In this document: positions 1 through 64,000 of the stretch, one piece after another
Numbering within the stretch: position 1 is the first letter of the stretch
How the letters are laid out: every line of letters starts with the position of its first letter
From: Arthrobacter sp. NEB 688
GTDB lineage: Bacteria > Actinomycetota > Actinomycetes > Actinomycetales > Dermatophilaceae
Direction: 5' to 3'
Assembly (NCBI RefSeq): GCF_013201035.1
Contig: NZ_CP053707.1
Location: forward strand, 682,001-746,000
DNA: 64,000 nt
The notes under the pieces: generated by a model
What the model saw: only the letters and a program-made list of their open reading frames with translations
Databases searched by the model: none
What the model was told of the DNA's origin: nothing
Translations under genes and position numbers: made by a program

Positions 1-521
1 TAGGTCGCGAGCATCACGGCGGTCATCGCCGCGCCGGCGGACAGGCCGGTCACGTACACCCGCGAGGAGTCCAGGCCGTACGAGGACACCGCGAAGTCGG
101 TCATCTGCTTGATGCTCAGCGCCTCGCCCTGGCCGCGCGCCGTGTCGGACGCCTGGAACCAGTTGAAGCACGAGCTGGAGTTGTTGCTGCTGCTCTGCTG
201 CGCGAGCACGAGGGCGAAGCCGTGGCGGTCGGCCATCTCGCGCCAGCCGCTGTTCGCGAAGTACGTCGACGCGTTCTGGGTGCAGCCGTGCAGCTCGACG
301 ACCAGCGGTGCGCCGGACGGCAGCCCATCAGGCCGGTAGCTGTACATCGTGAGGGCCCCGGGGTTGCTGCCGAACCCGGTCACCTGGGTCAGCCCCGCCG
401 CACGCGCGGGGGGCGAGGTCGTGACGACGAGCCCGACGGCCCCGAGGACGGCGAGCGCCACGAGGAGGACCAGGCTGCGCCCGAGGGCGTTCGCGCGGGC
501 GGTGGACGGTGTGGACGTCAT
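1..521 (-). CDS. PHB depolymerase family secreted esterase (3' end cut by window edge)
   Basis: Reading from the ATG at 521 there is a signal peptide of about 42 residues (basic start, LVLLVALAVLGAVGLV core, cleavage near PARA), then a mature part with VVELHGCTQN, SSNNSSSCFNW and the nucleophile elbow YVTGLSAGAAM near residue 165. These are hallmarks of the polyhydroxybutyrate depolymerase / feruloyl-esterase-like alpha/beta hydrolases, in which Ser of GLSAG is the nucleophile. The GGAGG 7 bases upstream of the ATG supports the start. The protein is incomplete: the catalytic Asp and His lie beyond base 1. Probably secreted; the substrate (polyester or aryl ester) cannot be told. Confidence 0.85.
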   Translation of the reverse strand, partial: MTSTPSTARANALGRSLVLLVALAVLGAVGLVVTTSPPARAAGLTQVTGFGSNPGALTMYSYRPDGLPSGAPLVVELHGCTQNASTYFANSGWREMADRHGFALVLAQQSSSNNSSSCFNWFQASDTARGQGEALSIKQMTDFAVSSYGLDSSRVYVTGLSAGAAMTAVMLAT

Positions 522-676
522 CGGTCTGCCTCCGTTTCCCGGCGGCTCCGTCGACGCCGGACCGGGACACCGTGCCACCCCGGTCGGCCCCCGGCGGTGG
601 CGCGCGACCCCAGGACGAGCGGTCGCGGCTGGGCCCGTGCGACATGGTGCGCGACGACACCGCCGCACCCGGGCCG

Positions 677-1153
677 TCAGCGGCGGCGCGAGGTGATGAC
701 GCCGGTGTCGAAGCCGGCGAGGTGCAGCCCGCCGGCGAACCGGGCGTGCTCGATCTTCAGGCAGCGGTTCATGACGACCGTGAGACCGGCCTCCGTGCCC
801 CGGCGGGCGACGTCCTCGTCCCACAGGCCCAGCTGCAACCAGAAGGAGCCGGCCCCCACCTCGATCGCCTCGTCGAGCACGGCGGGCACCTCGGACGGTC
901 GGCGGAAGACGTCGACGAGGTCGGGCGGCTCCGGCAGCGCCGTCAGGGACGGGTACACCGGATGACCGAGGATCTCGTCGACGACCGGGTTGACGAAGAA
1001 GACCCGCAGGTCGCTGCTGGACAGCAGGTACGACGCGACGAAGTAGCTCGCCCGCGAGGGCTTCGCCGACGCGCCGACGATGGCCACGCTGTGCGTGCGC
1101 TCGAGGACCGCGCGTCGCTCCTGCGCCGACGGCGACGACCAGCCCGCGCTCAC
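677..1153 (-). CDS. CoA-binding domain protein (YccU-like)
   Basis: 158 residues forming a single Rossmann-type CoA_binding domain: SVAIVGASAKPSR near the N-terminus is the nucleotide loop, followed by VFFVNPVVDEILGHPVYPSL and the family-typical VMNRCLKIEHARF near the C-terminus. The GTG start overlaps the stop of the sulfhydrylase gene by four bases (GTGA), so the two are translationally coupled. Members of this family are small cytoplasmic proteins of unknown role that bind CoA in vitro. The link to a sulfur-assimilation gene is seen in the operon, but what it means functionally is inference. Confidence 0.85.
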   Translation of the reverse strand: MSAGWSSPSAQERRAVLERTHSVAIVGASAKPSRASYFVASYLLSSSDLRVFFVNPVVDEILGHPVYPSLTALPEPPDLVDVFRRPSEVPAVLDEAIEVGAGSFWLQLGLWDEDVARRGTEAGLTVVMNRCLKIEHARFAGGLHLAGFDTGVITSRRR

Positions 1154-2445
1154 GACCCGCTCCGGGACGCGGCCGCGAGCGCCTGGTCGAGGTCCCAGAG
1201 GATGTCCTCGACGTCCTCGAGCCCGACGCTGATCCGGACGAGGTCCTCTCCGACGCCGGCGGCCTCGAGCTGGGCGGCCGACAGCTGCTGGTGGGTCGTG
1301 CTCGCCGGGTGGATGACGAGCGTGCGCGCGTCCCCGATGTTGGCCAGGTGGCTGCACAGGCGCAGCGCCTCGATGAACCGCGCACCGGCCTCCCGTCCAC
1401 CGCGGACGCCGAACGAGAAGACGGCACCGGGACCCTTGGGGGTGTACCGCTGCGCCCGCTCGTGGTGCGGGTGGTCGGGGAGCCCCGCCCAGCGGACCCA
1501 GCCGATGCGAGGGTCGGCGGCGAGCCATCGCGCGACCTCGTGGGCGTTGGCCAGGTGGGCGTCCATCCGCTGGGGCAGCGTCTCCACGCCCTGGAGCAGG
1601 AGGAAGGCCGAGTGCGGCGAGAGCGCGGGGCCGACGTCGCGCAGCTGCTCGCTGCGCAACTGGGTGAGGAATCCGTACTCCCCGAAGTTGCCCCACCACT
1701 CGATGCCCCCGTACGAGGGCACCGGTTCGGTCATCCGCGGGAACTTCCCGTTCCCCCAGTCGAACCGTCCGCCCTCGACGACGACACCACCGAGGGTCGT
1801 GCCGTGACCTCCGAGGAACTTCGTCGCGCTGTGCACGACGATGTCCGCGCCGTGCTCGAGGGGCCGGCAGAGCCATGGCGTGACCGTCGTGGCGTCGACG
1901 ACGAGCGGGATGCCGGCCGCGTGCGCGACCTCGGCGAGCCCCGCGAGGTCGGCCACGTCGCCGCTGGGGTTCGCCACGACCTCGACGAAGACGCAGCGGG
2001 TGCTCGGCGTGATCGCGGCGGCGTAGTCGGCCGGGTCGGTGCCGCGGACGAAGGTGGTCTCGACCCCGAAGCGACGCAGCGTCACGTCGAGCTGGGTCAG
2101 CGTCCCTCCGTAGAGGCTGCCGGCCGCCACGACGTGGTCACCCGCCCCGGTCAGGGCCGCGAACACGAGGAACTCCGCCGCGAGCCCGCTCGCCGCCGCG
2201 ACCGCTCCGATGCCGCCCTCGAGGCTCGCCATCCGCTCCTCGAGCGCGGCGACGGTCGGGTTGCCGATCCGGCTGTAGATCGAGCCGTACTTCTGCAGCG
2301 CGAAGAGGCTCGCGGCATCGGTCGTGTCCTCGAAGACGAAGCTGCTCGTCTGGTAGATCGGGACGGCGCGGGCCCCGGTCGCCGGGTCGGGCGGGCCTCC
2401 GGCGTGGAGCGCGCGGGTCCGGAATCCCCAGGTACGGTCCGTCAC
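1150..2445 (-). CDS. metY: O-acetylhomoserine aminocarboxypropyltransferase (sulfhydrylase)
   Basis: 431 residues, the usual length of the Cys/Met-metabolism PLP enzyme family. PIYQTSSFVF and YSRIGNPT near the N-terminus, ASGLAAEF, SLYGGT and the PLP-lysine segment HSATKFLGGHGT are all present, and the insert after the lysine (WGNGKFPRMTEPVPSYGG) is characteristic of MetY rather than MetB/MetC. The enzyme makes homocysteine (or methionine with methanethiol) from O-acetylhomoserine. The GTG start at 2445 lies just after the stop of the OsmC gene; an in-frame extension upstream is non-homologous. It is the middle gene of an osmC-metY-CoA-binding operon. Confidence 0.93.
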   Translation of the reverse strand: MTDRTWGFRTRALHAGGPPDPATGARAVPIYQTSSFVFEDTTDAASLFALQKYGSIYSRIGNPTVAALEERMASLEGGIGAVAAASGLAAEFLVFAALTGAGDHVVAAGSLYGGTLTQLDVTLRRFGVETTFVRGTDPADYAAAITPSTRCVFVEVVANPSGDVADLAGLAEVAHAAGIPLVVDATTVTPWLCRPLEHGADIVVHSATKFLGGHGTTLGGVVVEGGRFDWGNGKFPRMTEPVPSYGGIEWWGNFGEYGFLTQLRSEQLRDVGPALSPHSAFLLLQGVETLPQRMDAHLANAHEVARWLAADPRIGWVRWAGLPDHPHHERAQRYTPKGPGAVFSFGVRGGREAGARFIEALRLCSHLANIGDARTLVIHPASTTHQQLSAAQLEAAGVGEDLVRISVGLEDVEDILWDLDQALAAASRSGS

Positions 2446-2449
2446 CCGG

Positions 2450-2968
2450 TCAGGATGCCACGGTGAGGGTCGTCGACACCGGCGTGGCGTGGGCGACGAG
2501 GTCGAGCACGGGGCAGTGCGCGTCGACGAGCCGCTGCAGCTCCTCGTAGCGCTCGGGCGCCTCCGGTCCGCTGACGCGCACGGCGACCCGCACGTCGGTG
2601 AGGCCCGGGCGACCGCCGCCCTCGAAGCCGAACATCGTGCGGAAGTCGAAGTCCCCGTCGACGTCGACGGCGATGTGGTCCAGGGTGACGCCGGTCTTGG
2701 CCGCCCAGTACTTGAAGACGACGATCTGGCACGAGGCCAGCCCGGCGAGGGCGTAGTCGACCGGCCCGGGCGCGGAGTCGGCGCCACCGAAGCCGGCCGG
2801 CTCGTCCTGCTCGAAGGAGTGGCGGTTGACCCGGATCGAGGTGGGGCCGTCGCCGCCGACGGCGTGCACCCGGAAGAGCGCCGCGGCGTTGGCGGCGTCC
2901 GCGGTCACGGCCTCCTCGAGGGCGGCGACGACGGGCGCGAGGTCGGGGGCGGTCGTGGTGTCGGTCAT
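2450..2968 (-). CDS. OsmC family peroxidase-like protein
   Basis: 172 residues. The two conserved redox cysteines are in LASCQIVVFKYWAAKTG (about residue 93) and VDAHCPVLDLV near the C-terminus, as in OsmC/Ohr/YhfA proteins that reduce organic hydroperoxides or act in sulfur chemistry. The ATG at 2968 has an AGGAG site seven bases upstream. It is the first gene of the operon with metY, and the AT-rich stretch at 3012-3050 probably holds its promoter. The sub-family (YhfA-like rather than Ohr) is suggested by the sequence around the first cysteine but is not certain. Confidence 0.85.
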   Translation of the reverse strand: MTDTTTAPDLAPVVAALEEAVTADAANAAALFRVHAVGGDGPTSIRVNRHSFEQDEPAGFGGADSAPGPVDYALAGLASCQIVVFKYWAAKTGVTLDHIAVDVDGDFDFRTMFGFEGGGRPGLTDVRVAVRVSGPEAPERYEELQRLVDAHCPVLDLVAHATPVSTTLTVAS

Positions 2969-3011
2969 CAGGTCTCCTCGGGACGGGACCGGTCGTCGAG
3001 CACGACCAGTC

Positions 3012-3050
3012 ATCACGTGATCTTTCCGACGCTATAACGATCAATTATGT
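3012..3050 (-). promoter_or_regulatory. AT-rich promoter/operator region of the osmC-metY operon
   Basis: This is one of the few AT-rich stretches in the window. It contains the perfect 10-bp palindrome ATCACGTGAT (3012-3021) and, reading on the minus strand, ATAATTGATCGTTAT, an inverted repeat ATAA-N7-TTAT at about 3036-3050. The position 45-80 bases before the osmC start fits a promoter with operator; which regulator binds is unknown. Confidence 0.5.
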
Positions 3051-3140
3051 AGGTCCGCGTGTCGCGTCACGGTTCGACAACCGGTCTCGCCGGTCGAGAC
3101 ACGGCCGCTCGCGCCACGGGCTCGCCCGGTGGCGCAGGAG

Positions 3141-3986
3141 TCAGCGAGACGCAGCCGAGCCGATCCGCTGACCCATCCGCACGGACGACCCGAGGGCCAA
3201 CGGCTCGACGGCGCCCGCACCGGCGGAGCACACGAGCACCACGGTCGAGCCGAACTCGAAGTGCCCGAGGGGATCACCCGCCTCGAGGCGGTGGGGCGCG
3301 TCGTACGTCCGGCGCTGCACCTCGCGGCGCCGCGCGTTGGTGTGCAGGACGTCGTCGAACGCCAGCCGCGTCATCCCCACCATCGTCGCCCCGACGGGGA
3401 CCACGGCCACCGGGCCGCCGGCGGTCTCCATCCGTACGACGATCCGCTCGTTGCGCGCGAAGAGGTCGGCGACGTTCGCGACCGCGGCGCCGTTGACCGG
3501 CCAGAGGTCGCCGGGGACGTACGTGGCGGCCGTGACGCTGCCGTCGAGCGGCGCGTGGATGCGGTGGTAGTCGCTCGGCGAGAGGTAGAGCGTCGTGTAC
3601 GTCCCGCCGTCGAAGGCGCGGGCGTACTCCTCGTCCGCGAGGAGGGCCGCGAGCGAGTAGTCGTGCCCCTTGGCCTGGACGAGCGTGCCGCCCACGACCT
3701 CGCCCCAGGCGCCGACGGTGGCGTCGACGGGCGAGACGAGGGCACCGGCCGCCACCGGTCGCAGGCCCGGCCGCAGCGTCCGCGTGAAGTACGCGTTGAG
3801 GCTCGGGTACTCCTCGAGCGGCAGGGCCGCCTCGGACGGGTCGGCGCCGACGACCCGGCTGAACCCGCCGAGGACGCCCGGGCGCCAGCGGCGCGGCAGG
3901 GTCCGGCCGGCCAGCCATCCCGCACCCCGGCTCAGCGCGTGCCGGGGCAGGACGGAGACCAGGGCGATGAGCAGGCGTCCGAGCAC
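3141..3986 (-). CDS. psd: Phosphatidylserine decarboxylase
   Basis: 281 residues with the full proenzyme layout: SPVDATVG in the middle (conserved PVDG-like segment), YHRIHAPLDGSV with the conserved histidines, and the self-cleavage motif FGST near residue 245, where the chain splits and the Ser becomes the pyruvoyl cofactor. The enzyme makes phosphatidylethanolamine from phosphatidylserine at the membrane. The GTG at 3986 gives a hydrophobic N-terminal segment (LLIALVSVL) suited for membrane association. No phosphatidylserine synthase gene is adjacent; the gene stands alone between the osmC promoter and the PAS gene. Confidence 0.92.
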   Translation of the reverse strand: MLGRLLIALVSVLPRHALSRGAGWLAGRTLPRRWRPGVLGGFSRVVGADPSEAALPLEEYPSLNAYFTRTLRPGLRPVAAGALVSPVDATVGAWGEVVGGTLVQAKGHDYSLAALLADEEYARAFDGGTYTTLYLSPSDYHRIHAPLDGSVTAATYVPGDLWPVNGAAVANVADLFARNERIVVRMETAGGPVAVVPVGATMVGMTRLAFDDVLHTNARRREVQRRTYDAPHRLEAGDPLGHFEFGSTVVLVCSAGAGAVEPLALGSSVRMGQRIGSAASR

Positions 3987-4103
3987 CCGGCCAACCTACA
4001 AGGCCCGGATCCTGAGCGGTTCTTGACGCAATCTTGCTGGAGGACCCGTCGCCGGGGGCCGATGGGCGGGGTGGACATTGCTGCACCGGAGAGAGGTCCC
4101 CCC

Positions 4104-4643
4104 ATGACGACACGCACGACCCCCAGCGGCGTCGAGCGCACGTTCGGTCGCGACGAGATCATCGTGACCAAGACCGACCTGCAGGGTCGGATCACGTACG
4201 CGAACGAGGTGTTCTGCCGCGTCTCGGCCTTCGAGGAGGCCGAGGTCCTCGGCAAGCCGCACAACATCATCCGCCACCCCGGCATGCCCGCCGGCGTCTT
4301 CAAGCTGCTCTGGGACCGCCTCCAGGCGGGCCAGGAGCTCTTCGCCTACGTCGTCAACATGGCCGGCGACGGTGGCCACTACTGGGTCTTCGCCCACGTC
4401 ACGCCGACCTTCGACGCCCGCGGCTCGATCATCGGCTACCACTCCAACCGGCGGCTGCCCAGCCGTTCGGCCCTCAACGTCATCGAGCCGCTCTACCGCG
4501 AGATCCGGTCGCACGAGGCCTCCTTCGGCCGCGCGACCGAGGCGTCCGCGGCGGGTCTGGCCTTCCTGCACGAACGGCTCGAGCAGGTCGGCATGACCTA
4601 CGACGAGTGGGTCTGGTCCCTCGCGACGGAGGTTGCGGCATGA
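4104..4643 (+). CDS. Aer-like PAS domain sensor protein
   Basis: 179 residues dominated by one PAS domain: IIVTKTDLQGRITYANEVFCRVSAF, then GKPHNIIRHPGMP and YVVNMAGDGGHYWVFAHVTP, which are close to the N-terminal PAS (FAD-binding in Aer) of aerotaxis receptors. No membrane segment and no output domain are present; the C-terminal 60 residues are helical. GGAGAGAGG precedes the ATG. Its stop overlaps the start of the following chemoreceptor gene by four bases (ATGA), so it is most likely the sensory half of a two-protein receptor. FAD binding is inferred from family resemblance only. Confidence 0.85.
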   Translation: MTTRTTPSGVERTFGRDEIIVTKTDLQGRITYANEVFCRVSAFEEAEVLGKPHNIIRHPGMPAGVFKLLWDRLQAGQELFAYVVNMAGDGGHYWVFAHVTPTFDARGSIIGYHSNRRLPSRSALNVIEPLYREIRSHEASFGRATEASAAGLAFLHERLEQVGMTYDEWVWSLATEVAA

Positions 4644-5638
4644 GCATCGTCACCGGGCGCCGGCGTGCGTCCAAGGAGAAGGGCGGCCCCGCCCGCCGCA
4701 GCGAGGTCGAGGTGCTGCGCGAGGCGCTCGCCGAGGCCCGTCGGGTCGCGGCCGCCGCGGCCGCCGGGGACTCCGAGGCCCGCTTCACCCGCATCGAGGG
4801 CGAGGACGCCTGGCCCGAGGTGACCGGGCTGCGGCTCGCCCTCAACGACTCGCTCGACCGCACCGACGCCTTCGCCCGCGAGGTCACCGGCGCGCTCGAG
4901 GCCATCATCGAGGGGCGCTACTACCGCCAGGTGCTGCCCGCCGGCCTCTTCGGCTCGTTCCTGCGCGGCGCCGGGGCCATCAACTCCGCCCGCGCCGCGA
5001 TGATCGAGGCCGAGAGCCGCTCCAAGAACGCGGTCACCGAGCGCCTCGAGCTCGCCGACCGCTTCGAGGAGACCGTCCTCGCCGTGTCGCAGCAGGTCGC
5101 GGCCGCCTCCACCGAGCTGTCGGCCACGGCCGCCAACCTCGGCCGGTACGCGGAGGACGCGGTCGGCCAGGCCGACGCCGCGACGACGACGATGGCCAAC
5201 CTCGACGGCGCCTCGCGCGAGATCGAGAACGTCGTCGGCTTCATCTCCTCGGTCGCCGCGCAGACCAAGCTCCTCGCCCTCAACGCGCAGATCGAGGCCG
5301 CCCGGGCCGGCACCGCCGGGCGCGGGTTCGACGTCGTCGCCTCCGAGGTGAAGTCGCTCGCGGAGACCACGGCGAAGTCGACCGAGGACATCACCAACCA
5401 GGTCCAGGAGATGATCGCGGCCTCCGGCCGGAGCATCAACGCGATCCAGTCCGTCCACGGCATGGTCCGCGACATGTCGCCGATGGTCGACGACCTGCGC
5501 TACGCCGTCGACGGCAACTCGTCGATGGGCGACCAGGGCTACGGGCTCGACCCGCGGGTCGGGCAGGGCCTGGCCCAGATGGCCGAGATGCTCCGCGCCG
5601 AGGTCGGGACCTTCCTCGACGTCATGCGCCGCACGTAG
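4640..5638 (+). CDS. Soluble methyl-accepting chemotaxis protein
   Basis: 332 residues without a membrane segment. After an Ala/Glu-rich coiled N-terminus and a HAMP-like stretch, the C-terminal half is a chemoreceptor signalling domain: ISSVAAQTKLLALNAQIEAARAG is the kinase-contacting tip (about residues 202-224), followed by GRGFDVVASEVKSLAETTAKS. Such domains bind CheW/CheA. It is translationally coupled to the PAS protein before it. No cheA, cheW or flagellar genes are in the window, so the receptor must serve a chemotaxis-like array encoded elsewhere, or another output. Confidence 0.9.
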   Translation: MSIVTGRRRASKEKGGPARRSEVEVLREALAEARRVAAAAAAGDSEARFTRIEGEDAWPEVTGLRLALNDSLDRTDAFAREVTGALEAIIEGRYYRQVLPAGLFGSFLRGAGAINSARAAMIEAESRSKNAVTERLELADRFEETVLAVSQQVAAASTELSATAANLGRYAEDAVGQADAATTTMANLDGASREIENVVGFISSVAAQTKLLALNAQIEAARAGTAGRGFDVVASEVKSLAETTAKSTEDITNQVQEMIAASGRSINAIQSVHGMVRDMSPMVDDLRYAVDGNSSMGDQGYGLDPRVGQGLAQMAEMLRAEVGTFLDVMRRT

Positions 5639-5708
5639 GCGCTCCACCGGCTGGACGGGCACCGCTCGCGCGCACTCCGGAGCGCGGTCGGTGCCCGTCC
5701 TGCGTCCC

Positions 5709-5856
5709 GTGCACCATTCGACGAAAGCGACGATCGATGCACGGTGCCGGCCCTCCGCAACCACCGTGCACAAGTCGTCGAAAGCGGCGATTGGCGCACG
5801 CTGCCGGCCATCCGCAACCACCGTGCACCGATCGACGAAAGCGACGATCGATGCAC
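5709..5856. repeat. Tandem array of a 34-bp palindrome (three units, 57-bp period)
   Basis: Units lie at 5709-5742, 5766-5799 and 5823-5856. Each begins GTGCA, ends TGCAC or CGCAC and has the core TCG-CGAAAG-G-CGAT. The 23-base spacers (GGTGCCGGCC... type) are themselves nearly identical. The array lies between the converging ends of the chemoreceptor and ATPase genes. The same 34-bp family occurs, inverted, at 15531-15668. The palindromes could act as two-way terminators or be REP-like elements. Confidence 0.85.
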
Positions 5857-5890
5857 GCTGCCGGCCCTCGACGGCCAGGTCGGGTGCGGC

Positions 5891-7111
5891 TCAGGTGTGG
5901 TCGCGCAGGTACCGGCCGAAGTGCGGGACGGTGAAGGCGATGAGACCCCGCTCGCCGGAGTAGATCAGGCCCTTCTTGAGCAGCGCGTCGCGCGCCGGCG
6001 AGAGGGACTGCGGCTTGCGGCCCAGGTGGGCCGCCACGTCCGAGGTCGGGACGGCGTCGGCGTCGTCGGTGCCCCCGGCCGCCGCGGCCACCTCGGCCAT
6101 CGCCCGCAGGTACTCCCGCTCGCCCGGCGTCGCCCGCTCGAACCGTGACCCGAAGAACCCGACGGCCAGCTCGGCCTCGGCCTCCGGGGCGGCCACCTCG
6201 ACGTCCGCGACGGTGATGGGCGAGCCGGGCGCCCTGTCCCACACGGCCTTCCCGTAGGCCTGGATGAAGTACGGGTAGCCGCCCGTCGCGAGGTACATCG
6301 CGGCGAGCGCGTCGGGCTCGTACTCCGCGCCCTCCTCCGCGGCCGGGCGGACGAGCGCCGCGGCGGCCGCGTCGCGGTCCAGCCGGTCGATGCGCGAGTA
6401 GCGGAAGAGCCGCTCGGAGTACGACTTCGAGGCGGACAGCACGGCGGGCAGGTGCGGCAGCCCGGCCCCGACGACGATGAGGGGCAGCCCGGTCTGGCTG
6501 ATCTCGTGGGCCGCCGCGCACAGGGCCGAGACGTCCTCGGGGCCGAGGTCCTGCATCTCGTCGATGAACACGGCGATGCCGCGGCCGGTGTCGGCGGCCG
6601 TCCCGCCGAGGTCGGAGAGCAGCTCGACGAGGTCGATCTCGACGTCACCCGAGTCGGCGCGCCCCGAGACCGCCGGCACCGTGATGCCGGGGTTCCAGCG
6701 GTCCCGCAGCTTCGGCGCCGACCGCGCGGTGCGCCCCGTGTCGGGCTCGCGCTGCGCGAACGAGCGGATGACCCCGAGCGCGTGGTCGCCCGCGCCCCCG
6801 GCGGGCCCGAGCTCGCGGACCGCCTGGTGCAGCGCCGAGGACAGCGGCCGGCGCAGCGACTGGTCGGGCCGGGCCTCGAGCTTGCCGGTGCCCCACCCGG
6901 CGCGCACCGCGGCCGAGCGCAGCGCGTTGAGCAGGACCGTCTTGCCGACACCGCGCAGCCCGGTGAGGACGACGGAGCGCTCGGGGCGGCCCCGGGCGAC
7001 GCGCTCGAGGACGACGTCGAAGGCGTCGAGCTGCTCGTCGCGGCCGGCGAGCTCGGGGGGTCGCTGGCCGGCGCCGGGCGCGTAGGGGTTCCGGATCGGG
7101 TCCACGATCAC
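5891..7111 (-). CDS. AAA+ ATPase (ORC/Cdc6-like fold) with C-terminal winged helix
   Basis: 406 residues. Walker A is GLRGVGKT at about residues 50-57; Walker B with sensor-type glutamate is IAVFIDEMQDL near residue 180; VVGAGLPHLP follows as a sensor region; YLATGGYPYFIQAYGKAVWD is the lid; and the last 90 residues (SDVAAHLGRKPQSLSPARDALLKKGLI) form a winged helix that may bind DNA. This is a widespread actinobacterial ATPase of unknown role. The GTG at 7111 is used here because MIVDPIRNPY is conserved in type; a GTG two codons later is also possible, and the ribosome site is weak. It stands alone. Confidence 0.8.
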   Translation of the reverse strand: MIVDPIRNPYAPGAGQRPPELAGRDEQLDAFDVVLERVARGRPERSVVLTGLRGVGKTVLLNALRSAAVRAGWGTGKLEARPDQSLRRPLSSALHQAVRELGPAGGAGDHALGVIRSFAQREPDTGRTARSAPKLRDRWNPGITVPAVSGRADSGDVEIDLVELLSDLGGTAADTGRGIAVFIDEMQDLGPEDVSALCAAAHEISQTGLPLIVVGAGLPHLPAVLSASKSYSERLFRYSRIDRLDRDAAAAALVRPAAEEGAEYEPDALAAMYLATGGYPYFIQAYGKAVWDRAPGSPITVADVEVAAPEAEAELAVGFFGSRFERATPGEREYLRAMAEVAAAAGGTDDADAVPTSDVAAHLGRKPQSLSPARDALLKKGLIYSGERGLIAFTVPHFGRYLRDHT

Positions 7112-7373
7112 ACCGTATGGGCTTCTCTAGCCCTCACCCGATACATCCGCAGACACGGCGATCGTGTCGCGACCTGACATGGCACCGCCCATGTCAGCCC
7201 GGCCGGGGCCCTCGACGACCGCTCGCACCACCACGGCGACCGTTCACCGACGCCGGAGGGCCTACCCGTGGGTCACCCGGGGCCCGGGGGAACAGTCGGG
7301 GCGGCCCCGGACCCGCGCACGACGACACCACACCATCTCGACGACACCACACAACGACGTGAGGACCACGACG
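7112..7373. promoter_or_regulatory. Divergent intergenic region with two inverted repeats
   Basis: It separates the ATPase gene (minus) from the M20 peptidase gene (plus). It holds GACACG-GCGAT-CGTGTC at about 7152-7168 and a perfect 9-bp inverted repeat CTGACATGG-N6-CCATGTCAG at 7174-7197. Either could be an operator. A TCACCCGATA half-site at 7136-7145 matches the element that forms the outer arms of the palindrome at 33647-33739. No clear sigma-70 hexamers were found. Confidence 0.45.
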
Positions 7374-8939
7374 ATGACCGACCACGCATCGACCGGACCA
7401 TCCAGCACCACGTCGGCCGGCGGCGACGCCGCCCGCCGCCTCCTGGGCCGACGCGCCCTCCTCGCCGGCGCCGGGGGCGCCGCGACCCTCGCGGCGACCG
7501 GCCTCGTCTCCGGCAGCGGGGCGGCCGCGCGCCCGGCCGCCCTCCCCGCCACCGGGGCGGCCCCGACGCCGCTCGCGCTGCTGCGCCGGATGCTCTCCTT
7601 CGACACCCAGAACTTCGGCCAGGGCGGCAAGACGCGGGCGCACGCCGAGTGGCTCAAGGGGGTGTGGGACGCGGCCGGGGTGCGCTCCGAGATCATCCCG
7701 ACCCCGCAGCCCGACAACGTGCACCTCCTCGCCCGGATCAAGGGGACGACCTCGGCCCGGCCGCTGCTGCTGCTCGGCCACTCCGACGTCGTGCCGGTCG
7801 AGCGCGAGAACTGGTCGGTCGACCCGTTCGGGGCCGTCGTCAAGGGCGGGGAGATCTACGGGCGCGGGGCGCTCGACATGAAGGGCGCCAACGCGGCGTC
7901 GATCGCCGGCCTGCTGCGCCATGTGCAGCAGGGGCACCGCTTCGAGCGCGACATCATCGTGCTCACCGACTGCGACGAGGAGGCCGGCAGCTACGGCTCG
8001 GGATGGCTCGCGCAGAACCACTGGGACAAGCTCGACGCCGGGATGGTCCTCACCGAGGGCGGCTGGTTCCTCGCGCAGACCGACGGCACGACGCCGATGC
8101 TCGTCACGGTGACGCGGCAGGACAAGGTGTACTTCAACCTCGACCTCTACGCCTCCGGCACCGCGACGCACTCCTCGAAGCCCATCCCGGACAACGCGAT
8201 CGTCTCGCTGTCGCGTGCCGTGGCCGACATCGGCGACGACCTCGCGCCGGTGCACCTCACGAAGGTCACGCGCACCTACTTCTCGGCCCTCGCGCGCGCC
8301 ACCGACGACCGGCGCCTCGAGAACGCGATCCGGATGATGCTCTCGACGCGCAGCACGAAGGTCCGCGAGCGCGCCGCCGCCCTCGTCGTCCGGTACTCCG
8401 ACTACCCGTACCTGCACTCCGCGCTGCTGCGGACGACGACCGCCTTCGTCATCGAGGACGCCGGGTACAAGGAGAACGTCATCCCCTCCGAGGCGCACGT
8501 CCGCGTCAACTGCCGGGGCATCCCCGGTGGCGAGAAGCCGCGCGACTTCGTGGCCCGGCTGCGACGCACGTTGCGCGGCAGGGACATCGAGGTCCGCCTC
8601 GGGGCGCCGGAGGGCGTCAGCGAGGCCGACTACCTCGACCAGCTCGACGAGACCTGGGCCACCGAGCCGGCCTCGCTCGACACGCCGCTCTACGACGCGA
8701 TCGAGCTCGCGGCCCGGCGCACCTACCCGAGGGCCGAGTTCGCGCCGGCGCTGTTCGAGGCCGGCACGAGCCTCGGGCCGTGGCGCGAGCGCGGCATCCC
8801 CGGGTACGGCGTCTACCCGTACGTCATCGACAACGACCAGCTGATCGGGATGCACGGCAACGACGAGCGGATCTACGTCGAGGCCCTCGAGCGCGGCACC
8901 GACTTCATGTACCGCGTGTTCGACGGCTTCCGCGCCTGA
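7374..8939 (+). CDS. Exported M20 family metallopeptidase
   Basis: 521 residues. The N-terminus carries a twin-arginine signal (LLGRRALLAGAGGAATLAATG), so the enzyme is probably exported folded. Mature-part motifs of the M20 dizinc peptidases are LLLLGHSDVVPVE (metal His and Asp), YGRGALDMKG (bridging Asp), DCDEEAGSYGS (catalytic Glu pair) and GTATHSSKP in the dimerisation lid; YGVYPYVIDN and MHGNDERIYVE end the second metal site. It hydrolyses peptides or N-acyl amino acids; the substrate is not predictable. The ATG at 7374 has GAGGA nine bases upstream; longer in-frame starts exist but would bury the Tat signal. Confidence 0.88.
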   Translation: MTDHASTGPSSTTSAGGDAARRLLGRRALLAGAGGAATLAATGLVSGSGAAARPAALPATGAAPTPLALLRRMLSFDTQNFGQGGKTRAHAEWLKGVWDAAGVRSEIIPTPQPDNVHLLARIKGTTSARPLLLLGHSDVVPVERENWSVDPFGAVVKGGEIYGRGALDMKGANAASIAGLLRHVQQGHRFERDIIVLTDCDEEAGSYGSGWLAQNHWDKLDAGMVLTEGGWFLAQTDGTTPMLVTVTRQDKVYFNLDLYASGTATHSSKPIPDNAIVSLSRAVADIGDDLAPVHLTKVTRTYFSALARATDDRRLENAIRMMLSTRSTKVRERAAALVVRYSDYPYLHSALLRTTTAFVIEDAGYKENVIPSEAHVRVNCRGIPGGEKPRDFVARLRRTLRGRDIEVRLGAPEGVSEADYLDQLDETWATEPASLDTPLYDAIELAARRTYPRAEFAPALFEAGTSLGPWRERGIPGYGVYPYVIDNDQLIGMHGNDERIYVEALERGTDFMYRVFDGFRA

Positions 8940-8954
8940 CCCCGGGCACCGAGC

Positions 8955-8996
8955 GGACCCGTCACCTCCCGACCACGGTCGAGAGGTGACGGGTCC
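8955..8996. terminator. Bidirectional hairpin terminator
   Basis: Perfect 14-bp arms GGACCCGTCACCTC and its complement flank a 14-base loop. It sits between the converging ends of the peptidase and phoD genes, so it can stop transcription from both sides. There is no T-run, as is common in actinobacteria. Confidence 0.7.
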
Positions 8997-9022
8997 ATCT
9001 GTGCCGCAGCCGTTCCCGCCGA

Positions 9023-10681
9023 TCAGCTGCTGCCGTGCGTCTCCTCGCGGACGGTGTCGGCGATCTTCTCGGCGTCCGACCGGCCCGCGCCGCGGGCCAC
9101 CGCGCTCGCCATCGGGGCGTCCTGCACCTGGACGAGCCCGCGCTCCCGGTCGCCGAGGACGAAGGTCGCGCGGGTGAAGACGTCGGCGCCGGGGGTGGTG
9201 ACGACCGGGACGCAGCGGAACCGGGCGGTCAGCTCGTCGCGGGTGATCGTCGTGCTCACGTAGCCGCGCAGGTTGGTCCAGAACCGGAGGTCGGGGTTCC
9301 ACGCGGCCCACGGGTGGGCGCCGTCGGCCTCGTCGTGGCCGTCGCCGCCGGAGGTGATGGACGAGGTGACGAGCTCGGACCCGACGACCCGGTCGGGGTC
9401 CCCCGCGTCGAGGTGGAGGTCGCAGGCCCAGTGGGCGTGCACGTCGCCGGTGAGGACGACGGGGTTGCGCACCCCGGCGTCGACCCAGCCGCGCGTGACC
9501 CGCTCGCGCGACGCGGGGTAGCCGTCCCACGCGTCCATCGACACGGTCGTCGCGGCGCCGGGGTCGTTGTCGCGGCGGCCGAAGAAGACCTGCTGCCCGA
9601 GGAGGTCCCAGCGGGCCCGTGAGCGACGGAACCCGTCGAGGAGCCAGCGCTCCTGCGCGTGGCCCGGCAGCGAGCGCGCCGGGTCGGCGGCGTCGGGGCA
9701 GTCCTCGTACCCGTCCCCGCACGCCTGGTCGGAGCGGTACTGCCGGGTGTCGAGCATGTGGAAGGTCGCGAGCGACCCCCAGGCCACGCGCCGGAACATC
9801 TGGAGGTCCGGCCCGCGGGGCACGGAGGTGCGGCGCAGCGGCATGTTCTCGTAGTACGCGCGGTAGGCGGCAGCGCGGCGCTCGAGGAAACCCGGTGTCT
9901 CCGCGACCTTCTCGGGCACGTCGTCGGCGTAGTTGTTGTCGACCTCGTGGTCGTCCCACACGGCGAGCCACGGGGCCGCGGCGTGCGCCGCCTGCAGGTC
10001 GGGGTCGGTCTTGTACTGCGCCTGCCGCTGCCGGTAGCCGGCCAGCGTCGTCGTCTCGGGGCCGGCGTGGTGGCGCCCGACGCCGTCGCCCGGTCCTTCG
10101 TACTGGTAGTCGCCGAGGTGCAGGACGAGGTCGGGCCGCTCGTCGGCGAGGTGCCCGTAGGCGGTGAACCACCCCGCCGGCAGGTTGGAGCACGACGCGA
10201 AGGCCATCGTCAGGGACTCCGGCGACTGCCAGGGCGCCGGCGCGGTCGTGGCCCGCCCGGTGCGGGTGACGAAGCGGCCGAGCCGGAAGCGGTAGAAGTA
10301 CTCGCGGCCGGGCAGCAGCCCGCCGACCTCGACGTGGACGGCGTGGGCCCGGGCGGGTCGGGCGGCCACCACACCCGAGCGGACGACCTGGCGGAAGCGC
10401 TCGTCCCGCGCGACCTGCCAGCCGACGACGAAGGTGCGGTCGGGCATCCCGCCGAGGCCGTCGGCGGCGAGGGGCTCGACGGCGAGCCGGGTCCAGAGGA
10501 CGAAGCCGTCCGGGGAGGGGTCGCCCGACGCGACGCCGAGCGTGAACGGGTCGGTGCGGGGGAGGACCGCGGCGGCGGTCGGGCGGGCGTCGGCGCGCGG
10601 GCCGGCGAGGGTCGTCGTGGCACCGGCGGCGGCGACCGCGCCGACGCGCAGGAGGGTGCGGCGGGAGGCTGTGGTGGTCAT
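9023..10681 (-). CDS. phoD: Alkaline phosphatase PhoD, Tat-exported
   Basis: 552 residues. ASRRTLLRVGAVAAAGATTTLAG is a twin-arginine signal; a short Fn3-like N-domain (FTLGVASGDPSPDGFVLWTRL) precedes the metallophosphatase core with FASCSN (the Cys is the conserved iron/calcium ligand of PhoD), LHLGDYQYE, AVWDDHEVDNNY, WDLLGQQVFFGR and VVLTGDVHAHW. PhoD enzymes are extracytoplasmic Ca/Fe phosphodiesterase-phosphomonoesterases induced by phosphate starvation. GGAGGGTGG lies at an ideal distance before the ATG at 10681. No PHO-box was recognised upstream. Confidence 0.93.
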   Translation of the reverse strand: MTTTASRRTLLRVGAVAAAGATTTLAGPRADARPTAAAVLPRTDPFTLGVASGDPSPDGFVLWTRLAVEPLAADGLGGMPDRTFVVGWQVARDERFRQVVRSGVVAARPARAHAVHVEVGGLLPGREYFYRFRLGRFVTRTGRATTAPAPWQSPESLTMAFASCSNLPAGWFTAYGHLADERPDLVLHLGDYQYEGPGDGVGRHHAGPETTTLAGYRQRQAQYKTDPDLQAAHAAAPWLAVWDDHEVDNNYADDVPEKVAETPGFLERRAAAYRAYYENMPLRRTSVPRGPDLQMFRRVAWGSLATFHMLDTRQYRSDQACGDGYEDCPDAADPARSLPGHAQERWLLDGFRRSRARWDLLGQQVFFGRRDNDPGAATTVSMDAWDGYPASRERVTRGWVDAGVRNPVVLTGDVHAHWACDLHLDAGDPDRVVGSELVTSSITSGGDGHDEADGAHPWAAWNPDLRFWTNLRGYVSTTITRDELTARFRCVPVVTTPGADVFTRATFVLGDRERGLVQVQDAPMASAVARGAGRSDAEKIADTVREETHGSS

Positions 10682-10896
10682 GCGCGCCACCCTCCCCGCC
10701 GGTCGACGACCTCCGGGCGAGCGCGGCACGAGGAGCACGTGAAGCGTCCGTGGCCCGCGGGTGGCCGGGGCCCCAGCGGTTCGTCCGCTGCCGGTCAGCG
10801 GCGGGTCAGGACATCCCGGGCGGCGCCTCGATGCCGCCGTCTGGCGCCGTCTAGTGCTTCCCCTAGAGAGCCGCAGACTCGGGCATCGACGGTGGT

Positions 10897-10925
10897 TTGC
10901 CCCCGCGACGCGGGCGTGCGACAGT
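10897..10925 (+). promoter_or_regulatory. Predicted sigma-70-type promoter of the guanidine riboswitch/exporter unit
   Basis: TTGCCC (10897-10902) and GACAGT (10920-10925) are separated by 17 bases, placing transcription start about 20 bases before the riboswitch. The rest of 10682-10896 holds a GC-rich stretch in which I see no gene. Confidence 0.4.
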
Positions 10926-10947
10926 GGCGACAGGGCCCGTCACGGGC

Positions 10948-10994
10948 TCCCGGACGAGGGGTGCCGTACCCGGTGACGCGACAAGACGGCCCGC
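10948..10994 (+). ncRNA. Guanidine-III riboswitch (ykkC-III class)
   Basis: The sequence carries the conserved parts of the class: CCGGACGAGG from 10950, GCCGTACCCGGT from 10963, and ACAAGACGGC at 10981-10990. GCCGT (10963-10967) can pair with ACGGC (10986-10990) as the pseudoknot that closes around guanidinium. The pseudoknot strand ends directly before the AGGAG ribosome site (10995-10999) of the exporter gene, so ligand binding probably exposes or hides translation start. The match was judged against the remembered consensus, not by a covariance-model search. Confidence 0.88.
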
Positions 10995-11005
10995 AGGAGC
11001 ACGTC

Positions 11006-11320
11006 ATGTCGTGGGTCGTCCTCGTCCTCTCCGGTGTCCTCGAGGCCGTCTGGGCCACCGCCCTCGGCCGGTCCGAGGGCCTGAGCCGTCCTGTCCCCGC
11101 CGTCGTCTTCGTGCTCGCCCTCGCCGCGAGCATGGGCGGGCTCGGCTGGGCGATGCGCGAGCTGCCCGTCGGCACCGCCTACGCGGTGTGGGTGGGCATC
11201 GGCGCGGTGCTCACCGTGTCGGTCGCGATGGCCACCGGCGAGGAGCCGCTGTCGCTCGTGCGGGTGCTGCTCGTGCTCGGCATCGTCGGGTGCGTCGTCG
11301 GCCTCAAGCTCGTCTCCTGA
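11006..11320 (+). CDS. gdx: Guanidinium exporter of the small multidrug resistance family (Gdx/SugE)
   Basis: 104 residues and four membrane helices. Positions match those known to matter in guanidinium exporters of the SMR family: E13 (proton/substrate carboxylate), W16, S42, Y59 and W62. Such proteins swap guanidinium out against protons as dual-topology dimers. The riboswitch directly upstream senses guanidine, which fixes the substrate far better than sequence alone would. AGGAG precedes the ATG at 11006. It is monocistronic and followed by a strong palindrome at 11359-11404. Confidence 0.93.
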   Translation: MSWVVLVLSGVLEAVWATALGRSEGLSRPVPAVVFVLALAASMGGLGWAMRELPVGTAYAVWVGIGAVLTVSVAMATGEEPLSLVRVLLVLGIVGCVVGLKLVS

Positions 11321-11358
11321 CCGGGCCCGCGCCCCCTCCGTCCCCCGTCGACACCGGG

Positions 11359-11404
11359 CTACACCGCAGTAACCGTCGCTCCAGCGACACTTACTGCGGT
11401 GTAG
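11359..11404. terminator. Two-level palindrome, probable bidirectional terminator
   Basis: Outer arms CTACACCGCAGTAA (11359-11372) and their complement (11391-11404) are perfect; the loop itself holds GTCGCT-CC-AGCGAC. It lies between the converging gdx and rhodanese genes, so a terminator role for both strands is likely. Confidence 0.7.
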
Positions 11405-11423
11405 CGCGCGTCGGTCGCCGGGG

Positions 11424-11762
11424 TCAGGGGACCTGGGGCTGCGCGCCGTCGGTCGCCTCGAGCGGGCGCCCGGCGTCCTGCCAGGCGCGCATCCCGCCCT
11501 CGAGGTTGGCGACCTCGTAGCCCTGCTGCGCGAGCCACGGCAGCACCCGCGCGACGCGCCCGCCGGAGCGGCAGGTGACGACGAGCGGCTCGTCGCGGTC
11601 GAGGAAGGGCGCCAGCTCGTCGAGCCGCTGCGGCAGCTCGGCCATCGGGATGTGCAGCGCGTGCGGGGCGTGCCCCCGGTCCCACTCGTCCTGCTCGCGG
11701 ATGTCCAGGAAGGTCGCGTCGTCGGGGACCGCGGAGACCGGCACGTCGGGGAAGTCGCTCAT
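11424..11762 (-). CDS. Single-domain rhodanese-like sulfurtransferase
   Basis: 112 residues, one rhodanese domain: ATFLDIREQDEWDRGHAPHALHIP at the start and the active-site loop VTCRSGGRV (Cys about residue 64), ending with VANLEGGMRAWQDAG. The complete loop with cysteine suggests an active persulfide carrier of the GlpE/PspE size class. The start at 11762 is chosen because SDFPDVP is the domain beginning; an ATG four codons earlier is equally possible and the ribosome site is weak for both. Its neighbour is a DNA glycosylase, with no evident functional link. Confidence 0.85.
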   Translation of the reverse strand: MSDFPDVPVSAVPDDATFLDIREQDEWDRGHAPHALHIPMAELPQRLDELAPFLDRDEPLVVTCRSGGRVARVLPWLAQQGYEVANLEGGMRAWQDAGRPLEATDGAQPQVP

Positions 11763-11812
11763 GCGTCCCAGCATCGCAAACGCCGCGCCCGGCACCGCTC
11801 GCGGCGTCCGCG

Positions 11813-12673
11813 CTACTTGAGGAACTTGCTCGTGCGCCGGTCGGCGAGCGGCTTGCCCCCGGTCTGGCAGGTCGCGCAGTACTGCAGCGAGGAGTCGGCG
11901 AAGGAGACCTCGCGGACGACGTCGCCGCACTCGGGGCAGGTCTCGCCGGTGCGGCCGTGCACCCGCATCCCGGCCCGCTTGGCGTCCTTGAGCTCCTTGG
12001 CCGGCTTGCCCGAGGCCGTCGCCACGGCGTGGGCGAGGGTCTCGCGCAGCGCGGCGTACAGCCGGGTCACCTGCTCGGCGTCGAGCTTCGCGGCGATCGC
12101 GAACGGCGACAGCTTGGCGACGTGCAGCACCTCGTCGGAGTACGCGTTGCCGACGCCGGCGACGATCGACTGGTCGCGCAGCAGCCCCTTCACCTGCATC
12201 CGGTGCGCGGCGAGGATGCCGGCGAAGACCTCCTCGGTGAAGGCGTCGGCCAGGGGGTCGGGGCCGAGCGAGACGATGCCCGGGACGTCCTCGACGCGGT
12301 TGACGACGTAGGCGGCCAGGCGCTTCTGCGTGCCGGCCTCGGTGAGGTCGAAGCCCGAGGAGTCGTCGAACCGCACCCGCAGCGCGATCGGCGACTTGCC
12401 CGGCCGCAGCACCGTCGCGGGCATCGCGTCGGACCAGCGCAGCCACCCGGCCCGGGCGAGGTGGAACACCAGATGCGTTCCGCCGCAGTCGAGGTCGAGG
12501 AACTTGCCGTGCCGCGAGACGCCGTCGACGGGCGCACCGACGAGGGCGTCCGGGGGCGGCGTGAACGTCTTGAGGACGTGGAAGCTCCCGAGCTCGACGC
12601 CGGTGACGACGAGCCCGTCGGTGCGCTGCCGGAGGAAGTCCGCCAGCGCCTGCACCTCGGGCAGCTCGGGCAT
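11813..12673 (-). CDS. Fpg/Nei family DNA glycosylase
   Basis: 286 residues. The N-terminus MPELPEVQ provides the catalytic proline and glutamate; HGKFLDL has the conserved lysine; QSIVAGVGNAYSDEVL is the helix-two-turn-helix; and CPECGDVVREVSF...CATC is the C-terminal zinc finger. Such enzymes remove oxidised bases and nick the abasic site. The N-terminal sequence is Fpg-like, but the rest (FTPPPDALVGAPV, SSGFDLTEAGTQKRL) resembles the third actinobacterial paralogue rather than MutM, so no mutM symbol is given. A second family member lies at 40243-41079. Confidence 0.88.
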   Translation of the reverse strand: MPELPEVQALADFLRQRTDGLVVTGVELGSFHVLKTFTPPPDALVGAPVDGVSRHGKFLDLDCGGTHLVFHLARAGWLRWSDAMPATVLRPGKSPIALRVRFDDSSGFDLTEAGTQKRLAAYVVNRVEDVPGIVSLGPDPLADAFTEEVFAGILAAHRMQVKGLLRDQSIVAGVGNAYSDEVLHVAKLSPFAIAAKLDAEQVTRLYAALRETLAHAVATASGKPAKELKDAKRAGMRVHGRTGETCPECGDVVREVSFADSSLQYCATCQTGGKPLADRRTSKFLK

Positions 12674-12711
12674 GCCCCGACGCTACCGTCCGCCGCCGGT
12701 GCCCGGGGCGG

Positions 12712-13863
12712 TCAGCGCTCGTCCGGGTCCTCGACGAGGTAGTCCGGCGGGTCGTCGGGCGAGGTGACGACGGTGGACGCGTACTCGCGCAGCGTCCGCT
12801 GCGGCACGCCGCCCTCCCAGAGCCCGCGCACCCGGCGGGTCAGCTCGTAGCCGTCGGGGCCGCGGACCACCGGCACCTCGAGCCGCTCGGTCGGGGCCGG
12901 CGCGATGTCGTCGGTCGCCACGGGGATGACGTGCGAGAGCACCTGCTCGCCGGCGGTCAGCTCGCGGATCGCGACGCCCCGCACCCGGTCCGGGCGGGCC
13001 GCCGCGAACTCGGTGTACAGGCGCGGGTCGTGCTGGCCGTCGTCGCCGACGAGCAGCCAGCGCACGTTGGGCAGCTCGCGCGCCAGCCGGTGCAGCTGGG
13101 CCTGCTTGTGCTCCTGACCCGAGCGGAACCATCCCGTGTTCGTCGGGCCCCAGTCGGTGAGCAGCATCGGGCCGGCCGGGTAGCCGTTGCGCTGGAGGAA
13201 GCGGGTCAGCTGCGGCGCGGTGTTCCAGGCCCCCGTCGAGAGGTAGACCACCGGCGCCTCGGGGTGCGCCGCGAGCAGCTCGCGGTACATCGTCGCCATC
13301 CCCGCGACGGGGCGGCGGGCGCCCTCGGAGCGCAGGAACGTGTTCCACGCCGCGATCATCGGCCGCGGCAGCGACGTCGAGAGCACCGTGTCGTCGATGT
13401 CCGAGATGATCCCGTGCGTCACCTGCGAGCCGACGACGAGCACCGGCACGTCGATCGTCTCGGCCCGCGGCGAGGAGAGGAACACCTGGTGCCAGCCGGG
13501 CGTCAGCCCGTGGCCGCGCACGACGAGGTCGATGAACCCGCCGCGGTCGGTGCGGGTGCTCACGAGGCGCTCGTTGACCCGCACGGTCACCGGCTCCTCG
13601 ACCGCCGGCGTCGCGAAGAAGGCCCGCCAGCCGCGCGTCTCGGACTCGACGGCGCGCAGCCGGGCGGCGTACGTCGGCTCGGTCGGCTCGTCCTCGGGGC
13701 GGCCCCGGGTGTGGATGACCCGGCCGAACACGCGCAGCTGGGTCGTGCTGCCGTAGCCGGTCGACGGGACGATCCGGGTCACCCAGCCGCGGGCCTCGAG
13801 AAAGCGCGCCTTGCGGCTGGTGTAGGCATCCTCGACGAGGGCTGCGGCGTGGGGTCGCGCCAT
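12712..13863 (-). CDS. App1 family phosphatase domain protein (DUF2183)
   Basis: 383 residues. The C-terminal half has ISDIDDTVLST (DxDxT nucleophile motif of HAD-type phosphatases), VVYLSTGAWNTAPQL and LVGDDGQHDPRLY, which define the App1/DUF2183 domain named after the yeast actin-patch phosphatidate phosphatase. The N-terminal half is a beta-rich domain (RVFGRVIHTRGRP, TRTDRGGFIDL). No signal peptide is visible, so it is probably cytoplasmic. Phosphatidate phosphatase activity in bacteria is inferred from the family name only. It lies between the glycosylase and GAF-ANTAR genes on the same strand with spacings too long for clear coupling. Confidence 0.85.
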   Translation of the reverse strand: MARPHAAALVEDAYTSRKARFLEARGWVTRIVPSTGYGSTTQLRVFGRVIHTRGRPEDEPTEPTYAARLRAVESETRGWRAFFATPAVEEPVTVRVNERLVSTRTDRGGFIDLVVRGHGLTPGWHQVFLSSPRAETIDVPVLVVGSQVTHGIISDIDDTVLSTSLPRPMIAAWNTFLRSEGARRPVAGMATMYRELLAAHPEAPVVYLSTGAWNTAPQLTRFLQRNGYPAGPMLLTDWGPTNTGWFRSGQEHKQAQLHRLARELPNVRWLLVGDDGQHDPRLYTEFAAARPDRVRGVAIRELTAGEQVLSHVIPVATDDIAPAPTERLEVPVVRGPDGYELTRRVRGLWEGGVPQRTLREYASTVVTSPDDPPDYLVEDPDER

Positions 13864-13886
13864 GACCCGACTCTAGGACACGCGCG

Positions 13887-14660
13887 TCAGGCGCTCGCAC
13901 CGCCGGTCGCCGGCCCCCGGCGCAGGGCCCCGGCGACGACGTCCTCGGCGAGCACGCGCACCTTGACGTTGCGGTCCTGCGAGGTCTTGCGCAGGATCTC
14001 GAACGCGTCGTGCTCGGGCACGCCGCGCAGCGCCATGATGACGCCCTTCGCCTGCTCGATGACGGCGCGGCTGGCCATCGCCTGCTCGAGCTGGCCGGCG
14101 AGCTCGCGCATCCCGTCGAGGGCGGTGACGGCGACGATGGCGTCCGCGCACCGGCTCGCCGCGACCCGCACGAGGGCGGCGTCGAGGCCGTCGAAGGCGT
14201 CGGTGGCCCAGGCGTAGAGGTTGAGCGCACCGACGCACTGGTCGCCGCTGACGAGCGGGACGGCGTACAGGCTGCGCAGGCCGTCCTCGCGCGAGGCCTG
14301 GGCGAACAGCGGCCAGCGGCCGTCGTCGGTGCAGAGGTCGCTCACGTGCTGCTCGGCGCGGGTGCGGGCGGCCTCGAGGCAGGGGCCCTCGTCGAGCGCG
14401 TACTGGACGGCGTCGATCTCGAGGGTCTGGACGGTCGTGTAGGCGGCGGTGTGCGGCCGGTCGTTGGACAGGACCGTCACGCCCACCTCGTCGCAGCCGT
14501 CGATGGCCCGGCGGACCGCGTGGACGACGCGCTCGAGGTAGTCCGACAGCTCGCCCATCGACGCCAGGACGCCGCTCACCTCGTCGGACAGACGGGCCAT
14601 GAGGGCACCCTGGTCGGTGTCCTCGTCCTCCGGGGGCGGGATGGTCAACGTGTTCGTCAT
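13887..14660 (-). CDS. GAF and ANTAR domain RNA-binding regulator
   Basis: 257 residues. Residues about 35-180 form a GAF domain (VLSNDRPHTAAYTT, LDEGPCLEAART, SLYAVPLVSGDQCVGALNLYA). The C-terminal ANTAR domain (LEQAMASRAVIEQAKGVIMALRGVPEHDAFEILRKTS) has the AKGxxM pattern that binds paired hairpins in leader RNAs to prevent termination. The protein is therefore a likely ligand-controlled antiterminator. No obvious dual-hairpin target was identified near it. The ATG at 14660 is used; the upstream sequence GATTCCCCTGA reads on the minus strand as a usable ribosome site (AGGGGA). Confidence 0.9.
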   Translation of the reverse strand: MTNTLTIPPPEDEDTDQGALMARLSDEVSGVLASMGELSDYLERVVHAVRRAIDGCDEVGVTVLSNDRPHTAAYTTVQTLEIDAVQYALDEGPCLEAARTRAEQHVSDLCTDDGRWPLFAQASREDGLRSLYAVPLVSGDQCVGALNLYAWATDAFDGLDAALVRVAASRCADAIVAVTALDGMRELAGQLEQAMASRAVIEQAKGVIMALRGVPEHDAFEILRKTSQDRNVKVRVLAEDVVAGALRRGPATGGASA

Positions 14661-14753
14661 CAGGGGAATCCTCCGAGGTCACCCGGTCTGCTCGACGTGC
14701 AGGATACCCAGCGCGCCCGGGTGCGAGGGCCCGCGGATGCCACGATGGGACGC

Positions 14754-15521
14754 ATGCCGCGCCGGTACCGCAAGACCTCGACGGCGGCCCCCGCCGGCTA
14801 CTTCGCCTGGGAGGCCGCCGGGCTGCGCTGGCTCGGGGCCGCGGGCGGCGCCGCCGTGGCCGAGGTCCTCGACGCCGGCCCGCACCACCTCGAGCTGCCG
14901 CTCCTCGACGCCGCGCCCCCGACCCCGCGGGCCGCCGAGGACCTCGGCCGCGGCCTCGCCACGCTCCACGCGGTGGGCGCCGGCGGATGGGGCGCCGGCC
15001 CCGACGGCTGGGACGGCGACGGCTGGCTCGGGCCGCTCAGCGAGCCGCTCCCGCTGCGCCTGGGCCGGTGGGGCACCTGGGGCGCGTTCTACGGCCAGGC
15101 CCGGGTGCTGCCGCTGGCACGCCTGGGCCGCGAGCGCGGCACCTTCGACGACGCCGACGTCGCGGTGCTCGAACGGCTCGCGGAGCGGGTCGGGTCCGGG
15201 GCGTTCGACACCCCCGACGCGCCCGCCCGCCTGCACGGCGACCTCTGGTCGGGCAACGTCGTGTGGACGCGCGAGGGCGCGGTGCTCATCGACCCGGCGG
15301 CCCACGGCGGCCACCGCGAGGGCGACCTCGCGCTGCTCGCCCTCTTCGGCGCCCCGGGGCTCGAGCGGCTGCTCGCGGCCTACGACGAGGCCGCGCCCCT
15401 GGCCGACGGCTGGCGCTCGCGGGTGCAGCTGCACCAGGTGCACCCGCTGCTGCTGCACGCCGTGCTCTTCGGGGGCGGCTACGTCCGCCAGGCCCTCGAC
15501 GCCGCGCGCCGCTACCTCTGA
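14754..15521 (+). CDS. Fructosamine kinase family protein
   Basis: 255 residues from the ATG at 14754 (an ATG at 14745 would add three). The kinase-fold motifs are RKTSTAAPAGYFAWEAAGLRWL at the start, LARLGRERG, the catalytic loop ARLHGDLWSGNVVW (HGDxxxxN) and VLIDPAAHGGHREGDLALL (DPA in place of DFG), as in fructosamine-3-kinase/ketosamine kinase relatives that phosphorylate glycated amines for deglycation. The segment between is shorter than in human FN3K but normal for bacteria. It is followed, 10 bases after its stop, by the second 34-bp palindrome array. Confidence 0.88.
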   Translation: MPRRYRKTSTAAPAGYFAWEAAGLRWLGAAGGAAVAEVLDAGPHHLELPLLDAAPPTPRAAEDLGRGLATLHAVGAGGWGAGPDGWDGDGWLGPLSEPLPLRLGRWGTWGAFYGQARVLPLARLGRERGTFDDADVAVLERLAERVGSGAFDTPDAPARLHGDLWSGNVVWTREGAVLIDPAAHGGHREGDLALLALFGAPGLERLLAAYDEAAPLADGWRSRVQLHQVHPLLLHAVLFGGGYVRQALDAARRYL

Positions 15522-15530
15522 CCCCCGACC

Positions 15531-15668
15531 GTGCAGGAATCGACACTTTCGACGATTCCTGCACGCCCGGGCAGCGTCCACCGTGCGCGAATCGACACTT
15601 TCGACGATTGATGCACGCCCGGGCCACGCCGACCGTGCACGAATCGACACTTTCGACGATTCCGGCAC
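15531..15668. repeat. Tandem array of the 34-bp palindrome, second locus (three units, 52-bp period)
   Basis: Units at 15531-15564, 15583-15616 and 15635-15668 read GTGC...ATCGACACTTTCGACGATT...GCAC. In inverse orientation they match the units at 5709-5856 over most of their length. Unit 1 has perfect 12-bp arms (GTGCAGGAATCG and complement). The 18-base spacers (GCCCGGGC...) are conserved within this array but differ from the 23-base spacers of the other. The array lies between two genes on the plus strand. Confidence 0.85.
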
Positions 15669-15713
15669 GCCCGCCCACGGTGCCGACCGGACGGCACTCG
15701 ACATACTGACCCC

Positions 15714-16412
15714 ATGAGCGAGCGCGTCGACGTCACCCTCCCCGACGGCACGATGCCGGCCCACCGCTGGCTCCCCGAGGGCGGCAGCGGCCCCGGCATC
15801 CTCCTGCTGCAGGAGATCTTCGGCGTCAGCCCCTACATCCGCCGCCGCGCCGAGGACCTCGCCGCGCAGGGGTACGTCGTCCTCGCGCCCGAGATCTTCT
15901 GGCGCCTCGGCGTCGCGGAGGTCGCCGACGGCCCCGCGATGCTCGAGGAGGCGATGGGGCTGCTCGGCCGCCTCGACTGGGACGCCGCCGTCGCCGATGC
16001 GACCCAGGCGCTGCGGGCGCTGCGCCACGACGACGCCGTGACCGGCGGCGTGGGCGTCGTCGGGTTCTGCTTCGGCGGCGGGCTCGGGTACGCCGTGGTC
16101 GCGCAGTCGCCGGCGGATGCCCTCGTCTCGTTCTACGGGTCGGCGCTGCCGCAGCTCGTGGAGGCCGTGCCGTCCGTGTCGACCCCCTCGCTCCACGTCT
16201 TCGGCGAGTCCGACGCCTACCTCCCGATGGACGTCGTCGAGCGCATCACGACCGCGGTGACCAGCGGCGACGCACCGACCGAGGTCGTCACCTACCCCGG
16301 GGCCGACCACGCGTTCGACAACCCCGACTTCGTCAACCACGACGCCGAGGCCTCCGCCGCGGCGTGGTCGCGCACCGAGGACTACCTGGCGCGCGTGCTG
16401 CCCACCGGCTGA
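15714..16412 (+). CDS. Dienelactone hydrolase family protein
   Basis: 232 residues, alpha/beta hydrolase. LLLQEIFGVSPYIRRRAEDLAAQGY, the nucleophile GFCFGGGLG (catalytic Cys about residue 120), VFGESDAYLP (Asp) and YPGADHAFDN (His) give the complete Cys-Asp-His triad of dienelactone hydrolases. True carboxymethylenebutenolidases act in chlorocatechol breakdown, but most genomic homologues are general esterases; with no aromatic-degradation genes nearby the substrate is open. Four bases before the ATG are part of a CCCATG context with no good ribosome site, so the mRNA may be nearly leaderless. Confidence 0.88.
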   Translation: MSERVDVTLPDGTMPAHRWLPEGGSGPGILLLQEIFGVSPYIRRRAEDLAAQGYVVLAPEIFWRLGVAEVADGPAMLEEAMGLLGRLDWDAAVADATQALRALRHDDAVTGGVGVVGFCFGGGLGYAVVAQSPADALVSFYGSALPQLVEAVPSVSTPSLHVFGESDAYLPMDVVERITTAVTSGDAPTEVVTYPGADHAFDNPDFVNHDAEASAAAWSRTEDYLARVLPTG

Positions 16413-16434
16413 CCCGACCCCGGGAGCCGCTCGC

Positions 16435-16716
16435 TCAGGCGCAGGCGCAGGGCATCGCGTGGCACTTGGGGCAGCCGTCGGCGTAGCGCGCGAGCGCCGC
16501 GTCGAGGTCGACCCCCGTCTGGTTCGCGAGGGAGGCGACCCACGCCACGACGTCGGCGAACTCGTGCTCGCACTGCGCGTGCGTGCCCTTGCGGACGGCC
16601 TGCGCGAGCTCGCCGACCTCCTCGGCCAGCCACGCGACGGTGCTCGGCACACCCCGGGCGCGGTCGCGCTCGCCGTAGGTCTGCTCGATGACGCGCTGGA
16701 GGTGCCCGAGGTCCAT
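16435..16716 (-). CDS. MazG-like nucleotide pyrophosphohydrolase with cysteine-rich tail
   Basis: 93 residues. TVAWLAEEVGELAQAVRKG provides the EExxE metal motif and EHEFADVVAWVASLAN the ExxD motif of the all-alpha NTP pyrophosphatase fold (MazG/iMazG). The last 16 residues, CPKCHAMPCACA, form a cysteine cluster that may bind zinc, a recurring add-on in actinobacterial members. It presumably cleans modified or excess nucleotides. It lies 29 bases downstream of the LON-domain gene on the same strand and may be cotranscribed with it. Confidence 0.85.
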   Translation of the reverse strand: MDLGHLQRVIEQTYGERDRARGVPSTVAWLAEEVGELAQAVRKGTHAQCEHEFADVVAWVASLANQTGVDLDAALARYADGCPKCHAMPCACA

Positions 16717-16745
16717 GCCCGGCAGCCTACGAGCCGGGGGTCGGC

Positions 16746-17414
16746 TCAGTTGAGGGACGCCCCGCCGAGGTCGGTCGGCGTCGGGACCGCCCGGAAGCGC
16801 TGGACGATGGCCGTCTCGCGGGTCAGGAGCGAGAGCACGAGCCGCAGCCGGGTCACGGCGTCGGCCGAGTCGAGCACCCGCTGGCGGTCGCTCGGCTCGA
16901 GGACCATCCGCTCCACGACGCGGTAGGCGAGGTCGACCGCCCGGCCCTCCTCGACCGGGTCCGCGGTGGCGCCGAGGGACGCGAGGTAGGTCGCGTGCGC
17001 GGCGAGCACCCGCGCGCTCAGCGCCTTGAGGTCGGGGTCGGACGCGGCGGCGGGCTCGAGCAGCCACGAGACCCGGCCGGTGAGGAACGAGGTGCCGGCG
17101 CCCTCGTCGAGGCCGTCGAGCCGGAAGCGCCGGCCGCCCCGGGCGACGAGGTGCACGACCGCGCCGGCCGAGCCCTGCGCCACGGCCATCGCGTCGACGA
17201 CGGCCTCGCAGCCGATCTCGTGCAGGTCGGTCGCCGCGCCCTCGCCGACCTCGTGGCCCTGGCGGATCCGGACGATGCCGAAGCGGCGCTCCTCCTCGGG
17301 CTCGGCGGCCAGGTGCTGGGCGAGGTCGAGGTAGCGCGGCTCGAAGAGCTGCAGCGGCATCCGGGAGCCGGGCAGCAGGACCCCGCCGAGCGGGAAGATG
17401 GGCAGCGAGTCCAT
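16746..17414 (-). CDS. LON substrate-binding domain protein
   Basis: 222 residues. LPIFPLGGVLLPGSRMPLQLFEPRYLDL at the start and the following FGIVRIRQGHEVG, LHEIGCEAVVDA and GRRFRLDGL match the N-terminal substrate-recognition domain of Lon protease, here without the ATPase or protease parts. The last 70 residues are a helical tail (VLDSADAVTRLRLVLSLLTRET). Stand-alone LON-domain proteins are common in bacteria; their partners are unknown. It is upstream of the MazG-like gene. Confidence 0.88.
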   Translation of the reverse strand: MDSLPIFPLGGVLLPGSRMPLQLFEPRYLDLAQHLAAEPEEERRFGIVRIRQGHEVGEGAATDLHEIGCEAVVDAMAVAQGSAGAVVHLVARGGRRFRLDGLDEGAGTSFLTGRVSWLLEPAAASDPDLKALSARVLAAHATYLASLGATADPVEEGRAVDLAYRVVERMVLEPSDRQRVLDSADAVTRLRLVLSLLTRETAIVQRFRAVPTPTDLGGASLN

Positions 17415-17499
17415 GCCCCACTGTAGGCACGCCCGGCGCCCCGGCACCTGATGCACCCGCACCCTGCGCGCGGGCGTCGAGGGCCGCGGCGGGCCGCCG

Positions 17500-18423
17500 T
17501 CAGACGAGCAGCCCGAGGGCCCGCGCCGGGGTCGTGCTCGCGGTGGCGAGGACGTCGTCCTCGGGCAGGCCGACGACCTCGAGGCACCACCGGACACAGT
17601 CGGCGAGCGTCGAGGTGCTGCCGGCGATCGAGCCGGTGTCGGTCGTGCGCGCCGTGCCCTCGTGCACCTCGACCTCGAGCCCCCCGAGCCGGTAGCGCCC
17701 GTCACCGAGCCCGGTCGCGGCCATCGCGTCCGAGACGAGGGCGATGCCGCCGGGCCCGACCGTCTCGAAGACCATCCGGACCACCTCGGGCGCGACGTGC
17801 ACCCCGTCGGCGATGAGCTCGACGACGGCGTCGCCGCGGGCCGCCGCGGCCAGCGCGGCCGCGACCGGCCCGCCGGCCCGGTGGTGCATCGGCGCCATCC
17901 CGTTGAACAGGTGCGTGACGAGGGCGGGGGCGCCCTGGAGGTCGGCGACGGTCGCCAGCGTGCGCGCGGTGACGGCGGCGTCTGCCTCGGTGTGCCCGAC
18001 GGCCGGCCGCACCCCGTGCTCGACGAGGGCGCGGACCAGCCGGTCGGCGCCGGGCCGCTCGGGGGCGATCGTCATCTGGCGCAGGGCGTCCGGGGCGCCG
18101 GCGAGGGCGGCGGCCTCCGCGAGCCGCTCGACGAGCGCCGGGTCGGGGTCGGTGAGGGCGGCGGGGTCGTGCGCGCCGCGGCGTCCGTGCGCGAGGAAGG
18201 GACCCTCGAGGTGGATGCCGGCCAGCGTGCCGTCGGCGACGAGCGGGCCGAGCGTCGCGACCTGCGCGACGAGGTCGTCGAAGGGCGCCGAGACGAGGCT
18301 CGCGACGAGGTGCTCGACCCCGGCCGCCCGGTGGTGCGCCGCGGCGGTGCGCGAGCCCTCGGTCGTGGAGCCGAGCTCGGCACCGGCGGCGCCGTGGCAG
18401 TGGATGTCGACGAGGCCGTTCAT
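17500..18423 (-). CDS. nagA: N-acetylglucosamine-6-phosphate deacetylase, short form
   Basis: 307 residues. LVDIHCHGA, GIHLEGPFLAH (metal Glu), VGHTEADA, THLFNGMAPMHHR, LIADGVHVAP and LVSDAMAATG are the ordered NagA motifs. The usual enzyme has about 380 residues; here translation appears to begin at LVDIHCHG, so the first about 50 residues of the beta-sandwich domain are missing and no upstream in-frame sequence resembles them. The active site is otherwise complete. It would feed amino sugars to GlcN-6-P for the importer genes at 19610-23688. Activity of the short form is inferred. Confidence 0.85.
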   Translation of the reverse strand: MNGLVDIHCHGAAGAELGSTTEGSRTAAAHHRAAGVEHLVASLVSAPFDDLVAQVATLGPLVADGTLAGIHLEGPFLAHGRRGAHDPAALTDPDPALVERLAEAAALAGAPDALRQMTIAPERPGADRLVRALVEHGVRPAVGHTEADAAVTARTLATVADLQGAPALVTHLFNGMAPMHHRAGGPVAAALAAAARGDAVVELIADGVHVAPEVVRMVFETVGPGGIALVSDAMAATGLGDGRYRLGGLEVEVHEGTARTTDTGSIAGSTSTLADCVRWCLEVVGLPEDDVLATASTTPARALGLLV

Positions 18424-18493
18424 CCCGCCGACGCTACCGGCAGGCGGCGGCCTCCCACCGGCGGCACAGGTCGGGCGGTTACGGTCCGTCACC

Positions 18494-19201
18494 GTGGACG
18501 TCGACGAGGTGTGGCAGCGGGTGCAGCCCGTCGGGGAGGTGGCCCTCTCCGGCCGGCCGGTGCTCGTCGTCCTCGTCGGGGCGGTCGTCGCCGTCGGGGT
18601 GGGGCCGGTGTGGTCGGTGCTGCGGCTCGGGGTGACCCTCGTCCACGAGCTCGGCCACGCGGTCGTCGGGATGCTCGTCGGCCGGCGGTTCACCGGGTTC
18701 GTCCTGCGCGGCGACATGTCGGGTCACGCGGTGACGGTGGGCCCCGCGCGCGGGCCCGGGCGCCTCGCGACGACGTGGGCCGGCTACCCGGCGCCCGCGG
18801 TCGTCGGGGCGGCGCTCGCCTGGCTGGGCGTGCGCGGCTGGGCGGCGCCGGTGCTCGCGGCCGTCCTCGTCGTCCTGGTCGTCGCCCTCCTGCGCTCGCG
18901 CTCGGCGCTCACCGTGCTCGTCGTGCTCGGGGTCGGGGCGGCGACGGCCTGGCTGTGGTGGTCGGGCGCCGGTCGGGTGCAGGCACAGGTGCTCGTCGGC
19001 GTCGGGATCGTCCTCGTCGTCGGGGCGTGGCGCCATCTCGCGGCGGTGGCGGGCGCCCGCGACCCCGGCACGAGCGACCCCGCCGTCCTCGCGCAGCTGA
19101 CCCGGGTGCCGCGCGTGCTCTGGCTGGCGAGCTTCGCGCTCGTCCTCGCGGCCTCGACATGGGTCCTGCTCGGCGCCGTCCTCCCCGCCCTGCGCCCCTG
19201 A
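18494..19201 (+). CDS. M50-like membrane metallopeptidase
   Basis: 235 residues with about six membrane helices. LVHELGHAVVGMLVGRRF (about residues 49-66) provides HExxH inside a membrane segment, as in M50 site-2-type proteases; the downstream YPAPAVVGAAL replaces the usual NPxxDG region and the second metal ligand is not obvious. Many actinobacteria have such short M50-like proteins of unknown substrate. GTG at 18494 was taken because it directly precedes the conserved part; it is divergent from nagA. Its last codons lie inside the first copy of a duplicated repeat (19197-19282). Confidence 0.75.
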   Translation: MDVDEVWQRVQPVGEVALSGRPVLVVLVGAVVAVGVGPVWSVLRLGVTLVHELGHAVVGMLVGRRFTGFVLRGDMSGHAVTVGPARGPGRLATTWAGYPAPAVVGAALAWLGVRGWAAPVLAAVLVVLVVALLRSRSALTVLVVLGVGAATAWLWWSGAGRVQAQVLVGVGIVLVVGAWRHLAAVAGARDPGTSDPAVLAQLTRVPRVLWLASFALVLAASTWVLLGAVLPALRP

Positions 19202-19282
19202 CCCATCCCACTTGTTGCGAGTTCCGCCGCCGACACGCCGTGGGAGCGGCGCGCCGAGCGGCGGAACTCGCAATCAGTCGGG
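19197..19282. repeat. Duplicated palindromic repeat, copy 1
   Basis: Perfect 16-bp arms TTGCGAGTTCCGCCGC (19215-19230) and complement (19258-19273) surround a loop with CGCCG-TGGGAG-CGGCG. About 85 bases including the flanks are repeated at 19415-19500 with a single visible difference. The repeat starts inside the stop region of the M50 gene. Confidence 0.85.
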
Positions 19283-19330
19283 AAGGAGGCCGCAATGAGT
19301 TGGGACGGAGGGCCGCGCGTCTCGAGAGGA

Positions 19331-19410
19331 GGCAACACGCAGAGGGGACTGGCTCCGCGTGGGCGTGTTGCCCACCATCGGGAGCACGAAGTGGCAGCGC
19401 CGGTCCCCTC
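19331..19410. repeat. Interlocked inverted repeats between the duplicated copies
   Basis: GGCAACACGC (19331-19340) pairs with GCGTGTTGCC (19363-19372), while GAGGGGAC (about 19342-19349) pairs with GTCCCCTC (about 19403-19410). The pairings interlock and could form alternative structures. I see no gene in 19202-19609. Confidence 0.6.
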
Positions 19411-19414
19411 GGCG

Positions 19415-19500
19415 CCTGACCCATCCCACTTGTTGCGAGTTCCGCCGCCGACACGCCGTGGGAGCGGCGCGCCGAGCGGCGGAACTCGCAATGAGTCGGG
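19415..19500. repeat. Duplicated palindromic repeat, copy 2
   Basis: Same sequence as 19197-19282; arms at 19433-19448 and 19476-19491. It lies 218 bases after copy 1, between the converging M50 and permease genes. Confidence 0.85.
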
Positions 19501-19527
19501 ACGTGAGGGCCCGGATGATCCGACTTC

Positions 19528-19586
19528 TTGCCCATCCGCCATCTCCGCACCCCGCCGGACGGCTCCTGGAAGTGGTGGATGCGCAA
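19528..19586. repeat. Imperfect inverted repeat, family shared with 30753-30811
   Basis: TTGCCCATCCGCCATCTCC pairs with GGAAGTGGTGGATGCGCAA at 15 of 19 positions. The left arm and the bases before it (CCGACTTC) nearly match the element at 30753-30811. It sits just after the stop of the permease gene and may serve as its terminator. Confidence 0.6.
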
Positions 19587-19609
19587 CCGGTCGGGGCTGC
19601 GGGGTGGCG

Positions 19610-20434
19610 CTACTTGACGGAGCCGGCGGTGAGGCCGCCGACGAGGTGCTTCTCGATGACCGCGAAGAGGATGACGACCGGCACGACGGCGATGACCGAC
19701 GCCGCGAACAGCTGGTCCCAGTTCTGCTCGTAGCCGGTGACGTACGAGCGGAAGCCGACCGTCAGCGGCTTCTTGTCGTCGTCGATCATCAGGGTGAGCG
19801 CGACGACGTACTCGTTCCACGCCGCGATGAACGTGAAGATCGTCGCGGTGACGAGCCCGGGCAGCGTCAGCGGCAGCATGATCCGGCGCAGCATCCCGAC
19901 CCGGCCGACGCCGTCGAGCGCCGCGGCCTCCTCGACCTCGAGCGGGATCGAGGAGAAGAACCCGTGGAGGATCCAGATCGCGAAGGCCAGGTTGAACGCC
20001 GCGTTCGTGATGATGAGCGCGCCGTAGGTGTTGATCATGTTGAGCTCGAAGAACTGCCGGTAGAGCCCGACGACGAGCGAGGTCGGCGCGAACATCTGCG
20101 TGACGAGGACGACGAGCAGGAAGACGCCACGGCCCGGGAAGCGGTGCCGCGCGGTCATGTACGCCGCCGGGATCGCCACGACCACGACGACGGCCGTCGC
20201 GCCGAGCGAGACGAGCAGCGACGTGAGCAGCCAGTGCGGGAAGCGGCCGTCGCCGATGACGGTCGCGTAGGTGTCCCACTGCCACACGCGCGGCAGGAAC
20301 GACGGCGGGGTCGTCTTGACGTCGGTGCTCGTGCGGAGGCTGTCGAGCACCATGACGACGTACGGCGCGAGGAAGACGAGCGCGACGACGGCCGCGGTGA
20401 ACGCGACGAGCCGGGGGCGGCGGGTCTTCGTCAT
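19610..20434 (-). CDS. Carbohydrate ABC transporter permease (MalG-like)
   Basis: 274 residues, six membrane helices. The cytoplasmic EAA loop IPLEVEEAAALDGVGRVGMLRRIMLPLTLPG (about residues 165-195) binds the ATPase; the family start FLAPYVVMVLDSLRTS and the C-terminal VGGLTAGSVK are typical of MalG-type (CUT1) permeases. Its ATG overlaps the stop of the MalF-like gene by four bases. No ATPase gene is in the operon, so a shared MsiK-type ATPase encoded elsewhere is likely, as is usual in actinobacteria. Confidence 0.9.
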   Translation of the reverse strand: MTKTRRPRLVAFTAAVVALVFLAPYVVMVLDSLRTSTDVKTTPPSFLPRVWQWDTYATVIGDGRFPHWLLTSLLVSLGATAVVVVVAIPAAYMTARHRFPGRGVFLLVVLVTQMFAPTSLVVGLYRQFFELNMINTYGALIITNAAFNLAFAIWILHGFFSSIPLEVEEAAALDGVGRVGMLRRIMLPLTLPGLVTATIFTFIAAWNEYVVALTLMIDDDKKPLTVGFRSYVTGYEQNWDQLFAASVIAVVPVVILFAVIEKHLVGGLTAGSVK

Positions 20435-21396
20435 CGGGTCTCCTCCCGCCAGTTGACGACCTTGAGGTAGACGAGGACGACGAGCAGGATGATCGCCACG
20501 TTGAGCACGCCCGTCGCGGCCGACATCCCCACGTCCTTCTCCTGGCTCTTGAACGCGAGCTTGTACATGAACGTGATGAGGGTGTCGTGCGAGAAGCCCG
20601 GGTTGCGGTCGTTGAGCGTGTAGATGATCGGGAAGCTGTTGAACACGTAGATCGTGTTGAGCACCGTCGCGATGAGCATCGCCGGGCGCAGCAGCGGGAA
20701 GGTGATCTGCCGCCAGCGCTGCCAGGGCGAGGCGCCGTCGACCTCGGCTGCCTCCATGACGTCGTCCGGGATGGCGGCCAGCCCGGCGATGAAGACGAAG
20801 ATCGTGAAGGGCAGCGACACGAAGACGCCGACGACGATCATCGAGGCCATCGTGAAGCGGTCGTCGCCGAGGAAGCTGATCGGCTCGTCGATGACGTGCA
20901 GCCCGGTCAGGACGTGGTTGATGAGGCCGTAGTTGCTGTCGTAGAGCAGCACGAACAGCTGGCTCGTGATGACGAGCGAGGCGGCCCACGGCACGATGAC
21001 CGCCCAGCGCACGAAGCGGCGCCCGGGGAAGTCCTTGACGAGGAGCTGCGCGAGCGCCAGCGCGAGGACGATCGTGATGGCGACGACCGCGACCACCCAC
21101 ACGACGGTGTTCTTCAGCACCACGGGCAGGTCCGGGTAGGACAGCACCTTGGCGTAGTTGTCCCAGCCGGCCGCACCCTTGTAGAGCCCGGTGATGGAGT
21201 ACTCGGAGCGCGAGGCGCGGAAGAGCATGACCGCCGGGTAGAACACCACGCCGACGATGAGGGCGATGGCGGGGGCCAGCCAGAGCAGCGCGACCGGCGC
21301 GCTGACCCGACCGACCCCGGCGGTCCGGCGCGAGGAGCGCGGACCGCCGGGGGTGGTGCGGGCCGACGGCGCCTGGACGTCGTCGGTCGTCGTCAC
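20431..21396 (-). CDS. Carbohydrate ABC transporter permease (MalF-like)
   Basis: 321 residues. A 30-residue hydrophilic N-terminus is followed by six membrane helices; the EAA loop is IPDDVMEAAEVDGASPWQRWRQITFPLLRP (about residues 210-240). GTG at 21396 begins one base after the stop of the binding-protein gene, so the three genes form one transcript. Together with the MalG-like partner it forms the membrane channel of a CUT1 sugar importer. Confidence 0.9.
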   Translation of the reverse strand: MTTTDDVQAPSARTTPGGPRSSRRTAGVGRVSAPVALLWLAPAIALIVGVVFYPAVMLFRASRSEYSITGLYKGAAGWDNYAKVLSYPDLPVVLKNTVVWVVAVVAITIVLALALAQLLVKDFPGRRFVRWAVIVPWAASLVITSQLFVLLYDSNYGLINHVLTGLHVIDEPISFLGDDRFTMASMIVVGVFVSLPFTIFVFIAGLAAIPDDVMEAAEVDGASPWQRWRQITFPLLRPAMLIATVLNTIYVFNSFPIIYTLNDRNPGFSHDTLITFMYKLAFKSQEKDVGMSAATGVLNVAIILLVVLVYLKVVNWREETR

Positions 21397-21397
21397 G

Positions 21398-22657
21398 TCA
21401 GCCCTGTGCCTCGGCCGACTGCTGCAGCTTGTCGAGGACCGACTTCGGGTCCTCGGTCATCGCGGAGCCGAGGTTCTGCTGGACGGCGAGCTTGACCTTG
21501 TCCCAGGTGGGGTCGTCGGTCGGGGTGAGCCGCGCGTTCGGCAGGGTGTCGAGGTAGACCTTGAGCTTGTCGTCCTTCTGGAAGTACTCCAGGCCGGACG
21601 TCGTCACCGGGAGGAAGCCCTCCTTCTCGATGAAGGTGTTGATCTGGGCCTTGTCGTAGTAGAGCTCGTAGAAGGCCTTGACCGCGTCCTGGTTGCCGCT
21701 CTTCTTGAAGGCCATGAGGTAGTCGGTGACGCCGAAGGTCTTGCTCTCCGAGCCGTCGTTGGACGGGAAGGGCGCGACCCCGTAGTCGACCGTCTTGTCG
21801 GCGTCGAGGGCCGCCGCGAGCGGGCTGAAGCCGACCACCATCCCGGCCTTGCCGGACTTGAAGAGGTCGAAGGCGTCGGCACGGTTGGTGCGGGCCGGGT
21901 TGGACTGGGTGAGCTTCTCGTCGGCGAGCTTCTTGAGGAAGGTCAGCGTCTCGACGTTCTTCTCGGAGTTGATCGACCAGGAGCCGTCGGTCTTCCAGTC
22001 GCCGCCGTTGTTGAACAGCCACATCGAGAACTCGCCCTGCGACTCCTCCGGGCCGAGCGGCATCGCGTAGCCGGCGTCGCCGGTCGCGTCCTTGACCTTC
22101 TTCGCGTCGGCCTCGAGCTCGGCCCACGTCGTCGGCGGGGCGGTGATGCCGGCCTTCTCGAAGAGGGTCTTGTTGTAGAAGAGCGCGCGGGCGCTGGAGA
22201 GGTCGGGGAAGCCGTAGAACTTGCCGTCGTAGGTGCCGTACTTGACGAACGTCGGCAGGATGTCGGACTTGACCTCGGAGGGGAGGACCGCGTCGGCGTC
22301 GTAGAGCAGGCCGTCCTTGGCGTAGCTGGCGTACGCGTTGAGGTTGAGGATGTCCGGCGGCTGGTTGTTCTGGATCATCGTCGAGGACTGCTGGTCGATG
22401 TTGTCCCAGCTGACGACGTTGACGTTGAGCGTGTAGCCGTACTTGCTCTTGTACTCCTTCGCGAAGGAGTCCCAGAACGCCTTGGTGTTGTCCTTGGAGT
22501 ACTCGGCCGCCATGAGGGTGATCGAGGTGGCCTTCTCGCCGTCCCCCGAGCCCCCGGAGGCCTGCCCGGCCCCCGTGCCGCCGCCGCAGGCCGAGAGCAC
22601 CAGGGCCCCCGTCACCGCGGTCGCGGCCAGCATGATGTGTCGTCGCGTGCTGCTCAT
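21398..22657 (-). CDS. Sugar-binding lipoprotein of an ABC importer
   Basis: 419 residues. The lipobox LSAC places the lipidated cysteine at residue 24. The mature part is a family 1 solute-binding protein: SITLMAAEYSKDNTKAFWDSF, SSTMIQNNQPPDILNLNAY, YDGKFYGFPDLSSARALFYNKTLFEKAGI and FGVTDYLMAFKKSGNQDAVKAFYE. GAGGAGAG precedes the ATG. The neighbouring DeoR regulator, ROK kinase and nagA suggest an amino sugar or related oligosaccharide as ligand; this is inference from context. Confidence 0.9.
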   Translation of the reverse strand: MSSTRRHIMLAATAVTGALVLSACGGGTGAGQASGGSGDGEKATSITLMAAEYSKDNTKAFWDSFAKEYKSKYGYTLNVNVVSWDNIDQQSSTMIQNNQPPDILNLNAYASYAKDGLLYDADAVLPSEVKSDILPTFVKYGTYDGKFYGFPDLSSARALFYNKTLFEKAGITAPPTTWAELEADAKKVKDATGDAGYAMPLGPEESQGEFSMWLFNNGGDWKTDGSWSINSEKNVETLTFLKKLADEKLTQSNPARTNRADAFDLFKSGKAGMVVGFSPLAAALDADKTVDYGVAPFPSNDGSESKTFGVTDYLMAFKKSGNQDAVKAFYELYYDKAQINTFIEKEGFLPVTTSGLEYFQKDDKLKVYLDTLPNARLTPTDDPTWDKVKLAVQQNLGSAMTEDPKSVLDKLQQSAEAQG

Positions 22658-22761
22658 CGCTCTCCTCGTCGAGAAGCCGGAGGTCCGGCGTGCTGGCCCT
22701 GCTCGCCGCGTGGCTTCCGACCACCCGCCGGCTCGGGCGCCTGCCACTGTACACACGCGCA

Positions 22762-22799
22762 CGTTTGTGAGCGATAGGTGAACGAAGTGATCACGAACG
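22762..22799. promoter_or_regulatory. Probable DeoR-type operator before the importer operon
   Basis: CGTTTGTGA (22762-22770) and TCACGAACG (22791-22799) form an inverted repeat matching at 8 of 9 positions, with a further GTGAACGAAG between them. On the minus strand TACAGT at about 22746-22751 could be the -10 box. DeoR-family proteins often use TTCGTT-type repeats, and such a gene lies directly upstream. Confidence 0.5.
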
Positions 22800-22881
22800 C
22801 TCATCCGCCCGGTGTGTCGCGGCTGCTGTCCCGAGCAGTGAACAGCACCTCGGGCGGGTCGGCCACCCGGGCGGCGCGGGG

Positions 22882-23688
22882 TCAGACGCAGAGCACCTCG
22901 ACGCCGCGCTCGCGCAGCGCGACCACCTCCGGGGCGTCGTCCTGCGCCGTCGTCACGAGGGTGCCGATGCGCTCCGCGGGGCAGATGGCGGCGAATGTCC
23001 GCATCCCGAGCTTGGCCGCGGCGGCGACGACGACGACCCGCCGCGAGCGCTCGACCATCGAGCGCACGACCGCGGCCTCGTCCTCGAAGCGGCAGGTCGC
23101 TCCCTCGACGGCCGAGAGGGCGTTGACCCCGACGACGGCGACGTCGAACCACAGCTGCTCGATGACCTGCGCGGCCAGCGGACCGGTGACCTCGTAGGAC
23201 TCCGGCCGGGCGACCCCGCCCAGGGAGACGCACTGGACGTGCGGGCGCAGCACCGCCTCGGCGGCGATGTTCAGCGCGTTGGTGACGATCGTCAGCGTCG
23301 GGCCGTCCTCACCGACCAGGTCCTCGCGGGAGGTCAGGGCGCGGGCGGTCGCCGTCGTCGTCGTCCCGCCGTTGAGCGCGACGACCTCGCCGGGGCCGAC
23401 CAGGGCCGCGGCGCGCGCGGCGATGCGGTCGATGCCCTCGTCGGTCTGGCTTGCGCGGTAGCGGTAGGGCAGCTCGTAGGCGACGGCCGTGGCGACGACC
23501 CCGCCGTGGTGGCGGGTCACGAGCTGCCGGCGGGCGAGCTCGGTGAAGTCGCGTCGCACGGTGGCCTCCGAGACGCCGAGCTCGCGCGAGGTCTCGGTGA
23601 CCGAGAGCCGGCCGCGGGTCGCCAGGAGGTCGAGGACGGAGGCCCATCGCGCGGTCGGCGTGCGGGTACCGCCGGCCTCGTCGCTCAC
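22882..23688 (-). CDS. DeoR family transcriptional regulator
   Basis: 268 residues. The N-terminal winged helix (VLDLLATRGRLSVTETSRELGVSEATVRRDFTELARRQLVTRHHGG) is the classic DeoR HTH, followed by a DeoRC sugar-phosphate sensor with LNGGTTTTATARAL and VVGVNALSA, GVNxxS-like binding segments. Such proteins repress sugar genes until a phosphosugar binds. It is divergent from the ROK kinase and upstream of the importer operon on the same strand, so it probably controls both. GTG start at 23688. Confidence 0.92.
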   Translation of the reverse strand: MSDEAGGTRTPTARWASVLDLLATRGRLSVTETSRELGVSEATVRRDFTELARRQLVTRHHGGVVATAVAYELPYRYRASQTDEGIDRIAARAAALVGPGEVVALNGGTTTTATARALTSREDLVGEDGPTLTIVTNALNIAAEAVLRPHVQCVSLGGVARPESYEVTGPLAAQVIEQLWFDVAVVGVNALSAVEGATCRFEDEAAVVRSMVERSRRVVVVAAAAKLGMRTFAAICPAERIGTLVTTAQDDAPEVVALRERGVEVLCV

Positions 23689-23779
23689 GCGGTCATCGTA
23701 GGGCGAGGCCGCCGCCCGCGCGTGCGTCTATGCTCGATCGGCCCGCCAACCCATCGCATTCGCGCACGAGGAGGACCCG

Positions 23780-24739
23780 GTGAGCGACCCCGGCGCACCC
23801 GCCTCGCGCGGCCGCTCGACCGGCAGCGGCGAGGGTCGCGGCGACGGCAGCGCCGTCGGCGTCGACGTCGGCGGCACGCGCATCAAGACCGTTCTCGTGC
23901 AGGGTGGTTCGGTGGTCGCGCGCGACGTGCAGCCGACGCCCACCGATCTGGCCCGTCGCTTCGGCGAGGTCGTGCAGGGATGCGTCCAGCGCCTGCTCGC
24001 CGGGGCCGCGAACGAGGGGTCGCCGACCCCCGCACCGTCACGGGTCGGGGTCGTCGTGCCCGGCCTCGTCGACGAGCGCGCGGGCATCGGGGAGTGGTCG
24101 GCCAACCTCGGGTGGCGCGACCTCGACCTCCTCGGCGCCGTCCGCGGGCGCGTGCCCGGTCGCCTCGCCGTCGGGCACGACGTGCGGGCCGGCCTGCTCG
24201 GCGAGCACCTGCTGGGGGCCGCCCGGGGGGCCGACGACGTGCTGTTCGTCCCCCTCGGCACCGGCATCGCGGTCGCCCTCATGACGGCCGGACGCGTCGT
24301 CCGTGGCTCCTCCTGGTCGGGCGAGATCGGGCACGTCGTCGTCGACCCCGCCGGGCCGCGCTGCGGCTGCGGACGGGCCGGGTGCCTCGAGGCCCTCACC
24401 GGCGCCGGGGCCGTCGGTCGCCGCTGGCGCGAGGCCGGCCGGGACGGGGACGCGCGCACGGTCGCCGAGGCCGTCGTCGCCGGAGACCCTGTCGCACAAC
24501 GCATCTGGAACGACGCCGTGGACGTCCTCGCCGGGGCGCTCGCACCCGTCGTCGCATCGGCCGGCACCCGCCGCGTCGTCGTCGGCGGCGGCATGGCCCA
24601 GGCCGGTCCGGTCCTCCTCGACCCGCTCCGGACCGCCCTGCGCACACGCGGCCCGGACGACGCCCTCGAGGTCGTCGGCGCCGAGCTCGGGGACTGGGCC
24701 GGGGCCATCGGCGCGGCGCACCTCCACGACGCCGGTTGA
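23780..24739 (+). CDS. ROK family sugar kinase
   Basis: 319 residues. The ATP loop VGVDVGGTRIKTVLVQ follows a 25-residue Gly/Ser-rich leader; SGEIGHVVVDP has the catalytic and zinc-site histidine, and CGCGRAGCLEALTG is the ROK zinc signature CxCGxxGCxE. VVVGGGMAQAG marks the second phosphate site. No DNA-binding domain is present, so it is a kinase, not a ROK repressor; glucose, N-acetylglucosamine or N-acetylmannosamine are possible substrates. GTG at 23780 follows GAGGAGG. It is divergent from deoR with TATGCT at about 23728 as a possible -10. Confidence 0.9.
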   Translation: MSDPGAPASRGRSTGSGEGRGDGSAVGVDVGGTRIKTVLVQGGSVVARDVQPTPTDLARRFGEVVQGCVQRLLAGAANEGSPTPAPSRVGVVVPGLVDERAGIGEWSANLGWRDLDLLGAVRGRVPGRLAVGHDVRAGLLGEHLLGAARGADDVLFVPLGTGIAVALMTAGRVVRGSSWSGEIGHVVVDPAGPRCGCGRAGCLEALTGAGAVGRRWREAGRDGDARTVAEAVVAGDPVAQRIWNDAVDVLAGALAPVVASAGTRRVVVGGGMAQAGPVLLDPLRTALRTRGPDDALEVVGAELGDWAGAIGAAHLHDAG

Positions 24740-24796
24740 GCCGGACCGGGACCCCCCGAAGGACCCCGGTGGTCGGGGCACGCACCCACCGGGCGG

Positions 24797-24982
24797 TAGA
24801 CTGATGACCAGCGGCCCGCCCAGTTCTGCCTCGGGCCCCTCGTTCTCTCCGATGTCGATGCCTGCGTGACGGACCCGGTCCACTTCACCTGCGCCGCGGC
24901 CCCAGAGCCCCGCCCGGCAGAACATCCAGCCCCGTCGCTGCCGCCCGCGGACCTGCGACGCCCACACCCGGGAGACCCCTTC
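24797..24982 (+). promoter_or_regulatory. Promoter and long 5' leader of the DEAD-box helicase gene
   Basis: TAGACT (24797-24802) is a good actinobacterial -10. From it to the preferred GTG start is about 170 bases. The leader has GTTCTGCC (24823-24830) and GGCAGAAC (24917-24924), able to pair and bring the two ends together. An alternative GTG at 24866 would make part of this coding. Confidence 0.45.
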
Positions 24983-26521
24983 GTGTCCACCTCCTCCTTC
25001 GGCGCGCTCGGCGTGCCGACCCCCCTCGTCGACGTGCTCGCCTCCGGCGGGATCACGACCCCGACCCCCATCCAGGCCTCCACGCTGCCCGACTCGCTCG
25101 CCGGCCGGGACGTCCTCGGCCGTGGCCGCACCGGCTCCGGCAAGACGGTCGCCTTCCTCCTGCCCCTGCTGACCCGCCTCTCGCAGAGCGGGACCCGTCG
25201 GCAGTCCAAGCGTCCCCGCGCGCTGATCCTCGCCCCGACGCGTGAGCTCGCGACCCAGATCGAGGACGCGATGACGCCGCTGGCGAGCGTCCTCGGCCTC
25301 ACCTCGCGCACCGTCTTCGGCGGGGTCGGCCAGAACCCGCAGGTGACCGCGCTGCGCAAGGGCGTCGACGTCGTCGTCGCCTGCCCGGGCCGCCTCGAGG
25401 ACCTCATGGGCCAGGGCCACGTGTCCCTCGACGCCGTGGAGGTGACCGTCATCGACGAGGCCGACCACATGGCCGACCTCGGCTTCCTCCCGCAGGTCCG
25501 GCGCCTCCTCGACGCCACCCCGTCGCGCGGCCAGCGGATGCTGTTCTCCGCCACCCTCGACGCCGGCATCGGCGTCATCGCCCGGCGCTACCTGCACCAG
25601 CCCGTCACGCACGAGGCCGACTCGGCCCAGTCGCCGGTCGCGAAGATGGACCACCACGTCCTGCACGTCGACGCGAACGACCACCTGCCCGTGCTCGTCG
25701 ACCTCACCGCCGCCCCCGGCCGCACCGTCGTCTTCACCCGCACCAAGCACCGCGCGAAGAAGCTCGCGAAGCAGCTCAACGCGGCCGGTGTCGCGGCGGT
25801 CGAGCTGCACGGCAACCTCAGCCAGGGCGCGCGCACCCGGACGATGGAGGCCTTCCACGCCGGCACCGCCAAGACCCTCGTCGCCACCGACATCGCGGCG
25901 CGCGGCATCCACGTCGACGAGGTCGCCCTCGTCATCCACGCCGACCCGCCGGTCGAGCACAAGGCGTACCTGCACCGCTCCGGCCGCACGGCGCGCGCCG
26001 GCGCCTCCGGCACGGTCGTCACGCTGATGACCGACGACCAGGTGCGCGACGTCCGCGACCTCACCCGCAAGGCCGGCGTCAAGCCGACGACGACCCGGGT
26101 CGACGCCAAGCACCCGATGCTCGGCCGGCTCGCGCCGGGTGAGCGCTCGTTCGTCGAGGGCGGGATCGTCCTCGCCCCCGCGTCCGACGGTGGGCGTGGC
26201 GGCTCCGGCCGGGGTGGCTCCGGGCAGGGCTCGCGCTCCGCTCGTCCGGCCCGCGGCCAGCGCACCGGTTCCTCGTCCGCCCGTGGTGGCCAGGGCGGCG
26301 GCTCCGGCCGCGGCCAGGCCTCCGGCGCGGGCCGGGGTGGCTCCACCGCAGGCTCCGGTCGTGGCACCCAGGGCCAGGCGCGCACCGGCGGGCAGGCCTC
26401 CGGCCGCCCGGCCCGGTCGGGTCCCCGCCGCGCGTCCTCGAGTGGCGGGGCGGCCGGTGGCCGTCCCGGTGGCTCGGCGGCGTCGTTCTCGCAGAGCGCC
26501 CGCCCGCGCCGCGGCGCCTGA
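24983..26521 (+). CDS. DEAD-box RNA helicase with Gly/Arg-rich tail
   Basis: 512 residues from GTG 24983, which has GGAGA eight bases before it; an upstream GTG at 24866 would add 39 non-conserved residues. Motifs in order: TPTPIQ (Q), GRGRTGSGKT (I), APTREL (Ia), VIDEADHM (II, DEAD), SATLD (III), and HRSGRTARAG (VI). The last about 120 residues are repeats of Gly, Ser, Arg and Gln, an RGG-type RNA-binding tail seen in RhlE/DeaD-like helicases. It likely acts in RNA remodelling or cold growth. Confidence 0.92.
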   Translation: MSTSSFGALGVPTPLVDVLASGGITTPTPIQASTLPDSLAGRDVLGRGRTGSGKTVAFLLPLLTRLSQSGTRRQSKRPRALILAPTRELATQIEDAMTPLASVLGLTSRTVFGGVGQNPQVTALRKGVDVVVACPGRLEDLMGQGHVSLDAVEVTVIDEADHMADLGFLPQVRRLLDATPSRGQRMLFSATLDAGIGVIARRYLHQPVTHEADSAQSPVAKMDHHVLHVDANDHLPVLVDLTAAPGRTVVFTRTKHRAKKLAKQLNAAGVAAVELHGNLSQGARTRTMEAFHAGTAKTLVATDIAARGIHVDEVALVIHADPPVEHKAYLHRSGRTARAGASGTVVTLMTDDQVRDVRDLTRKAGVKPTTTRVDAKHPMLGRLAPGERSFVEGGIVLAPASDGGRGGSGRGGSGQGSRSARPARGQRTGSSSARGGQGGGSGRGQASGAGRGGSTAGSGRGTQGQARTGGQASGRPARSGPRRASSSGGAAGGRPGGSAASFSQSARPRRGA

Positions 26522-26536
26522 GCGACCGCACCCCTC

Positions 26537-26587
26537 ACGACCGGACCCCCGGGCCGCCACCTGCGTGGCGACCCGGGGGTCCGTCGT
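26537..26587. terminator. Strong bidirectional terminator hairpin
   Basis: GGACCCCCGGG pairs perfectly with CCCGGGGGTCC, extended by ACGAC/GTCGT outside and CGCCA/TGGCG inside. It lies between the converging helicase and nuclease genes. Confidence 0.8.
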
Positions 26588-26618
26588 GCGGACCGGGCCG
26601 GTCAGGCCCCGTCCTCGC

Positions 26619-29600
26619 TCAGCGCAGGCGCAGCGTCGAGGACTCGGTCTGACCGGTCGCCGGCACGGTCACGCTCAGCGTGTACGTGCCCTTGGCCAGG
26701 CCCTTGGTGCGCACCGTGTCGAGCCACAGCGGCCCGACGGCCCGCATCGTCGAGCTGGAGGCCGTGCTGCCGTCGGCGCCGGTCAGCGTGACGACCGGGG
26801 CGGCGATGCCCCGGGCCGGCAGCCCGGTGCAGTCGCGGACGGCCGCGATGACCGGGACGGTGACCCCGCGGGGCAGGGTCAGCGTGCCCTGGGGCAGGAC
26901 GTCGAGCCGGTAGTCGACGACGACGTCGGCGCTCGTGCGCACCACCGTGCCGGCGGCGTCGGTGACGGTGACCGTCGCCGTGTGCTTCCCGGCCGTGCGG
27001 TAGGTGTGACCGAACGTCACGTCGCCCGAGGCGTTCTCGCGGGTCGAGCTCGTCCCGTCACCCCAGTCGACGGTGACCGTCGTGGCCTCGTCGGCGTTGG
27101 CCACCGAGACGGTGAGCGAGGCGTTGTCGCGGCCGCACTGCACCGAGGCGTCGGCGAAGGCCGCCGTCGCCGCGAGCGGACCCCGCGGGCTGAGGCCCAC
27201 GATGACCGGGTCGTGGTCGGAGACGCGGTACTGGTCGGGCGCGTAGAGCGACGCGACCTGGGCGGGGGTCTTGAAGTTGGTGTTGTAGTCCAGCACCGAC
27301 GGCTCGTCGCTGTTGATGTGGTAGTCCGCCACCCCGGTGACCTGGGAGACGAGCGAGGCCGACCCCATCGCCTGGTCGAGGTAGCCCCACTGCCCGTCGA
27401 AGACGTACGAGTAGGCGTCCTCGCCCTGGAACTTCTCGACGAGGTTGGTGAAGCCGCCCTCCTCGAGGGTGCGGATGGGCGTCTCCTTGGCGTACGAGTT
27501 GTAGTCGCCGACGAGGAGGACGTCGGTGTCACCGGTCCCGGTCGGGTCCGTGCCGAGCCACTCCAGGAGCGTCTTCACCGCGTTGGTGCGGACGACGGCG
27601 CAGTTGCCCTGCCCGTCACCGGTGTCCGGGGCCGAGCAGGCCGAGCCCTTGGACTTGAGGTGGTTGACGTCGGTGACGAACACGCCGTCGGTCGCGTTGA
27701 CCTTCCACGCCTGGGCGAGGGAGGCGCGGTTGCGCGGGGCGGGGTCGCCACCGGTGACGAAGGCGGCCGAGTTGAGCGCCGCCGTCGTGCCGACGGGCGT
27801 CACGACGCCCGGCTTGTAGATCGTGCCGACCTTGATGGCGTCGTCGCCCATGGCGTCGGTCTGCCCGGTGCGGGCGTCGACGTCGAGGTAGGCGAAGGTG
27901 CCGGGGGCGGTCGCCGCGTTGAGCCGGTCGACGAGGTAGGCGATCGCGCTGTCCGGGCCGTAGCCGTCGTTCTCGATCTCGTTGACGCCGAAGACGTCCG
28001 CGTCGAGGGTCGTCATCGCCGCGACGGTCTTGGCCGTCTGCCGGTCGAGCTCGGCCTGGTTCTCGGCGCCGCGGCAGTCGAGCGTGGCGCCCGTGACGCC
28101 ACCGGTGCACCCGGTGAAGGTGTTGAAGTAGTTGAGCAGGTTCATCCCGACGACCTGGACGTCACCCCCGACGTTCGGGGCGGCGGTCGGACGCGGGTTG
28201 GCGGCCGCGAACTCGATGCCCGCGCCGTCGGCCGTCACCGGCCGCAGGCGGTAGGCGTTCGGGCTGGCCGAGTTCCCACCCCACGTGTAGGTGAGGACCC
28301 CGGTGGCGCGGGTGACGGTGTCGCCGCCGCGCAGGGTGTTCTCGGCGCTCAGCGGGCGACCGCCACGGCCCCACACGATCGGGTCCGGGTTCTGGGCCTG
28401 GGTCGTGTCGTCGATGAGGAGGCGGTTGAGGTCGTTCTTCGCCTGGAGGGCGTTGGCCTCGGGGCCGGGGGCGACGACGTTGGTCGGCTGCTGGAGGCGG
28501 CCGCCCGAGGAGACGGTGACCTGGCCGAAGCGGCCGAGCTGGAAGAGCTCGGTGACGGTCAGCTCCTGCGGGAAGGTGACGAGCATGCCCTCGTGGCGCT
28601 CGAGGTCGTCGGCGCTCGTCAGGGGCAGGGCGACCTCGGTCGGGGCGACCGAGCCGGTGCCGCAGACCTCGACGTTGCTCGCGGAGACCTGGGTCTGGCC
28701 CTGGTTCTCGCCCGCGGTGCCGGTGACGTGGACGACGTCACCGACGGAGGCGTTGTCGGCGTTGCCGGTGAACACGAACACGGCGTCGGAGGTGGCGGGG
28801 TCGCCGTCACCCTCGAGGTCCTGGACGTAGAAGCCGCGCAGGGTCGGGGAGGGGCCCTGGTAGTCGGCGACGACGACGCCCTCGGTGGAGACCGGGCCGG
28901 TGACGGCGGCCGTGGCGCCGCTGCCCTGGATGGCGTAGGCCGGCGTGAAGTCGGTGTCGCAGGAGCTCGCGACGGTGAAGCGGCGCGTGACGTCGGCGGT
29001 CATCGTGTCCGGCGGGTCGACCTGGTCGAGGTCGGTGACGCCGGCGGCGGCCACGGTGAGGGTGCAGGACTCGCCGTCCGCCAGCGGCGAGGCGGGCGTC
29101 ATCGAGTAGTCGGTGGGGCCGCCGGAGACGGTGAGGGCGACGTCGCCGGAGGTGGAGCACGCGAGGGTCGCGGCGTCGGCGGCGAGCGCGACCGGCTCGG
29201 AGAAGGTGACGCCGAGGCGCTGGCGCGGGGTGACGGTGCCGCCGTCGGCCGGCGTCGTGGACAGGACCGAGGGGGCCTCGTCCTGGGTCGGGTCGCCGCC
29301 GCAGCCGGTCACCGCGTGGGTGCCGAGGCCGTCGAAGGTGTCGCGCGCGAAGCCGTCCCACTGCGCGGCGGGGTCGAAGGCGTCGCTGCCGTCGATGTCG
29401 CCGGCGCAGACGGTGGCCATCCGGCGCAGCGTGTGGTCGAAGGTCGTCGTGTCCCCGGAGCCCCATCCGGCGTTGCCGGGGTCGGTGCCGACCTGCCCGA
29501 TGACGTCGAGGACGGCGTCGCCCTTGCGCAGGACGACGGCGTCGTTGCCGTTCCAGTTCGCGCTGCCCGACAGCTGGTCGGCGAGGGGCTTGAGCGTGGC

Positions 29601-29918
29601 GTTGGCCGAGGTGTTCGCGAGGACGAACACGTCGCCCGCGGCGACCGTGCCGGCGAGCGCGATGGGGGCGCTGCCGGTCGACGAGCCGTTGGCGAACACC
29701 TGGACCGAGTACTGGCCGGCGGTGAGGTCGACGGGGGCGCTGGTGCCGTTGAAGACCTCCACCGCCTTGTTGTTGCTCGATCCCTCGACGTACTCCGAGA
29801 AGAAGAGGTCAGCTGTGGCAGCCGACGCCGTGGGGGGCGTCAGGGCGACCGGGGCGGCGAGCGCGAGGGCGCCCGTGGCGACCCCCGTCAGCAGCCGCCA
29901 CAGGGGCGTCCGGGTCAT
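26619..29918 (-). CDS. Large secreted ExeM/NucH-type nuclease
   Basis: 1099 residues. A signal peptide (about 1-33, ending TASA) is followed by a lamin-tail domain (LFFSEYVEGSSNNKAVEVFN), a Big-like domain (about 195-300), an OB-fold of the YhcR type (about 310-460), and an endonuclease/exonuclease/phosphatase domain (about 555-890: NEIENDGYG, VNHLKSKGSAC, VLLVGDYNSY, YRVSDHDPV). A PKD-like domain (VTVDWGDGTSSTRE, about 930-990) and a beta-rich tail end the chain. Family members are extracellular DNases for nutrient use or biofilm DNA. A perfect AGGAGG precedes the ATG. Confidence 0.92.
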   Translation of the reverse strand: MTRTPLWRLLTGVATGALALAAPVALTPPTASAATADLFFSEYVEGSSNNKAVEVFNGTSAPVDLTAGQYSVQVFANGSSTGSAPIALAGTVAAGDVFVLANTSANATLKPLADQLSGSANWNGNDAVVLRKGDAVLDVIGQVGTDPGNAGWGSGDTTTFDHTLRRMATVCAGDIDGSDAFDPAAQWDGFARDTFDGLGTHAVTGCGGDPTQDEAPSVLSTTPADGGTVTPRQRLGVTFSEPVALAADAATLACSTSGDVALTVSGGPTDYSMTPASPLADGESCTLTVAAAGVTDLDQVDPPDTMTADVTRRFTVASSCDTDFTPAYAIQGSGATAAVTGPVSTEGVVVADYQGPSPTLRGFYVQDLEGDGDPATSDAVFVFTGNADNASVGDVVHVTGTAGENQGQTQVSASNVEVCGTGSVAPTEVALPLTSADDLERHEGMLVTFPQELTVTELFQLGRFGQVTVSSGGRLQQPTNVVAPGPEANALQAKNDLNRLLIDDTTQAQNPDPIVWGRGGRPLSAENTLRGGDTVTRATGVLTYTWGGNSASPNAYRLRPVTADGAGIEFAAANPRPTAAPNVGGDVQVVGMNLLNYFNTFTGCTGGVTGATLDCRGAENQAELDRQTAKTVAAMTTLDADVFGVNEIENDGYGPDSAIAYLVDRLNAATAPGTFAYLDVDARTGQTDAMGDDAIKVGTIYKPGVVTPVGTTAALNSAAFVTGGDPAPRNRASLAQAWKVNATDGVFVTDVNHLKSKGSACSAPDTGDGQGNCAVVRTNAVKTLLEWLGTDPTGTGDTDVLLVGDYNSYAKETPIRTLEEGGFTNLVEKFQGEDAYSYVFDGQWGYLDQAMGSASLVSQVTGVADYHINSDEPSVLDYNTNFKTPAQVASLYAPDQYRVSDHDPVIVGLSPRGPLAATAAFADASVQCGRDNASLTVSVANADEATTVTVDWGDGTSSTRENASGDVTFGHTYRTAGKHTATVTVTDAAGTVVRTSADVVVDYRLDVLPQGTLTLPRGVTVPVIAAVRDCTGLPARGIAAPVVTLTGADGSTASSSTMRAVGPLWLDTVRTKGLAKGTYTLSVTVPATGQTESSTLRLR

Positions 29919-30151
29919 GCATCCTCCTGGGTCAGGACGGGAGGGGGGCGGCCTGTCAACGGCCCCTCGGCCCCCGTCGCGCGGCGAACCTAACACCGGG
30001 GTCCGACCTCGGCCACCGGAGCGCGGGGCCGATCCGTGAACGGTCGGCGAACGCCGTGCGACGCGCCGCGCGCGCATCGAGCGGGTGACTGGCGCGGCCT
30101 CTCGCACACCGTCTGTCGAAGGTGCGAAGCAGCAGGTCAGCCCCGGTCCGC

Positions 30152-30188
30152 CTGTCGGTGGAGGTGACTACGGTCGGGAGACCGACAG
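30152..30188 (+). promoter_or_regulatory. Inverted repeat around a possible -10 box
   Basis: CTGTCGGT (30152-30159) and ACCGACAG (30181-30188) flank TACGGT (30169-30174), the best -10 candidate for the two small genes that follow. The arrangement suggests a repressor site. The rest of the 301-base divergent gap 29919-30219 shows no gene. Confidence 0.4.
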
Positions 30189-30219
30189 CACTGACGGCAC
30201 ACGAGCGGACGGGACCGAC

Positions 30220-30426
30220 ATGGCCTACAGCACCGGCGACAAGGTGTCCTGGGGGACCTCCCAGGGCACGACCCACGGGAAGGTCAAGGAGAAGAAGACC
30301 TCCGACTTCCAGCACGACGGGCAGAAGTTCAAGCCGACCGACGACGACCCGTACTACATCGTCGAGTCCGACAAGACCGGCGCCACCGCGGCGCACAAGG
30401 AGTCGGCCCTGAAGAAGCACTCGTGA
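30220..30426 (+). CDS. DUF2945 (HVA1/tudor-like) small protein
   Basis: 68 residues. YSTGDKVSWGTSQGTTHGKVKEKKTSDF and DDPYYIVESDKTGATAAHKESALKK match the HVA1-type DUF2945 domain, a small SH3/tudor-like fold found in bacteria and fungi with no assigned biochemical role. It is hydrophilic with no signal. Its stop overlaps the GTG of the next gene (GTGA), so both are made from one message. Confidence 0.88.
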   Translation: MAYSTGDKVSWGTSQGTTHGKVKEKKTSDFQHDGQKFKPTDDDPYYIVESDKTGATAAHKESALKKHS

Positions 30427-30737
30427 GCCCGGTCCCCCCGCGGGACGTCCAGCGGGCCGCCGCTCGTGCGGTCCGGTGGATCGAGGACGGCAAGGCCGGG
30501 AAGGGCTTCACCGACACCGGCCGCAAGCGCGCCCACCAGCTCGCCGACGGCGAGGACGTGAGCGCCGACGTCCTGAAGCGGATGCGCGACTACTTCTCGC
30601 GCCACGGCGTCGACAAGGACGCGAAGGGCTTCCGGCGCGGTTCGGAGGGCTACCCCAGCCCCGGCCGGGTCGCCTGGGACGCCTGGGGCGGAGACGCCGG
30701 CGAGCGCTGGGCCAACCGGAAGAGCAACGGCGGCTGA
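30423..30737 (+). CDS. Small protein resembling a module of phage-encoded proteins
   Basis: 104 residues, basic N-terminal half (VQRAAARAVRWIEDGKAGKGFTDTG...ARQLA type helix pair), then DVLKRMRDYFSRHGVDKDAKGF and the striking segment GYPSPGRVAWDAWGGDAGERWANRK. The same AHxLxxG, MxxFFxRHxxDKxG and PSxGRIAWxxWGGDxGxxWA pattern occurs within head-protease or capsid-associated phage proteins and as free-standing actinobacterial proteins; this is from memory of the family, not a search. No other phage gene is near. It is coupled to the DUF2945 gene. Confidence 0.7.
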   Translation: MSPVPPRDVQRAAARAVRWIEDGKAGKGFTDTGRKRAHQLADGEDVSADVLKRMRDYFSRHGVDKDAKGFRRGSEGYPSPGRVAWDAWGGDAGERWANRKSNGG

Positions 30738-30752
30738 CCCGTCGCCGACTTC

Positions 30753-30811
30753 CTGCCCATCCGCCACCTCCCGGGGCCCGACCCGGACCTCCTGAGGTGG
30801 TGGATGGGCAG
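30753..30811. repeat. Inverted repeat, family shared with 19528-19586
   Basis: CTGCCCATCCGCCACCTC (30753-30770) pairs with GAGGTGGTGGATGGGCAG (30794-30811) at 17 of 18 positions. It follows the small-protein operon by 15 bases and may be its terminator, but the sequence match with the element at 19528 shows it is part of a dispersed family. Confidence 0.7.
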
Positions 30812-30963
30812 TCAGTCGCCCTGTGCGCGACCGGGGGCCACGCCATCCAGGGGGGCGATCGGTGTCGCGTCGGCGTCGGCTTGCCCTCGCGTGAGCGGTT
30901 CTGATCGAATGGGCGGGCGTTCGCGCACATCCGCTCGTCCGCCGCCCGGCCGAAGGGACCCGC

Positions 30964-31842
30964 ATGCCCACCACGCACGTCGCCACCGAGATCGCCTCCC
31001 AGCCCGACTGCTGGCTCGAGGCCGCGACGCTGGCCGGCACCGTCGCCCACCGGCTCCCCCGCGAGGGCGAGCGCGTCGCGGTCGTCGGCTGCGGCACGAG
31101 CTGGTTCGTCGCGATGGCCTACGCGGCGCTGCGCGAGCAGGGCGGCCACGGCGAGACCGACGCCTTCGCGGGCAGCGAGTTCCCCACCGGGCGCCGCTAC
31201 GACCGCGTCCTGGCCATCTCGCGCTCCGGCACGACGACCGAGGTGGTCGACCTGCTCACCGCCCTCGAGGGCACCCCGGCCACCCTGGTCACCGCCGTCG
31301 AGGACTCCCCGGCGGCCGCGGCCGCCGACCAGGTCGTCGGGATGGCCTTCGCCGACGAGGAGTCGGTCGTCCAGACCCGGTTCGCGACGAGCGCCCTCGC
31401 GCTGCTGCGCGCGCACCTCGGCGAGGACCTCGCGCCTGCCGTCGAGCACTGCCGGGCGGCCCTCGACCTCGACGTCGACGACCTGCTCGACGTCGACCAG
31501 TGCACCTTCCTCGGCCGCGGCTGGACCGTCGGCCTCGCCTCCGAGGCCGCCCTGAAGACCCGCGAGGCCGCGCAGTTCTGGGCCGAGGCCTACCCGGCGA
31601 TGGACTACCGCCACGGCCCGGTCTCCATCGCGCAGCCCGGGCGCCTCGTCTGGGCGTTCGGTGACGTACCGACGGGCCTGGCCGACGAGGTCGCCTCCAC
31701 CGGAGCCCGGTTCGTGCACCACGACCTCGACCCGATGGCCGCGCTCGTCGTGGCCCAGCGGTTCGCGGTCGCCCTCGCCGAGCGGCGCGGGCTCGACCCC
31801 GACCATCCTCGCTCGCTGACCCGCTCGGTCGTCCTCGGATGA
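30964..31842 (+). CDS. SIS domain sugar-phosphate isomerase/deaminase-like protein
   Basis: 292 residues with two SIS domains: VVGCGTSWFVAMAYAALRE and AISRSGTTTEVVDLL in the first, FLGRGWTVGLASEAALKTREAA and EAYPAMDYRHGPVSIAQPG in the second. This is the layout of the GlmS C-terminal half and of AgaS/FrlB-type ketosamine-phosphate deaminases. Its stop overlaps the aldolase start (ATGA), which points to an amino-sugar or tagatose-type pathway: deaminate/isomerise, then cleave by aldolase. The exact substrate is inferred only. Confidence 0.85.
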   Translation: MPTTHVATEIASQPDCWLEAATLAGTVAHRLPREGERVAVVGCGTSWFVAMAYAALREQGGHGETDAFAGSEFPTGRRYDRVLAISRSGTTTEVVDLLTALEGTPATLVTAVEDSPAAAAADQVVGMAFADEESVVQTRFATSALALLRAHLGEDLAPAVEHCRAALDLDVDDLLDVDQCTFLGRGWTVGLASEAALKTREAAQFWAEAYPAMDYRHGPVSIAQPGRLVWAFGDVPTGLADEVASTGARFVHHDLDPMAALVVAQRFAVALAERRGLDPDHPRSLTRSVVLG

Positions 31843-32657
31843 CCGACGCCGTCGCGCACGCCCGCTCCGGCGGGCACGGCATCGGCGCGTTCAACGTCGT
31901 CCTGCTCGAGCACGCCGAGGGCATCGTCCGCGGCGCCGAGGAGGCGGGGCTGCCGGTCGTCCTCCAGGTCAGCCAGAACACCGCGACCTTCCACGGAGCG
32001 CTCGAGCCGGTGACCCTCGCCTCCCTCTCGCTCGCCCGGCACGCGTCCGTCCCCGTCGTCGTGCACCTCGACCACGCCGAGGACGTCGACCTCGTCCACG
32101 AGGCCGTCGCGCTCGGCGTCGACAGCGTGATGTTCGACGGGTCGAGGCTCCCGTGGGCGGACAACGTCGCCACGACGCGCGCCGTCGTCGAGCACTGCCA
32201 CGCCGCCGGCGTGCGGGTCGAGGCCGAGCTCGGCGAGGTCGGCGGCAAGGACGGCGTCCACGCCCCGGGCGTCCGCACCGACCCGGGCGAGGCCGCGGCG
32301 TTCGTCGAGGCCACCGGCGTCGACTCGCTCGCCGTCGCCGTCGGCACCTCGCACGCGATGACGACCCGCGACGCCGCCGTCGACACCGACCTCGTCGCGC
32401 GCATCGCCGCGGCGGTGCCGGTCCCCCTCGTGCTCCACGGCTCGTCGGGCCTCGACGACGCGGGCCTCGCGGCCGTCGTGCGCGCCGGGATGACGAAGGT
32501 CAACATCTCGACCCACCTCAACGCCCTGTTCACCGCCGCCGTCCGCGACGTGCTCGCCACCGACCCCCGCGTCGTCGACCCGCGGACGTACGTCGGCCCT
32601 GGGCGGGAAGCGCTGGCCGCCGAGGTGGCGCGCCTGCTGCGGCTGCTCCACGGCTGA
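31839..32657 (+). CDS. Class II ketose-bisphosphate aldolase (GatY/KbaY/Fba-like)
   Basis: 272 residues. GIGAFNVVLLEHAEGIVRGAEEAGLPVVLQ, HLDHAEDVDLVHEAVALGVDSVMFDGS (zinc histidine), VEAELGEVGGKDG, AVGTSHAM and LVLHGSSGLDD (second zinc His) followed by KVNISTHLN are the complete class II aldolase motifs. Tagatose-1,6- or fructose-1,6-bisphosphate are both possible. Its pairing with the SIS protein favours an amino-sugar (AgaS/KbaY-like) route over core glycolysis. Confidence 0.88.
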   Translation: MTDAVAHARSGGHGIGAFNVVLLEHAEGIVRGAEEAGLPVVLQVSQNTATFHGALEPVTLASLSLARHASVPVVVHLDHAEDVDLVHEAVALGVDSVMFDGSRLPWADNVATTRAVVEHCHAAGVRVEAELGEVGGKDGVHAPGVRTDPGEAAAFVEATGVDSLAVAVGTSHAMTTRDAAVDTDLVARIAAAVPVPLVLHGSSGLDDAGLAAVVRAGMTKVNISTHLNALFTAAVRDVLATDPRVVDPRTYVGPGREALAAEVARLLRLLHG

Positions 32658-32770
32658 GAGCCCGGGTTCGACGGCCGGGAACATCGAGCGCGGCCGCTTC
32701 CTTGGCCCAAGGGTGACGTGGTGCGCGCCCGACCGGTGCGCACCCACCCCGAACCGAAGGAGCTGGTGAC

Positions 32771-33631
32771 ATGGAGCAGCGCACGCTCGGAGACCTGCAG
32801 GTCGGTGCGATCGGCCTCGGCGGCATGCCGATGTCGATCGAGGGACGCCCCGACGAGGAGCGCTCGGTGCGCACCATCCACGCGGCGCTCGACGCCGGCG
32901 TGACCCTCGTCGACACCGCGGACGCCTACCACCGCGACGCGACCGAGGTCGGCCACAACGAGTCGCTCATCGCGAAGGCGCTGGGCTCGTGGGGCGGCGA
33001 CGCCTCGAGCATCCTCGTCGCGACCAAGGGCGGGCACCTGCGCCCCGGCGACGGCTCGTGGACGCAGGACGGCCGCCCCGAGTACCTCAAGCAGGCCGCG
33101 AAGGCCTCGGCGCAGCGCCTCGGCGTCGACGCGATCGGGCTCTACCAGTTCCACCGCCCCGACCCGGAGGTCCCCTACGCCGAGTCCGTCGGCGCGCTGC
33201 GCGACCTCCTCGACGAGGGCGTCATCCGGATGGCCGGCATCTCCAACGCGACCGTCGCCCAGATCGACGAGGCGAACGAGGTGCTCGGCGGGCGCCTGGT
33301 GTCGGTGCAGAACCAGTTCTCGCCGGCGTTCCGCTCCTCGCTGGACGAGCTGCGGCACTGCGCCGAGCTCGGCATCGCGTTCCTGCCGTGGAGCCCGCTC
33401 GGCGGCATCAAGAAGGCGTCCGGGCTCGGCGACGACCACGGCGCGTTCGCCGAGGTCGCGCAGGCGCACGGCGTCTCGCCGCACCAGGTGGCGCTGGCGT
33501 GGGAGCTCGCCCTGGCCGACGTCGTCCTCCCGATCCCGGGGGCGTCGCGGCCGGAGTCCATCACCGACTCGGTCAAGGCCGCCGACCTGCGGCTGACCCC
33601 CGACGAGGTGGAGCGCCTCTCCGCCGCCTGA
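32771..33631 (+). CDS. Aldo/keto reductase
   Basis: 286 residues, TIM-barrel. The tetrad is visible as LVDTADAYHRD (Asp, Tyr), LVATKGGH (Lys) and LYQFHRPDPEV (His). SVQNQFSP and the C-terminal LPIPGASRPESITDSVKAADLRLT bind NADPH. The closest layout is the YdbC/Tas-like group with broad carbonyl substrates. GGAG lies ten bases before the ATG at 32771. It is monocistronic, followed by a nested palindrome. Confidence 0.9.
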   Translation: MEQRTLGDLQVGAIGLGGMPMSIEGRPDEERSVRTIHAALDAGVTLVDTADAYHRDATEVGHNESLIAKALGSWGGDASSILVATKGGHLRPGDGSWTQDGRPEYLKQAAKASAQRLGVDAIGLYQFHRPDPEVPYAESVGALRDLLDEGVIRMAGISNATVAQIDEANEVLGGRLVSVQNQFSPAFRSSLDELRHCAELGIAFLPWSPLGGIKKASGLGDDHGAFAEVAQAHGVSPHQVALAWELALADVVLPIPGASRPESITDSVKAADLRLTPDEVERLSAA

Positions 33632-33646
33632 CCCCCCTCGCGAACC

Positions 33647-33739
33647 CCACGCGTATCGGGTGACCCGAGAAGCCTGCGCCTCACCCCGGAACGGTTCCGG
33701 GGTGAGGCGCGGTCGTATCGGGTGACCCGATACGCGTGG
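33647..33739. terminator. Nested double palindrome between converging genes
   Basis: An inner perfect inverted repeat, GCGCCTCACCCCGGAAC (33676-33692) against 33694-33710, sits inside an outer 22-bp inverted repeat (33647-33668 against 33718-33739) with one mismatch at the centre. Each outer arm is itself the quasi-palindrome TATCGGGTGACCCGATA or close to it. Position suggests two-way termination. Confidence 0.7.
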
Positions 33740-33757
33740 TGCGGGTGGGACGCGGCG

Positions 33758-34939
33758 TCAGCCGAGGTGGCCGCGGACGCTCGCGTGACCCTTGAGGAGG
33801 TTGCGGGCGATGGTGCGGCGCTGGATCTCGTCGGTGCCCTCGTAGATGCGCAGCAGCCGCAGCTCGCGGTACCAGCGCTCGAGCGGCAGCTCGCGGGTGT
33901 AGCCCATGCCGCCGTGGACCTGGAGCATCCGGTCGACGATCTCGTTGGCGCGCACCCCGCCGAAGAGCTTGGCCATCGACTGCGCCTGACGGCTGTCGCG
34001 CCCGGCATCCACCTGCCATGCCGCCGACAGGACGAGCCAGCGCAGCGCCTCGATCTCCAGCGCGGAGTCGGCGATCATCCACTGGATGGCCTGCCGCTCG
34101 GCGATCGGCTGCCCGAAGGTCACGCGGTTGCGCGCCCACTCCATCCCCATCTCGACCATCCGCTCGCACCCGCCGAGGGCGCGCGCCGGCAGCAGGTAGC
34201 GACCCTTGCCGATCCACTGCATCGCGAGCGCGAAGCCCTTGCCGACCTCGCCGAGCACCGCGGACGACGGCACGCGCACCCCGTCGAACGTCAGCGCCGC
34301 CGGGCCCCACTCGCCCATCGTGTCGATGGGGTGCGAGGTCCATCCGCGCTCGCGGTCGACGAGGAAGCAGGTGACCGACTCGCCGGTGCGCCCCTCGCGG
34401 TGGGCCTCGGCGTCGGTCACCGCGAAGACCATGACGAAGTCGGCCTCGTGCCCGCCGGTGATGAACGTCTTCTCACCGGTGATGACCCAGTCGTCCCCGT
34501 CGCGCTCGGCCCTGGTCCGGATGGCGCGCGCGTCCGAGCCGGCGCCCGGCTCGGTGATGGCGAAGCAGCTGTGCCGCGTGCCCTCGATCGTCGGGCGCAG
34601 GTAGGCCTCCTGCTGCTCGGGCGAGGCGTGGAAGAGGATGTTGTCGGCGTCGCCGGCGAACCGGAACGGCACGAACGAGCGACCGAGCTCGACCTCGACG
34701 AGGGCGGCCATCACCGCCGACAGGCCCATCCCGCCGTGCTCCTCGGGCGTGAGGACGCCGAAGAAGCCGGACTCCCGCGCCGTCGCCTGGAGGCGGGCGA
34801 GCTCCTCGGCGGGCAGGCCGCGCTCGTGCCGCCGCTCGCGGGCGAGGACGTCCTGCTCGAGCGGCATCACCTCCTTCTCGACGAAGGTCCGCACCCACTG
34901 CCGGATGTCACGCTCGTCGTCGGTCAGGTCCAGGTCCAT
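33758..34939 (-). CDS. Acyl-CoA dehydrogenase
   Basis: 393 residues, standard length. CFAITEPGAGSDARAI and VITGEKTFITGGHEADF are the family signature in the FAD-binding middle; MQVHGGMGYTRELPLERWYRELRLLRIYEGTDEIQRRTIARN contains the catalytic-base glutamate (YEGTDEIQ) and the C-terminal signature. It oxidises an acyl-CoA in fatty or branched-chain acid degradation; partner genes (ETF, hydratase) are not nearby. It reads away from the long repeat-rich gap 34940-35576, which must contain its promoter. Confidence 0.92.
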   Translation of the reverse strand: MDLDLTDDERDIRQWVRTFVEKEVMPLEQDVLARERRHERGLPAEELARLQATARESGFFGVLTPEEHGGMGLSAVMAALVEVELGRSFVPFRFAGDADNILFHASPEQQEAYLRPTIEGTRHSCFAITEPGAGSDARAIRTRAERDGDDWVITGEKTFITGGHEADFVMVFAVTDAEAHREGRTGESVTCFLVDRERGWTSHPIDTMGEWGPAALTFDGVRVPSSAVLGEVGKGFALAMQWIGKGRYLLPARALGGCERMVEMGMEWARNRVTFGQPIAERQAIQWMIADSALEIEALRWLVLSAAWQVDAGRDSRQAQSMAKLFGGVRANEIVDRMLQVHGGMGYTRELPLERWYRELRLLRIYEGTDEIQRRTIARNLLKGHASVRGHLG

Positions 34940-35070
34940 GCGGTGCGCTCCCGTCGCTCGGCGTGCCCCGGGACGTCGGTGGCCCGGGGCACCCCCCGAT
35001 CATCACCCGGCCGGGCGCGCGATCGGCTCCGAGCGCCCGGGCCATCCGAGCCGGTGCCCGCTCTGGCCCA

Positions 35071-35412
35071 CGGAAAGCCCGCACGTGCGGGGTTATCGCT
35101 GACCGGACCGCCCCCGGACCGCGGAAAGCCCGCACGTGCCGGGTTATCGCTGTCCGAACCTCCCCCCGACCACGACAAGCCCGCACGTGCCGGGATATCG
35201 GGATCCGCCGCTCCGAACCAGCGCCCGACCGCGGAAAGCCCGCACGTGCGGGGTTATCGCTGTCCGGACCGGCGCCCAACCGCGAAAAGCCCGCACGTGC
35301 GGGGTTATCGCTGTCCGAACCTCCGCCCGACCGCGGAAAGCCCGCACGTGCGGGGTTACCGCTGTCCGAACCTCCGCCCGACCACGAAAAGCCCGCACGT
35401 GCGGGTTTATCG
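35071..35412. repeat. Seven-unit tandem palindrome array (51-bp period) in a divergent promoter region
   Basis: CCCGCACGTG starts at 35078, 35129, 35180, 35239, 35290, 35341 and 35392: spacings 51, 51, 59, 51, 51, 51. Most units carry the palindrome CCCGCACGTGCGGG within AAGCCCGCACGTGCGGGGTT followed by ATCGCTG; units 2 and 3 have CCGGG instead of CGGGG in the right arm. Spacers (TCCGAACCTCCGCCCGACC type) are conserved. The 637-base gap 34940-35576 holds no gene. Confidence 0.9.
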
Positions 35413-35576
35413 CGCGGCGGACCGATGAGTTCCGGCCCCGGCGCCGGTCGGACCGTCCATGAGCGCTCACCGAGGCCGCCCGGCCGCCACCCTTGCCGCC
35501 CTCCCGCGTCCTCGGGACACTGGACGGCGCCGCCCCACCACCCCCCGGGGCGGGATCCCGGCAGAAGGAGCCGACC

Positions 35577-36737
35577 GTGCCTGACGCACCCATCCACCTC
35601 CTCGTGGGGACGAGCAAGGGCGCCTTCGTCCTCGACGGCGACGCCGACCGCGTCGGCTGGAGCGTCCGCGGCCCCTACTGCGACGGCTGGCCGATCAACC
35701 ACGTCGTCGGCGACCCGGCGACCGGCACGATGTGGGCCGGCGGCGGCGGCGACTGGTCCGGAGCCGGGGTCTGGCGCTCCGACGACGCCGGCCACACCTG
35801 GGAGCTCGCCAAGCTGACGACCGGCCAGATGGACGCCTGGGCCGCGAACGACCCGGGCTTCGCCGAGATGATCGGATGGACCGAGGAGCCGGCGCCCTTC
35901 GGCGACGGGTTCTCGCAGGTCTGGTCGCTCGCCCGCGTCGGCGAGCGCCTGTACGCCGGCACCAAGCCCGCCGTCCTGCTCGCCAGCGACGACGACGGCC
36001 GCACCTGGTACGAGGTCAAGGGCCTGAGCGACCACCCCTCGCGCCCCGACTGGAACCCCGGCGGCGCGGGCCTGGTCCTGCACTCGATCGTCGCCGACCC
36101 CCGTGACCCCGAGCGGATGTGGGTCGGCATCTCGTCGGCCGGCGTCTTCGCGACGACCGACGGCGGCGTGACGTGGGAGCGCCGCAACGACCTCGCCGAC
36201 GTCGCCCACGACGAGCCCGCGGACCACCCGGCCGGGCCCTCGGACGGACAGGTCGGCCTCTGCGTCCACCACCTCGAGCACGCGGCCGACGACGGCGTGC
36301 TCTACCAGCAGAACCACTACGGCGTGTGGCGCTCCGACGACGACGGTGCCACCTGGCGCGCCGCGACCGAGGGCCTGCCGTCGACGTTCGGCTTCCCCCT
36401 CTGGGCGCACCCGCGCGACGTCGACACCGTGTGGACGCTGCCGCTCAACGGCGACATGGAGGGTCGCTTCCCGCCGGATGCCGCGGCGGCCGTGTGGCGT
36501 TCGCGCGACGGCGGCCGCTCGTGGGAGGCCCGCCGTGACGGCCTGCCGCAGGAGTCGTGCTTCTTCACGGTGCTGCGCCAGGCGATGAGCGGCGACCGGC
36601 AGGAGCCCGCCGGCGTGTACTTCGGGACCAACAGCGGCTCGGTGTTCGCCAGCCGCGACGAGGGCGACAGCTGGGCCGAGGTGGCGCGGCACCTGCCGAC
36701 GGTGCTGGCCGTGGAGGTCCTGGAGCCGCGAGGATGA
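35577..36737 (+). CDS. BNR/Asp-box repeat beta-propeller protein
   Basis: 386 residues. Six Asp-box turns of the SxDxGxTW type are seen: SDDAGHTWE, SDDDGRTWYE, TTDGGVTWE, SDDDGATWR, SRDGGRSWE and SRDEGDSWAE, spaced around the chain as blades of a propeller of the sialidase/Ycf48-like fold. No signal peptide and no sialidase arginine triad were recognised, so an exo-sialidase activity is not claimed. GTG at 35577 has GGAG at nine bases. It lies five bases before the YdeI-like gene and shares a transcript. Confidence 0.85.
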   Translation: MPDAPIHLLVGTSKGAFVLDGDADRVGWSVRGPYCDGWPINHVVGDPATGTMWAGGGGDWSGAGVWRSDDAGHTWELAKLTTGQMDAWAANDPGFAEMIGWTEEPAPFGDGFSQVWSLARVGERLYAGTKPAVLLASDDDGRTWYEVKGLSDHPSRPDWNPGGAGLVLHSIVADPRDPERMWVGISSAGVFATTDGGVTWERRNDLADVAHDEPADHPAGPSDGQVGLCVHHLEHAADDGVLYQQNHYGVWRSDDDGATWRAATEGLPSTFGFPLWAHPRDVDTVWTLPLNGDMEGRFPPDAAAAVWRSRDGGRSWEARRDGLPQESCFFTVLRQAMSGDRQEPAGVYFGTNSGSVFASRDEGDSWAEVARHLPTVLAVEVLEPRG

Positions 36738-36741
36738 CCCC

Positions 36742-37296
36742 ATGACGACGAGCACGAGCAGGACCACGAGCACCGGCACGACGGTCCGCTTCACGGGCAC
36801 CCCCGAGACGGTGGGCGGCACCCGGCTCGTGCGGCTGCCGGAGGACGCCAGCCGGGCACTGCCCTCGCGCGGTCAGGTCGCCGTGACGGGCACGCTCGAC
36901 GGCGCCCCGTTCGAGACGGTCGTCGAGCCCGACGGGCGGCGCGGCCACTGGGTCCGGCTGCCCGCCGGGGCCGCCGACGCCGGCGACGCGCCGGTCGCGC
37001 TCGAGCTCGCCGTCGCCGAGGAGTGGCCCGAGCCCGAGGTGCCCGCCGACCTCGCCGGCGCGCTCGACGAGGCGCCGCAGCACATCCGCGACGTGTGGGA
37101 GGACATCACGCCGATGGCCCGCTGGGAGTGGGTGCGCTGGGTCGGCGCCACCCGCAGCGCCGAGACGCGCGCCAAGCGGGTCGGCGTGAGCATCGACAAG
37201 ATCGACCACGGCAAGCGTCGGCCGTGCTGCTTCGACCTCTCGTCGTGCACCGACCCGGACGTCGCGCGCAGCGGCAGGCTGCCGGAGCCCTCCTGA
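36742..37296 (+). CDS. YdeI/OmpD-associated, DUF1905 domain protein
   Basis: 184 residues. The first 100 residues (VRFTGTPETVGGTRLVRLPEDA...PSRGQVAVTGTLDG) are a DUF1905 beta-barrel; the C-terminal AGALDEAPQHIRDVWEDITPMARWEWVRWVGATRSAETRAKRV is the YdeI/OmdA helical domain. This two-part layout is common in actinobacteria; a role in bacteriocin or peptide protection has been proposed for family members but is not shown. The final CCFDLSSCTDPD is cysteine-containing. It directly follows the propeller gene. Confidence 0.85.
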   Translation: MTTSTSRTTSTGTTVRFTGTPETVGGTRLVRLPEDASRALPSRGQVAVTGTLDGAPFETVVEPDGRRGHWVRLPAGAADAGDAPVALELAVAEEWPEPEVPADLAGALDEAPQHIRDVWEDITPMARWEWVRWVGATRSAETRAKRVGVSIDKIDHGKRRPCCFDLSSCTDPDVARSGRLPEPS

Positions 37297-37318
37297 CGCG
37301 GACGCCGGCCCGCGACGG

Positions 37319-38368
37319 TCAGGGGCGGAGCATCACCTTGAGCGCGCGCCGCTCGTCCATGGCGGCGTAGCCGGCGGGGCCGTCCTCGAGGGACATCGCC
37401 GTGTCGAAGACCCGGCCGGGCTCGACCGTGCCGTCGAGGACACCGGGCAGGAGCTGCTCGATGTAGGCCCGCGTCGGCGCGACGCCACCGGTCAGGGTCA
37501 CGTTGCGGCTGAACAGGACCCGACCGACCGGCCCCTCGGTGTACTGCGGCACGCCGACGCGGCTGATGGTGCCGCCGGGGCGGACGACGCCGAGCGCCTG
37601 CTCGTAGGCGGGCATCATCCCGACGCACTCCAGGACGACGTGGCTGCCGCCGTCGGTGAGGTCACGCACCGCCTCGATGCCCTCCTCGCCCCGGTCGGCG
37701 ACGACGTCGGTGGCGCCGAAGTCGCGCCCGAGGTCGGTGCGGGACGCGTGCCGACCCATGAGCACGATGCGCTCGGCGCCCTGCTGCCGGGCCGCGAGGA
37801 CGGCCAGGAGCCCCACCGCGCCGTCGCCGATGACCGTGACCGAGCTGCCCTGCGACACATTGCCGGTCAGCGCGGCGTGCCATCCGGTGCCGTAGACGTC
37901 GCTCAGCGTCAGCAGCGAGGCGAGCATCCGCTCGTCGGTGTCGCCGGTGATGCCCGGGACCGGCACGAGGGTGCCGTCGGCGAAGGGCACGAGAACGGCC
38001 TCGCCCTGGCCGCCGGACGCGCCACTGCCCTCGGTGTCGCCCCACCAGCCGCCGCGGACGCACGAGGTCTGCAGGCCGGCGCGGCAGAACTCGCAGGTGC
38101 CGCAGGAGACGACGAAGGGGGCGATGACGAAGTCGCCGGGCCGGACGGTCGAGACCTCGGCCCCGGCCTCCTCGACGACGCCGACGAACTCGTGGCCGAT
38201 GGGGTGGCCGGCCTCGTCGCGCTCCGCGTTGTGGAAGGGGTGCAGGTCGCTGCCGCAGATGCAGGAGCGCAGGACACGGACGACCGCGTCGGTGGGGCGG
38301 CGCAGGGCGGGGTCGGGTGCGTCGACGACGCGGACGTCGCCGGCTCCGAAGAGGTGGATGGCTCGCAT
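37319..38368 (-). CDS. Zinc-dependent alcohol dehydrogenase family protein
   Basis: 349 residues, MDR superfamily. CICGSDLHPFHN (catalytic zinc Cys), GHEFVGVVEEAG, then the structural-zinc loop CGTCEFCRAGLQTSC and the nucleotide fold VTVIGDGAVGLLAVLAA. These place it among zinc alcohol/formaldehyde/threonine-type dehydrogenases; the short WWGDTEGSGASGGQGEAVLVPFAD insertion is typical of a widespread uncharacterised actinobacterial group. It is divergent from the ABC-F gene, with a long palindrome between them. Confidence 0.9.
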   Translation of the reverse strand: MRAIHLFGAGDVRVVDAPDPALRRPTDAVVRVLRSCICGSDLHPFHNAERDEAGHPIGHEFVGVVEEAGAEVSTVRPGDFVIAPFVVSCGTCEFCRAGLQTSCVRGGWWGDTEGSGASGGQGEAVLVPFADGTLVPVPGITGDTDERMLASLLTLSDVYGTGWHAALTGNVSQGSSVTVIGDGAVGLLAVLAARQQGAERIVLMGRHASRTDLGRDFGATDVVADRGEEGIEAVRDLTDGGSHVVLECVGMMPAYEQALGVVRPGGTISRVGVPQYTEGPVGRVLFSRNVTLTGGVAPTRAYIEQLLPGVLDGTVEPGRVFDTAMSLEDGPAGYAAMDERRALKVMLRP

Positions 38369-38418
38369 CCCTCCAGTGCACACCCTCGGACCCGGTCGTG
38401 GGGAGCCGGGGTCCCCTT

Positions 38419-38480
38419 CTCCGCGCGACCTGCGCGGGTCCGGGTGCGACCGCACGCGCAGGAGCGCAGGTCGCGCGGAG
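38419..38480. repeat. Long inverted repeat in a divergent intergenic region
   Basis: CTCCGCGCGACCTGCGC (38419-38435) and its exact complement (38464-38480), 17 bp each, enclose 28 bases. Because both flanking genes start here, it cannot be a simple terminator; it may be a regulatory site or a REP-like element. Confidence 0.75.
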
Positions 38481-38574
38481 GAGAGCGGCCGGGGGACGGG
38501 CGACGGGCGCGAGGACGGGGCGACGGCCGACCCGCGCGGTCGGCCGGGCCGCCCCGCCGCCCTACGATCGGCGC

Positions 38575-40227
<1,653 letters not shown>

Positions 40228-40242
40228 CGGTCCAGGACGACC

Positions 40243-41079
40243 TCAGCTTTGGCAGCCGGGGCACCGGAAGAGGTTGCGCCCGGCCATCGTCTCCTTGACG
40301 ACCGTCTCGCCGCAGCGCGGGCAGGGCTTCCCGTGCCGGCGGTAGACGGCGTAGTGCGGCCGGACGCGCCCGACGCCTCCCTTCGCGATGAGGGCCTCGG
40401 CGCGCTCGACGTCGCCGTCGGACACGAGGATCCGGCCGGCCCGCACGCCCAGCGGCATGAGCCGGACGAGGTCGTCCCAGATCGCCGTGACGACGCCGGT
40501 CGGCACGTCGCGGGCCGGCGTGTGGGGGTCGAGCTCGTGGCGGTGCAGCAGCTCGGCGCGGTAGACGTTGCCGACGCCCGCCACGAGCGACTGGTCCATG
40601 ATGACGGCACCGATCGCCCTCCGGGTGCGACCGAGCCGGTCGAGCACCGCATCCGGGAGACGGCTGTCGCGCAACGGGTCCGCGCCGAGACCGGACCGCA
40701 CCTCGCGCCACTCCGCCGGCGTCACGAGCTCGCAGACGATCGGGCCGCGCAGGTCCCCGACGTGGGTGCGGTTGACCATCCGCATCCGGACCTGGCCCGC
40801 CACCGGGAGGTCGGTCGGCGGCTCGCCGCGGTCGACCCGCCGGTGCTGGCGCACCCCGAAGCGCCCGAACAGCCCGAGGTGCACGTGCACGACCTGCTCG
40901 CCCTCGACGTGGATCGCCAGGTGCTTGCCGTGCGCCTCGGCCGACTCGACGCAGGCCCCGTCGAGGGCAGCGGCGGACTCGGCGAAGCGTCCCTGCGGCG
41001 AGGAGAACCGGACCGGCGTGCCGGCGAAGGCGTCCTGCACCCGCCCGGCGAGCGCGTGGATCGTGTGGCCTTCGGGCAT
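40243..41079 (-). CDS. nei: Nei-type DNA glycosylase (endonuclease VIII family)
   Basis: 278 residues. MPEGHTIHALAGR gives the catalytic Pro and Glu in the Nei-type context, AHGKHLAIH the conserved lysine, QSLVAGVGNVYRAELL the H2TH loop, and CPRCGETVVKETMAGRNLFRCPGC the zinc finger. Such enzymes excise oxidised pyrimidines from DNA. It is the second Fpg/Nei member in the window (see 11813-12673). Its 3' end lies 15 bases from the converging ABC-F stop. Confidence 0.9.
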   Translation of the reverse strand: MPEGHTIHALAGRVQDAFAGTPVRFSSPQGRFAESAAALDGACVESAEAHGKHLAIHVEGEQVVHVHLGLFGRFGVRQHRRVDRGEPPTDLPVAGQVRMRMVNRTHVGDLRGPIVCELVTPAEWREVRSGLGADPLRDSRLPDAVLDRLGRTRRAIGAVIMDQSLVAGVGNVYRAELLHRHELDPHTPARDVPTGVVTAIWDDLVRLMPLGVRAGRILVSDGDVERAEALIAKGGVGRVRPHYAVYRRHGKPCPRCGETVVKETMAGRNLFRCPGCQS

Positions 41080-41216
41080 CCGTCCATCCTCGCCGGGAGG
41101 GGGCGACAGCGGGGCCGGCGGTCCCTAGGCTCGACAGCGCGACAGCGCGACAACGCGACAGCCGACGGCGCGGCCCGGACATCCCCGCCGTCGACACCCC
41201 GAGGAACGGAGGAGCC

Positions 41217-41639
41217 GTGGTCACCGACCGCCGCACGACCGACGACGGCGGGGACGTCGACGCGTTCCTCGCGTCGGTCCCCGACGAGCGCCGGCGTCGC
41301 GACGCCGAGGCGGCGCTCGCGCTGCTGGTCGACGCGACGGGCGCCGTCCCCCGGATGTGGGGACCCTCGATCGTCGGCCTGGGGCACCGCCCCTACCGGA
41401 CCGCCGACGGCACCGAGCGCGACTGGTTCGCCGTCGGCCTCGCACCGCGCCGGGCCGCCCTCGTGCTCTACGGGCTGACGTCCGACGGGTCGCCGGCCGA
41501 CCTCCTCGCGCGGCTCGGACCGCACAGCACCGGCAGCGGGTGCTTGTACGTCAAGCGGCTCGAGGCCGTCGACACGGAGGTGCTGCGTCAGCTCGTCGTC
41601 CGCGCCTGGGCGGGCGGCGGCGACGGCCCGTCCTCGTGA
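41217..41639 (+). CDS. DUF1801 domain protein
   Basis: 140 residues. VDAFLASVPDERRRRDAEAALALLVDATGAVPRMWGPSIVGLGHRPYRTADGTERDWFAVGLAPRRAALVLYGL is the DUF1801 (YdhG-like, frataxin-resembling) domain; no biochemical role is established. GTG at 41217 follows GGAGGAG. Its stop overlaps the GTG of the DUF2461 gene by four bases, showing cotranslation. Confidence 0.87.
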   Translation: MVTDRRTTDDGGDVDAFLASVPDERRRRDAEAALALLVDATGAVPRMWGPSIVGLGHRPYRTADGTERDWFAVGLAPRRAALVLYGLTSDGSPADLLARLGPHSTGSGCLYVKRLEAVDTEVLRQLVVRAWAGGGDGPSS

Positions 41640-42289
41640 GCGGCGACGGCATCCCGCTCGACGCGCTCGACTTCTTCGAGGAGCTCGCCGTCGAGAACAG
41701 CCGCCCGTGGTGGCAGGCGCACCGGGCGCGCTGGGAGGAGTCGGTGCGCGAGCCGATGGAGTGGCTCACCGAGGCGCTGACCGACGAGTTCGGGCCGGCG
41801 CACCTCTACCGCCCGAACCGCGACGTGCGCTTCAGCCGCGACAAGTCCCCGTACAAGGACCACCAGGGCGCGCTGGCGGCCACCGTGCCGGGCATCGGGT
41901 GGTACGTCCAGGTGTCGGCGGCCGGCCTCCTGACCGGCGGTGGCTTCTACCCGACCGGCCCGGACCAGACCGCCCGCTACCGCGCCGCCGTCGACGCCCC
42001 ACCCACCGGGCAGGCGCTGCAGGCGCTCGTCGACCGGCTCGTCGCGCAGGGGTGGGAGACCGGCGGCGAGGCCGTCGCGACACGGCCGCGCGGCGTCCCC
42101 GCGGACCATCCGCGCCTGGACCTCATGCGGCACAAGCACCTCGTGCTCTCCCGCCCCCACGGCGCCCCGGACTGGCTGACGACCGACGCGGTGCTCGAGC
42201 ACGTCCGCGCCGACTGGCGGGCGGTCCGGCCGGTCGTCGAGTGGATGACCGAGCACGTCGGCGCCTCGCAGGTCGAGCGCCGGCGCTGA
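41636..42289 (+). CDS. DUF2461 domain protein
   Basis: 217 residues. ALDFFEELAVENSRPWWQAHRARWEESVREPM, RDVRFSRDKSPYKDHQGA, YVQVSAAGLLTGGGFY and HKHLVLSRPHGAPDWLTTD are the standard conserved blocks of the DUF2461/TIGR02453 family, which has no known function. The start is the GTG overlapping the previous stop. Confidence 0.88.
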   Translation: MSGDGIPLDALDFFEELAVENSRPWWQAHRARWEESVREPMEWLTEALTDEFGPAHLYRPNRDVRFSRDKSPYKDHQGALAATVPGIGWYVQVSAAGLLTGGGFYPTGPDQTARYRAAVDAPPTGQALQALVDRLVAQGWETGGEAVATRPRGVPADHPRLDLMRHKHLVLSRPHGAPDWLTTDAVLEHVRADWRAVRPVVEWMTEHVGASQVERRR

Positions 42290-42317
42290 GGCATCCGGGA
42301 GCGCCGTCCCTGCGGGC

Positions 42318-42722
42318 TCAGGACTCCTGCAGGCGGTCGGCGTGCCGGTGGAAGAGCTTCCAGGAGCCGTCCTCGCGCCGGTAGAGCTCGGTGACGCGCA
42401 GGTCCATCGGCACCGCCCCCTCCTGCCCCGCCACCGACACGACGGAACGCTGGACCCCCACCCACCAGGCGATCTCGCCCTCCTCGCCGGAGTGCAGCGT
42501 CTCGAGGTCGTTGCGCTCGGACCCGGCCATCCGCGCCGCGCCGTCGGCGTTGGCCGCGTTGACGGCCTCGGCGCCGGTGACGACGGTGCCGCCCGGGCCG
42601 AGGATCGTCGCGGGGTCGCAGCCGGTCGAGACCGCGAGCAGCGGGCCGACGTCGCCGGCCACGAAGGCGTCCGAGGCCGTCTTGCGGCGGCCGAGGTACG
42701 CGGAGAAGATCTCGTCGGTCAT
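42318..42722 (-). CDS. SnoaL-like (NTF2 fold) protein
   Basis: 134 residues, single NTF2-like cone: LGRRKTASDAFVAGDVGPLLAVSTGCDPATILGPGGTVVTGAEAV at the start and VQRSVVSVAGQEGAVPMDLRVTELYRREDGSWKLFHRHAD at the end, the latter being the typical last strands. Ligand or activity is not predictable. It converges with the DUF2461 gene and is divergent from the helicase gene. Confidence 0.82.
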   Translation of the reverse strand: MTDEIFSAYLGRRKTASDAFVAGDVGPLLAVSTGCDPATILGPGGTVVTGAEAVNAANADGAARMAGSERNDLETLHSGEEGEIAWWVGVQRSVVSVAGQEGAVPMDLRVTELYRREDGSWKLFHRHADRLQES

Positions 42723-42801
42723 CGGTGCTCCGTTCGTCCTGCGTCACGGTAGCCGCGGGCGCCGACGAGAACCCCCGTCGGAGGTGGGAGGATCGTCGGC
42801 G

Positions 42802-45576
42802 ATGACGCTCACCGACCGCCTCTCCGCCGACGGCCCGCTGCGCGACCTCGGCGCCGACGCCGCGCTCGACCGCTTCGTCGAGTGGTCCGGCGAGCGCGGC
42901 TTCGCGCTCTACCCGGCGCAGGAGGAGGCCGTCCTCGCACTCGCCCAGGACGCGCACGTCGTCCTCGCGACGCCCACCGGATCGGGCAAGTCGCTCGTCG
43001 CGGTCGCGGCCCACGCCCTGGCCCTGGCCACCGGCCGCCGCTCCTGGTACACCGCCCCCATCAAGGCCCTGGTCTCCGAGAAGTTCTTCGCCCTCGTCGA
43101 GACCTTCGGCGCCGAGAACGTCGGGATGCTCACCGGCGACGCGGCGGTCAACCCCGGCGCCCCGATCATCTGCGCGACGGCCGAGGTCCTCGCCAACCAC
43201 GCCCTGCGCGAGCGCGACGCCTCCGACGTCGGCCTCGTCGTCATGGACGAGTTCCACTTCTACGGCGAGCCGGACCGCGGCTGGGCCTGGCAGGTGCCGC
43301 TGCTCCTCCTGCCCGACACCCAGATGCTCCTCATGTCCGCGACGCTCGGCGACACCACCGAGCTCGAGCGCGACCTGCAGCGCCGCACCCGGCGCGAGGT
43401 CGTCACCGTCACCGGCGTCCAGCGGCCGGTGCCGCTCGAGTACGAGTGGTCGCTGATGCCCGTGCACGACGCGCTCGCGCTGCTCCTGCGCGACGACAAG
43501 GCGCCGGTCTACGTCGTCTCGTTCACCCAGGCCGGCGCGGTCGAGCAGGCGCAGGCCCTCGCCTCGGTCGACGTCGTCTCGTCGGAGCGCAAGGCCGCGC
43601 TCAAGGAGGCCGTCGGCGGCTTCCGGTTCGGGAAGGGCTTCGGGCAGACGCTGCGCCGGCTCGTCCTGCACGGCATCGGGGTCCACCACGCGGGGATGCT
43701 CCCGAAGTACCGGCGCCTGGTCGAGACCCTCGCGCAGGGCGGCCTGCTGGCGGTCATCTGCGGCACCGACACGCTCGGCGTCGGCATCAACGTGCCCATC
43801 CGCACGGTGCTGCTGACGTCGCTCAGCAAGTACGACGGCCGCAAGCAGCGGGTGCTGCGGGCGCGCGAGTTCCACCAGATCGCGGGCCGCGCGGGGCGGG
43901 CCGGCTTCGACACCGTCGGCTACGTCGTCGTCCAGGCGCCCGAGCACGTCATCGAGAACAGCAAGGCCCTCGCGAAGGCCGGCGGCGACCCGAAGAAGGA
44001 GCGCCGCATCGTCCGCAAGAAGGCGCCGGAGGGCGTGCTGACGTGGAGCGAGGCCACGTTCGACAAGCTCGTGACCGCGGCGCCCGAGCCGCTCCAGCCG
44101 AAGATGCGGGTCACGCACGCGATGGTCCTCAACGTCCTCGACCAGTGGGAGGGCCAGCAGGACGCGCTGCACACCCTCGTCCTCGACAACCACGAGAGCG
44201 AGGAGCGGCGCGAGCGGCTCGTCGAGCGCGCGGTGCAGGTGCTCGGCTCGCTCGTGCGCGCCGGGGTCGTCGAGCCGGACGACGGCTCGCACGTCGACAC
44301 GTGGCTGCCGCCCGAGCCCGAGGCCGCCTCTGCCACAGCCGAACCGGTGCCCGAACCCGAGCCGGAGCCCGCCCCGCAGCCGCTCGACGCCGGCGGGATG
44401 GGCGCGCTCGGCGAGGCCCTGGCCGCCGCGGGCCTGGCGCCGGCCGCGTCCGAGGCCGCCGCACCGACCGCGCCGCAGGAGACCGCGGCCGACGAGCCGC
44501 GCGAGGTGACACCGCTCGAGCGCTTCCTGCGCCGCGAGGGCCGCCGGTACGACGAGGGCCCGTTCCAGGTGGCGCTCGACCTCCACGACGGCTTCGCGCT
44601 CAACCAGCCCCTGTCGGCCTTCGCCCTCGCCGCGCTCGAGCTCCTCGACCCCGCGGCGCCCGGCTACGCCCTCGACGTCGTCAGCGTCATCGAGGCCACC
44701 CTCGACGACCCGCGCCAGGTGCTCCAGGCCCAGCAGTTCGAGGCGCGCGGCGAGGCCGTCGCCGCGATGAAGGCCGACGGCCTGGAGTACGAGGAGCGGA
44801 TGGAGGCCCTCGAGGACGTCACGTGGCCCAAGCCGCTCGCCGAGATGCTCGAGCTGTCGCTGCGCACGTACCGGCAGAGCCACCCGTGGGTCGACCCGCG
44901 CGACCTCTCGCCGAAGTCCGTCGTCCGCGAGATGTTCGAGCGCGCGATGTCGTTCGGGGAGTTCGTGGCCCACCACAAGCTGGCGCGCGCCGAGGGCATC
45001 GTCCTGCGCTACCTCACCGACGCGTACCGGGCGCTGCGCTCGACGGTGCCGCACTCCGCGCGCACCGAGGAGCTCGACGACCTCGTCGAGTGGCTCGGCG
45101 AGGTCGTGCGCCACACCGACTCCAGCCTCCTCGACGAGTGGGAGTCCCTCGCGCACCCCGACGGCGAGGAGCCCGGCGCCGAGGTCCGACCCTCGACGGA
45201 GGGCCGGGCGCTGTCCGACAACCCACGCGCCCTGCGGGTCATGGTGCGCCAGAGCATGTTCCGACGTGTCGAGCTGCTGTCCCTGCGGCGTTACGAGGCG
45301 CTCGCCGCGCTCGACGGCGGCCTGACCGCCGAGCAGTGGCGGGACGCCGCGGCGGAGTACCTCGCCGAGTACGGCGAGCTCTCGACCGGCCCCGCCGCCC
45401 GCGGCCCGGGGCTGTTCCGGGTCGAGGAGGGCGAGGGGACCTGGGTCGTCGAGCAGGTGCTCGACGACGAGGACGGCGACCACGACTGGCGCATCACCGC
45501 CGAGCTCGACCTCGCCGCGACCGACGAGGCCGGCGAGCCGGTGCTCGTCGTCACCGCCCTCGCGCCCCTCACCTGA
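42802..45576 (+). CDS. DEAD/DEAH-box helicase with DUF3516 domain
   Basis: 924 residues. Walker A ATPTGSGKS (about residues 56-64), motif II VVMDEFHFYG (DEFH, Ski2-like), SATLGDT, GVGINVPIRTV and HQIAGRAGRAGFDT (motif VI) form a Ski2/Mtr4-type helicase core. A Pro/Glu/Ala-rich linker (about 510-575) precedes the C-terminal DUF3516 domain, typical of actinobacteria. A role in RNA or DNA processing is likely; the substrate is unknown. The ATG at 42802 follows GGGAGG. Confidence 0.9.
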   Translation: MTLTDRLSADGPLRDLGADAALDRFVEWSGERGFALYPAQEEAVLALAQDAHVVLATPTGSGKSLVAVAAHALALATGRRSWYTAPIKALVSEKFFALVETFGAENVGMLTGDAAVNPGAPIICATAEVLANHALRERDASDVGLVVMDEFHFYGEPDRGWAWQVPLLLLPDTQMLLMSATLGDTTELERDLQRRTRREVVTVTGVQRPVPLEYEWSLMPVHDALALLLRDDKAPVYVVSFTQAGAVEQAQALASVDVVSSERKAALKEAVGGFRFGKGFGQTLRRLVLHGIGVHHAGMLPKYRRLVETLAQGGLLAVICGTDTLGVGINVPIRTVLLTSLSKYDGRKQRVLRAREFHQIAGRAGRAGFDTVGYVVVQAPEHVIENSKALAKAGGDPKKERRIVRKKAPEGVLTWSEATFDKLVTAAPEPLQPKMRVTHAMVLNVLDQWEGQQDALHTLVLDNHESEERRERLVERAVQVLGSLVRAGVVEPDDGSHVDTWLPPEPEAASATAEPVPEPEPEPAPQPLDAGGMGALGEALAAAGLAPAASEAAAPTAPQETAADEPREVTPLERFLRREGRRYDEGPFQVALDLHDGFALNQPLSAFALAALELLDPAAPGYALDVVSVIEATLDDPRQVLQAQQFEARGEAVAAMKADGLEYEERMEALEDVTWPKPLAEMLELSLRTYRQSHPWVDPRDLSPKSVVREMFERAMSFGEFVAHHKLARAEGIVLRYLTDAYRALRSTVPHSARTEELDDLVEWLGEVVRHTDSSLLDEWESLAHPDGEEPGAEVRPSTEGRALSDNPRALRVMVRQSMFRRVELLSLRRYEALAALDGGLTAEQWRDAAAEYLAEYGELSTGPAARGPGLFRVEEGEGTWVVEQVLDDEDGDHDWRITAELDLAATDEAGEPVLVVTALAPLT

Positions 45577-45596
45577 CCTGCCGCCCCCTCCCGCAG

Positions 45597-45650
45597 CGCG
45601 AACGTGTGTGAACTCGCCGGGGATCACCGGCGTGTTCACACACGTTCGCG
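45597..45650. terminator. Long cruciform-type palindrome after the helicase gene
   Basis: CGCGAACGTGTGTGAAC (45597-45613) and its exact complement (45634-45650) enclose a second inverted repeat CGCCGG/CCGGCG. Location 20 bases after a stop suggests a terminator; the flanking 45651-45825 shows no gene. Confidence 0.65.
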
Positions 45651-45825
45651 GAAGGGGCCGGGGCCCCGACCCTCGACGACACGCCGGACGGGGGAATCCC
45701 TCGCGCCGGGGCGCTGTTGACGCCCCTCGGGTGCGACCACCGCCCTGCGAGCACCACCGCGCGAGCAGCACCCCCGGCGCCACGACGCGCCACCTCCCTG
45801 CAGACCATCCCTCGGAAGGAACCCC

Positions 45826-47187
45826 GTGGCTTCCTCGACCGCCACCGACGCCCGCCACCCGGACGACGCCCCACCGGCCCGCGCGCACCGCCGGCCCCGC
45901 TTCCCGTTCTGGGCGCAGATCATCGCCGGCCTCGTGGTCGGTGCGCTGCTCGGCTGGGTCGCCCGGACCTGGTCGGTCGACGGCCTCGCGACCACCCTCG
46001 ACGTCATCGGCAGCAGCTTCGTCAGCCTGCTGCGCACGATCGTCGTGCCGCTGGTCTTCCTCGCGATCGTCGTCAGCGTCGCCCGGCTGCGCGAGGTGAC
46101 CAACGCCGCCCGCCTCGCCGGCCAGACGCTGCTCTGGTTCGCGATCACCGCCGCCGTCGCGGTCGGCATCGGCATCACCATCGGCCTCCTGACCGACCCC
46201 GGCCTGCGCACGAGCGTCGACCGCTCGGCCGCCGCGGCGCCCGGCACCACCGGGTCGTGGACCGACTTCCTCCAGGGCATCGTCCCGTCGAACATCCTCG
46301 GCCTCGAGGGCAGCACGGGGGACGACGGCTCGGTCAACCTCGGGTTCAACGTCCTCCAGATCGTCGTCGTCGCCCTGCTCATCGGCGTCGCCGTCCTCAA
46401 GACCGGCCAGAAGGCCGAGCCGTTCGTCGCCTTCTCCGAGAGCTTCCTCGCCGTCGTCCAGACCGTCCTGTGGTGGATCATCCGCCTCTCGCCGCTCGGC
46501 ACGCTCGGCCTCATCGGCAACGCCGTCGCCTCCTACGGCTGGGACCTCCTCGCGCCGCTCGCCGTCTTCACGATCGACGTCTACGTCGGCTGCGCCATCG
46601 TCCTGCTCGTCGTCTACCCGGTCGTCCTGCGCCTGCACGGCCTCTCGCCGCGCAAGTTCTTCTCCGGCGCCTGGCCCGCCCTGCAGCTGGCGTTCGTCTC
46701 GCGCTCGTCGGTCGGCACCATGCCCGTCACGCAGTACGTGACCACCCGCAACCTCGGGGTGCCGCGCGAGTACGCCTCGTTCGCCGTGCCGCTCGGCGCG
46801 ACGACGAAGATGGACGGCTGCGCCGCGATCTACCCGGCCCTCGCCGCGATCTTCGTCGCGCAGTTCTTCGGGGTGGACCTGTCGCTCACCGACTACCTGC
46901 TCATCGCGTTCGTCTCGGTCGTCGGATCGGCGGCCACCGCGGGCCTGACCGGTGCGGTCGTCATGCTCACCCTCACCCTCTCGACGCTCGGCCTGCCCCT
47001 CGAGGGCGTCGGCCTGCTGCTGGCCATCGACCCGGTGCTCGACATGATGCGCACGATGACCAACGTCGCCGGGCAGGCGCTCGTGCCGACGATCGTCGCC
47101 AAGCGCGAGGGCATCCTCGACGAGAGCGTCTACGACGGGGACCGCGCGAGCGACCCCGTCGGCGACCCGGCCCTCGTCGCCGCCTGA
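45826..47187 (+). CDS. Dicarboxylate/amino acid:cation symporter (DAACS family)
   Basis: 453 residues, about eight membrane helices and two re-entrant loops. IVVPLVFLAIVVSVARL, FVSRSSVGTMPVTQ (the serine-rich hairpin) and VPLGATTKMDGCAAIYPALAAIFVAQFFG (NMDGT-like sodium/substrate motif, here KMDGC) identify a GltP/DctA-type transporter for glutamate, aspartate or C4-dicarboxylates. The asparagine of NMDGT is lysine here, which may change coupling. GTG at 45826 follows AAGGA. A terminator hairpin follows at 47210-47245. Confidence 0.9.
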   Translation: MASSTATDARHPDDAPPARAHRRPRFPFWAQIIAGLVVGALLGWVARTWSVDGLATTLDVIGSSFVSLLRTIVVPLVFLAIVVSVARLREVTNAARLAGQTLLWFAITAAVAVGIGITIGLLTDPGLRTSVDRSAAAAPGTTGSWTDFLQGIVPSNILGLEGSTGDDGSVNLGFNVLQIVVVALLIGVAVLKTGQKAEPFVAFSESFLAVVQTVLWWIIRLSPLGTLGLIGNAVASYGWDLLAPLAVFTIDVYVGCAIVLLVVYPVVLRLHGLSPRKFFSGAWPALQLAFVSRSSVGTMPVTQYVTTRNLGVPREYASFAVPLGATTKMDGCAAIYPALAAIFVAQFFGVDLSLTDYLLIAFVSVVGSAATAGLTGAVVMLTLTLSTLGLPLEGVGLLLAIDPVLDMMRTMTNVAGQALVPTIVAKREGILDESVYDGDRASDPVGDPALVAA

Positions 47188-47209
47188 CGCACCCGCACCC
47201 CCATCCCTC

Positions 47210-47245
47210 GGTCGCCCGCACCCCCCTCGGGGCGTGCGGGCGACC
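47210..47245. terminator. Terminator hairpin
   Basis: GGTCGCCCGCAC and its complement (12 bp) close over CCCCTCGGGG-like inner bases, 22 bases after the symporter stop. Confidence 0.75.
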
Positions 47246-47300
47246 GCGGCGTCCGGGCCTGTGAGACTGGACCCCACCCCACGGAAAGGCGCACCCCGCG

Positions 47301-48074
47301 ATGATCGAGATCCTCGACGCCCGCCAGGTCGAGCGGGCACGGGCCACCGGCGCGCTCGTCGGCGAGATCCTGGCGACGATGCGCGAGCGGGCGACCGTCG
47401 GCACCAACCTCCTCGAGATCGACGCCTGGACGAAGGCGATGATCGAGGGCGCCGGGGCGACCTCCTGCTACGTCGACTACGAGCCCTCGTTCGGTCGCGG
47501 GCCCTTCGGCCACTACATCTGCACCTCGGTCAACGACGCCGTCCTCCACGGCCTCCCGCACGACCGTGCCCTCGCCGACGGCGACCTGCTGACCCTCGAC
47601 CTCGCCGTCGTGCTCGGCGGGGTCGCGGCCGACGCGGCCGTCAGCTTCGTCGTCGGCACCCCGGCGCCGGAGGACGAGGCGCTCATCGCCGTCACCGAGC
47701 GCGCGCTGGCCGCCGCGATCTCCGTCGCCGGCCCGGGCGCGAGGCTCGGGGACATCTCGCACGCCATCGGGTCGGTGCTCGAGGGCGCCGGCCACTCCGT
47801 CAACACCCAGTTCGGCGGGCACGGCATCGGCTCGACGATGCACCAGGACCCGCACGTCGCCAACAGCGGCCGGCCGGGCCGCGGCTACACGCTGCGCCCC
47901 GGGCTGATGCTCGCCATCGAGCCGTGGGTCATGGCCGACACCGACCGGCTCGTCACCGACGCCGACGGCTGGACCCTGCGCAGCGTCACCGGCTGCCGCA
48001 CCGCGCACAGCGAGCACACGGTCGTCGTCACCGAGGACGGCGTCGACGTCCTCACCCTCCCGCCGGCGGCCTGA
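47301..48074 (+). CDS. map: Type I methionine aminopeptidase
   Basis: 257 residues. The five metal ligands are recognisable: LTLDLAV (Asp), VAADAAVSF (Asp), GHGIG (His), MLAIEPWV (Glu) and HSEHTVVV (Glu). VNDAVLHGLPHDRAL provides the substrate-side His. There is no N-terminal zinc-finger extension. It removes initiator methionine; since actinobacteria often have two or three map genes, it may be an accessory copy. It is upstream of the lanthipeptide cluster but separated by the operator region 48122-48159. Confidence 0.9.
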   Translation: MIEILDARQVERARATGALVGEILATMRERATVGTNLLEIDAWTKAMIEGAGATSCYVDYEPSFGRGPFGHYICTSVNDAVLHGLPHDRALADGDLLTLDLAVVLGGVAADAAVSFVVGTPAPEDEALIAVTERALAAAISVAGPGARLGDISHAIGSVLEGAGHSVNTQFGGHGIGSTMHQDPHVANSGRPGRGYTLRPGLMLAIEPWVMADTDRLVTDADGWTLRSVTGCRTAHSEHTVVVTEDGVDVLTLPPAA

Positions 48075-48121
48075 GCCACGGTCCTCCCCGGCGCCGGGAC
48101 GGCGGGCGCCACGGCCCCGGA

Positions 48122-48159
48122 GATGACACGAGTCATCCCGACGGGTGACACCTGTCACT
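48122..48159 (+). promoter_or_regulatory. Paired TGAC-N4-GTCA operators before lanKC
   Basis: GATGACACGAGTCATC (48122-48137) and GTGACACCTGTCAC (48145-48158) both contain TGAC-N4-GTCA; the cores start at 48124 and 48146, 22 bp or two helix turns apart. TGACGG at 48159 directly after them could be a -35. The same palindrome precedes lanA, the exporter and the oxidase operon. Confidence 0.7.
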
Positions 48160-48241
48160 GACGGTCCGTGCGCGTCGCCGACAGGATCGACGGCCTGGGG
48201 GAGCCGCCGGCGTTCCTCCGCCCTGAGCCGCAGGAGCCCGG

Positions 48242-50875
48242 ATGGACCCACGCCACCTCGCCCACGCCGACGCCGACCCCGACTTCTACGACGACGTGTG
48301 GCAGGTGTCGCCCGACGCCGCCGACGTCCTCGGGCCGGCCGTCGTCCCGGAGCGCGTCGAGGTGAGCGACCAGGGGCCGTGGCGGGTCTACCGCACGCCC
48401 TGCCTCCTGCCGGACTCCGGCTGGAAGGTGCACGTGTCGTGCGTGCCCTCCCGCGCCGAGCACGTCGTCCCGCTCGTCGTCGCCGAGGCGCTGGCCGAGG
48501 ACCTCACGTGCAAGCACCTGCGCACGCGCCGCCTCGTCGCGGCGACCCAGGCGAAGTACGCGGAGCCGGCCGGCGCGGGCAAGGTCGTCACGGTCTACCC
48601 CGTCGACGAGACCTCGCTGGCCCGCATCGTCGCGCGCCTCACGGTGCTGCTCGCCGGCGAGCCCGGCGCCCGCGTGCTCAGCGACGTCCCGGTCGACGGC
48701 GCCCCCGTCTCGGTGCGCTTCGGGGCCTTCCGCGGCGTCCGGCACCTCGACGCGCAGGGGCGCTGGGGCATCGGGCGCGTGGGCGACACCGGCACCGGGT
48801 CGGCTGCCGACGACCGCTCGCCGCACAGCGGCTGCCGCGGGGCGGCCGTCGTGCCGGCGCTCGTCGCGGCCCTGCGGGACGCCGCCTCCGCACGGGACCG
48901 CGGGGCGCTCCTGCCGGTCACCGACGTGCGCGTCGTCCACCGCTCGAACGCCGGCGGCGTCTACAGCGCCACCTGGGAGGACGGCCGCCGGGTCGTCCTC
49001 AAGGAGGCCCGCCGCCACACCGGCTTCGACCTCGCCGGCAGCGACGCCGTCACCCGCCTGCGCCACGAGCGGCGCGCGCTCGAGCGGCTCGCCGGCACCG
49101 GCGTGGTGCCCGAGGTCGTCGCGCACCACGTCGCCGGTGACAGCGAGTTCCTCGTCATGGAGCACGTCGCCGGCCCGACCGTCACCTCCGGGATGGCGAC
49201 CGGCCACCCCGCGGCGGTGCCGGGCGCCGACGCCGCCACCTACCGGACCTGGGTCGACGCCGTCGTCACCCGGACCGGGGAGGCCCTGGCGGTGCTCCAC
49301 GCGCACGGCGTCACCCACCGTGACGTCCACCCGGGCAACGTCATCGAGCGGGACGGGCGGGTCGTCCTCGTCGACCTCGAGTCCTCCGCCGTCGACGGCG
49401 TCGCGGTCGCCAAGGGCGTCGCCACCGCCCTCTCGAGCACCGGGGACGACGTGACCCCCGCGGCCGACCTCGCGGCCCTCGCGCGGATGGGCGCGCTGCT
49501 CGTCAACCCCCAGTACGCCCTGACCGCCCGCCGCCCCGAGCTCGCGGCGGAGCTGAGCGGGGTCGGCGAGGCCGACCTCGCGGGACCGGACGGGGTCGGC
49601 CACGGAGGAGGGGCCGTGGCCGACCCCGGGGTCCCGCCCGTCCCCGTCGCTCCCTGCCGGCCGACGCCGCCCTGCCCCGAGCGCCTCGTCGCCGGGCTCC
49701 ACGTCGCCGCCGACCCCGCCCGGCCCGACCGGCTCCTGCCGTCGGACGTGGCGGGCTTCTCCGTCCCGGGGGGCGGGCTCGGCCTGCTCCACGGCGCCGG
49801 GGGCGTCCTCGCCACGCTGGCGGCCACCGGCCGTCCCGTCCCGGACGCCTGGCGCGGATGGCTCGTGCAGCGCTCCCTCGACGCCCCGTGGCTGGCCCCG
49901 GGGCTCGCCGACGGCGCCGAGGGCATCGCCCTCTGCCTGGCCCGGATCGGCGAGCGCGACGCCGCCCGGACCCTCGTCGACCGGTGGGCGGACCGCGAGA
50001 GCGCGAGCCCCTGGTGGTCGCGGGGCAGCGCCGGCCGGGCCCTCGCCCACGCCGAGCTGGCCGGCCTGCTCGACGAGCCGGCGCTCGTCGCCTCGGCCCT
50101 CGGTCTCGTCGCCGACACCCTCGAACGCGTCGAGGCCGACGTCCCCCCGCCCGGGGTCCGGGCCGGGCTCCTCGACGGCTGGGCCGGCGTCGGCCTGGCC
50201 CTGCTGCGCGTCGCCGAGCTCGTCGACGGCCACGCCGGCGGCGGGGTCACGACCCGGCTGCGGGCCGCGGCCCACCGGGCGATGCGCCGCGAGTGCGCGG
50301 CCGTCCACGTGCGGGCGGGGGCGTGGCTCGCGAGCGACGGGACCCGCGTCATGCCCTACCTGGGCACGGGCTCGGCCGCCCTCGGGCTGCTGGCGGCCGC
50401 GCTCGGCGGGCGCCCCGACGCAGGCCTCCCGGTGTCGGACACGGCACCGGACCCCGCCGCCGTCACGCCGGACGAGGCCGTCACCGGTGTCGTGCGCGCC
50501 CTCGAGCTGCGCTCGGTCGCCGGGGCGGGCCTGCTCCACGGCCGCGCCGGCCTGCTCGCCACCCTCGCCGTCGTCGCCCCGGCCCACCCGGCCGTCACGC
50601 TGCACCGCGAGCGGCTCGGCTGGTACACGGTGCCCGTCGCCGGCACCTCGCGGCGCGAGCACCCCCTCGCGGGGGACGCGGACCTGCTGCTCGGCGACCA
50701 GAACATCCGGTGCTCGGCCGACCTCGGATCCGGTTCTGCCGGAGCCATTCTCGTCGGCGACGAGCACGTCGACCGGACCGCGCGGGCGGTCACGCACGTG
50801 CTGGGGCTGCCCGAGGTCCACCGGTCCGTCACGCGGGTCACGCCGGGGATGACACCCGTCACGACGAGCCACTGA
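48242..50875 (+). CDS. lanKC: Class III lanthipeptide synthetase LanKC
   Basis: 877 residues in three parts. The N-terminal phosphoSer/Thr lyase region has CKHLRTRRLVAATQAKYAEPAGAGKVVTVYP; the kinase domain has VVLKEARRHTG (ATP lysine, about residue 250), HRDVHPGNVI (catalytic loop, about 358) and LVDLESS (metal loop); the LanC-like cyclase (about 520-877) has GSAGRALAHAEL, GWAGVGLALL and GLLHGRAGLLATL but none of the zinc cysteines of LanC/LanL, which is class III rather than IV. It dehydrates Ser/Thr of the precursor and forms lanthionine or labionin. AGGAG precedes the ATG. Confidence 0.94.
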   Translation: MDPRHLAHADADPDFYDDVWQVSPDAADVLGPAVVPERVEVSDQGPWRVYRTPCLLPDSGWKVHVSCVPSRAEHVVPLVVAEALAEDLTCKHLRTRRLVAATQAKYAEPAGAGKVVTVYPVDETSLARIVARLTVLLAGEPGARVLSDVPVDGAPVSVRFGAFRGVRHLDAQGRWGIGRVGDTGTGSAADDRSPHSGCRGAAVVPALVAALRDAASARDRGALLPVTDVRVVHRSNAGGVYSATWEDGRRVVLKEARRHTGFDLAGSDAVTRLRHERRALERLAGTGVVPEVVAHHVAGDSEFLVMEHVAGPTVTSGMATGHPAAVPGADAATYRTWVDAVVTRTGEALAVLHAHGVTHRDVHPGNVIERDGRVVLVDLESSAVDGVAVAKGVATALSSTGDDVTPAADLAALARMGALLVNPQYALTARRPELAAELSGVGEADLAGPDGVGHGGGAVADPGVPPVPVAPCRPTPPCPERLVAGLHVAADPARPDRLLPSDVAGFSVPGGGLGLLHGAGGVLATLAATGRPVPDAWRGWLVQRSLDAPWLAPGLADGAEGIALCLARIGERDAARTLVDRWADRESASPWWSRGSAGRALAHAELAGLLDEPALVASALGLVADTLERVEADVPPPGVRAGLLDGWAGVGLALLRVAELVDGHAGGGVTTRLRAAAHRAMRRECAAVHVRAGAWLASDGTRVMPYLGTGSAALGLLAAALGGRPDAGLPVSDTAPDPAAVTPDEAVTGVVRALELRSVAGAGLLHGRAGLLATLAVVAPAHPAVTLHRERLGWYTVPVAGTSRREHPLAGDADLLLGDQNIRCSADLGSGSAGAILVGDEHVDRTARAVTHVLGLPEVHRSVTRVTPGMTPVTTSH
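50850..50861 (+). promoter_or_regulatory. TGAC-N4-GTCA operator before lanA
   Basis: TGACACCCGTCA lies within the last codons of lanKC, 109 bases before the lanA start. CACTGACGG follows, as it does after the lanKC sites, and may be the -35 region. A hairpin TCCCGG-CGAT-CCGGGA at 50894-50909 stands in the lanA leader. Confidence 0.6.
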
Positions 50876-50969
50876 CGGCGGGTACTACAGCGCTCCCGGC
50901 GATCCGGGAAGAGTAGAGCCAGTCGGAGGGAGAGCCCACCGACACACCACTGGGAGAGGACCACACACC

Positions 50970-51071
50970 ATGAGCGTCACCGAGATGCAGACCCTGGCCA
51001 CCGAGGACGAGACCTCCACGGGTGTCGTCGCCGACTGGCAGTTCAGCACCATCTCCATCGTCTACTGCTGA
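50970..51071 (+). CDS. lanA: Class III lanthipeptide precursor
   Basis: 33 residues. The leader contains VTEMQ at residues 3-7, fitting the hydrophobic-x-x-hydrophobic-Gln recognition box of class III leaders, and an acidic patch TEDE. The end is WQFSTISIVYC: S26-x-x-S29-x-x-x-C33 is exactly the pattern that LanKC enzymes convert to labionin, with cysteine as the last residue. There are no other cysteines, so only one ring is possible. GGAGAGG lies 11 bases before the ATG. It directly follows lanKC and is too short for routine gene finding. Confidence 0.88.
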   Translation: MSVTEMQTLATEDETSTGVVADWQFSTISIVYC

Positions 51072-51079
51072 GCACGAAC

Positions 51080-51775
51080 ATGGACACGTCGACCCCCGTC
51101 CGCACGGGTCAGCGGGTCCGCCCGGAGCTCCCCGCCACCCGGGTCGTCGCCCTCGTGGTGAGCGACCTCGCCGTCGCCGGAGCCCCCGAGCGGGCCGCGG
51201 CGACCCTGCACGGTGCCCGGTTCGAGGTCGAGGCGGGGACCGTCACGGTCCTCACCCCCGCCCGCGCCGGCCGCACCGTCGTCCTCTGCCTCACCGGGCA
51301 GCTCGCCCGGTCGGGAGGGACCGTCGAGACCGGCGACGGCCCCTCCCGCCGCGACGTCGCCACGACGTCCTGGCAGCTGGCCGTCACCCACGACCCGGAC
51401 CCCGCGGGCCCCGCGCCCGACACCACCGCGGCCGACCTCCTGGCGGGCGCCGGCCGCGGCGCCGCCCGGGCGGCCGCCCGGCTCGGGCTGACCCCGGTGC
51501 TGCAGCAGCCGGTCGCGGGCCTCGACCCCGCCGAGCGCACGCTCCTCGGGGTCGCCCTGGCCCTGGCCGACGGGCCCGACGTCGTCGCGCTCGAGCACCC
51601 CGCCGCGCGGCTGGACGCCGACGACCTGGGGCGCGTCCTCGACGCCGTCCGCGACCTCGTCGACGTCGACGGACGCACCGTCCTGCTCGTCGAGGACCTC
51701 GACCGCCTCCCGGCCGCGGTGCACCCGCTCGTCGACGCGGTCGTCGAGCTCGGCCCGTTCCTCGGCGCGCCGTGA
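51080..51775 (+). CDS. Degenerate ABC-ATPase-like protein of the lanthipeptide cluster
   Basis: 231 residues that follow the ABC ATPase plan with key residues lost. The Walker A place reads LTPARAGRTV (Lys to Arg, first glycines lost), the signature LSGGQ place reads VAGLDPAE, Walker B reads PDVVALEHP (Asp-Glu lost), the D-loop ARLDADDL is kept and the H-loop His is replaced in LLVEDLDRL. It is unlikely to hydrolyse ATP normally. It begins eight bases after the lanA stop without its own ribosome site, so it is coupled to lanA. It may be a partner of the exporter or a binding protein for the peptide; the role is unknown. Confidence 0.75.
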   Translation: MDTSTPVRTGQRVRPELPATRVVALVVSDLAVAGAPERAAATLHGARFEVEAGTVTVLTPARAGRTVVLCLTGQLARSGGTVETGDGPSRRDVATTSWQLAVTHDPDPAGPAPDTTAADLLAGAGRGAARAAARLGLTPVLQQPVAGLDPAERTLLGVALALADGPDVVALEHPAARLDADDLGRVLDAVRDLVDVDGRTVLLVEDLDRLPAAVHPLVDAVVELGPFLGAP

Positions 51776-51830
51776 GGCGGGGCGGCTGTTACGGTGCTGG
51801 CGTCGCCGGGAGGGCAGGAGTTGCACGGGG

Positions 51831-52991
51831 ATGCCAGTGAAGAACCAGGGCAGTGATGCCCGGATCGCCCTCGTCGCGTCGTGGGCGGTCGTCATCGTCA
51901 TCGTCGTGCAGGGCACCTTGTCCATGCTCACGCAGGTCAACGACGCCCGGATGCCGCTCGAGCGCGTCGCGGCGGTCGTCTCCGGCCTCGTCGCGGCCGC
52001 GCTCTTCACGGTCGTCCAGCTGCGGACCGTCCGCGACCGCCCGGTGCCGCCGTGGATGCCGTGGCTCGTCGTCCTCACCGCGACCGCGTCGTTCGTCGCC
52101 GGGGTGTGGCTCAACGCCTCGCTCGTGCTCGGGACCGCGATGCTCCTGCTCGAGGGGCGGCGCCTGGCCGCCACCTGGCTGGGGTACGTCCTGCTCATCG
52201 CGGGCTTCATGCTCACCCAGGACGTCAACCCGTTCATCGCCGGCTTCCTCACGCTCGTCGCCGCCGCCATCGGGCTGCTGCTCTACGTGCTGACCCGCCT
52301 CGCGGTCACCGTCGGCGAGCTCGCCCGGGCCCGCGAGACCGTGGCCCGGCTGCGCGTCGACGAGGAGCGCCACCGCATCTCGCGCGACCTGCACGACATC
52401 CTCGGCCGCAGCCTCGTCGCCGTCGGCCTGCGCATCCAGACCGCCATCCGCCTGCTCGAGCGCGACCCGCAGCGCTGCGGCGAGCAGCTCGAGGAGGTCG
52501 CCCGGATGGTCACCGAGGGGCAGTCGCAGCTGCGCGGCCTGACCCGCGGCGAGACCGTCGTCGGCTTCGAGGACGAGCTCGCGTCCGCGCAGGACATCTT
52601 CGAGCGCCTCGGCATCCGCTGCACGACCGACGTCGACGCGGACGGCACCGTCGGCGATCTCGTCGACACCCTCGGCTCGCGGGTGCTGCGCGAGTCGGTC
52701 ACCAACCTCCTCAAGCACTCCCGACCCACGTGGGTCGAGATCGGCCTGCGCGAGGAGGCGACGGCCAGCGTGCTCGTCATCGTCAACGACGGCGCCTCCG
52801 ACACCGGGCGCGCCCGGGGCACCGGCCTCGCGGACCTCGCCGAGCGCGCGAGCGCCCTCGGCGGCTCGCTCGAGGCGGGGCACCTGCCCGGCGGGCGCTT
52901 CCGCGCCATCTGCCGGATGCCCGCCGCCCACCCCACCGACCCCTCCGACCTCGCGGCCGACCGGCCGACACCCCTGGGAGCCCGATCGTGA
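51831..52991 (+). CDS. Sensor histidine kinase (NarL-system type)
   Basis: 386 residues. About five membrane helices fill the first 160 residues, without an extracytoplasmic sensor domain, then ERHRISRDLHDILGRSLVAVGLRI is a HisKA_3 box with the phospho-acceptor His near residue 187; RESVTNLLKHS is the N-box and GTGLADLAERASALGG the G-box. Such kinases often sense membrane state or the peptide product. TACGGT at about 51789 may give a separate promoter. GTGA overlap couples it to the response regulator. Confidence 0.9.
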   Translation: MPVKNQGSDARIALVASWAVVIVIVVQGTLSMLTQVNDARMPLERVAAVVSGLVAAALFTVVQLRTVRDRPVPPWMPWLVVLTATASFVAGVWLNASLVLGTAMLLLEGRRLAATWLGYVLLIAGFMLTQDVNPFIAGFLTLVAAAIGLLLYVLTRLAVTVGELARARETVARLRVDEERHRISRDLHDILGRSLVAVGLRIQTAIRLLERDPQRCGEQLEEVARMVTEGQSQLRGLTRGETVVGFEDELASAQDIFERLGIRCTTDVDADGTVGDLVDTLGSRVLRESVTNLLKHSRPTWVEIGLREEATASVLVIVNDGASDTGRARGTGLADLAERASALGGSLEAGHLPGGRFRAICRMPAAHPTDPSDLAADRPTPLGARS

Positions 52992-53626
52992 CCGACACCT
53001 CCACCTCCGCGGACGCCGTCGTCGACCCCGACCGGCTGCGCATCCTCATCGCCGAGGACGTCGACCTCGTCGCCGAGGCCTTCGAGGCCCTGCTGGGCAC
53101 CGAGCCCTCCTTCGAGGTCGTCGGCCGGGTCAGCCGCGGCGACGAGGTGGCGGCCGCCGTCCAGCGGCTGCGCCCGGACGTCGCCGTCCTCGACGTCGAC
53201 ATGCCCGGCGCCACCGGCATCGAGGCCGCCGCGCAGGTCACCGACTGCAAGGTGCTGCTGCTCACCGCCCTCGAGGGCCCGGGCCACATGCACAAGGCCC
53301 TGGCCGCCGGCGCCAACGGCTACATCCTCAAGTCGACGACCGGCAGCCGGCTCGTCGAGGCCATCCGCACCGTCGCCGCGGGCGGGACGGCCATCGACCC
53401 CGAGCTCGCCGCCGAGGCGCTGCGCAGCGGCCCGTGCCCCCTCACCGACCGCGAGATCGACATCCTCCGGCTCGTCGGGCAGGGCCGCAGCACCGAGGAC
53501 ATCGCCGGTGGGCTGTTCCTCTCGCGCGGGACCGTGCGCAACTACCTGAGCAACGCGATGGTCAAGCTGGACGCGCAGTCGCGCGCGGAGGCGTTCGCCA
53601 AGGCCGAGCGCCGCGGCTGGCTCTGA
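52988..53626 (+). CDS. NarL/LuxR-family response regulator
   Basis: 212 residues. Receiver domain with acidic pocket IAEDVD and phospho-acceptor D69 in VAVLDVDMPG, LLTALEG and YILKSTTG (conserved Lys); LuxR HTH PLTDREIDILRLVGQGRSTEDIAGGLFLSRGTVRNYLSNAMVKL at the C-terminus. It is the natural candidate to bind the palindrome TGAC-N4-GTCA found six times in the cluster, since LuxR-type dimers use such short palindromes. This assignment is inferred from position. Confidence 0.93.
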   Translation: MTDTSTSADAVVDPDRLRILIAEDVDLVAEAFEALLGTEPSFEVVGRVSRGDEVAAAVQRLRPDVAVLDVDMPGATGIEAAAQVTDCKVLLLTALEGPGHMHKALAAGANGYILKSTTGSRLVEAIRTVAAGGTAIDPELAAEALRSGPCPLTDREIDILRLVGQGRSTEDIAGGLFLSRGTVRNYLSNAMVKLDAQSRAEAFAKAERRGWL

Positions 53627-53641
53627 CCCCTCCGGGGTGGC

Positions 53642-53674
53642 TGACATCGGTCATCCGCCGGGTGCAGCGCGTCA
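53642..53674 (+). promoter_or_regulatory. TGAC-N4-GTCA operator before the ABC exporter
   Basis: TGACATCGGTCA (53642-53653) is a full site; TGCAGCGCGTCA (53663-53674), 21 bp further, differs at one core base and may be a second, weaker site, mirroring the 22-bp pair before lanKC. Confidence 0.6.
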
Positions 53675-53771
53675 CCGCCCGGCCCCCGGCCCCTTGGCCC
53701 GCCGCGGCCCGCCTGCGTTGATGGGGTGACCCGCGGGGCACCCGGCCCCCGGACCGCCGAAGGGGAGCCCC

Positions 53772-54740
<969 letters not shown>

Positions 54741-54793
54741 CCGCACCCGGCCCCGATCCCGTCACCACCCGAACCAGAGCCCAGGAGAACCCG

Positions 54794-55549
54794 ATGCAGC
54801 TCCTCCGCGACGCGACCGTCGTCTTCCGCCGGCAGGTGCGCCTCAACCTCCGCAACCCCGCGTGGGTCCTGCTCGGGGTGGCGCAGCCGATCCTCTACCT
54901 CGTCCTCTTCGCCCCCCTCCTGGGCCCGATCGCCGCCCAGATCGGGGTCGAGAACGCCTACACGTTCTTCGTCCCCGGGCTCGTCGTGCAGATGGGCCTG
55001 TTCGGCGCCCTGTACGTCGGCTTCGGGCTGCTCGCCGAGTGGCGCGAGGGCGTCCTCGAGGCCGAGCGCGTCTCGCCCGCGAGCCGCGGCGCGCTGCTGC
55101 TCGGCCGGCTCGGGCGCGACGTCCTCCAGCTCGGCATCCAGTGCCTCGTGCTCGTCGGGGCCGGCTACGCCTTCGGGATGGACGCCCCCCTGTCGGGCGC
55201 CCTCGCCGGGGTCGGGCTCGCGCTGCTCCTCGGGGCCGCCGGGTCGGCGCTGTCCAACGCCATCGCCCTGCGCACCCGCAGCGAGGAGATCATGGCGCCG
55301 CTCGTCAACGTCGTGACGATGCCCGTGCTCCTGCTCTCGGGCATCCTCCTGCCGATGACGCTCGGGCCGGGCTGGCTGCGCACCGTCAGCGACGTCATGC
55401 CGGTCCGCTACGTCGTCGACGCCGTCCGCAGCGCCTTCTCCGGCGACCTCGCCGTGCCCGCCGTCGGGACCGGCCTGGCCGTCACCGGCACGCTCCTCGT
55501 CCTCGGGCTGACCGCCGGCGTCCTCGCCTTCCGTCGTGAGGACGCCTGA
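54794..55549 (+). CDS. ABC-2 type transporter permease
   Basis: 251 residues, six membrane helices. VRLNLRNPAWVLLGVAQPILYLVLFAPLLG at the start, WREGVLEAERVSPASRGALLLGRLGRDVLQLG and LLSGILLPMTLGPGWLRTVSDVMPVRYVVDAVRSAF are ABC-2 (DrrB-like) signatures. It follows the ATPase gene by 53 bases with AGGAG before its ATG. Confidence 0.92.
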   Translation: MQLLRDATVVFRRQVRLNLRNPAWVLLGVAQPILYLVLFAPLLGPIAAQIGVENAYTFFVPGLVVQMGLFGALYVGFGLLAEWREGVLEAERVSPASRGALLLGRLGRDVLQLGIQCLVLVGAGYAFGMDAPLSGALAGVGLALLLGAAGSALSNAIALRTRSEEIMAPLVNVVTMPVLLLSGILLPMTLGPGWLRTVSDVMPVRYVVDAVRSAFSGDLAVPAVGTGLAVTGTLLVLGLTAGVLAFRREDA

Positions 55550-55624
55550 CCCGCGGCCCACACCGCAGCACCCCACCGTCGAACACCCGGCCGGTCGTGA
55601 CCTCGTCTCCGACCCGCCGGGTGT

Positions 55625-55669
55625 TGACGCGTGTCAGCGTCCCGGCCCTGCGCGCGGTGACCGATGTCA
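55625..55669 (+). promoter_or_regulatory. Two TGAC-N4-GTCA operators before the multicopper oxidase operon
   Basis: TGACGCGTGTCA (55625-55636) and TGACCGATGTCA (55658-55669, extended palindrome GGTGACCGATGTCACC) start 33 bp apart, three helix turns. They show that the oxidase-aminohydroxybenzoate operon is likely to be under the same regulator as lanKC and lanA. Confidence 0.7.
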
Positions 55670-55775
55670 CCGCCCGGGTGATGGCGGGCCGGCATCCGGA
55701 CGCCAGGCCTTCTCCCGCTGTCGCGCAGCGCATTCGATGGACGCAGCACACATCCGCCGACCCCGGGGAGAGGTC

Positions 55776-57293
55776 ATGATCAACCGCCGCAGCGCCATCC
55801 GGCTCGCAGGAGCCGGCACCCTGTCCGCCGTCGCCGGGCAGCAGCTCGTCGCCCGGGCCGGCACCGCCGAGCTGCCGCAGGGGCTCGCCCTCGGCCGGGG
55901 CGGCCACGGGGCCCACACCGGGGCGGGCATGCGCACCGTCCGCCCCGCCGACGCCGGCAGCCGCCCGGCGCTCGAGAAGTTCACCCTGCCGCTGCCCCTC
56001 CTGCGCACCGCGAAGCCGGTGACGACGAGCGGTGGCCAGGACGTCTACCTCAGCAGCATCCGCGAGGTGACCGCCGAGGTCTTCCCCGGTCACCGCGTGC
56101 CGGTGTACGGCTACTTCGGCAGCTGGGTGCCGCCGGTCATCCGCGCCCGCTCCGGCCGCCGCACGGTCGTCATCCAGCGCAACGAGACGACGGTCCCGGT
56201 GTCGGTGCACCTCCACGGGGGCGTCAACCGCGACGTCTTCGACGGCCAGATGTCGCGCCCGGTCCGGCCCGGCGGCGTCTTCAGCTACGTCTACGAGAAC
56301 GACCAGCCGGCCGCTGCCCTCTGGCTGCACGACCACACCCACCACACCGACGCCGAGAACGTCTACCGGGGCATGTCGAGCCCGTACCTCCTGTCGAGCC
56401 CCGAGGAGGACGCGCTCGGGCTGCCCTCCGGCGAGTTCGAGGTGCCGCTCGTCCTGCGCGACGGCGACTTCGGCTCCGACGGCGGCCTCGTCTTCACGAT
56501 GGACGACACCGAGCACCGCTCGACCGTCCTCGTCAACGGCACGCCCTGGCCGCGGATGGACGTCAAGCGCCGGAAGTACCGCTTCCGCGTCATCAACTCC
56601 TCGGCGATGCGCTTCTTCGTCCTCGGCTTGTCCGACGGCACGCCGATGACGCAGATCGGCAGCGACGCGAGCCTGCTCGAGGCACCGGTCACCGCACCGG
56701 TCGTCGTCGTCTCGCCCGGCGAGCGCGCCGACCTCGTCGTCGACTTCTCGCAGTGGGCGACCGGCACCGAGGTCGACGTCGTCAACTACATCGGCCCCGG
56801 CCCGATGGAGGACGTCGGCCAGGTGATGCGCTTCCGCGTCGGCGCGAACGCCCCCGACGACAGCGTCGTGCCCGACCGGCTGACGACCCTGCCGGCGGTC
56901 CCGGCCGCGACGGTCAAGCGGGCCTTCACCCTCGAGAGCAGCGAGCCGGGCGTCAGCCCGATGTACGGGTCGATCAACGGCCGCAGCTTCGACATGAGCC
57001 GCGTCGACACCACCGTCCGCTTCGGCACGACGGAGGAGTGGACGGTGACGAACGCGAACCCGACGATCCCGCACAACTTCCACTGCCACCTGGCGCACAT
57101 GCGGGTCGTCGACCGCAGCACCGGCCCGGCCGCCCCGAACGAGCTCGGGCTCAAGGACACCGTGCAGATCTTCCCCGGCGAGAGCATCCGCGTGCGGCTG
57201 ACCTTCGACCGGTACCGCGGCGTCTACCCCTACCACTGCCACATGCTCGACCACGGCGCGATGGGCATGATGGCCCAGCTCAAGGTGGTGTGA
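55776..57293 (+). CDS. Tat-exported multicopper oxidase (laccase / phenoxazinone synthase-like)
   Basis: 505 residues. NRRSAIRLAGAGTLSAVAG is a twin-arginine signal. All four copper motifs are present: HLHGG (about 144), LWLHDHTHH (about 184), IPHNFHCHL (about 431) and YPYHCHMLDHGAMGMM (about 487), the last giving the type 1 Cys-His-Met site. The layout resembles CotA, bilirubin oxidase and the phenoxazinone synthase PhsA, which couples o-aminophenols. Next to genes predicted to make an o-aminophenol acid, an aminophenol oxidase role is attractive but inferred. GGAGAGG precedes the ATG. Confidence 0.9.
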   Translation: MINRRSAIRLAGAGTLSAVAGQQLVARAGTAELPQGLALGRGGHGAHTGAGMRTVRPADAGSRPALEKFTLPLPLLRTAKPVTTSGGQDVYLSSIREVTAEVFPGHRVPVYGYFGSWVPPVIRARSGRRTVVIQRNETTVPVSVHLHGGVNRDVFDGQMSRPVRPGGVFSYVYENDQPAAALWLHDHTHHTDAENVYRGMSSPYLLSSPEEDALGLPSGEFEVPLVLRDGDFGSDGGLVFTMDDTEHRSTVLVNGTPWPRMDVKRRKYRFRVINSSAMRFFVLGLSDGTPMTQIGSDASLLEAPVTAPVVVVSPGERADLVVDFSQWATGTEVDVVNYIGPGPMEDVGQVMRFRVGANAPDDSVVPDRLTTLPAVPAATVKRAFTLESSEPGVSPMYGSINGRSFDMSRVDTTVRFGTTEEWTVTNANPTIPHNFHCHLAHMRVVDRSTGPAAPNELGLKDTVQIFPGESIRVRLTFDRYRGVYPYHCHMLDHGAMGMMAQLKVV

Positions 57294-57296
57294 GCG

Positions 57297-58847
57297 ATGA
57301 CCACCGAGGCCCTCCTCCGCCCGGCCGCGGCCGTCCCTCCGGCGCCGGCCGCCGCCAGCAGCACCGCCGCGCTCCTCGCCCGGCTCGAGCACTCCACCGC
57401 GCCGGCCCTGCTGACGCCCGACCGCTCGCTGACCGGCCGCAAGGTCGTCACCCGGGTCCGGGCCACCGCTGCGGTCCTCGCCGCGCACGGCGTGGGCGCC
57501 GGCCGGGTGGTCGCGCTGCTCAGCGGGCCCAACGACCCCGACGTCGTCGTCGCACGGCACGCCGCCCGGCTCGTCGGCGCCACCGTCGTCCACCTGCGCT
57601 CGATGAACCCGCGCAGCGACGAGGAGGAGTTCGCCGTGGAGGCCCAGCTCGACGTCCTCGACCGCACCGGCGCGGACGTCGTCGTCACCGACGCCGCGTC
57701 GGCCGGGCGGTCCACGCAGCTGCGGGCCCGGCGCCCCGGCCTCCTCGTCGTCCCGACCACCGACGACGCGGGCCCCGTGCCGGCGGCCGCCCCGTGGGAG
57801 AACGACCCGGGGGAGTGCACCGTCGTCGACGTCACGAGCGGCACGACCGGTGCCCCCCGCCTCGTGCGCCAGGGGCACGCGGCCCGCGAGCGCCTCGTCG
57901 CGCGGCTGGCCGACGACCTCGGGCCGGTGCCGACGCGCCTGCTGTCGGTCACCCCGGTCACGCACACGACCGCCCCGATGCTCGACGCCGTCCTCCTGCG
58001 CGGCGGCTCGGTCGTCCTGCACCGCGGCTTCGACGCCGAGGCGGTGCTCGACGCGGTCGAGGCGGGCGTCACCGACCTCTACCTCGCCGTGCCGCACCTC
58101 TGTGCGCTGCTCGACCACCCCCGCACCGCGACGGCGCGGCTGGGCGGGCTGCGCCGGGTCGTCTACAGCGGCACCCCGGCCGCGCCGCACCGCGTGGCCG
58201 CCGCCCGCGCCGTGTTCGGCGACGCCGTCGCCCAGGTCTACGGGACGACCGAGACCGGCGGCATCAGCGTGCTCACCCCCGAGGACCACGACGAGCCGCT
58301 GCTGCGCGGCACGGTCGGCCGGCCCTTCCCGTGGGTGCAGGTCGAGGTCCGCGACCCCGACTCCGGCGACCCGCTGCCGCTCGGCCACGCCGGCGCGGTC
58401 TGGGTCCGCTCCGAGACGACGGCCGACGGCTACTGGGCCGAGGACGACACCGACCGGATGGCGCCCGACGGCTGGGTCGGCACCGGCGACCTCGGCGCCC
58501 TCGAGGCCCACGGCCGGCTCCGGCTCGTCGGGCGGCTCGGCGGCGTCATCAAGCTCGGCGGGCTGAAGATCCACCCCGCCGCCATCGAGTCGGCGCTGCG
58601 CGAGCACCCGGCCGTGTCCGAGGCCGTCGTCCACGGGCTGCGCGACGCCGAGCGGCGCGAGTCCGTCCACGCGGTCGTCGTGCCCACGGCCGGCCGCGAC
58701 GTCGACGAGGCCGAGCTCGTCGCCCACGTGACCCGGCGGCTGAGCGCCGCCCACGCACCGACCCGCGTCGTCGTCTGGCGCGGGGTGCCGCTGACCCGGT
58801 CGGGCAAGCCCGACCGCCGCCTCGTCCGAGAGCTCCTGGGGGGATGA
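57297..58847 (+). CDS. AMP-forming acyl/aryl ligase (ANL superfamily)
   Basis: 516 residues. A3 is VTSGTTGAPRLV (about residue 177; usual Lys is Arg here), A5 is VYGTTETGG, A7 is GTGDLG, A8 is GRLGGVIKLGGLKIHPAAIE, and A10 is LTRSGKPDRRLV with the catalytic lysine near residue 502. It would activate a carboxylic acid as adenylate and pass it to CoA or an amine. It starts three bases after the oxidase stop and its own stop overlaps the aldolase start (ATGA). The likely substrate by context is 3-amino-4-hydroxybenzoate. No carrier protein is in the cluster. Confidence 0.88.
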   Translation: MTTEALLRPAAAVPPAPAAASSTAALLARLEHSTAPALLTPDRSLTGRKVVTRVRATAAVLAAHGVGAGRVVALLSGPNDPDVVVARHAARLVGATVVHLRSMNPRSDEEEFAVEAQLDVLDRTGADVVVTDAASAGRSTQLRARRPGLLVVPTTDDAGPVPAAAPWENDPGECTVVDVTSGTTGAPRLVRQGHAARERLVARLADDLGPVPTRLLSVTPVTHTTAPMLDAVLLRGGSVVLHRGFDAEAVLDAVEAGVTDLYLAVPHLCALLDHPRTATARLGGLRRVVYSGTPAAPHRVAAARAVFGDAVAQVYGTTETGGISVLTPEDHDEPLLRGTVGRPFPWVQVEVRDPDSGDPLPLGHAGAVWVRSETTADGYWAEDDTDRMAPDGWVGTGDLGALEAHGRLRLVGRLGGVIKLGGLKIHPAAIESALREHPAVSEAVVHGLRDAERRESVHAVVVPTAGRDVDEAELVAHVTRRLSAAHAPTRVVVWRGVPLTRSGKPDRRLVRELLGG

Positions 58848-59701
58848 CCGTGCCGACCACCACGACCGGCCCGCGCGCCACGCGCCTGCGCCGCCTCTAC
58901 CGCCACGGCCCCCACGGGCTCCTCGTGACGCCGCTCGACCACACCCTCGCCTGCGGGCCGGTGACGAGCCCCGGCCGCCGCCTCGACGACCTCGTCGCCG
59001 CCCTCGCCGCCGGGGGCTCGGACGCCGTCGTCCTGCACAAGGGGGCCGTCCGGCACGTCGCGCCCGAGCACCTCGCCGCCGTCTCGCTCGTCGTGCACCT
59101 CAACGGCAGCACCGCCTCGGCCGCCGACCCCGACGACAAGGTGATGCTCACCTCCGTCGAGGAGGCCCTCCGGCTCGGCGCGGACGCGGTGAGCGTCCAC
59201 GTCAACCTCGGGTCGGCCACGGAGGCACGGCAGCTGGCCGACCTCGCCGACGTCGCCGCCGCCTGCGACCGCTGGAACCTGCCGCTGCTCGTCATGGTCT
59301 ACCCGCGCGGCCCGGCCGTCCTCGACCCCACCGACCCCGAGCTGCTCCTGCGGGCCGTCACCGTCGCCGCCGACCTCGGCGCGGACCTCGTGAAGACCGC
59401 CGCCCCCCGCGACGTCGCGACGACCCGCGACCTCGTCGAGAGCTGCCCGGTGCCGCTCCTCCTCGCCGGCGGCCCCCCGCGGGCCACCGAGCGCGAGCTC
59501 GTCGCCGACGTGCGCCGCGCCCTCGCCGGGGGCGTCGGCGGGCTCGCCATGGGCCGGGCGCTCTTCCGCGCCGCGGACCCCCGCCGCACGACCGCCACCG
59601 TGGCGGCCCTGATCCACCAGAGACCGGGACTCGTCGCGAGCCCGCACACCCACCAGGAAGGAATGACCCATGTCGACGACGACCAGGCTGTGCTGGCTTG
59701 A
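58844..59701 (+). CDS. 2-amino-3,7-dideoxyheptulosonate synthase family aldolase (GriI-like)
   Basis: 285 residues. GLLVTPLDHTLACGPVTSPG, DAVVLHKGAVRHV, VHLNGSTASAADP, VSVHVNLGSATEARQL, LLVMVYPRGP and ADLVKTAAPRD (Schiff-base lysine near residue 182) closely follow the DhnA-type class I aldolases such as MJ0400 (AroA') and GriI. GriI joins aspartate semialdehyde and dihydroxyacetone phosphate to the C7 precursor of 3,4-AHBA. Its last 32 bases overlap the next gene, and the tail SPHTHQEGMTHVDDDQAVLA is an extension beyond the fold. Confidence 0.88.
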   Translation: MTVPTTTTGPRATRLRRLYRHGPHGLLVTPLDHTLACGPVTSPGRRLDDLVAALAAGGSDAVVLHKGAVRHVAPEHLAAVSLVVHLNGSTASAADPDDKVMLTSVEEALRLGADAVSVHVNLGSATEARQLADLADVAAACDRWNLPLLVMVYPRGPAVLDPTDPELLLRAVTVAADLGADLVKTAAPRDVATTRDLVESCPVPLLLAGGPPRATERELVADVRRALAGGVGGLAMGRALFRAADPRRTTATVAALIHQRPGLVASPHTHQEGMTHVDDDQAVLA

Positions 59702-60782
59702 CCTGCGCGAGGCGACGTCCCGGGACGCGATCGTCGAGGAGGCCCTGCACCAGGGCATCGACGGCCTCGTCGCGGCGCACCCCTCGGAGCTCGCGGACCT
59801 GCCGCCCTCCATCGACCGCGTGCTCCTCTCGGAGGAGCCCGTCGCCCCCGGCACCGACCTCGGCGTCGCCGACGTCGTCGTGGCCCCGATGACCCCGGCC
59901 GAGCGCCGGGCCCTGCGGGCGGCGCACCCGGACGTGCGCTTCGGCGTCTACGTCGACGTCGCGGACGCCCCGACGCTCGAGGACGCCTGCGTCGCCGCGA
60001 GCACGGAGGACCTGACGGTCATCCGGTTCCGCGACCCCACGAAGATCCCGCTCGAGATCGTCCTCGCGGCGGCCGACGCCTGCGACGGGTCGGTCGTCAC
60101 GATGGCCGGCGACCTCGAGGAGGCGCAGATCATCTACACCGTCCTCGAGCACGGGTCGGACGGCGTCGCGCTGCGGGCCCGCGCCGTGGGGGAGGCCACC
60201 GCGCTGCGGGCGGCCGCGCTCGGCGGGTCCGACCCGGTCAAGCTCGACGAGCTGCGGGTCGTGCGCACGACGCACGTCGGCCTGGGGGAGCGCGCCTGCA
60301 TCGACACGTGCTCCTACCTCGGGCTCGACGAGGGCATCCTCGTCGGCTCGACGTCCAAGGGGCAGGTCCTCTGCGTCAGCGAGACCCATCCCCTGCCGTA
60401 CATGCCGACGCGCCCCTTCCGGGTCAACGCCGGCGCCATCCACTCCTACACGCTCGGCGAGAACGGCCGCACCCGCTACCTCTCGGAGCTGCGCGCCGGG
60501 GACCGCGTCACCGCCGTCCGCACCGACGGCAGCACCCGCCTCGTGACGGTCGGCCGCGTCAAGATCGAGAGCCGCCCGCTCATCAGCATCGACGCCGAGA
60601 GCTCCGACGGGCGTGCGGTCAACCTCATCCTCCAGCACGACTGGCACGTACGCGTGCTCGGCCCGGGCGCGGAGGTCCTCAACAGCACCGAGCTGCGTCC
60701 GGGACACATCGTCCTCGGACACCTCCCGACCGCCGACCGGCACGTCGGGTACCCGATCCGGGAGTTCTGCCGCGAGCAGTGA
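59670..60782 (+). CDS. 3-dehydroquinate synthase II family protein (GriH-like)
   Basis: 370 residues. CWLDLREATSRDAIVEEALHQGIDGLV at the start, then YVVVRFRDPTKIPLE-like segment VIRFRDPTKIPLEIVLA, GSDGVALRARAVGEATALRA, ERACIDTCSYLGLDEGILVGSTSKGQVLCVSETHPLPYMPTRPFRVNAGAIHSYTL and VGRVKIESRPLISIDAE are the hallmark blocks of the AroB'/GriH family. GriH closes the C7N1 chain to 3-amino-4-hydroxybenzoate without oxidation. AGGAAGGA stands before the ATG at 59670 inside the upstream gene, supporting the overlap. Confidence 0.92.
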   Translation: MSTTTRLCWLDLREATSRDAIVEEALHQGIDGLVAAHPSELADLPPSIDRVLLSEEPVAPGTDLGVADVVVAPMTPAERRALRAAHPDVRFGVYVDVADAPTLEDACVAASTEDLTVIRFRDPTKIPLEIVLAAADACDGSVVTMAGDLEEAQIIYTVLEHGSDGVALRARAVGEATALRAAALGGSDPVKLDELRVVRTTHVGLGERACIDTCSYLGLDEGILVGSTSKGQVLCVSETHPLPYMPTRPFRVNAGAIHSYTLGENGRTRYLSELRAGDRVTAVRTDGSTRLVTVGRVKIESRPLISIDAESSDGRAVNLILQHDWHVRVLGPGAEVLNSTELRPGHIVLGHLPTADRHVGYPIREFCREQ

Positions 60783-60836
60783 CCCGAGGTCAACCACCCC
60801 GTGCCCCGTTCCGGCACACCACGAAAGGAAGCCACC

Positions 60837-61277
60837 ATGTCCGCACACACCATCGCCGACGCGCCCCTGGCCGCACCGGTCGCCCGCCCCGGCGTCTCGA
60901 CCCTCGTGACCGCCACGGTCCGCGCGGCCGTCGTCGCCCTCGTCGCCAACGTCCTGGTCCACACGCTCGCCCGGGTCGCCGGCGTCGAGACCGTGCTCAC
61001 CCCTCCCGGCGCCGCCCCCGTCACCGTCGCGCCGTTCGCGGTCGTCACGATGACGCTCGTCCCGGTCGTCGTCGGCGGCGTCGCGCTCGTCCTGTTCGCC
61101 CGGGTGTCGCCGGGCAGCGTCCGGGCCCTGCCCTGGGTCGGCCTGCTCATCGGCGTCGGCACCGTCGTCATGCCGCTCTCGATGGGCGGCGACCTCGGTG
61201 GCCGCCTCGTCCTCGCCGCGATGCACGTCATCACCGGCGTGGCCTGGTTCGTCAGCGTCCGGCGCGCCCGCGACTGA
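60837..61277 (+). CDS. Four-helix membrane protein (DUF6069-like)
   Basis: 146 residues with four membrane helices (about 28-48, 67-87, 97-115, 122-140) and short loops. Sequences such as RAAVVALVANVLVHTLARVAGV and LGGRLVLAAMHVITGVAWFVSVRR resemble the DUF6069 family of actinobacterial membrane proteins of unknown role. AAAGGAAG precedes the ATG. It is the last gene before the terminator and may be an immunity, transport or accessory factor. Confidence 0.75.
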   Translation: MSAHTIADAPLAAPVARPGVSTLVTATVRAAVVALVANVLVHTLARVAGVETVLTPPGAAPVTVAPFAVVTMTLVPVVVGGVALVLFARVSPGSVRALPWVGLLIGVGTVVMPLSMGGDLGGRLVLAAMHVITGVAWFVSVRRARD

Positions 61278-61290
61278 CCCCGCGCCACCC

Positions 61291-61329
61291 GCGGAGGGCC
61301 CACCGGCACACGGCCGGTGGGCCCTCCGC
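61291..61329 (+). terminator. Strong terminator ending the lanthipeptide/AHBA cluster
   Basis: GCGGAGGGCCCACCGG and its exact complement (16 bp) enclose a 7-base loop, 13 bases after the last stop. It is the most stable simple hairpin in the window and marks the cluster boundary. Confidence 0.9.
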
Positions 61330-61345
61330 GCGCGGTCGGGCGCAC

Positions 61346-61396
61346 GGGTCGGTGCGGGTCGGTGCGCGGCGGGGCGGGTCGGTGCGGGTCGGTGCG
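61346..61396. repeat. Short direct repeats GGGTCGGTGCG
   Basis: Four copies of GGGTCGGTGC start at 61346, 61356, 61376 and 61386. They lie upstream of the sugar-importer operon between its start and the terminator; no gene is seen in 61278-61562. Confidence 0.6.
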
Positions 61397-61562
61397 CGAC
61401 CCTGCGGGACCGGGCGGCGGCGCACCACGCACCTTCGACAGCGGTGGCGCGGATCATCCTCGGCCGGTCGAGGGGTCGGGATCGAGGGCTAGCGTCGCCC
61501 GGGTCCGTGGTCGAGAAGCGTGCCGCAGGCGTCCACCGCCCGCACCGCCCCCGGAGTCCCGC

Positions 61563-62870
61563 ATGCCCCTGACCCGTCGCCAGCTCCTCACCGCCGCCGG
61601 TGCCGCCTCGGCACCCCTCGCCCTCGGCGCGTGCGGCGGCTTCTCCACCTCCGGTCGCGACGCCGGTGCGTCCGCGGCCCCGGGCACCGTCACGTTCACG
61701 ACCTGGGGCACCGACTCCGAGCTCGCCGGGCTGCGGTCGGCCATCGCCTCCTTCGAGCAGGCCAACAGCGGGGTGAAGGTCACGCTCAACGCGGTGCCGT
61801 ACGAGCAGATGTTCACGACGATCGACGCCCAGCTGCAGGCCGGCAAGGCGCCGGACGTCTTCCGCGTCCCGTACTACACGTTCGGCAGCTACGCCGGCCG
61901 CGGGCAGCTGCTCGACCTGAGCAGCCACCTCGAGAGCGGCTTCGCGGACCGCTTCACCCCGCAGGCGTGGGCCGCGGTGCAGAACGGTGGCAAGCCGTAC
62001 GGCGTCCCGCACCACACCGACACCTCGGTCATCCTCTACAACAAGGCCCTGCTGGAGTCGGCCGGCGTCACCGAGGTGCCGACCCGCCTCGAGGACGCGT
62101 GGACCTGGCAGGAGTTCGAGGCCGTCGCGAAGCGGCTGCGCGAGAACCTGCCCGACGACAAGTGGCCCTTCGCCTACAACTGGCAGGGCAACGGCGTCAC
62201 GCGCTGGCTCAGCTGGCTCTTCGAGGCCGACGGCCGCTTCCTCACCGACGACCTGACGGCGGCCGCCATCGACTCCGACGCCGGCCGGGCCGCGGTGGAG
62301 TTCACGCAGGGCTTCTTCCGCCAGAACCTGGTGCCGCAGAACAGCTCGGTGAAGTCGTCGACCTACGCCGCGGACCTCTGGTACTCCGGCACGACGGCGA
62401 TGAACTTCGGCGGCGCCTTCCTCGTCCCGGACGCCACGAGCACGGTCGACTTCGAGTGGGGCGTCACCTTCCCGCCGCGCGACGCCCGGTCCGCGGGTGA
62501 CTTCGGCGGCAATGCGCTCGTCGCGACGAAGGGCGTCGAGGACCCCGCGCTCGTGGCGAAGTTCCTGGACCACGTGACCCAGAAGCAGCCGATGGCCGAC
62601 TTCTGCGCCGGCGCCTCGCTCCTGCCCACGCGCGCCGACCTCGTGCAGGAGGGCATCGAGTTCACGGTCCGCCCCGAGCTCTCGCCCGTCTTCGTCGCCC
62701 AGGCCGGTGCGGTGCTGCCGCAGGACTCCGGCCAGGTCGCCTCGCCCTCGATGTCGGCGATCATCACCGTCCTCAAGGACCAGCTCGAGGAGGCGTTCGT
62801 CGGCGACCAGGACGCCGCGACCACCGTGCGCAACCTCGCCGACGGCATCGGCGCCGCCGTCGCGCGGTGA
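61563..62870 (+). CDS. Sugar-binding lipoprotein of a second ABC importer
   Basis: 435 residues. TRRQLLTAAGAASAPLALGACGG combines a twin-arginine-like start with a lipobox LGAC (Cys about residue 24). VTFTTWGTDSELAGLRSAIASFEQANSGVKVTLNAVPYEQMFTTIDAQLQAGKAPDVFRVPYY and PYGVPHHTDTSVILYNKALLESAGV are solute-binding family 1 motifs. Its stop overlaps the first permease start (GTGA). The ligand is not predictable. Confidence 0.9.
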   Translation: MPLTRRQLLTAAGAASAPLALGACGGFSTSGRDAGASAAPGTVTFTTWGTDSELAGLRSAIASFEQANSGVKVTLNAVPYEQMFTTIDAQLQAGKAPDVFRVPYYTFGSYAGRGQLLDLSSHLESGFADRFTPQAWAAVQNGGKPYGVPHHTDTSVILYNKALLESAGVTEVPTRLEDAWTWQEFEAVAKRLRENLPDDKWPFAYNWQGNGVTRWLSWLFEADGRFLTDDLTAAAIDSDAGRAAVEFTQGFFRQNLVPQNSSVKSSTYAADLWYSGTTAMNFGGAFLVPDATSTVDFEWGVTFPPRDARSAGDFGGNALVATKGVEDPALVAKFLDHVTQKQPMADFCAGASLLPTRADLVQEGIEFTVRPELSPVFVAQAGAVLPQDSGQVASPSMSAIITVLKDQLEEAFVGDQDAATTVRNLADGIGAAVAR

Positions 62871-63829
62871 GCGCCGTCCCCGCCGCCACCGCGGCCGCCA
62901 CGCCCCCCGGCGTCAGCACCCCCGAGCCACCACGCCGGGGCCGGCGGGGGCCCCGGCGCGGCGCCGTGACCGAGGCGCTGGCCGCCTACGGCTTCCTCGC
63001 GCCGGGGCTGGCGCTCCTCGCGACGTTCGTCTTCGTGCCGCTCGCCGGCGCCGCGGCCCTCAGCCTCCAGCGCACCAACGGGTTCGGCGACGGTGTCTGG
63101 GTCGGCCTCGACAACTACGCGCGGCTGTTCACCGACCCGGTCTTCTGGCGGGCGACGCTCAACACCGTCCTGTTCACCCTCGTCGTGACGCCGGGGTCGA
63201 TGGCGCTCGGGCTCGGGGCGGCCGTGCTCCTCAACTCGGTGCTCCCGGCGCGCGGTCTGTTCCGGTCGGTGCTCATCCTCCCGATGGCGGTCAGCGGCGT
63301 GGCGACCGCGCTCATCGGCGTCCTCGTCTTCGACCAGAACAGCGGCTTCGCCAACGCCGTCCTGCGCGCCCTCGGCCTGCCCGGGGTCGACTGGCAGTCC
63401 GGCGGCACCGCGGCGTTCGTCACGGTCGTGCTCGTGACGCTCTGGTGGAGAACCGGTTTCAACATGCTCATCTACCTCGCCGGGCTCCAGGGCGTGGGGC
63501 GCGAGATGATCGAGGCGGCCACCCTCGACGGCGCCGGCCCGTGGCAGCGCTTCCGGTACGTCATCGTGCCGATGCTCGGGCCGTCGTCCTTCTTCCTCGT
63601 CATCATGAACGTCATCTACTCGTTCCAGGTGTTCGACATCGTCTTCGTCCTCACCGGCGGGGGTCCGCGCAACGCGACGACCGTGCTCGTCACCTACGCG
63701 TACGACAACGGCTTCGTCACCCGCGACCAGGGGTACGCCGCGACCATCGGCGTCTTCCTCCTCGTCGTCAGCCTCGTCTTCACCGCGCTGCGCTGGCGCA
63801 CGAGCCGGACCCGGGACCTGGTCGGATGA
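62867..63829 (+). CDS. Carbohydrate ABC transporter permease
   Basis: 320 residues, six membrane helices after a 35-residue basic N-terminus. The EAA loop REMIEAATLDGAGPWQRFRYVIVPMLGP (about residues 210-237) contacts the ATPase. GTG start overlaps the binding-protein stop; its own stop overlaps the next permease (ATGA). Confidence 0.92.
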   Translation: MSAVPAATAAATPPGVSTPEPPRRGRRGPRRGAVTEALAAYGFLAPGLALLATFVFVPLAGAAALSLQRTNGFGDGVWVGLDNYARLFTDPVFWRATLNTVLFTLVVTPGSMALGLGAAVLLNSVLPARGLFRSVLILPMAVSGVATALIGVLVFDQNSGFANAVLRALGLPGVDWQSGGTAAFVTVVLVTLWWRTGFNMLIYLAGLQGVGREMIEAATLDGAGPWQRFRYVIVPMLGPSSFFLVIMNVIYSFQVFDIVFVLTGGGPRNATTVLVTYAYDNGFVTRDQGYAATIGVFLLVVSLVFTALRWRTSRTRDLVG

Positions 63830-64000
63830 GCGCCGCCCCCGCCCCTGCTCCCGGCCGGGCCGCACGTCGCCGTCGCCGTGACCGTTGGATGCCGGCGCGC
63901 CTGGCCGCGGCCGTCGTCGTCTCGCTCGTCACGCTCTTCCCCCTCTACTGGATGGTCGTCGTCGCGCTCACCTCCCGCTCGGAGCTGCTCGGCGGCACCC
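63826..64000 (+). CDS. Carbohydrate ABC transporter permease (5' part only)
   Basis: 58 codons are in the window: a basic N-terminus (GRAARRRRRDRWMPARL) and one membrane helix with VSLVTLFPLYWMVVVALTSRSELL, the usual MalG-type beginning. The rest lies beyond base 64000. Confidence 0.85.
   Translation, partial: MSAAPAPAPGRAARRRRRDRWMPARLAAAVVVSLVTLFPLYWMVVVALTSRSELLGGT

What the first reader, a model, noticed from the sequence alone, without database searches (positions are those of the whole stretch)
48122..55669. Six TGAC-N4-GTCA palindromes define one regulon
Perfect sites start at 48124, 48146 (before lanKC), 50850 (before lanA), 53642 (before the exporter), 55625 and 55658 (before the oxidase operon). 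Pairs are spaced by 22 and 33 bp, whole helix turns. A pattern with eight fixed bases should occur about once per 64 kb by chance, so six within 7.5 kb, each in front of a transcription unit, is strong. The encoded NarL-type regulator is the obvious binder.
Basis: partly seen in the sequence, partly recalled or inferred. Interest (0 to 1): 0.82.

Follow-up and report, generated by a model that had tools for sequence, protein, structure and literature searches.

The report
DesR-type operators of a lanthipeptide cluster
Six short mirror-image DNA sites in front of four gene blocks look like docking sites for the switch protein encoded in the same cluster, tying a peptide natural product, its exporter and an aromatic-acid/oxidase gene block into one regulon.

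Summary
All six TGAC-N4-GTCA sites are where stated. The genome has 97 in 4.08 Mb, so six in 7.5 kb has Poisson P about 4e-8. G399 keeps all six sites and G267 five of six, with spacer bases changing at some sites while half-sites hold. One correction: 50850 lies inside the last codons of lanKC.

The binder inference holds and can be sharpened. The cluster's regulator is DesR-like, and TGAC-N4-GTCA is the core of the published DesR motif ATGACA-N2-TGTCAT (PMC11034029). Near related regulators of the order, the motif lies in 23 of 27 ABC-gene start windows, first of 2,816 palindromes tested. A second TGA starts exactly 23 bp on in 14 of those 23; the window's promoters show full to very weak second copies at 21-23 bp.

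The window's regulator sits in a strongly supported clade; 7 of its 11 loci hold LanKC-like sequence. A membrane-protein gene outside the cluster has the site in 4 of 4 regulator-bearing congeners and in 0 of 2 lacking it. Binding is untested. Known operator type, new regulon.

The parts
48124..48135 (+). operator palindrome TGACACGAGTCA, first of the lanKC pair
   Evidence: the half-sites are kept in G399 and G267 while the four spacer bases differ in each
48146..48157 (+). operator palindrome TGACACCTGTCA, second of the lanKC pair, +22 bp; 84 bases before the lanKC start
   Evidence: identical in the three species
48242..50875 (+). lanKC, class III lanthionine synthetase-like, 877 aa
   Evidence: RamC_N; NF038151 at 496.6 bits, below its cut-off of 575
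50850..50861 (+). operator palindrome TGACACCCGTCA inside the 3' end of lanKC, 108 bases before lanA; partial second copy TGACGGCGGGTA at 50873 (+23)
50970..51071 (+). lanA, 33-aa precursor ending ...STISIVYC
   Evidence: 97% and 70% identical in G399 and G267; no NCBIfam match
51080..51775 (+). degenerate ABC-ATPase-like protein, 231 aa
   Evidence: no Pfam match, weak ABC matches in NCBIfam
51831..52991 (+). membrane histidine kinase, HisKA_3 type
   Evidence: four hydrophobic stretches by a simple hydropathy scan
52988..53626 (+). DesR-like NarL/LuxR-type response regulator, the proposed binder
53642..53653 (+). operator palindrome TGACATCGGTCA, 118 bases before the exporter ATPase; partial second copy TGCAGCGCGTCA at 53663 (+21)
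   Evidence: in G267 the spacer is ACAC, half-sites kept
53772..54740 (+). exporter ATPase, DrrA-like
54794..55549 (+). exporter permease, DrrB-like
55625..55636 (+). extra operator palindrome TGACGCGTGTCA, 33 bp upstream of the main oxidase-operon site
   Evidence: kept in G399, lost in G267
55658..55669 (+). operator palindrome TGACCGATGTCA, 106 bases before the oxidase; only a TGAT remnant at +21 (by eye)
   Evidence: no second copy of 6 or more of 8 matching bases within 13-35 bp
55776..57293 (+). multicopper oxidase
57297..58847 (+). AMP-binding ligase
58847..59701 (+). DeoC/LacD-type aldolase, like BagB/FevI of 3,4-AHBA synthesis
   Evidence: BagB/FevI model below cut-off; PRK07226 above
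59670..60782 (+). DHQS-II-like protein, like the 3,4-AHBA synthase BagC/FevH
   Evidence: BagC/FevH model below cut-off; DHQS II above

Best explanation
The palindromes are operators of the DesR type, bound by the DesR-like response regulator encoded at 52988-53626 after its partner kinase (51831-52991) phosphorylates it. Each of the four promoters (lanKC; lanA with the downstream pseudo-ABC, kinase and regulator genes; exporter; oxidase/3,4-AHBA operon) carries a strong palindrome (core close to TGACA-N2-TGTCA) and a second copy 21-23 bp downstream, full at lanKC, partial at lanA and exporter, a bare remnant at the oxidase operon, so that two regulator dimers can sit side by side about two helix turns apart. 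The oxidase operon has an extra palindrome 33 bp upstream. The regulator most likely activates all four units and, through the lanA unit, its own genes. Shown here: the sites, their conservation, the family-wide motif association, and association of one site outside the cluster with this regulator. Inferred: binding, phosphorylation dependence, side-by-side dimers, activation, operon structure and feedback.
For: Six sites in 7.5 kb against 97 in the genome. Conservation at the same promoters in G399 (6 of 6) and G267 (5 of 6), with half-sites kept while spacers change at the first lanKC site and the exporter site. Best solved match DesR, 155.3 bits against 97 for DevR and 70 for NarL; recognition helix GTVRNYLS against GTVRNYIS in DesR. 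Published DesR motif ATGACA-N2-TGTCAT and predicted RR11 motif with a second TGAC 22 bp on. Motif in 23 of 27 ABC start windows near related regulators, top of 2,816 palindromes; for the 20 loci fetched after the pattern was first seen, 16 of 17 with an ABC match. Second TGA at +23 in 14 of 23. Membrane-protein gene with the site in 4 of 4 congeners having the regulator and 0 of 2 lacking it.
Against: No binding or expression data. Related regulators share the motif, and a paralog in this genome has it at its own ABC promoter, so the sequence alone does not single out this regulator. Outside the cluster, congeners with the regulator have 3, 5, 4 and 4 narrow-pattern sites and those without it 2, 6, 3, 1, 4, 5, 4 and 0. 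Second copies are weak at three promoters. No perfect site lies directly before the kinase gene. 4 of 27 ABC windows lack the motif (L121, L123, L129, L158), and the 3-kb locus L119 of the same clade has none.
Confidence: 0.87

Rival explanations
1. The operators are real DesR-type sites but are read mainly by another DesR-like regulator of the same genome, or shared among several, rather than by the clustered one.
For: The genome has four matches to the regulator at E <= 1e-30; a paralog's ABC promoter carries TGACATCCGTCA (L139); the motif is common to regulators only 44-52% identical.
Against: The regulator gene lies inside the cluster in all three species with it. The membrane-gene site follows presence of this regulator: 4 of 4 against 0 of 2, although that is a small number. 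The recognition helix of the clade reads GTVRNYLS while several paralogs shown read GTVRNHLS.
Confidence: 0.1
2. A transcription factor of another family, encoded elsewhere, uses the palindromes, and the overlap with the DesR motif is a coincidence.
For: Many regulator families bind short palindromes (general knowledge); no binding data exist.
Against: Match to the published DesR motif and the association with DesR-like regulators in many families of the order.
Confidence: 0.02
3. Chance clustering of a word favoured by this genome's codon usage.
For: The word is seven times commoner in the genome than its reversal (97 against 14), and two window copies are in coding sequence.
Against: P about 4e-8 at the genome's own density, conservation with spacer turnover, family-wide recurrence.
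Confidence: 0.01

Closest known systems
DesK-DesR of Bacillus subtilis
   Same: NarL-type response regulator of the same sequence group (best solved match 4ldz) with a HisKA_3-type kinase; motif ATGACA-N2-TGTCAT has the same core (PMC11034029)
   Different: DesR controls membrane lipid desaturation (recalled); here the sites precede a lanthipeptide cluster, an exporter and a 3,4-AHBA/oxidase operon. The kinase's sensor part was not compared beyond a hydropathy scan
Pneumococcal TCS11 (RR11)
   Same: DesR homolog in an operon with two ABC transporters; predicted motif ATGACATTTGTCAT-N7-AGTGACA with a second TGAC 22 bp on
   Different: A predicted motif with a single target operon; no biosynthetic cluster
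RamR/AmfR regulators of SapB/AmfS lanthipeptide clusters (recalled)
   Same: NarL/LuxR-type regulators encoded in class III lanthipeptide clusters
   Different: Not compared by sequence or motif here; no binding motif for them was found in the papers seen (listing)
Bagremycin/ferroverdin-type 3,4-AHBA genes (BagB/FevI, BagC/FevH)
   Same: Aldolase and DHQS-II-like synthase pair for 3-amino-4-hydroxybenzoate
   Different: Here beside a multicopper oxidase and an AMP ligase, with operators shared with a lanthipeptide cluster; both BagB/FevI and BagC/FevH model scores are below their cut-offs

Membership tests
DesR-type operator | palindrome with core TGACA-N2-TGTCA | tested here: met
   TGAC-N4-GTCA exact in six of six; the fifth position A/T is kept on both sides in one of the six (48146) and on one side in the other five (orientation)
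DesR-type operator | second copy about two helix turns away | tested here: inconclusive
   full copy at lanKC (+22), partial at lanA (+23) and exporter (+21), only TGAT at the oxidase operon; +23 in 14 of 23 family sites
DesR-like response regulators | receiver plus LuxR-type DNA-binding domain closest to DesR | tested here: met
   In the tree DesR and 4hye form a pair apart from the window's clade; deeper forks are weak
DesR-like response regulators | partner HisKA_3 kinase with several transmembrane helices | tested here: met
   helix number uncertain (four hydrophobic stretches found; DesK is described as having five, abstract)
Direct regulon of the clustered regulator | regulator binds the sites and changes transcription | not testable with these tools
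   needs binding and expression data
Class III lanthipeptide cluster | LanKC synthetase with a short precursor beside it | tested here: inconclusive
   RamC_N above its cut-off and NF038151 the best model over 831 residues, but below its cut-off, 496.6 against 575 bits; 33-aa frame with a labionin-type S-x2-S-x3-C end (motif recalled)

The most novel reading that the evidence does not exclude
The shared operators betray one product: 3-amino-4-hydroxybenzoate is made by the oxidase operon, adenylated by its ligase and joined to (or oxidatively coupled with, by the multicopper oxidase) the lanthipeptide, giving a hybrid aryl-lanthipeptide whose synthesis and export are switched as a unit by a DesR-type system.
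Probability: 0.2. Interest if true: 0.8.

Novelty: new member of a known kind. Interest (0 to 1): 0.5.

Why it matters
It assigns a testable operator to a large group of DesR-like two-component systems in this bacterial order, so regulons can be read from sequence. It points to a clade of these regulators often found beside class III lanthipeptide genes. It also gives a regulatory reason to treat the 3,4-AHBA/oxidase genes as part of this lanthipeptide cluster, which shapes what product to look for and how a silent cluster might be switched on.

Tried and rejected
Chance clustering: rejected. The narrow pattern TGACAYSNGTCA as a genome-wide regulon finder: rejected, because congeners with and without the regulator have similar numbers of such sites outside the cluster, and two of the three extra sites of this genome recur where the regulator is absent: sites at S53 peptidase genes in G401 and G397 (L177, L182) and at the paralog's ABC gene in G402 and G401 (L179, L186). 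egtB as the conserved outside target: replaced. The contrast of 4 of 4 with and 0 of 7 without (whole loci, exact pattern) is confounded, because in six of those seven genomes the divergent membrane gene is not beside egtB; the fair count is by membrane gene, 4 of 4 against 0 of 2. Two loci (L193, L197) are on the minus strand, so its printed upstream stretch and one-mismatch check do not apply to them; the exact scan of the whole locus does. In one search the upstream check is valid only for L219 (G235); the rows L215-L218 and L221 were read in the wrong orientation and are not used. Five of the 32 family loci were left out because tblastn found no ABC gene (L128, L130, L147, L148, L150). The 32 loci came from the upper part of the ranked list, not at random; one of them, L121, falls in the window regulator's clade, and four (L153, L154, L157, L159) have identical regulators, so the loci are not all independent (20 sites remain after removing near-copies). 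The test was prompted by the first 12 loci (7 of 10 with an ABC match); the 20 fetched afterwards give 16 of 17. Literature: among the rows listed, no paper joined DesK-type kinases with class III lanthipeptides (20 of 170 listed, 10 of 559) or 3,4-AHBA with lanthipeptides (10 of 50); listings and abstract starts only. Text searches for the motif; PMC7726353 looked up for the motif, no passage found. searched for RamR binding sites; listing only.
Full report
Observation. A scan of the window finds TGAC-N4-GTCA eight times: the six positions named, and 23283 and 32491. The last two lie inside open reading frames. Shuffled windows give 0.93 on average. The whole genome (4,077,299 bp; window at C1:682001-746000) has 97 sites, while the same word read backwards has 14. 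At the genome's own density 0.18 sites are expected in 7.5 kb and six have P about 4e-8. Spacings of 22 and 33 bp are as stated. One detail needs correction: the lanA-facing site (50850-50861) lies within the last codons of lanKC (ORF 48242-50875), not between genes.

Genes. lanKC 48242-50875 (RamC_N domain; NF038151 at 496.6 bits, below its cut-off of 575), lanA 50970-51071 (33 aa), a degenerate ABC-ATPase-like protein, a HisKA_3 kinase, a NarL/LuxR-type response regulator 52988-53626, a DrrAB-like exporter, then a multicopper oxidase, an AMP ligase, a BagB/FevI-like aldolase and a BagC/FevH-like 3,4-AHBA synthase (the last two are below the cut-offs of those exact models but above those of broader ones). 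The palindrome nearest each gene leaves 84, 108, 118 and 106 bases before the starts of lanKC, lanA, exporter ATPase and oxidase (counted).

Conservation. Of 12 genomes of the genus, this one included, 3 hold LanKC at E <= 1e-60 and 4 hold the regulator at E <= 1e-55: this one, G399 (95%), G267 (89%) and G400 (82%). In G399 all six sites recur at the same places; in G267 five of six do, the upstream oxidase site being lost. Alignments show half-sites held while spacers change: first lanKC site ACGA/ACCG/GGGC, exporter site ATCG/ATCG/ACAC. The second lanKC site, the lanA site and the main oxidase site are identical in the three.

The binder. The regulator's best solved relative is DesR of B. 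subtilis (155.3 bits, E 1.4e-44); DevR, VraR and NarL score 97, 96 and 70. The recognition helix reads GTVRNYLS here and GTVRNYIS in DesR. PMC11034029 (passages and section 17 read) gives the DesR motif as ATGACA-N2-TGTCAT and predicts ATGACATTTGTCAT-N7-AGTGACA for the pneumococcal homolog RR11. The window's sites carry that core; the second TGAC of the RR11 motif starts 22 bp after the first, as in the lanKC pair.

Family test. I took 20-kb stretches (one 11.6 kb) around 32 regulators of the order that are 44-52% identical to this one. In 27 of the 32 an ABC ATPase gene was found by tblastn. In the 400 bp around its start (350 upstream), TGAC-N4-GTCA is present in 23 of 27. Among 2,816 palindromes (256 half-sites, spacers 0-10) it ranks first; the next two (14 and 10 windows) are nested in it and the first unrelated one reaches 9. 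The idea came from the first 12 loci (7 of 10 with an ABC match); the 20 fetched afterwards give 16 of 17. In the 23 sites a second TGA begins exactly 23 bp after the first in 14, TGAC in 12. So the operator, often with a second half-copy, is a property of this regulator group and not peculiar to the window. In the window the second copy is full at lanKC (+22), partial at lanA (+23, TGACGGCGGGTA) and exporter (+21, TGCAGCGCGTCA), and only TGAT at the oxidase operon (+21, by eye; the scan found no copy there).

Clade. In a 45-row tree the window's regulator sits in a clade of 11 with 100/100 support. LanKC-like sequence lies within the stretch examined in 7 of the 11 (window, L137, L115, L116, L117, L120, and a short C-terminal match in L005 of Flexivirga caeni), not in L118, L138, L121 or the 3-kb contig L119. 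Of 7 loci examined besides the window, 6 have a 31-33-aa open reading frame with a lanthionine-type Ser/Thr-Cys motif within 260 bp downstream of a palindrome; L118 has none. That search required a nearby site, so it describes the arrangement and is not independent evidence.

Target outside the cluster. One further narrow-pattern site of this genome (C1:762568, 26.7 kb past the last cluster... counted from 735642 to 762568: 26.9 kb beyond the exporter site) lies between egtB and a divergent 197-aa membrane-protein gene (weak DUF7010 similarity, below cut-off). That gene occurs in 6 of 12 congeners. In the 4 that have the regulator a perfect palindrome lies upstream of it, also in G400, which has the kinase and regulator but no LanKC match. 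In the 2 that lack the regulator there is none: G235 has no match within one mismatch in 300 bp, and in G401 the gene matches in two separate pieces and one half-site differs from the palindrome. The numbers are small, but they link the palindrome to this regulator rather than to its paralogs.

Limits. No binding or expression evidence exists. A paralog's ABC promoter in this genome has the same kind of site (L139), so cross-talk is possible. Outside the cluster, congeners with the regulator do not have clearly more narrow-pattern sites (3, 5, 4, 4) than those without (2, 6, 3, 1, 4, 5, 4, 0), so the regulon seems small. Activation is inferred from DesR and from the location upstream of all four units; promoters and operons were not established. 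A TACTAC at 50883, shared by the three species, may be a -10 element, no more than suggestive.

Verdict. The finding is real and its interpretation stands. It is a new member of a known kind of operator (DesR type) in a new setting: a lanthipeptide cluster joined with a 3,4-AHBA/oxidase operon. That the two make one joined product is the boldest reading not excluded; nothing here tests it beyond the shared operators and the shared presence in three species.

Noticed in passing
window 51080-51775: A 231-aa ABC-ATPase-like protein with no Pfam match and weak ABC matches only, lying between lanA and the kinase gene; its Walker A region looks degenerate by eye. A similar-looking frame precedes the kinase in L005 (7985-8524). 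Possibly a sensory partner of the kinase.
   Followed up: no
window 55776-60782: Multicopper oxidase, AMP ligase and a 3,4-AHBA-type aldolase/synthase pair in one block beside a lanthipeptide cluster, in the same order in three species.
   Followed up: partly
L138 6905-8631 (G400): Kinase and regulator (83% identical in the tblastn stretch) kept next to the sugar-binding protein gene without any LanKC match: either the cluster was lost or the regulator pair came first.
   Followed up: partly
L134 4994-5005 and L139 5061-5072: The same 12-mer TGACATCCGTCA lies before an S53-type peptidase gene and before a paralogous ABC-kinase-regulator set, and recurs at both genes in G399 and G400: perhaps a second DesR-type regulon with its own spacer.
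   Followed up: partly
L005 10762-16929 and 19648-19812: In Flexivirga caeni the related regulator lies next to genes that look (by eye) like an azole-forming peptide pathway, with a second short precursor-like frame near another palindrome (19977): one regulator type beside two kinds of peptide product.
   Followed up: no
window 60801-61277: A DUF6069 membrane-type protein follows the 3,4-AHBA genes and is kept in G399 and G267; its role is unknown.
   Followed up: no
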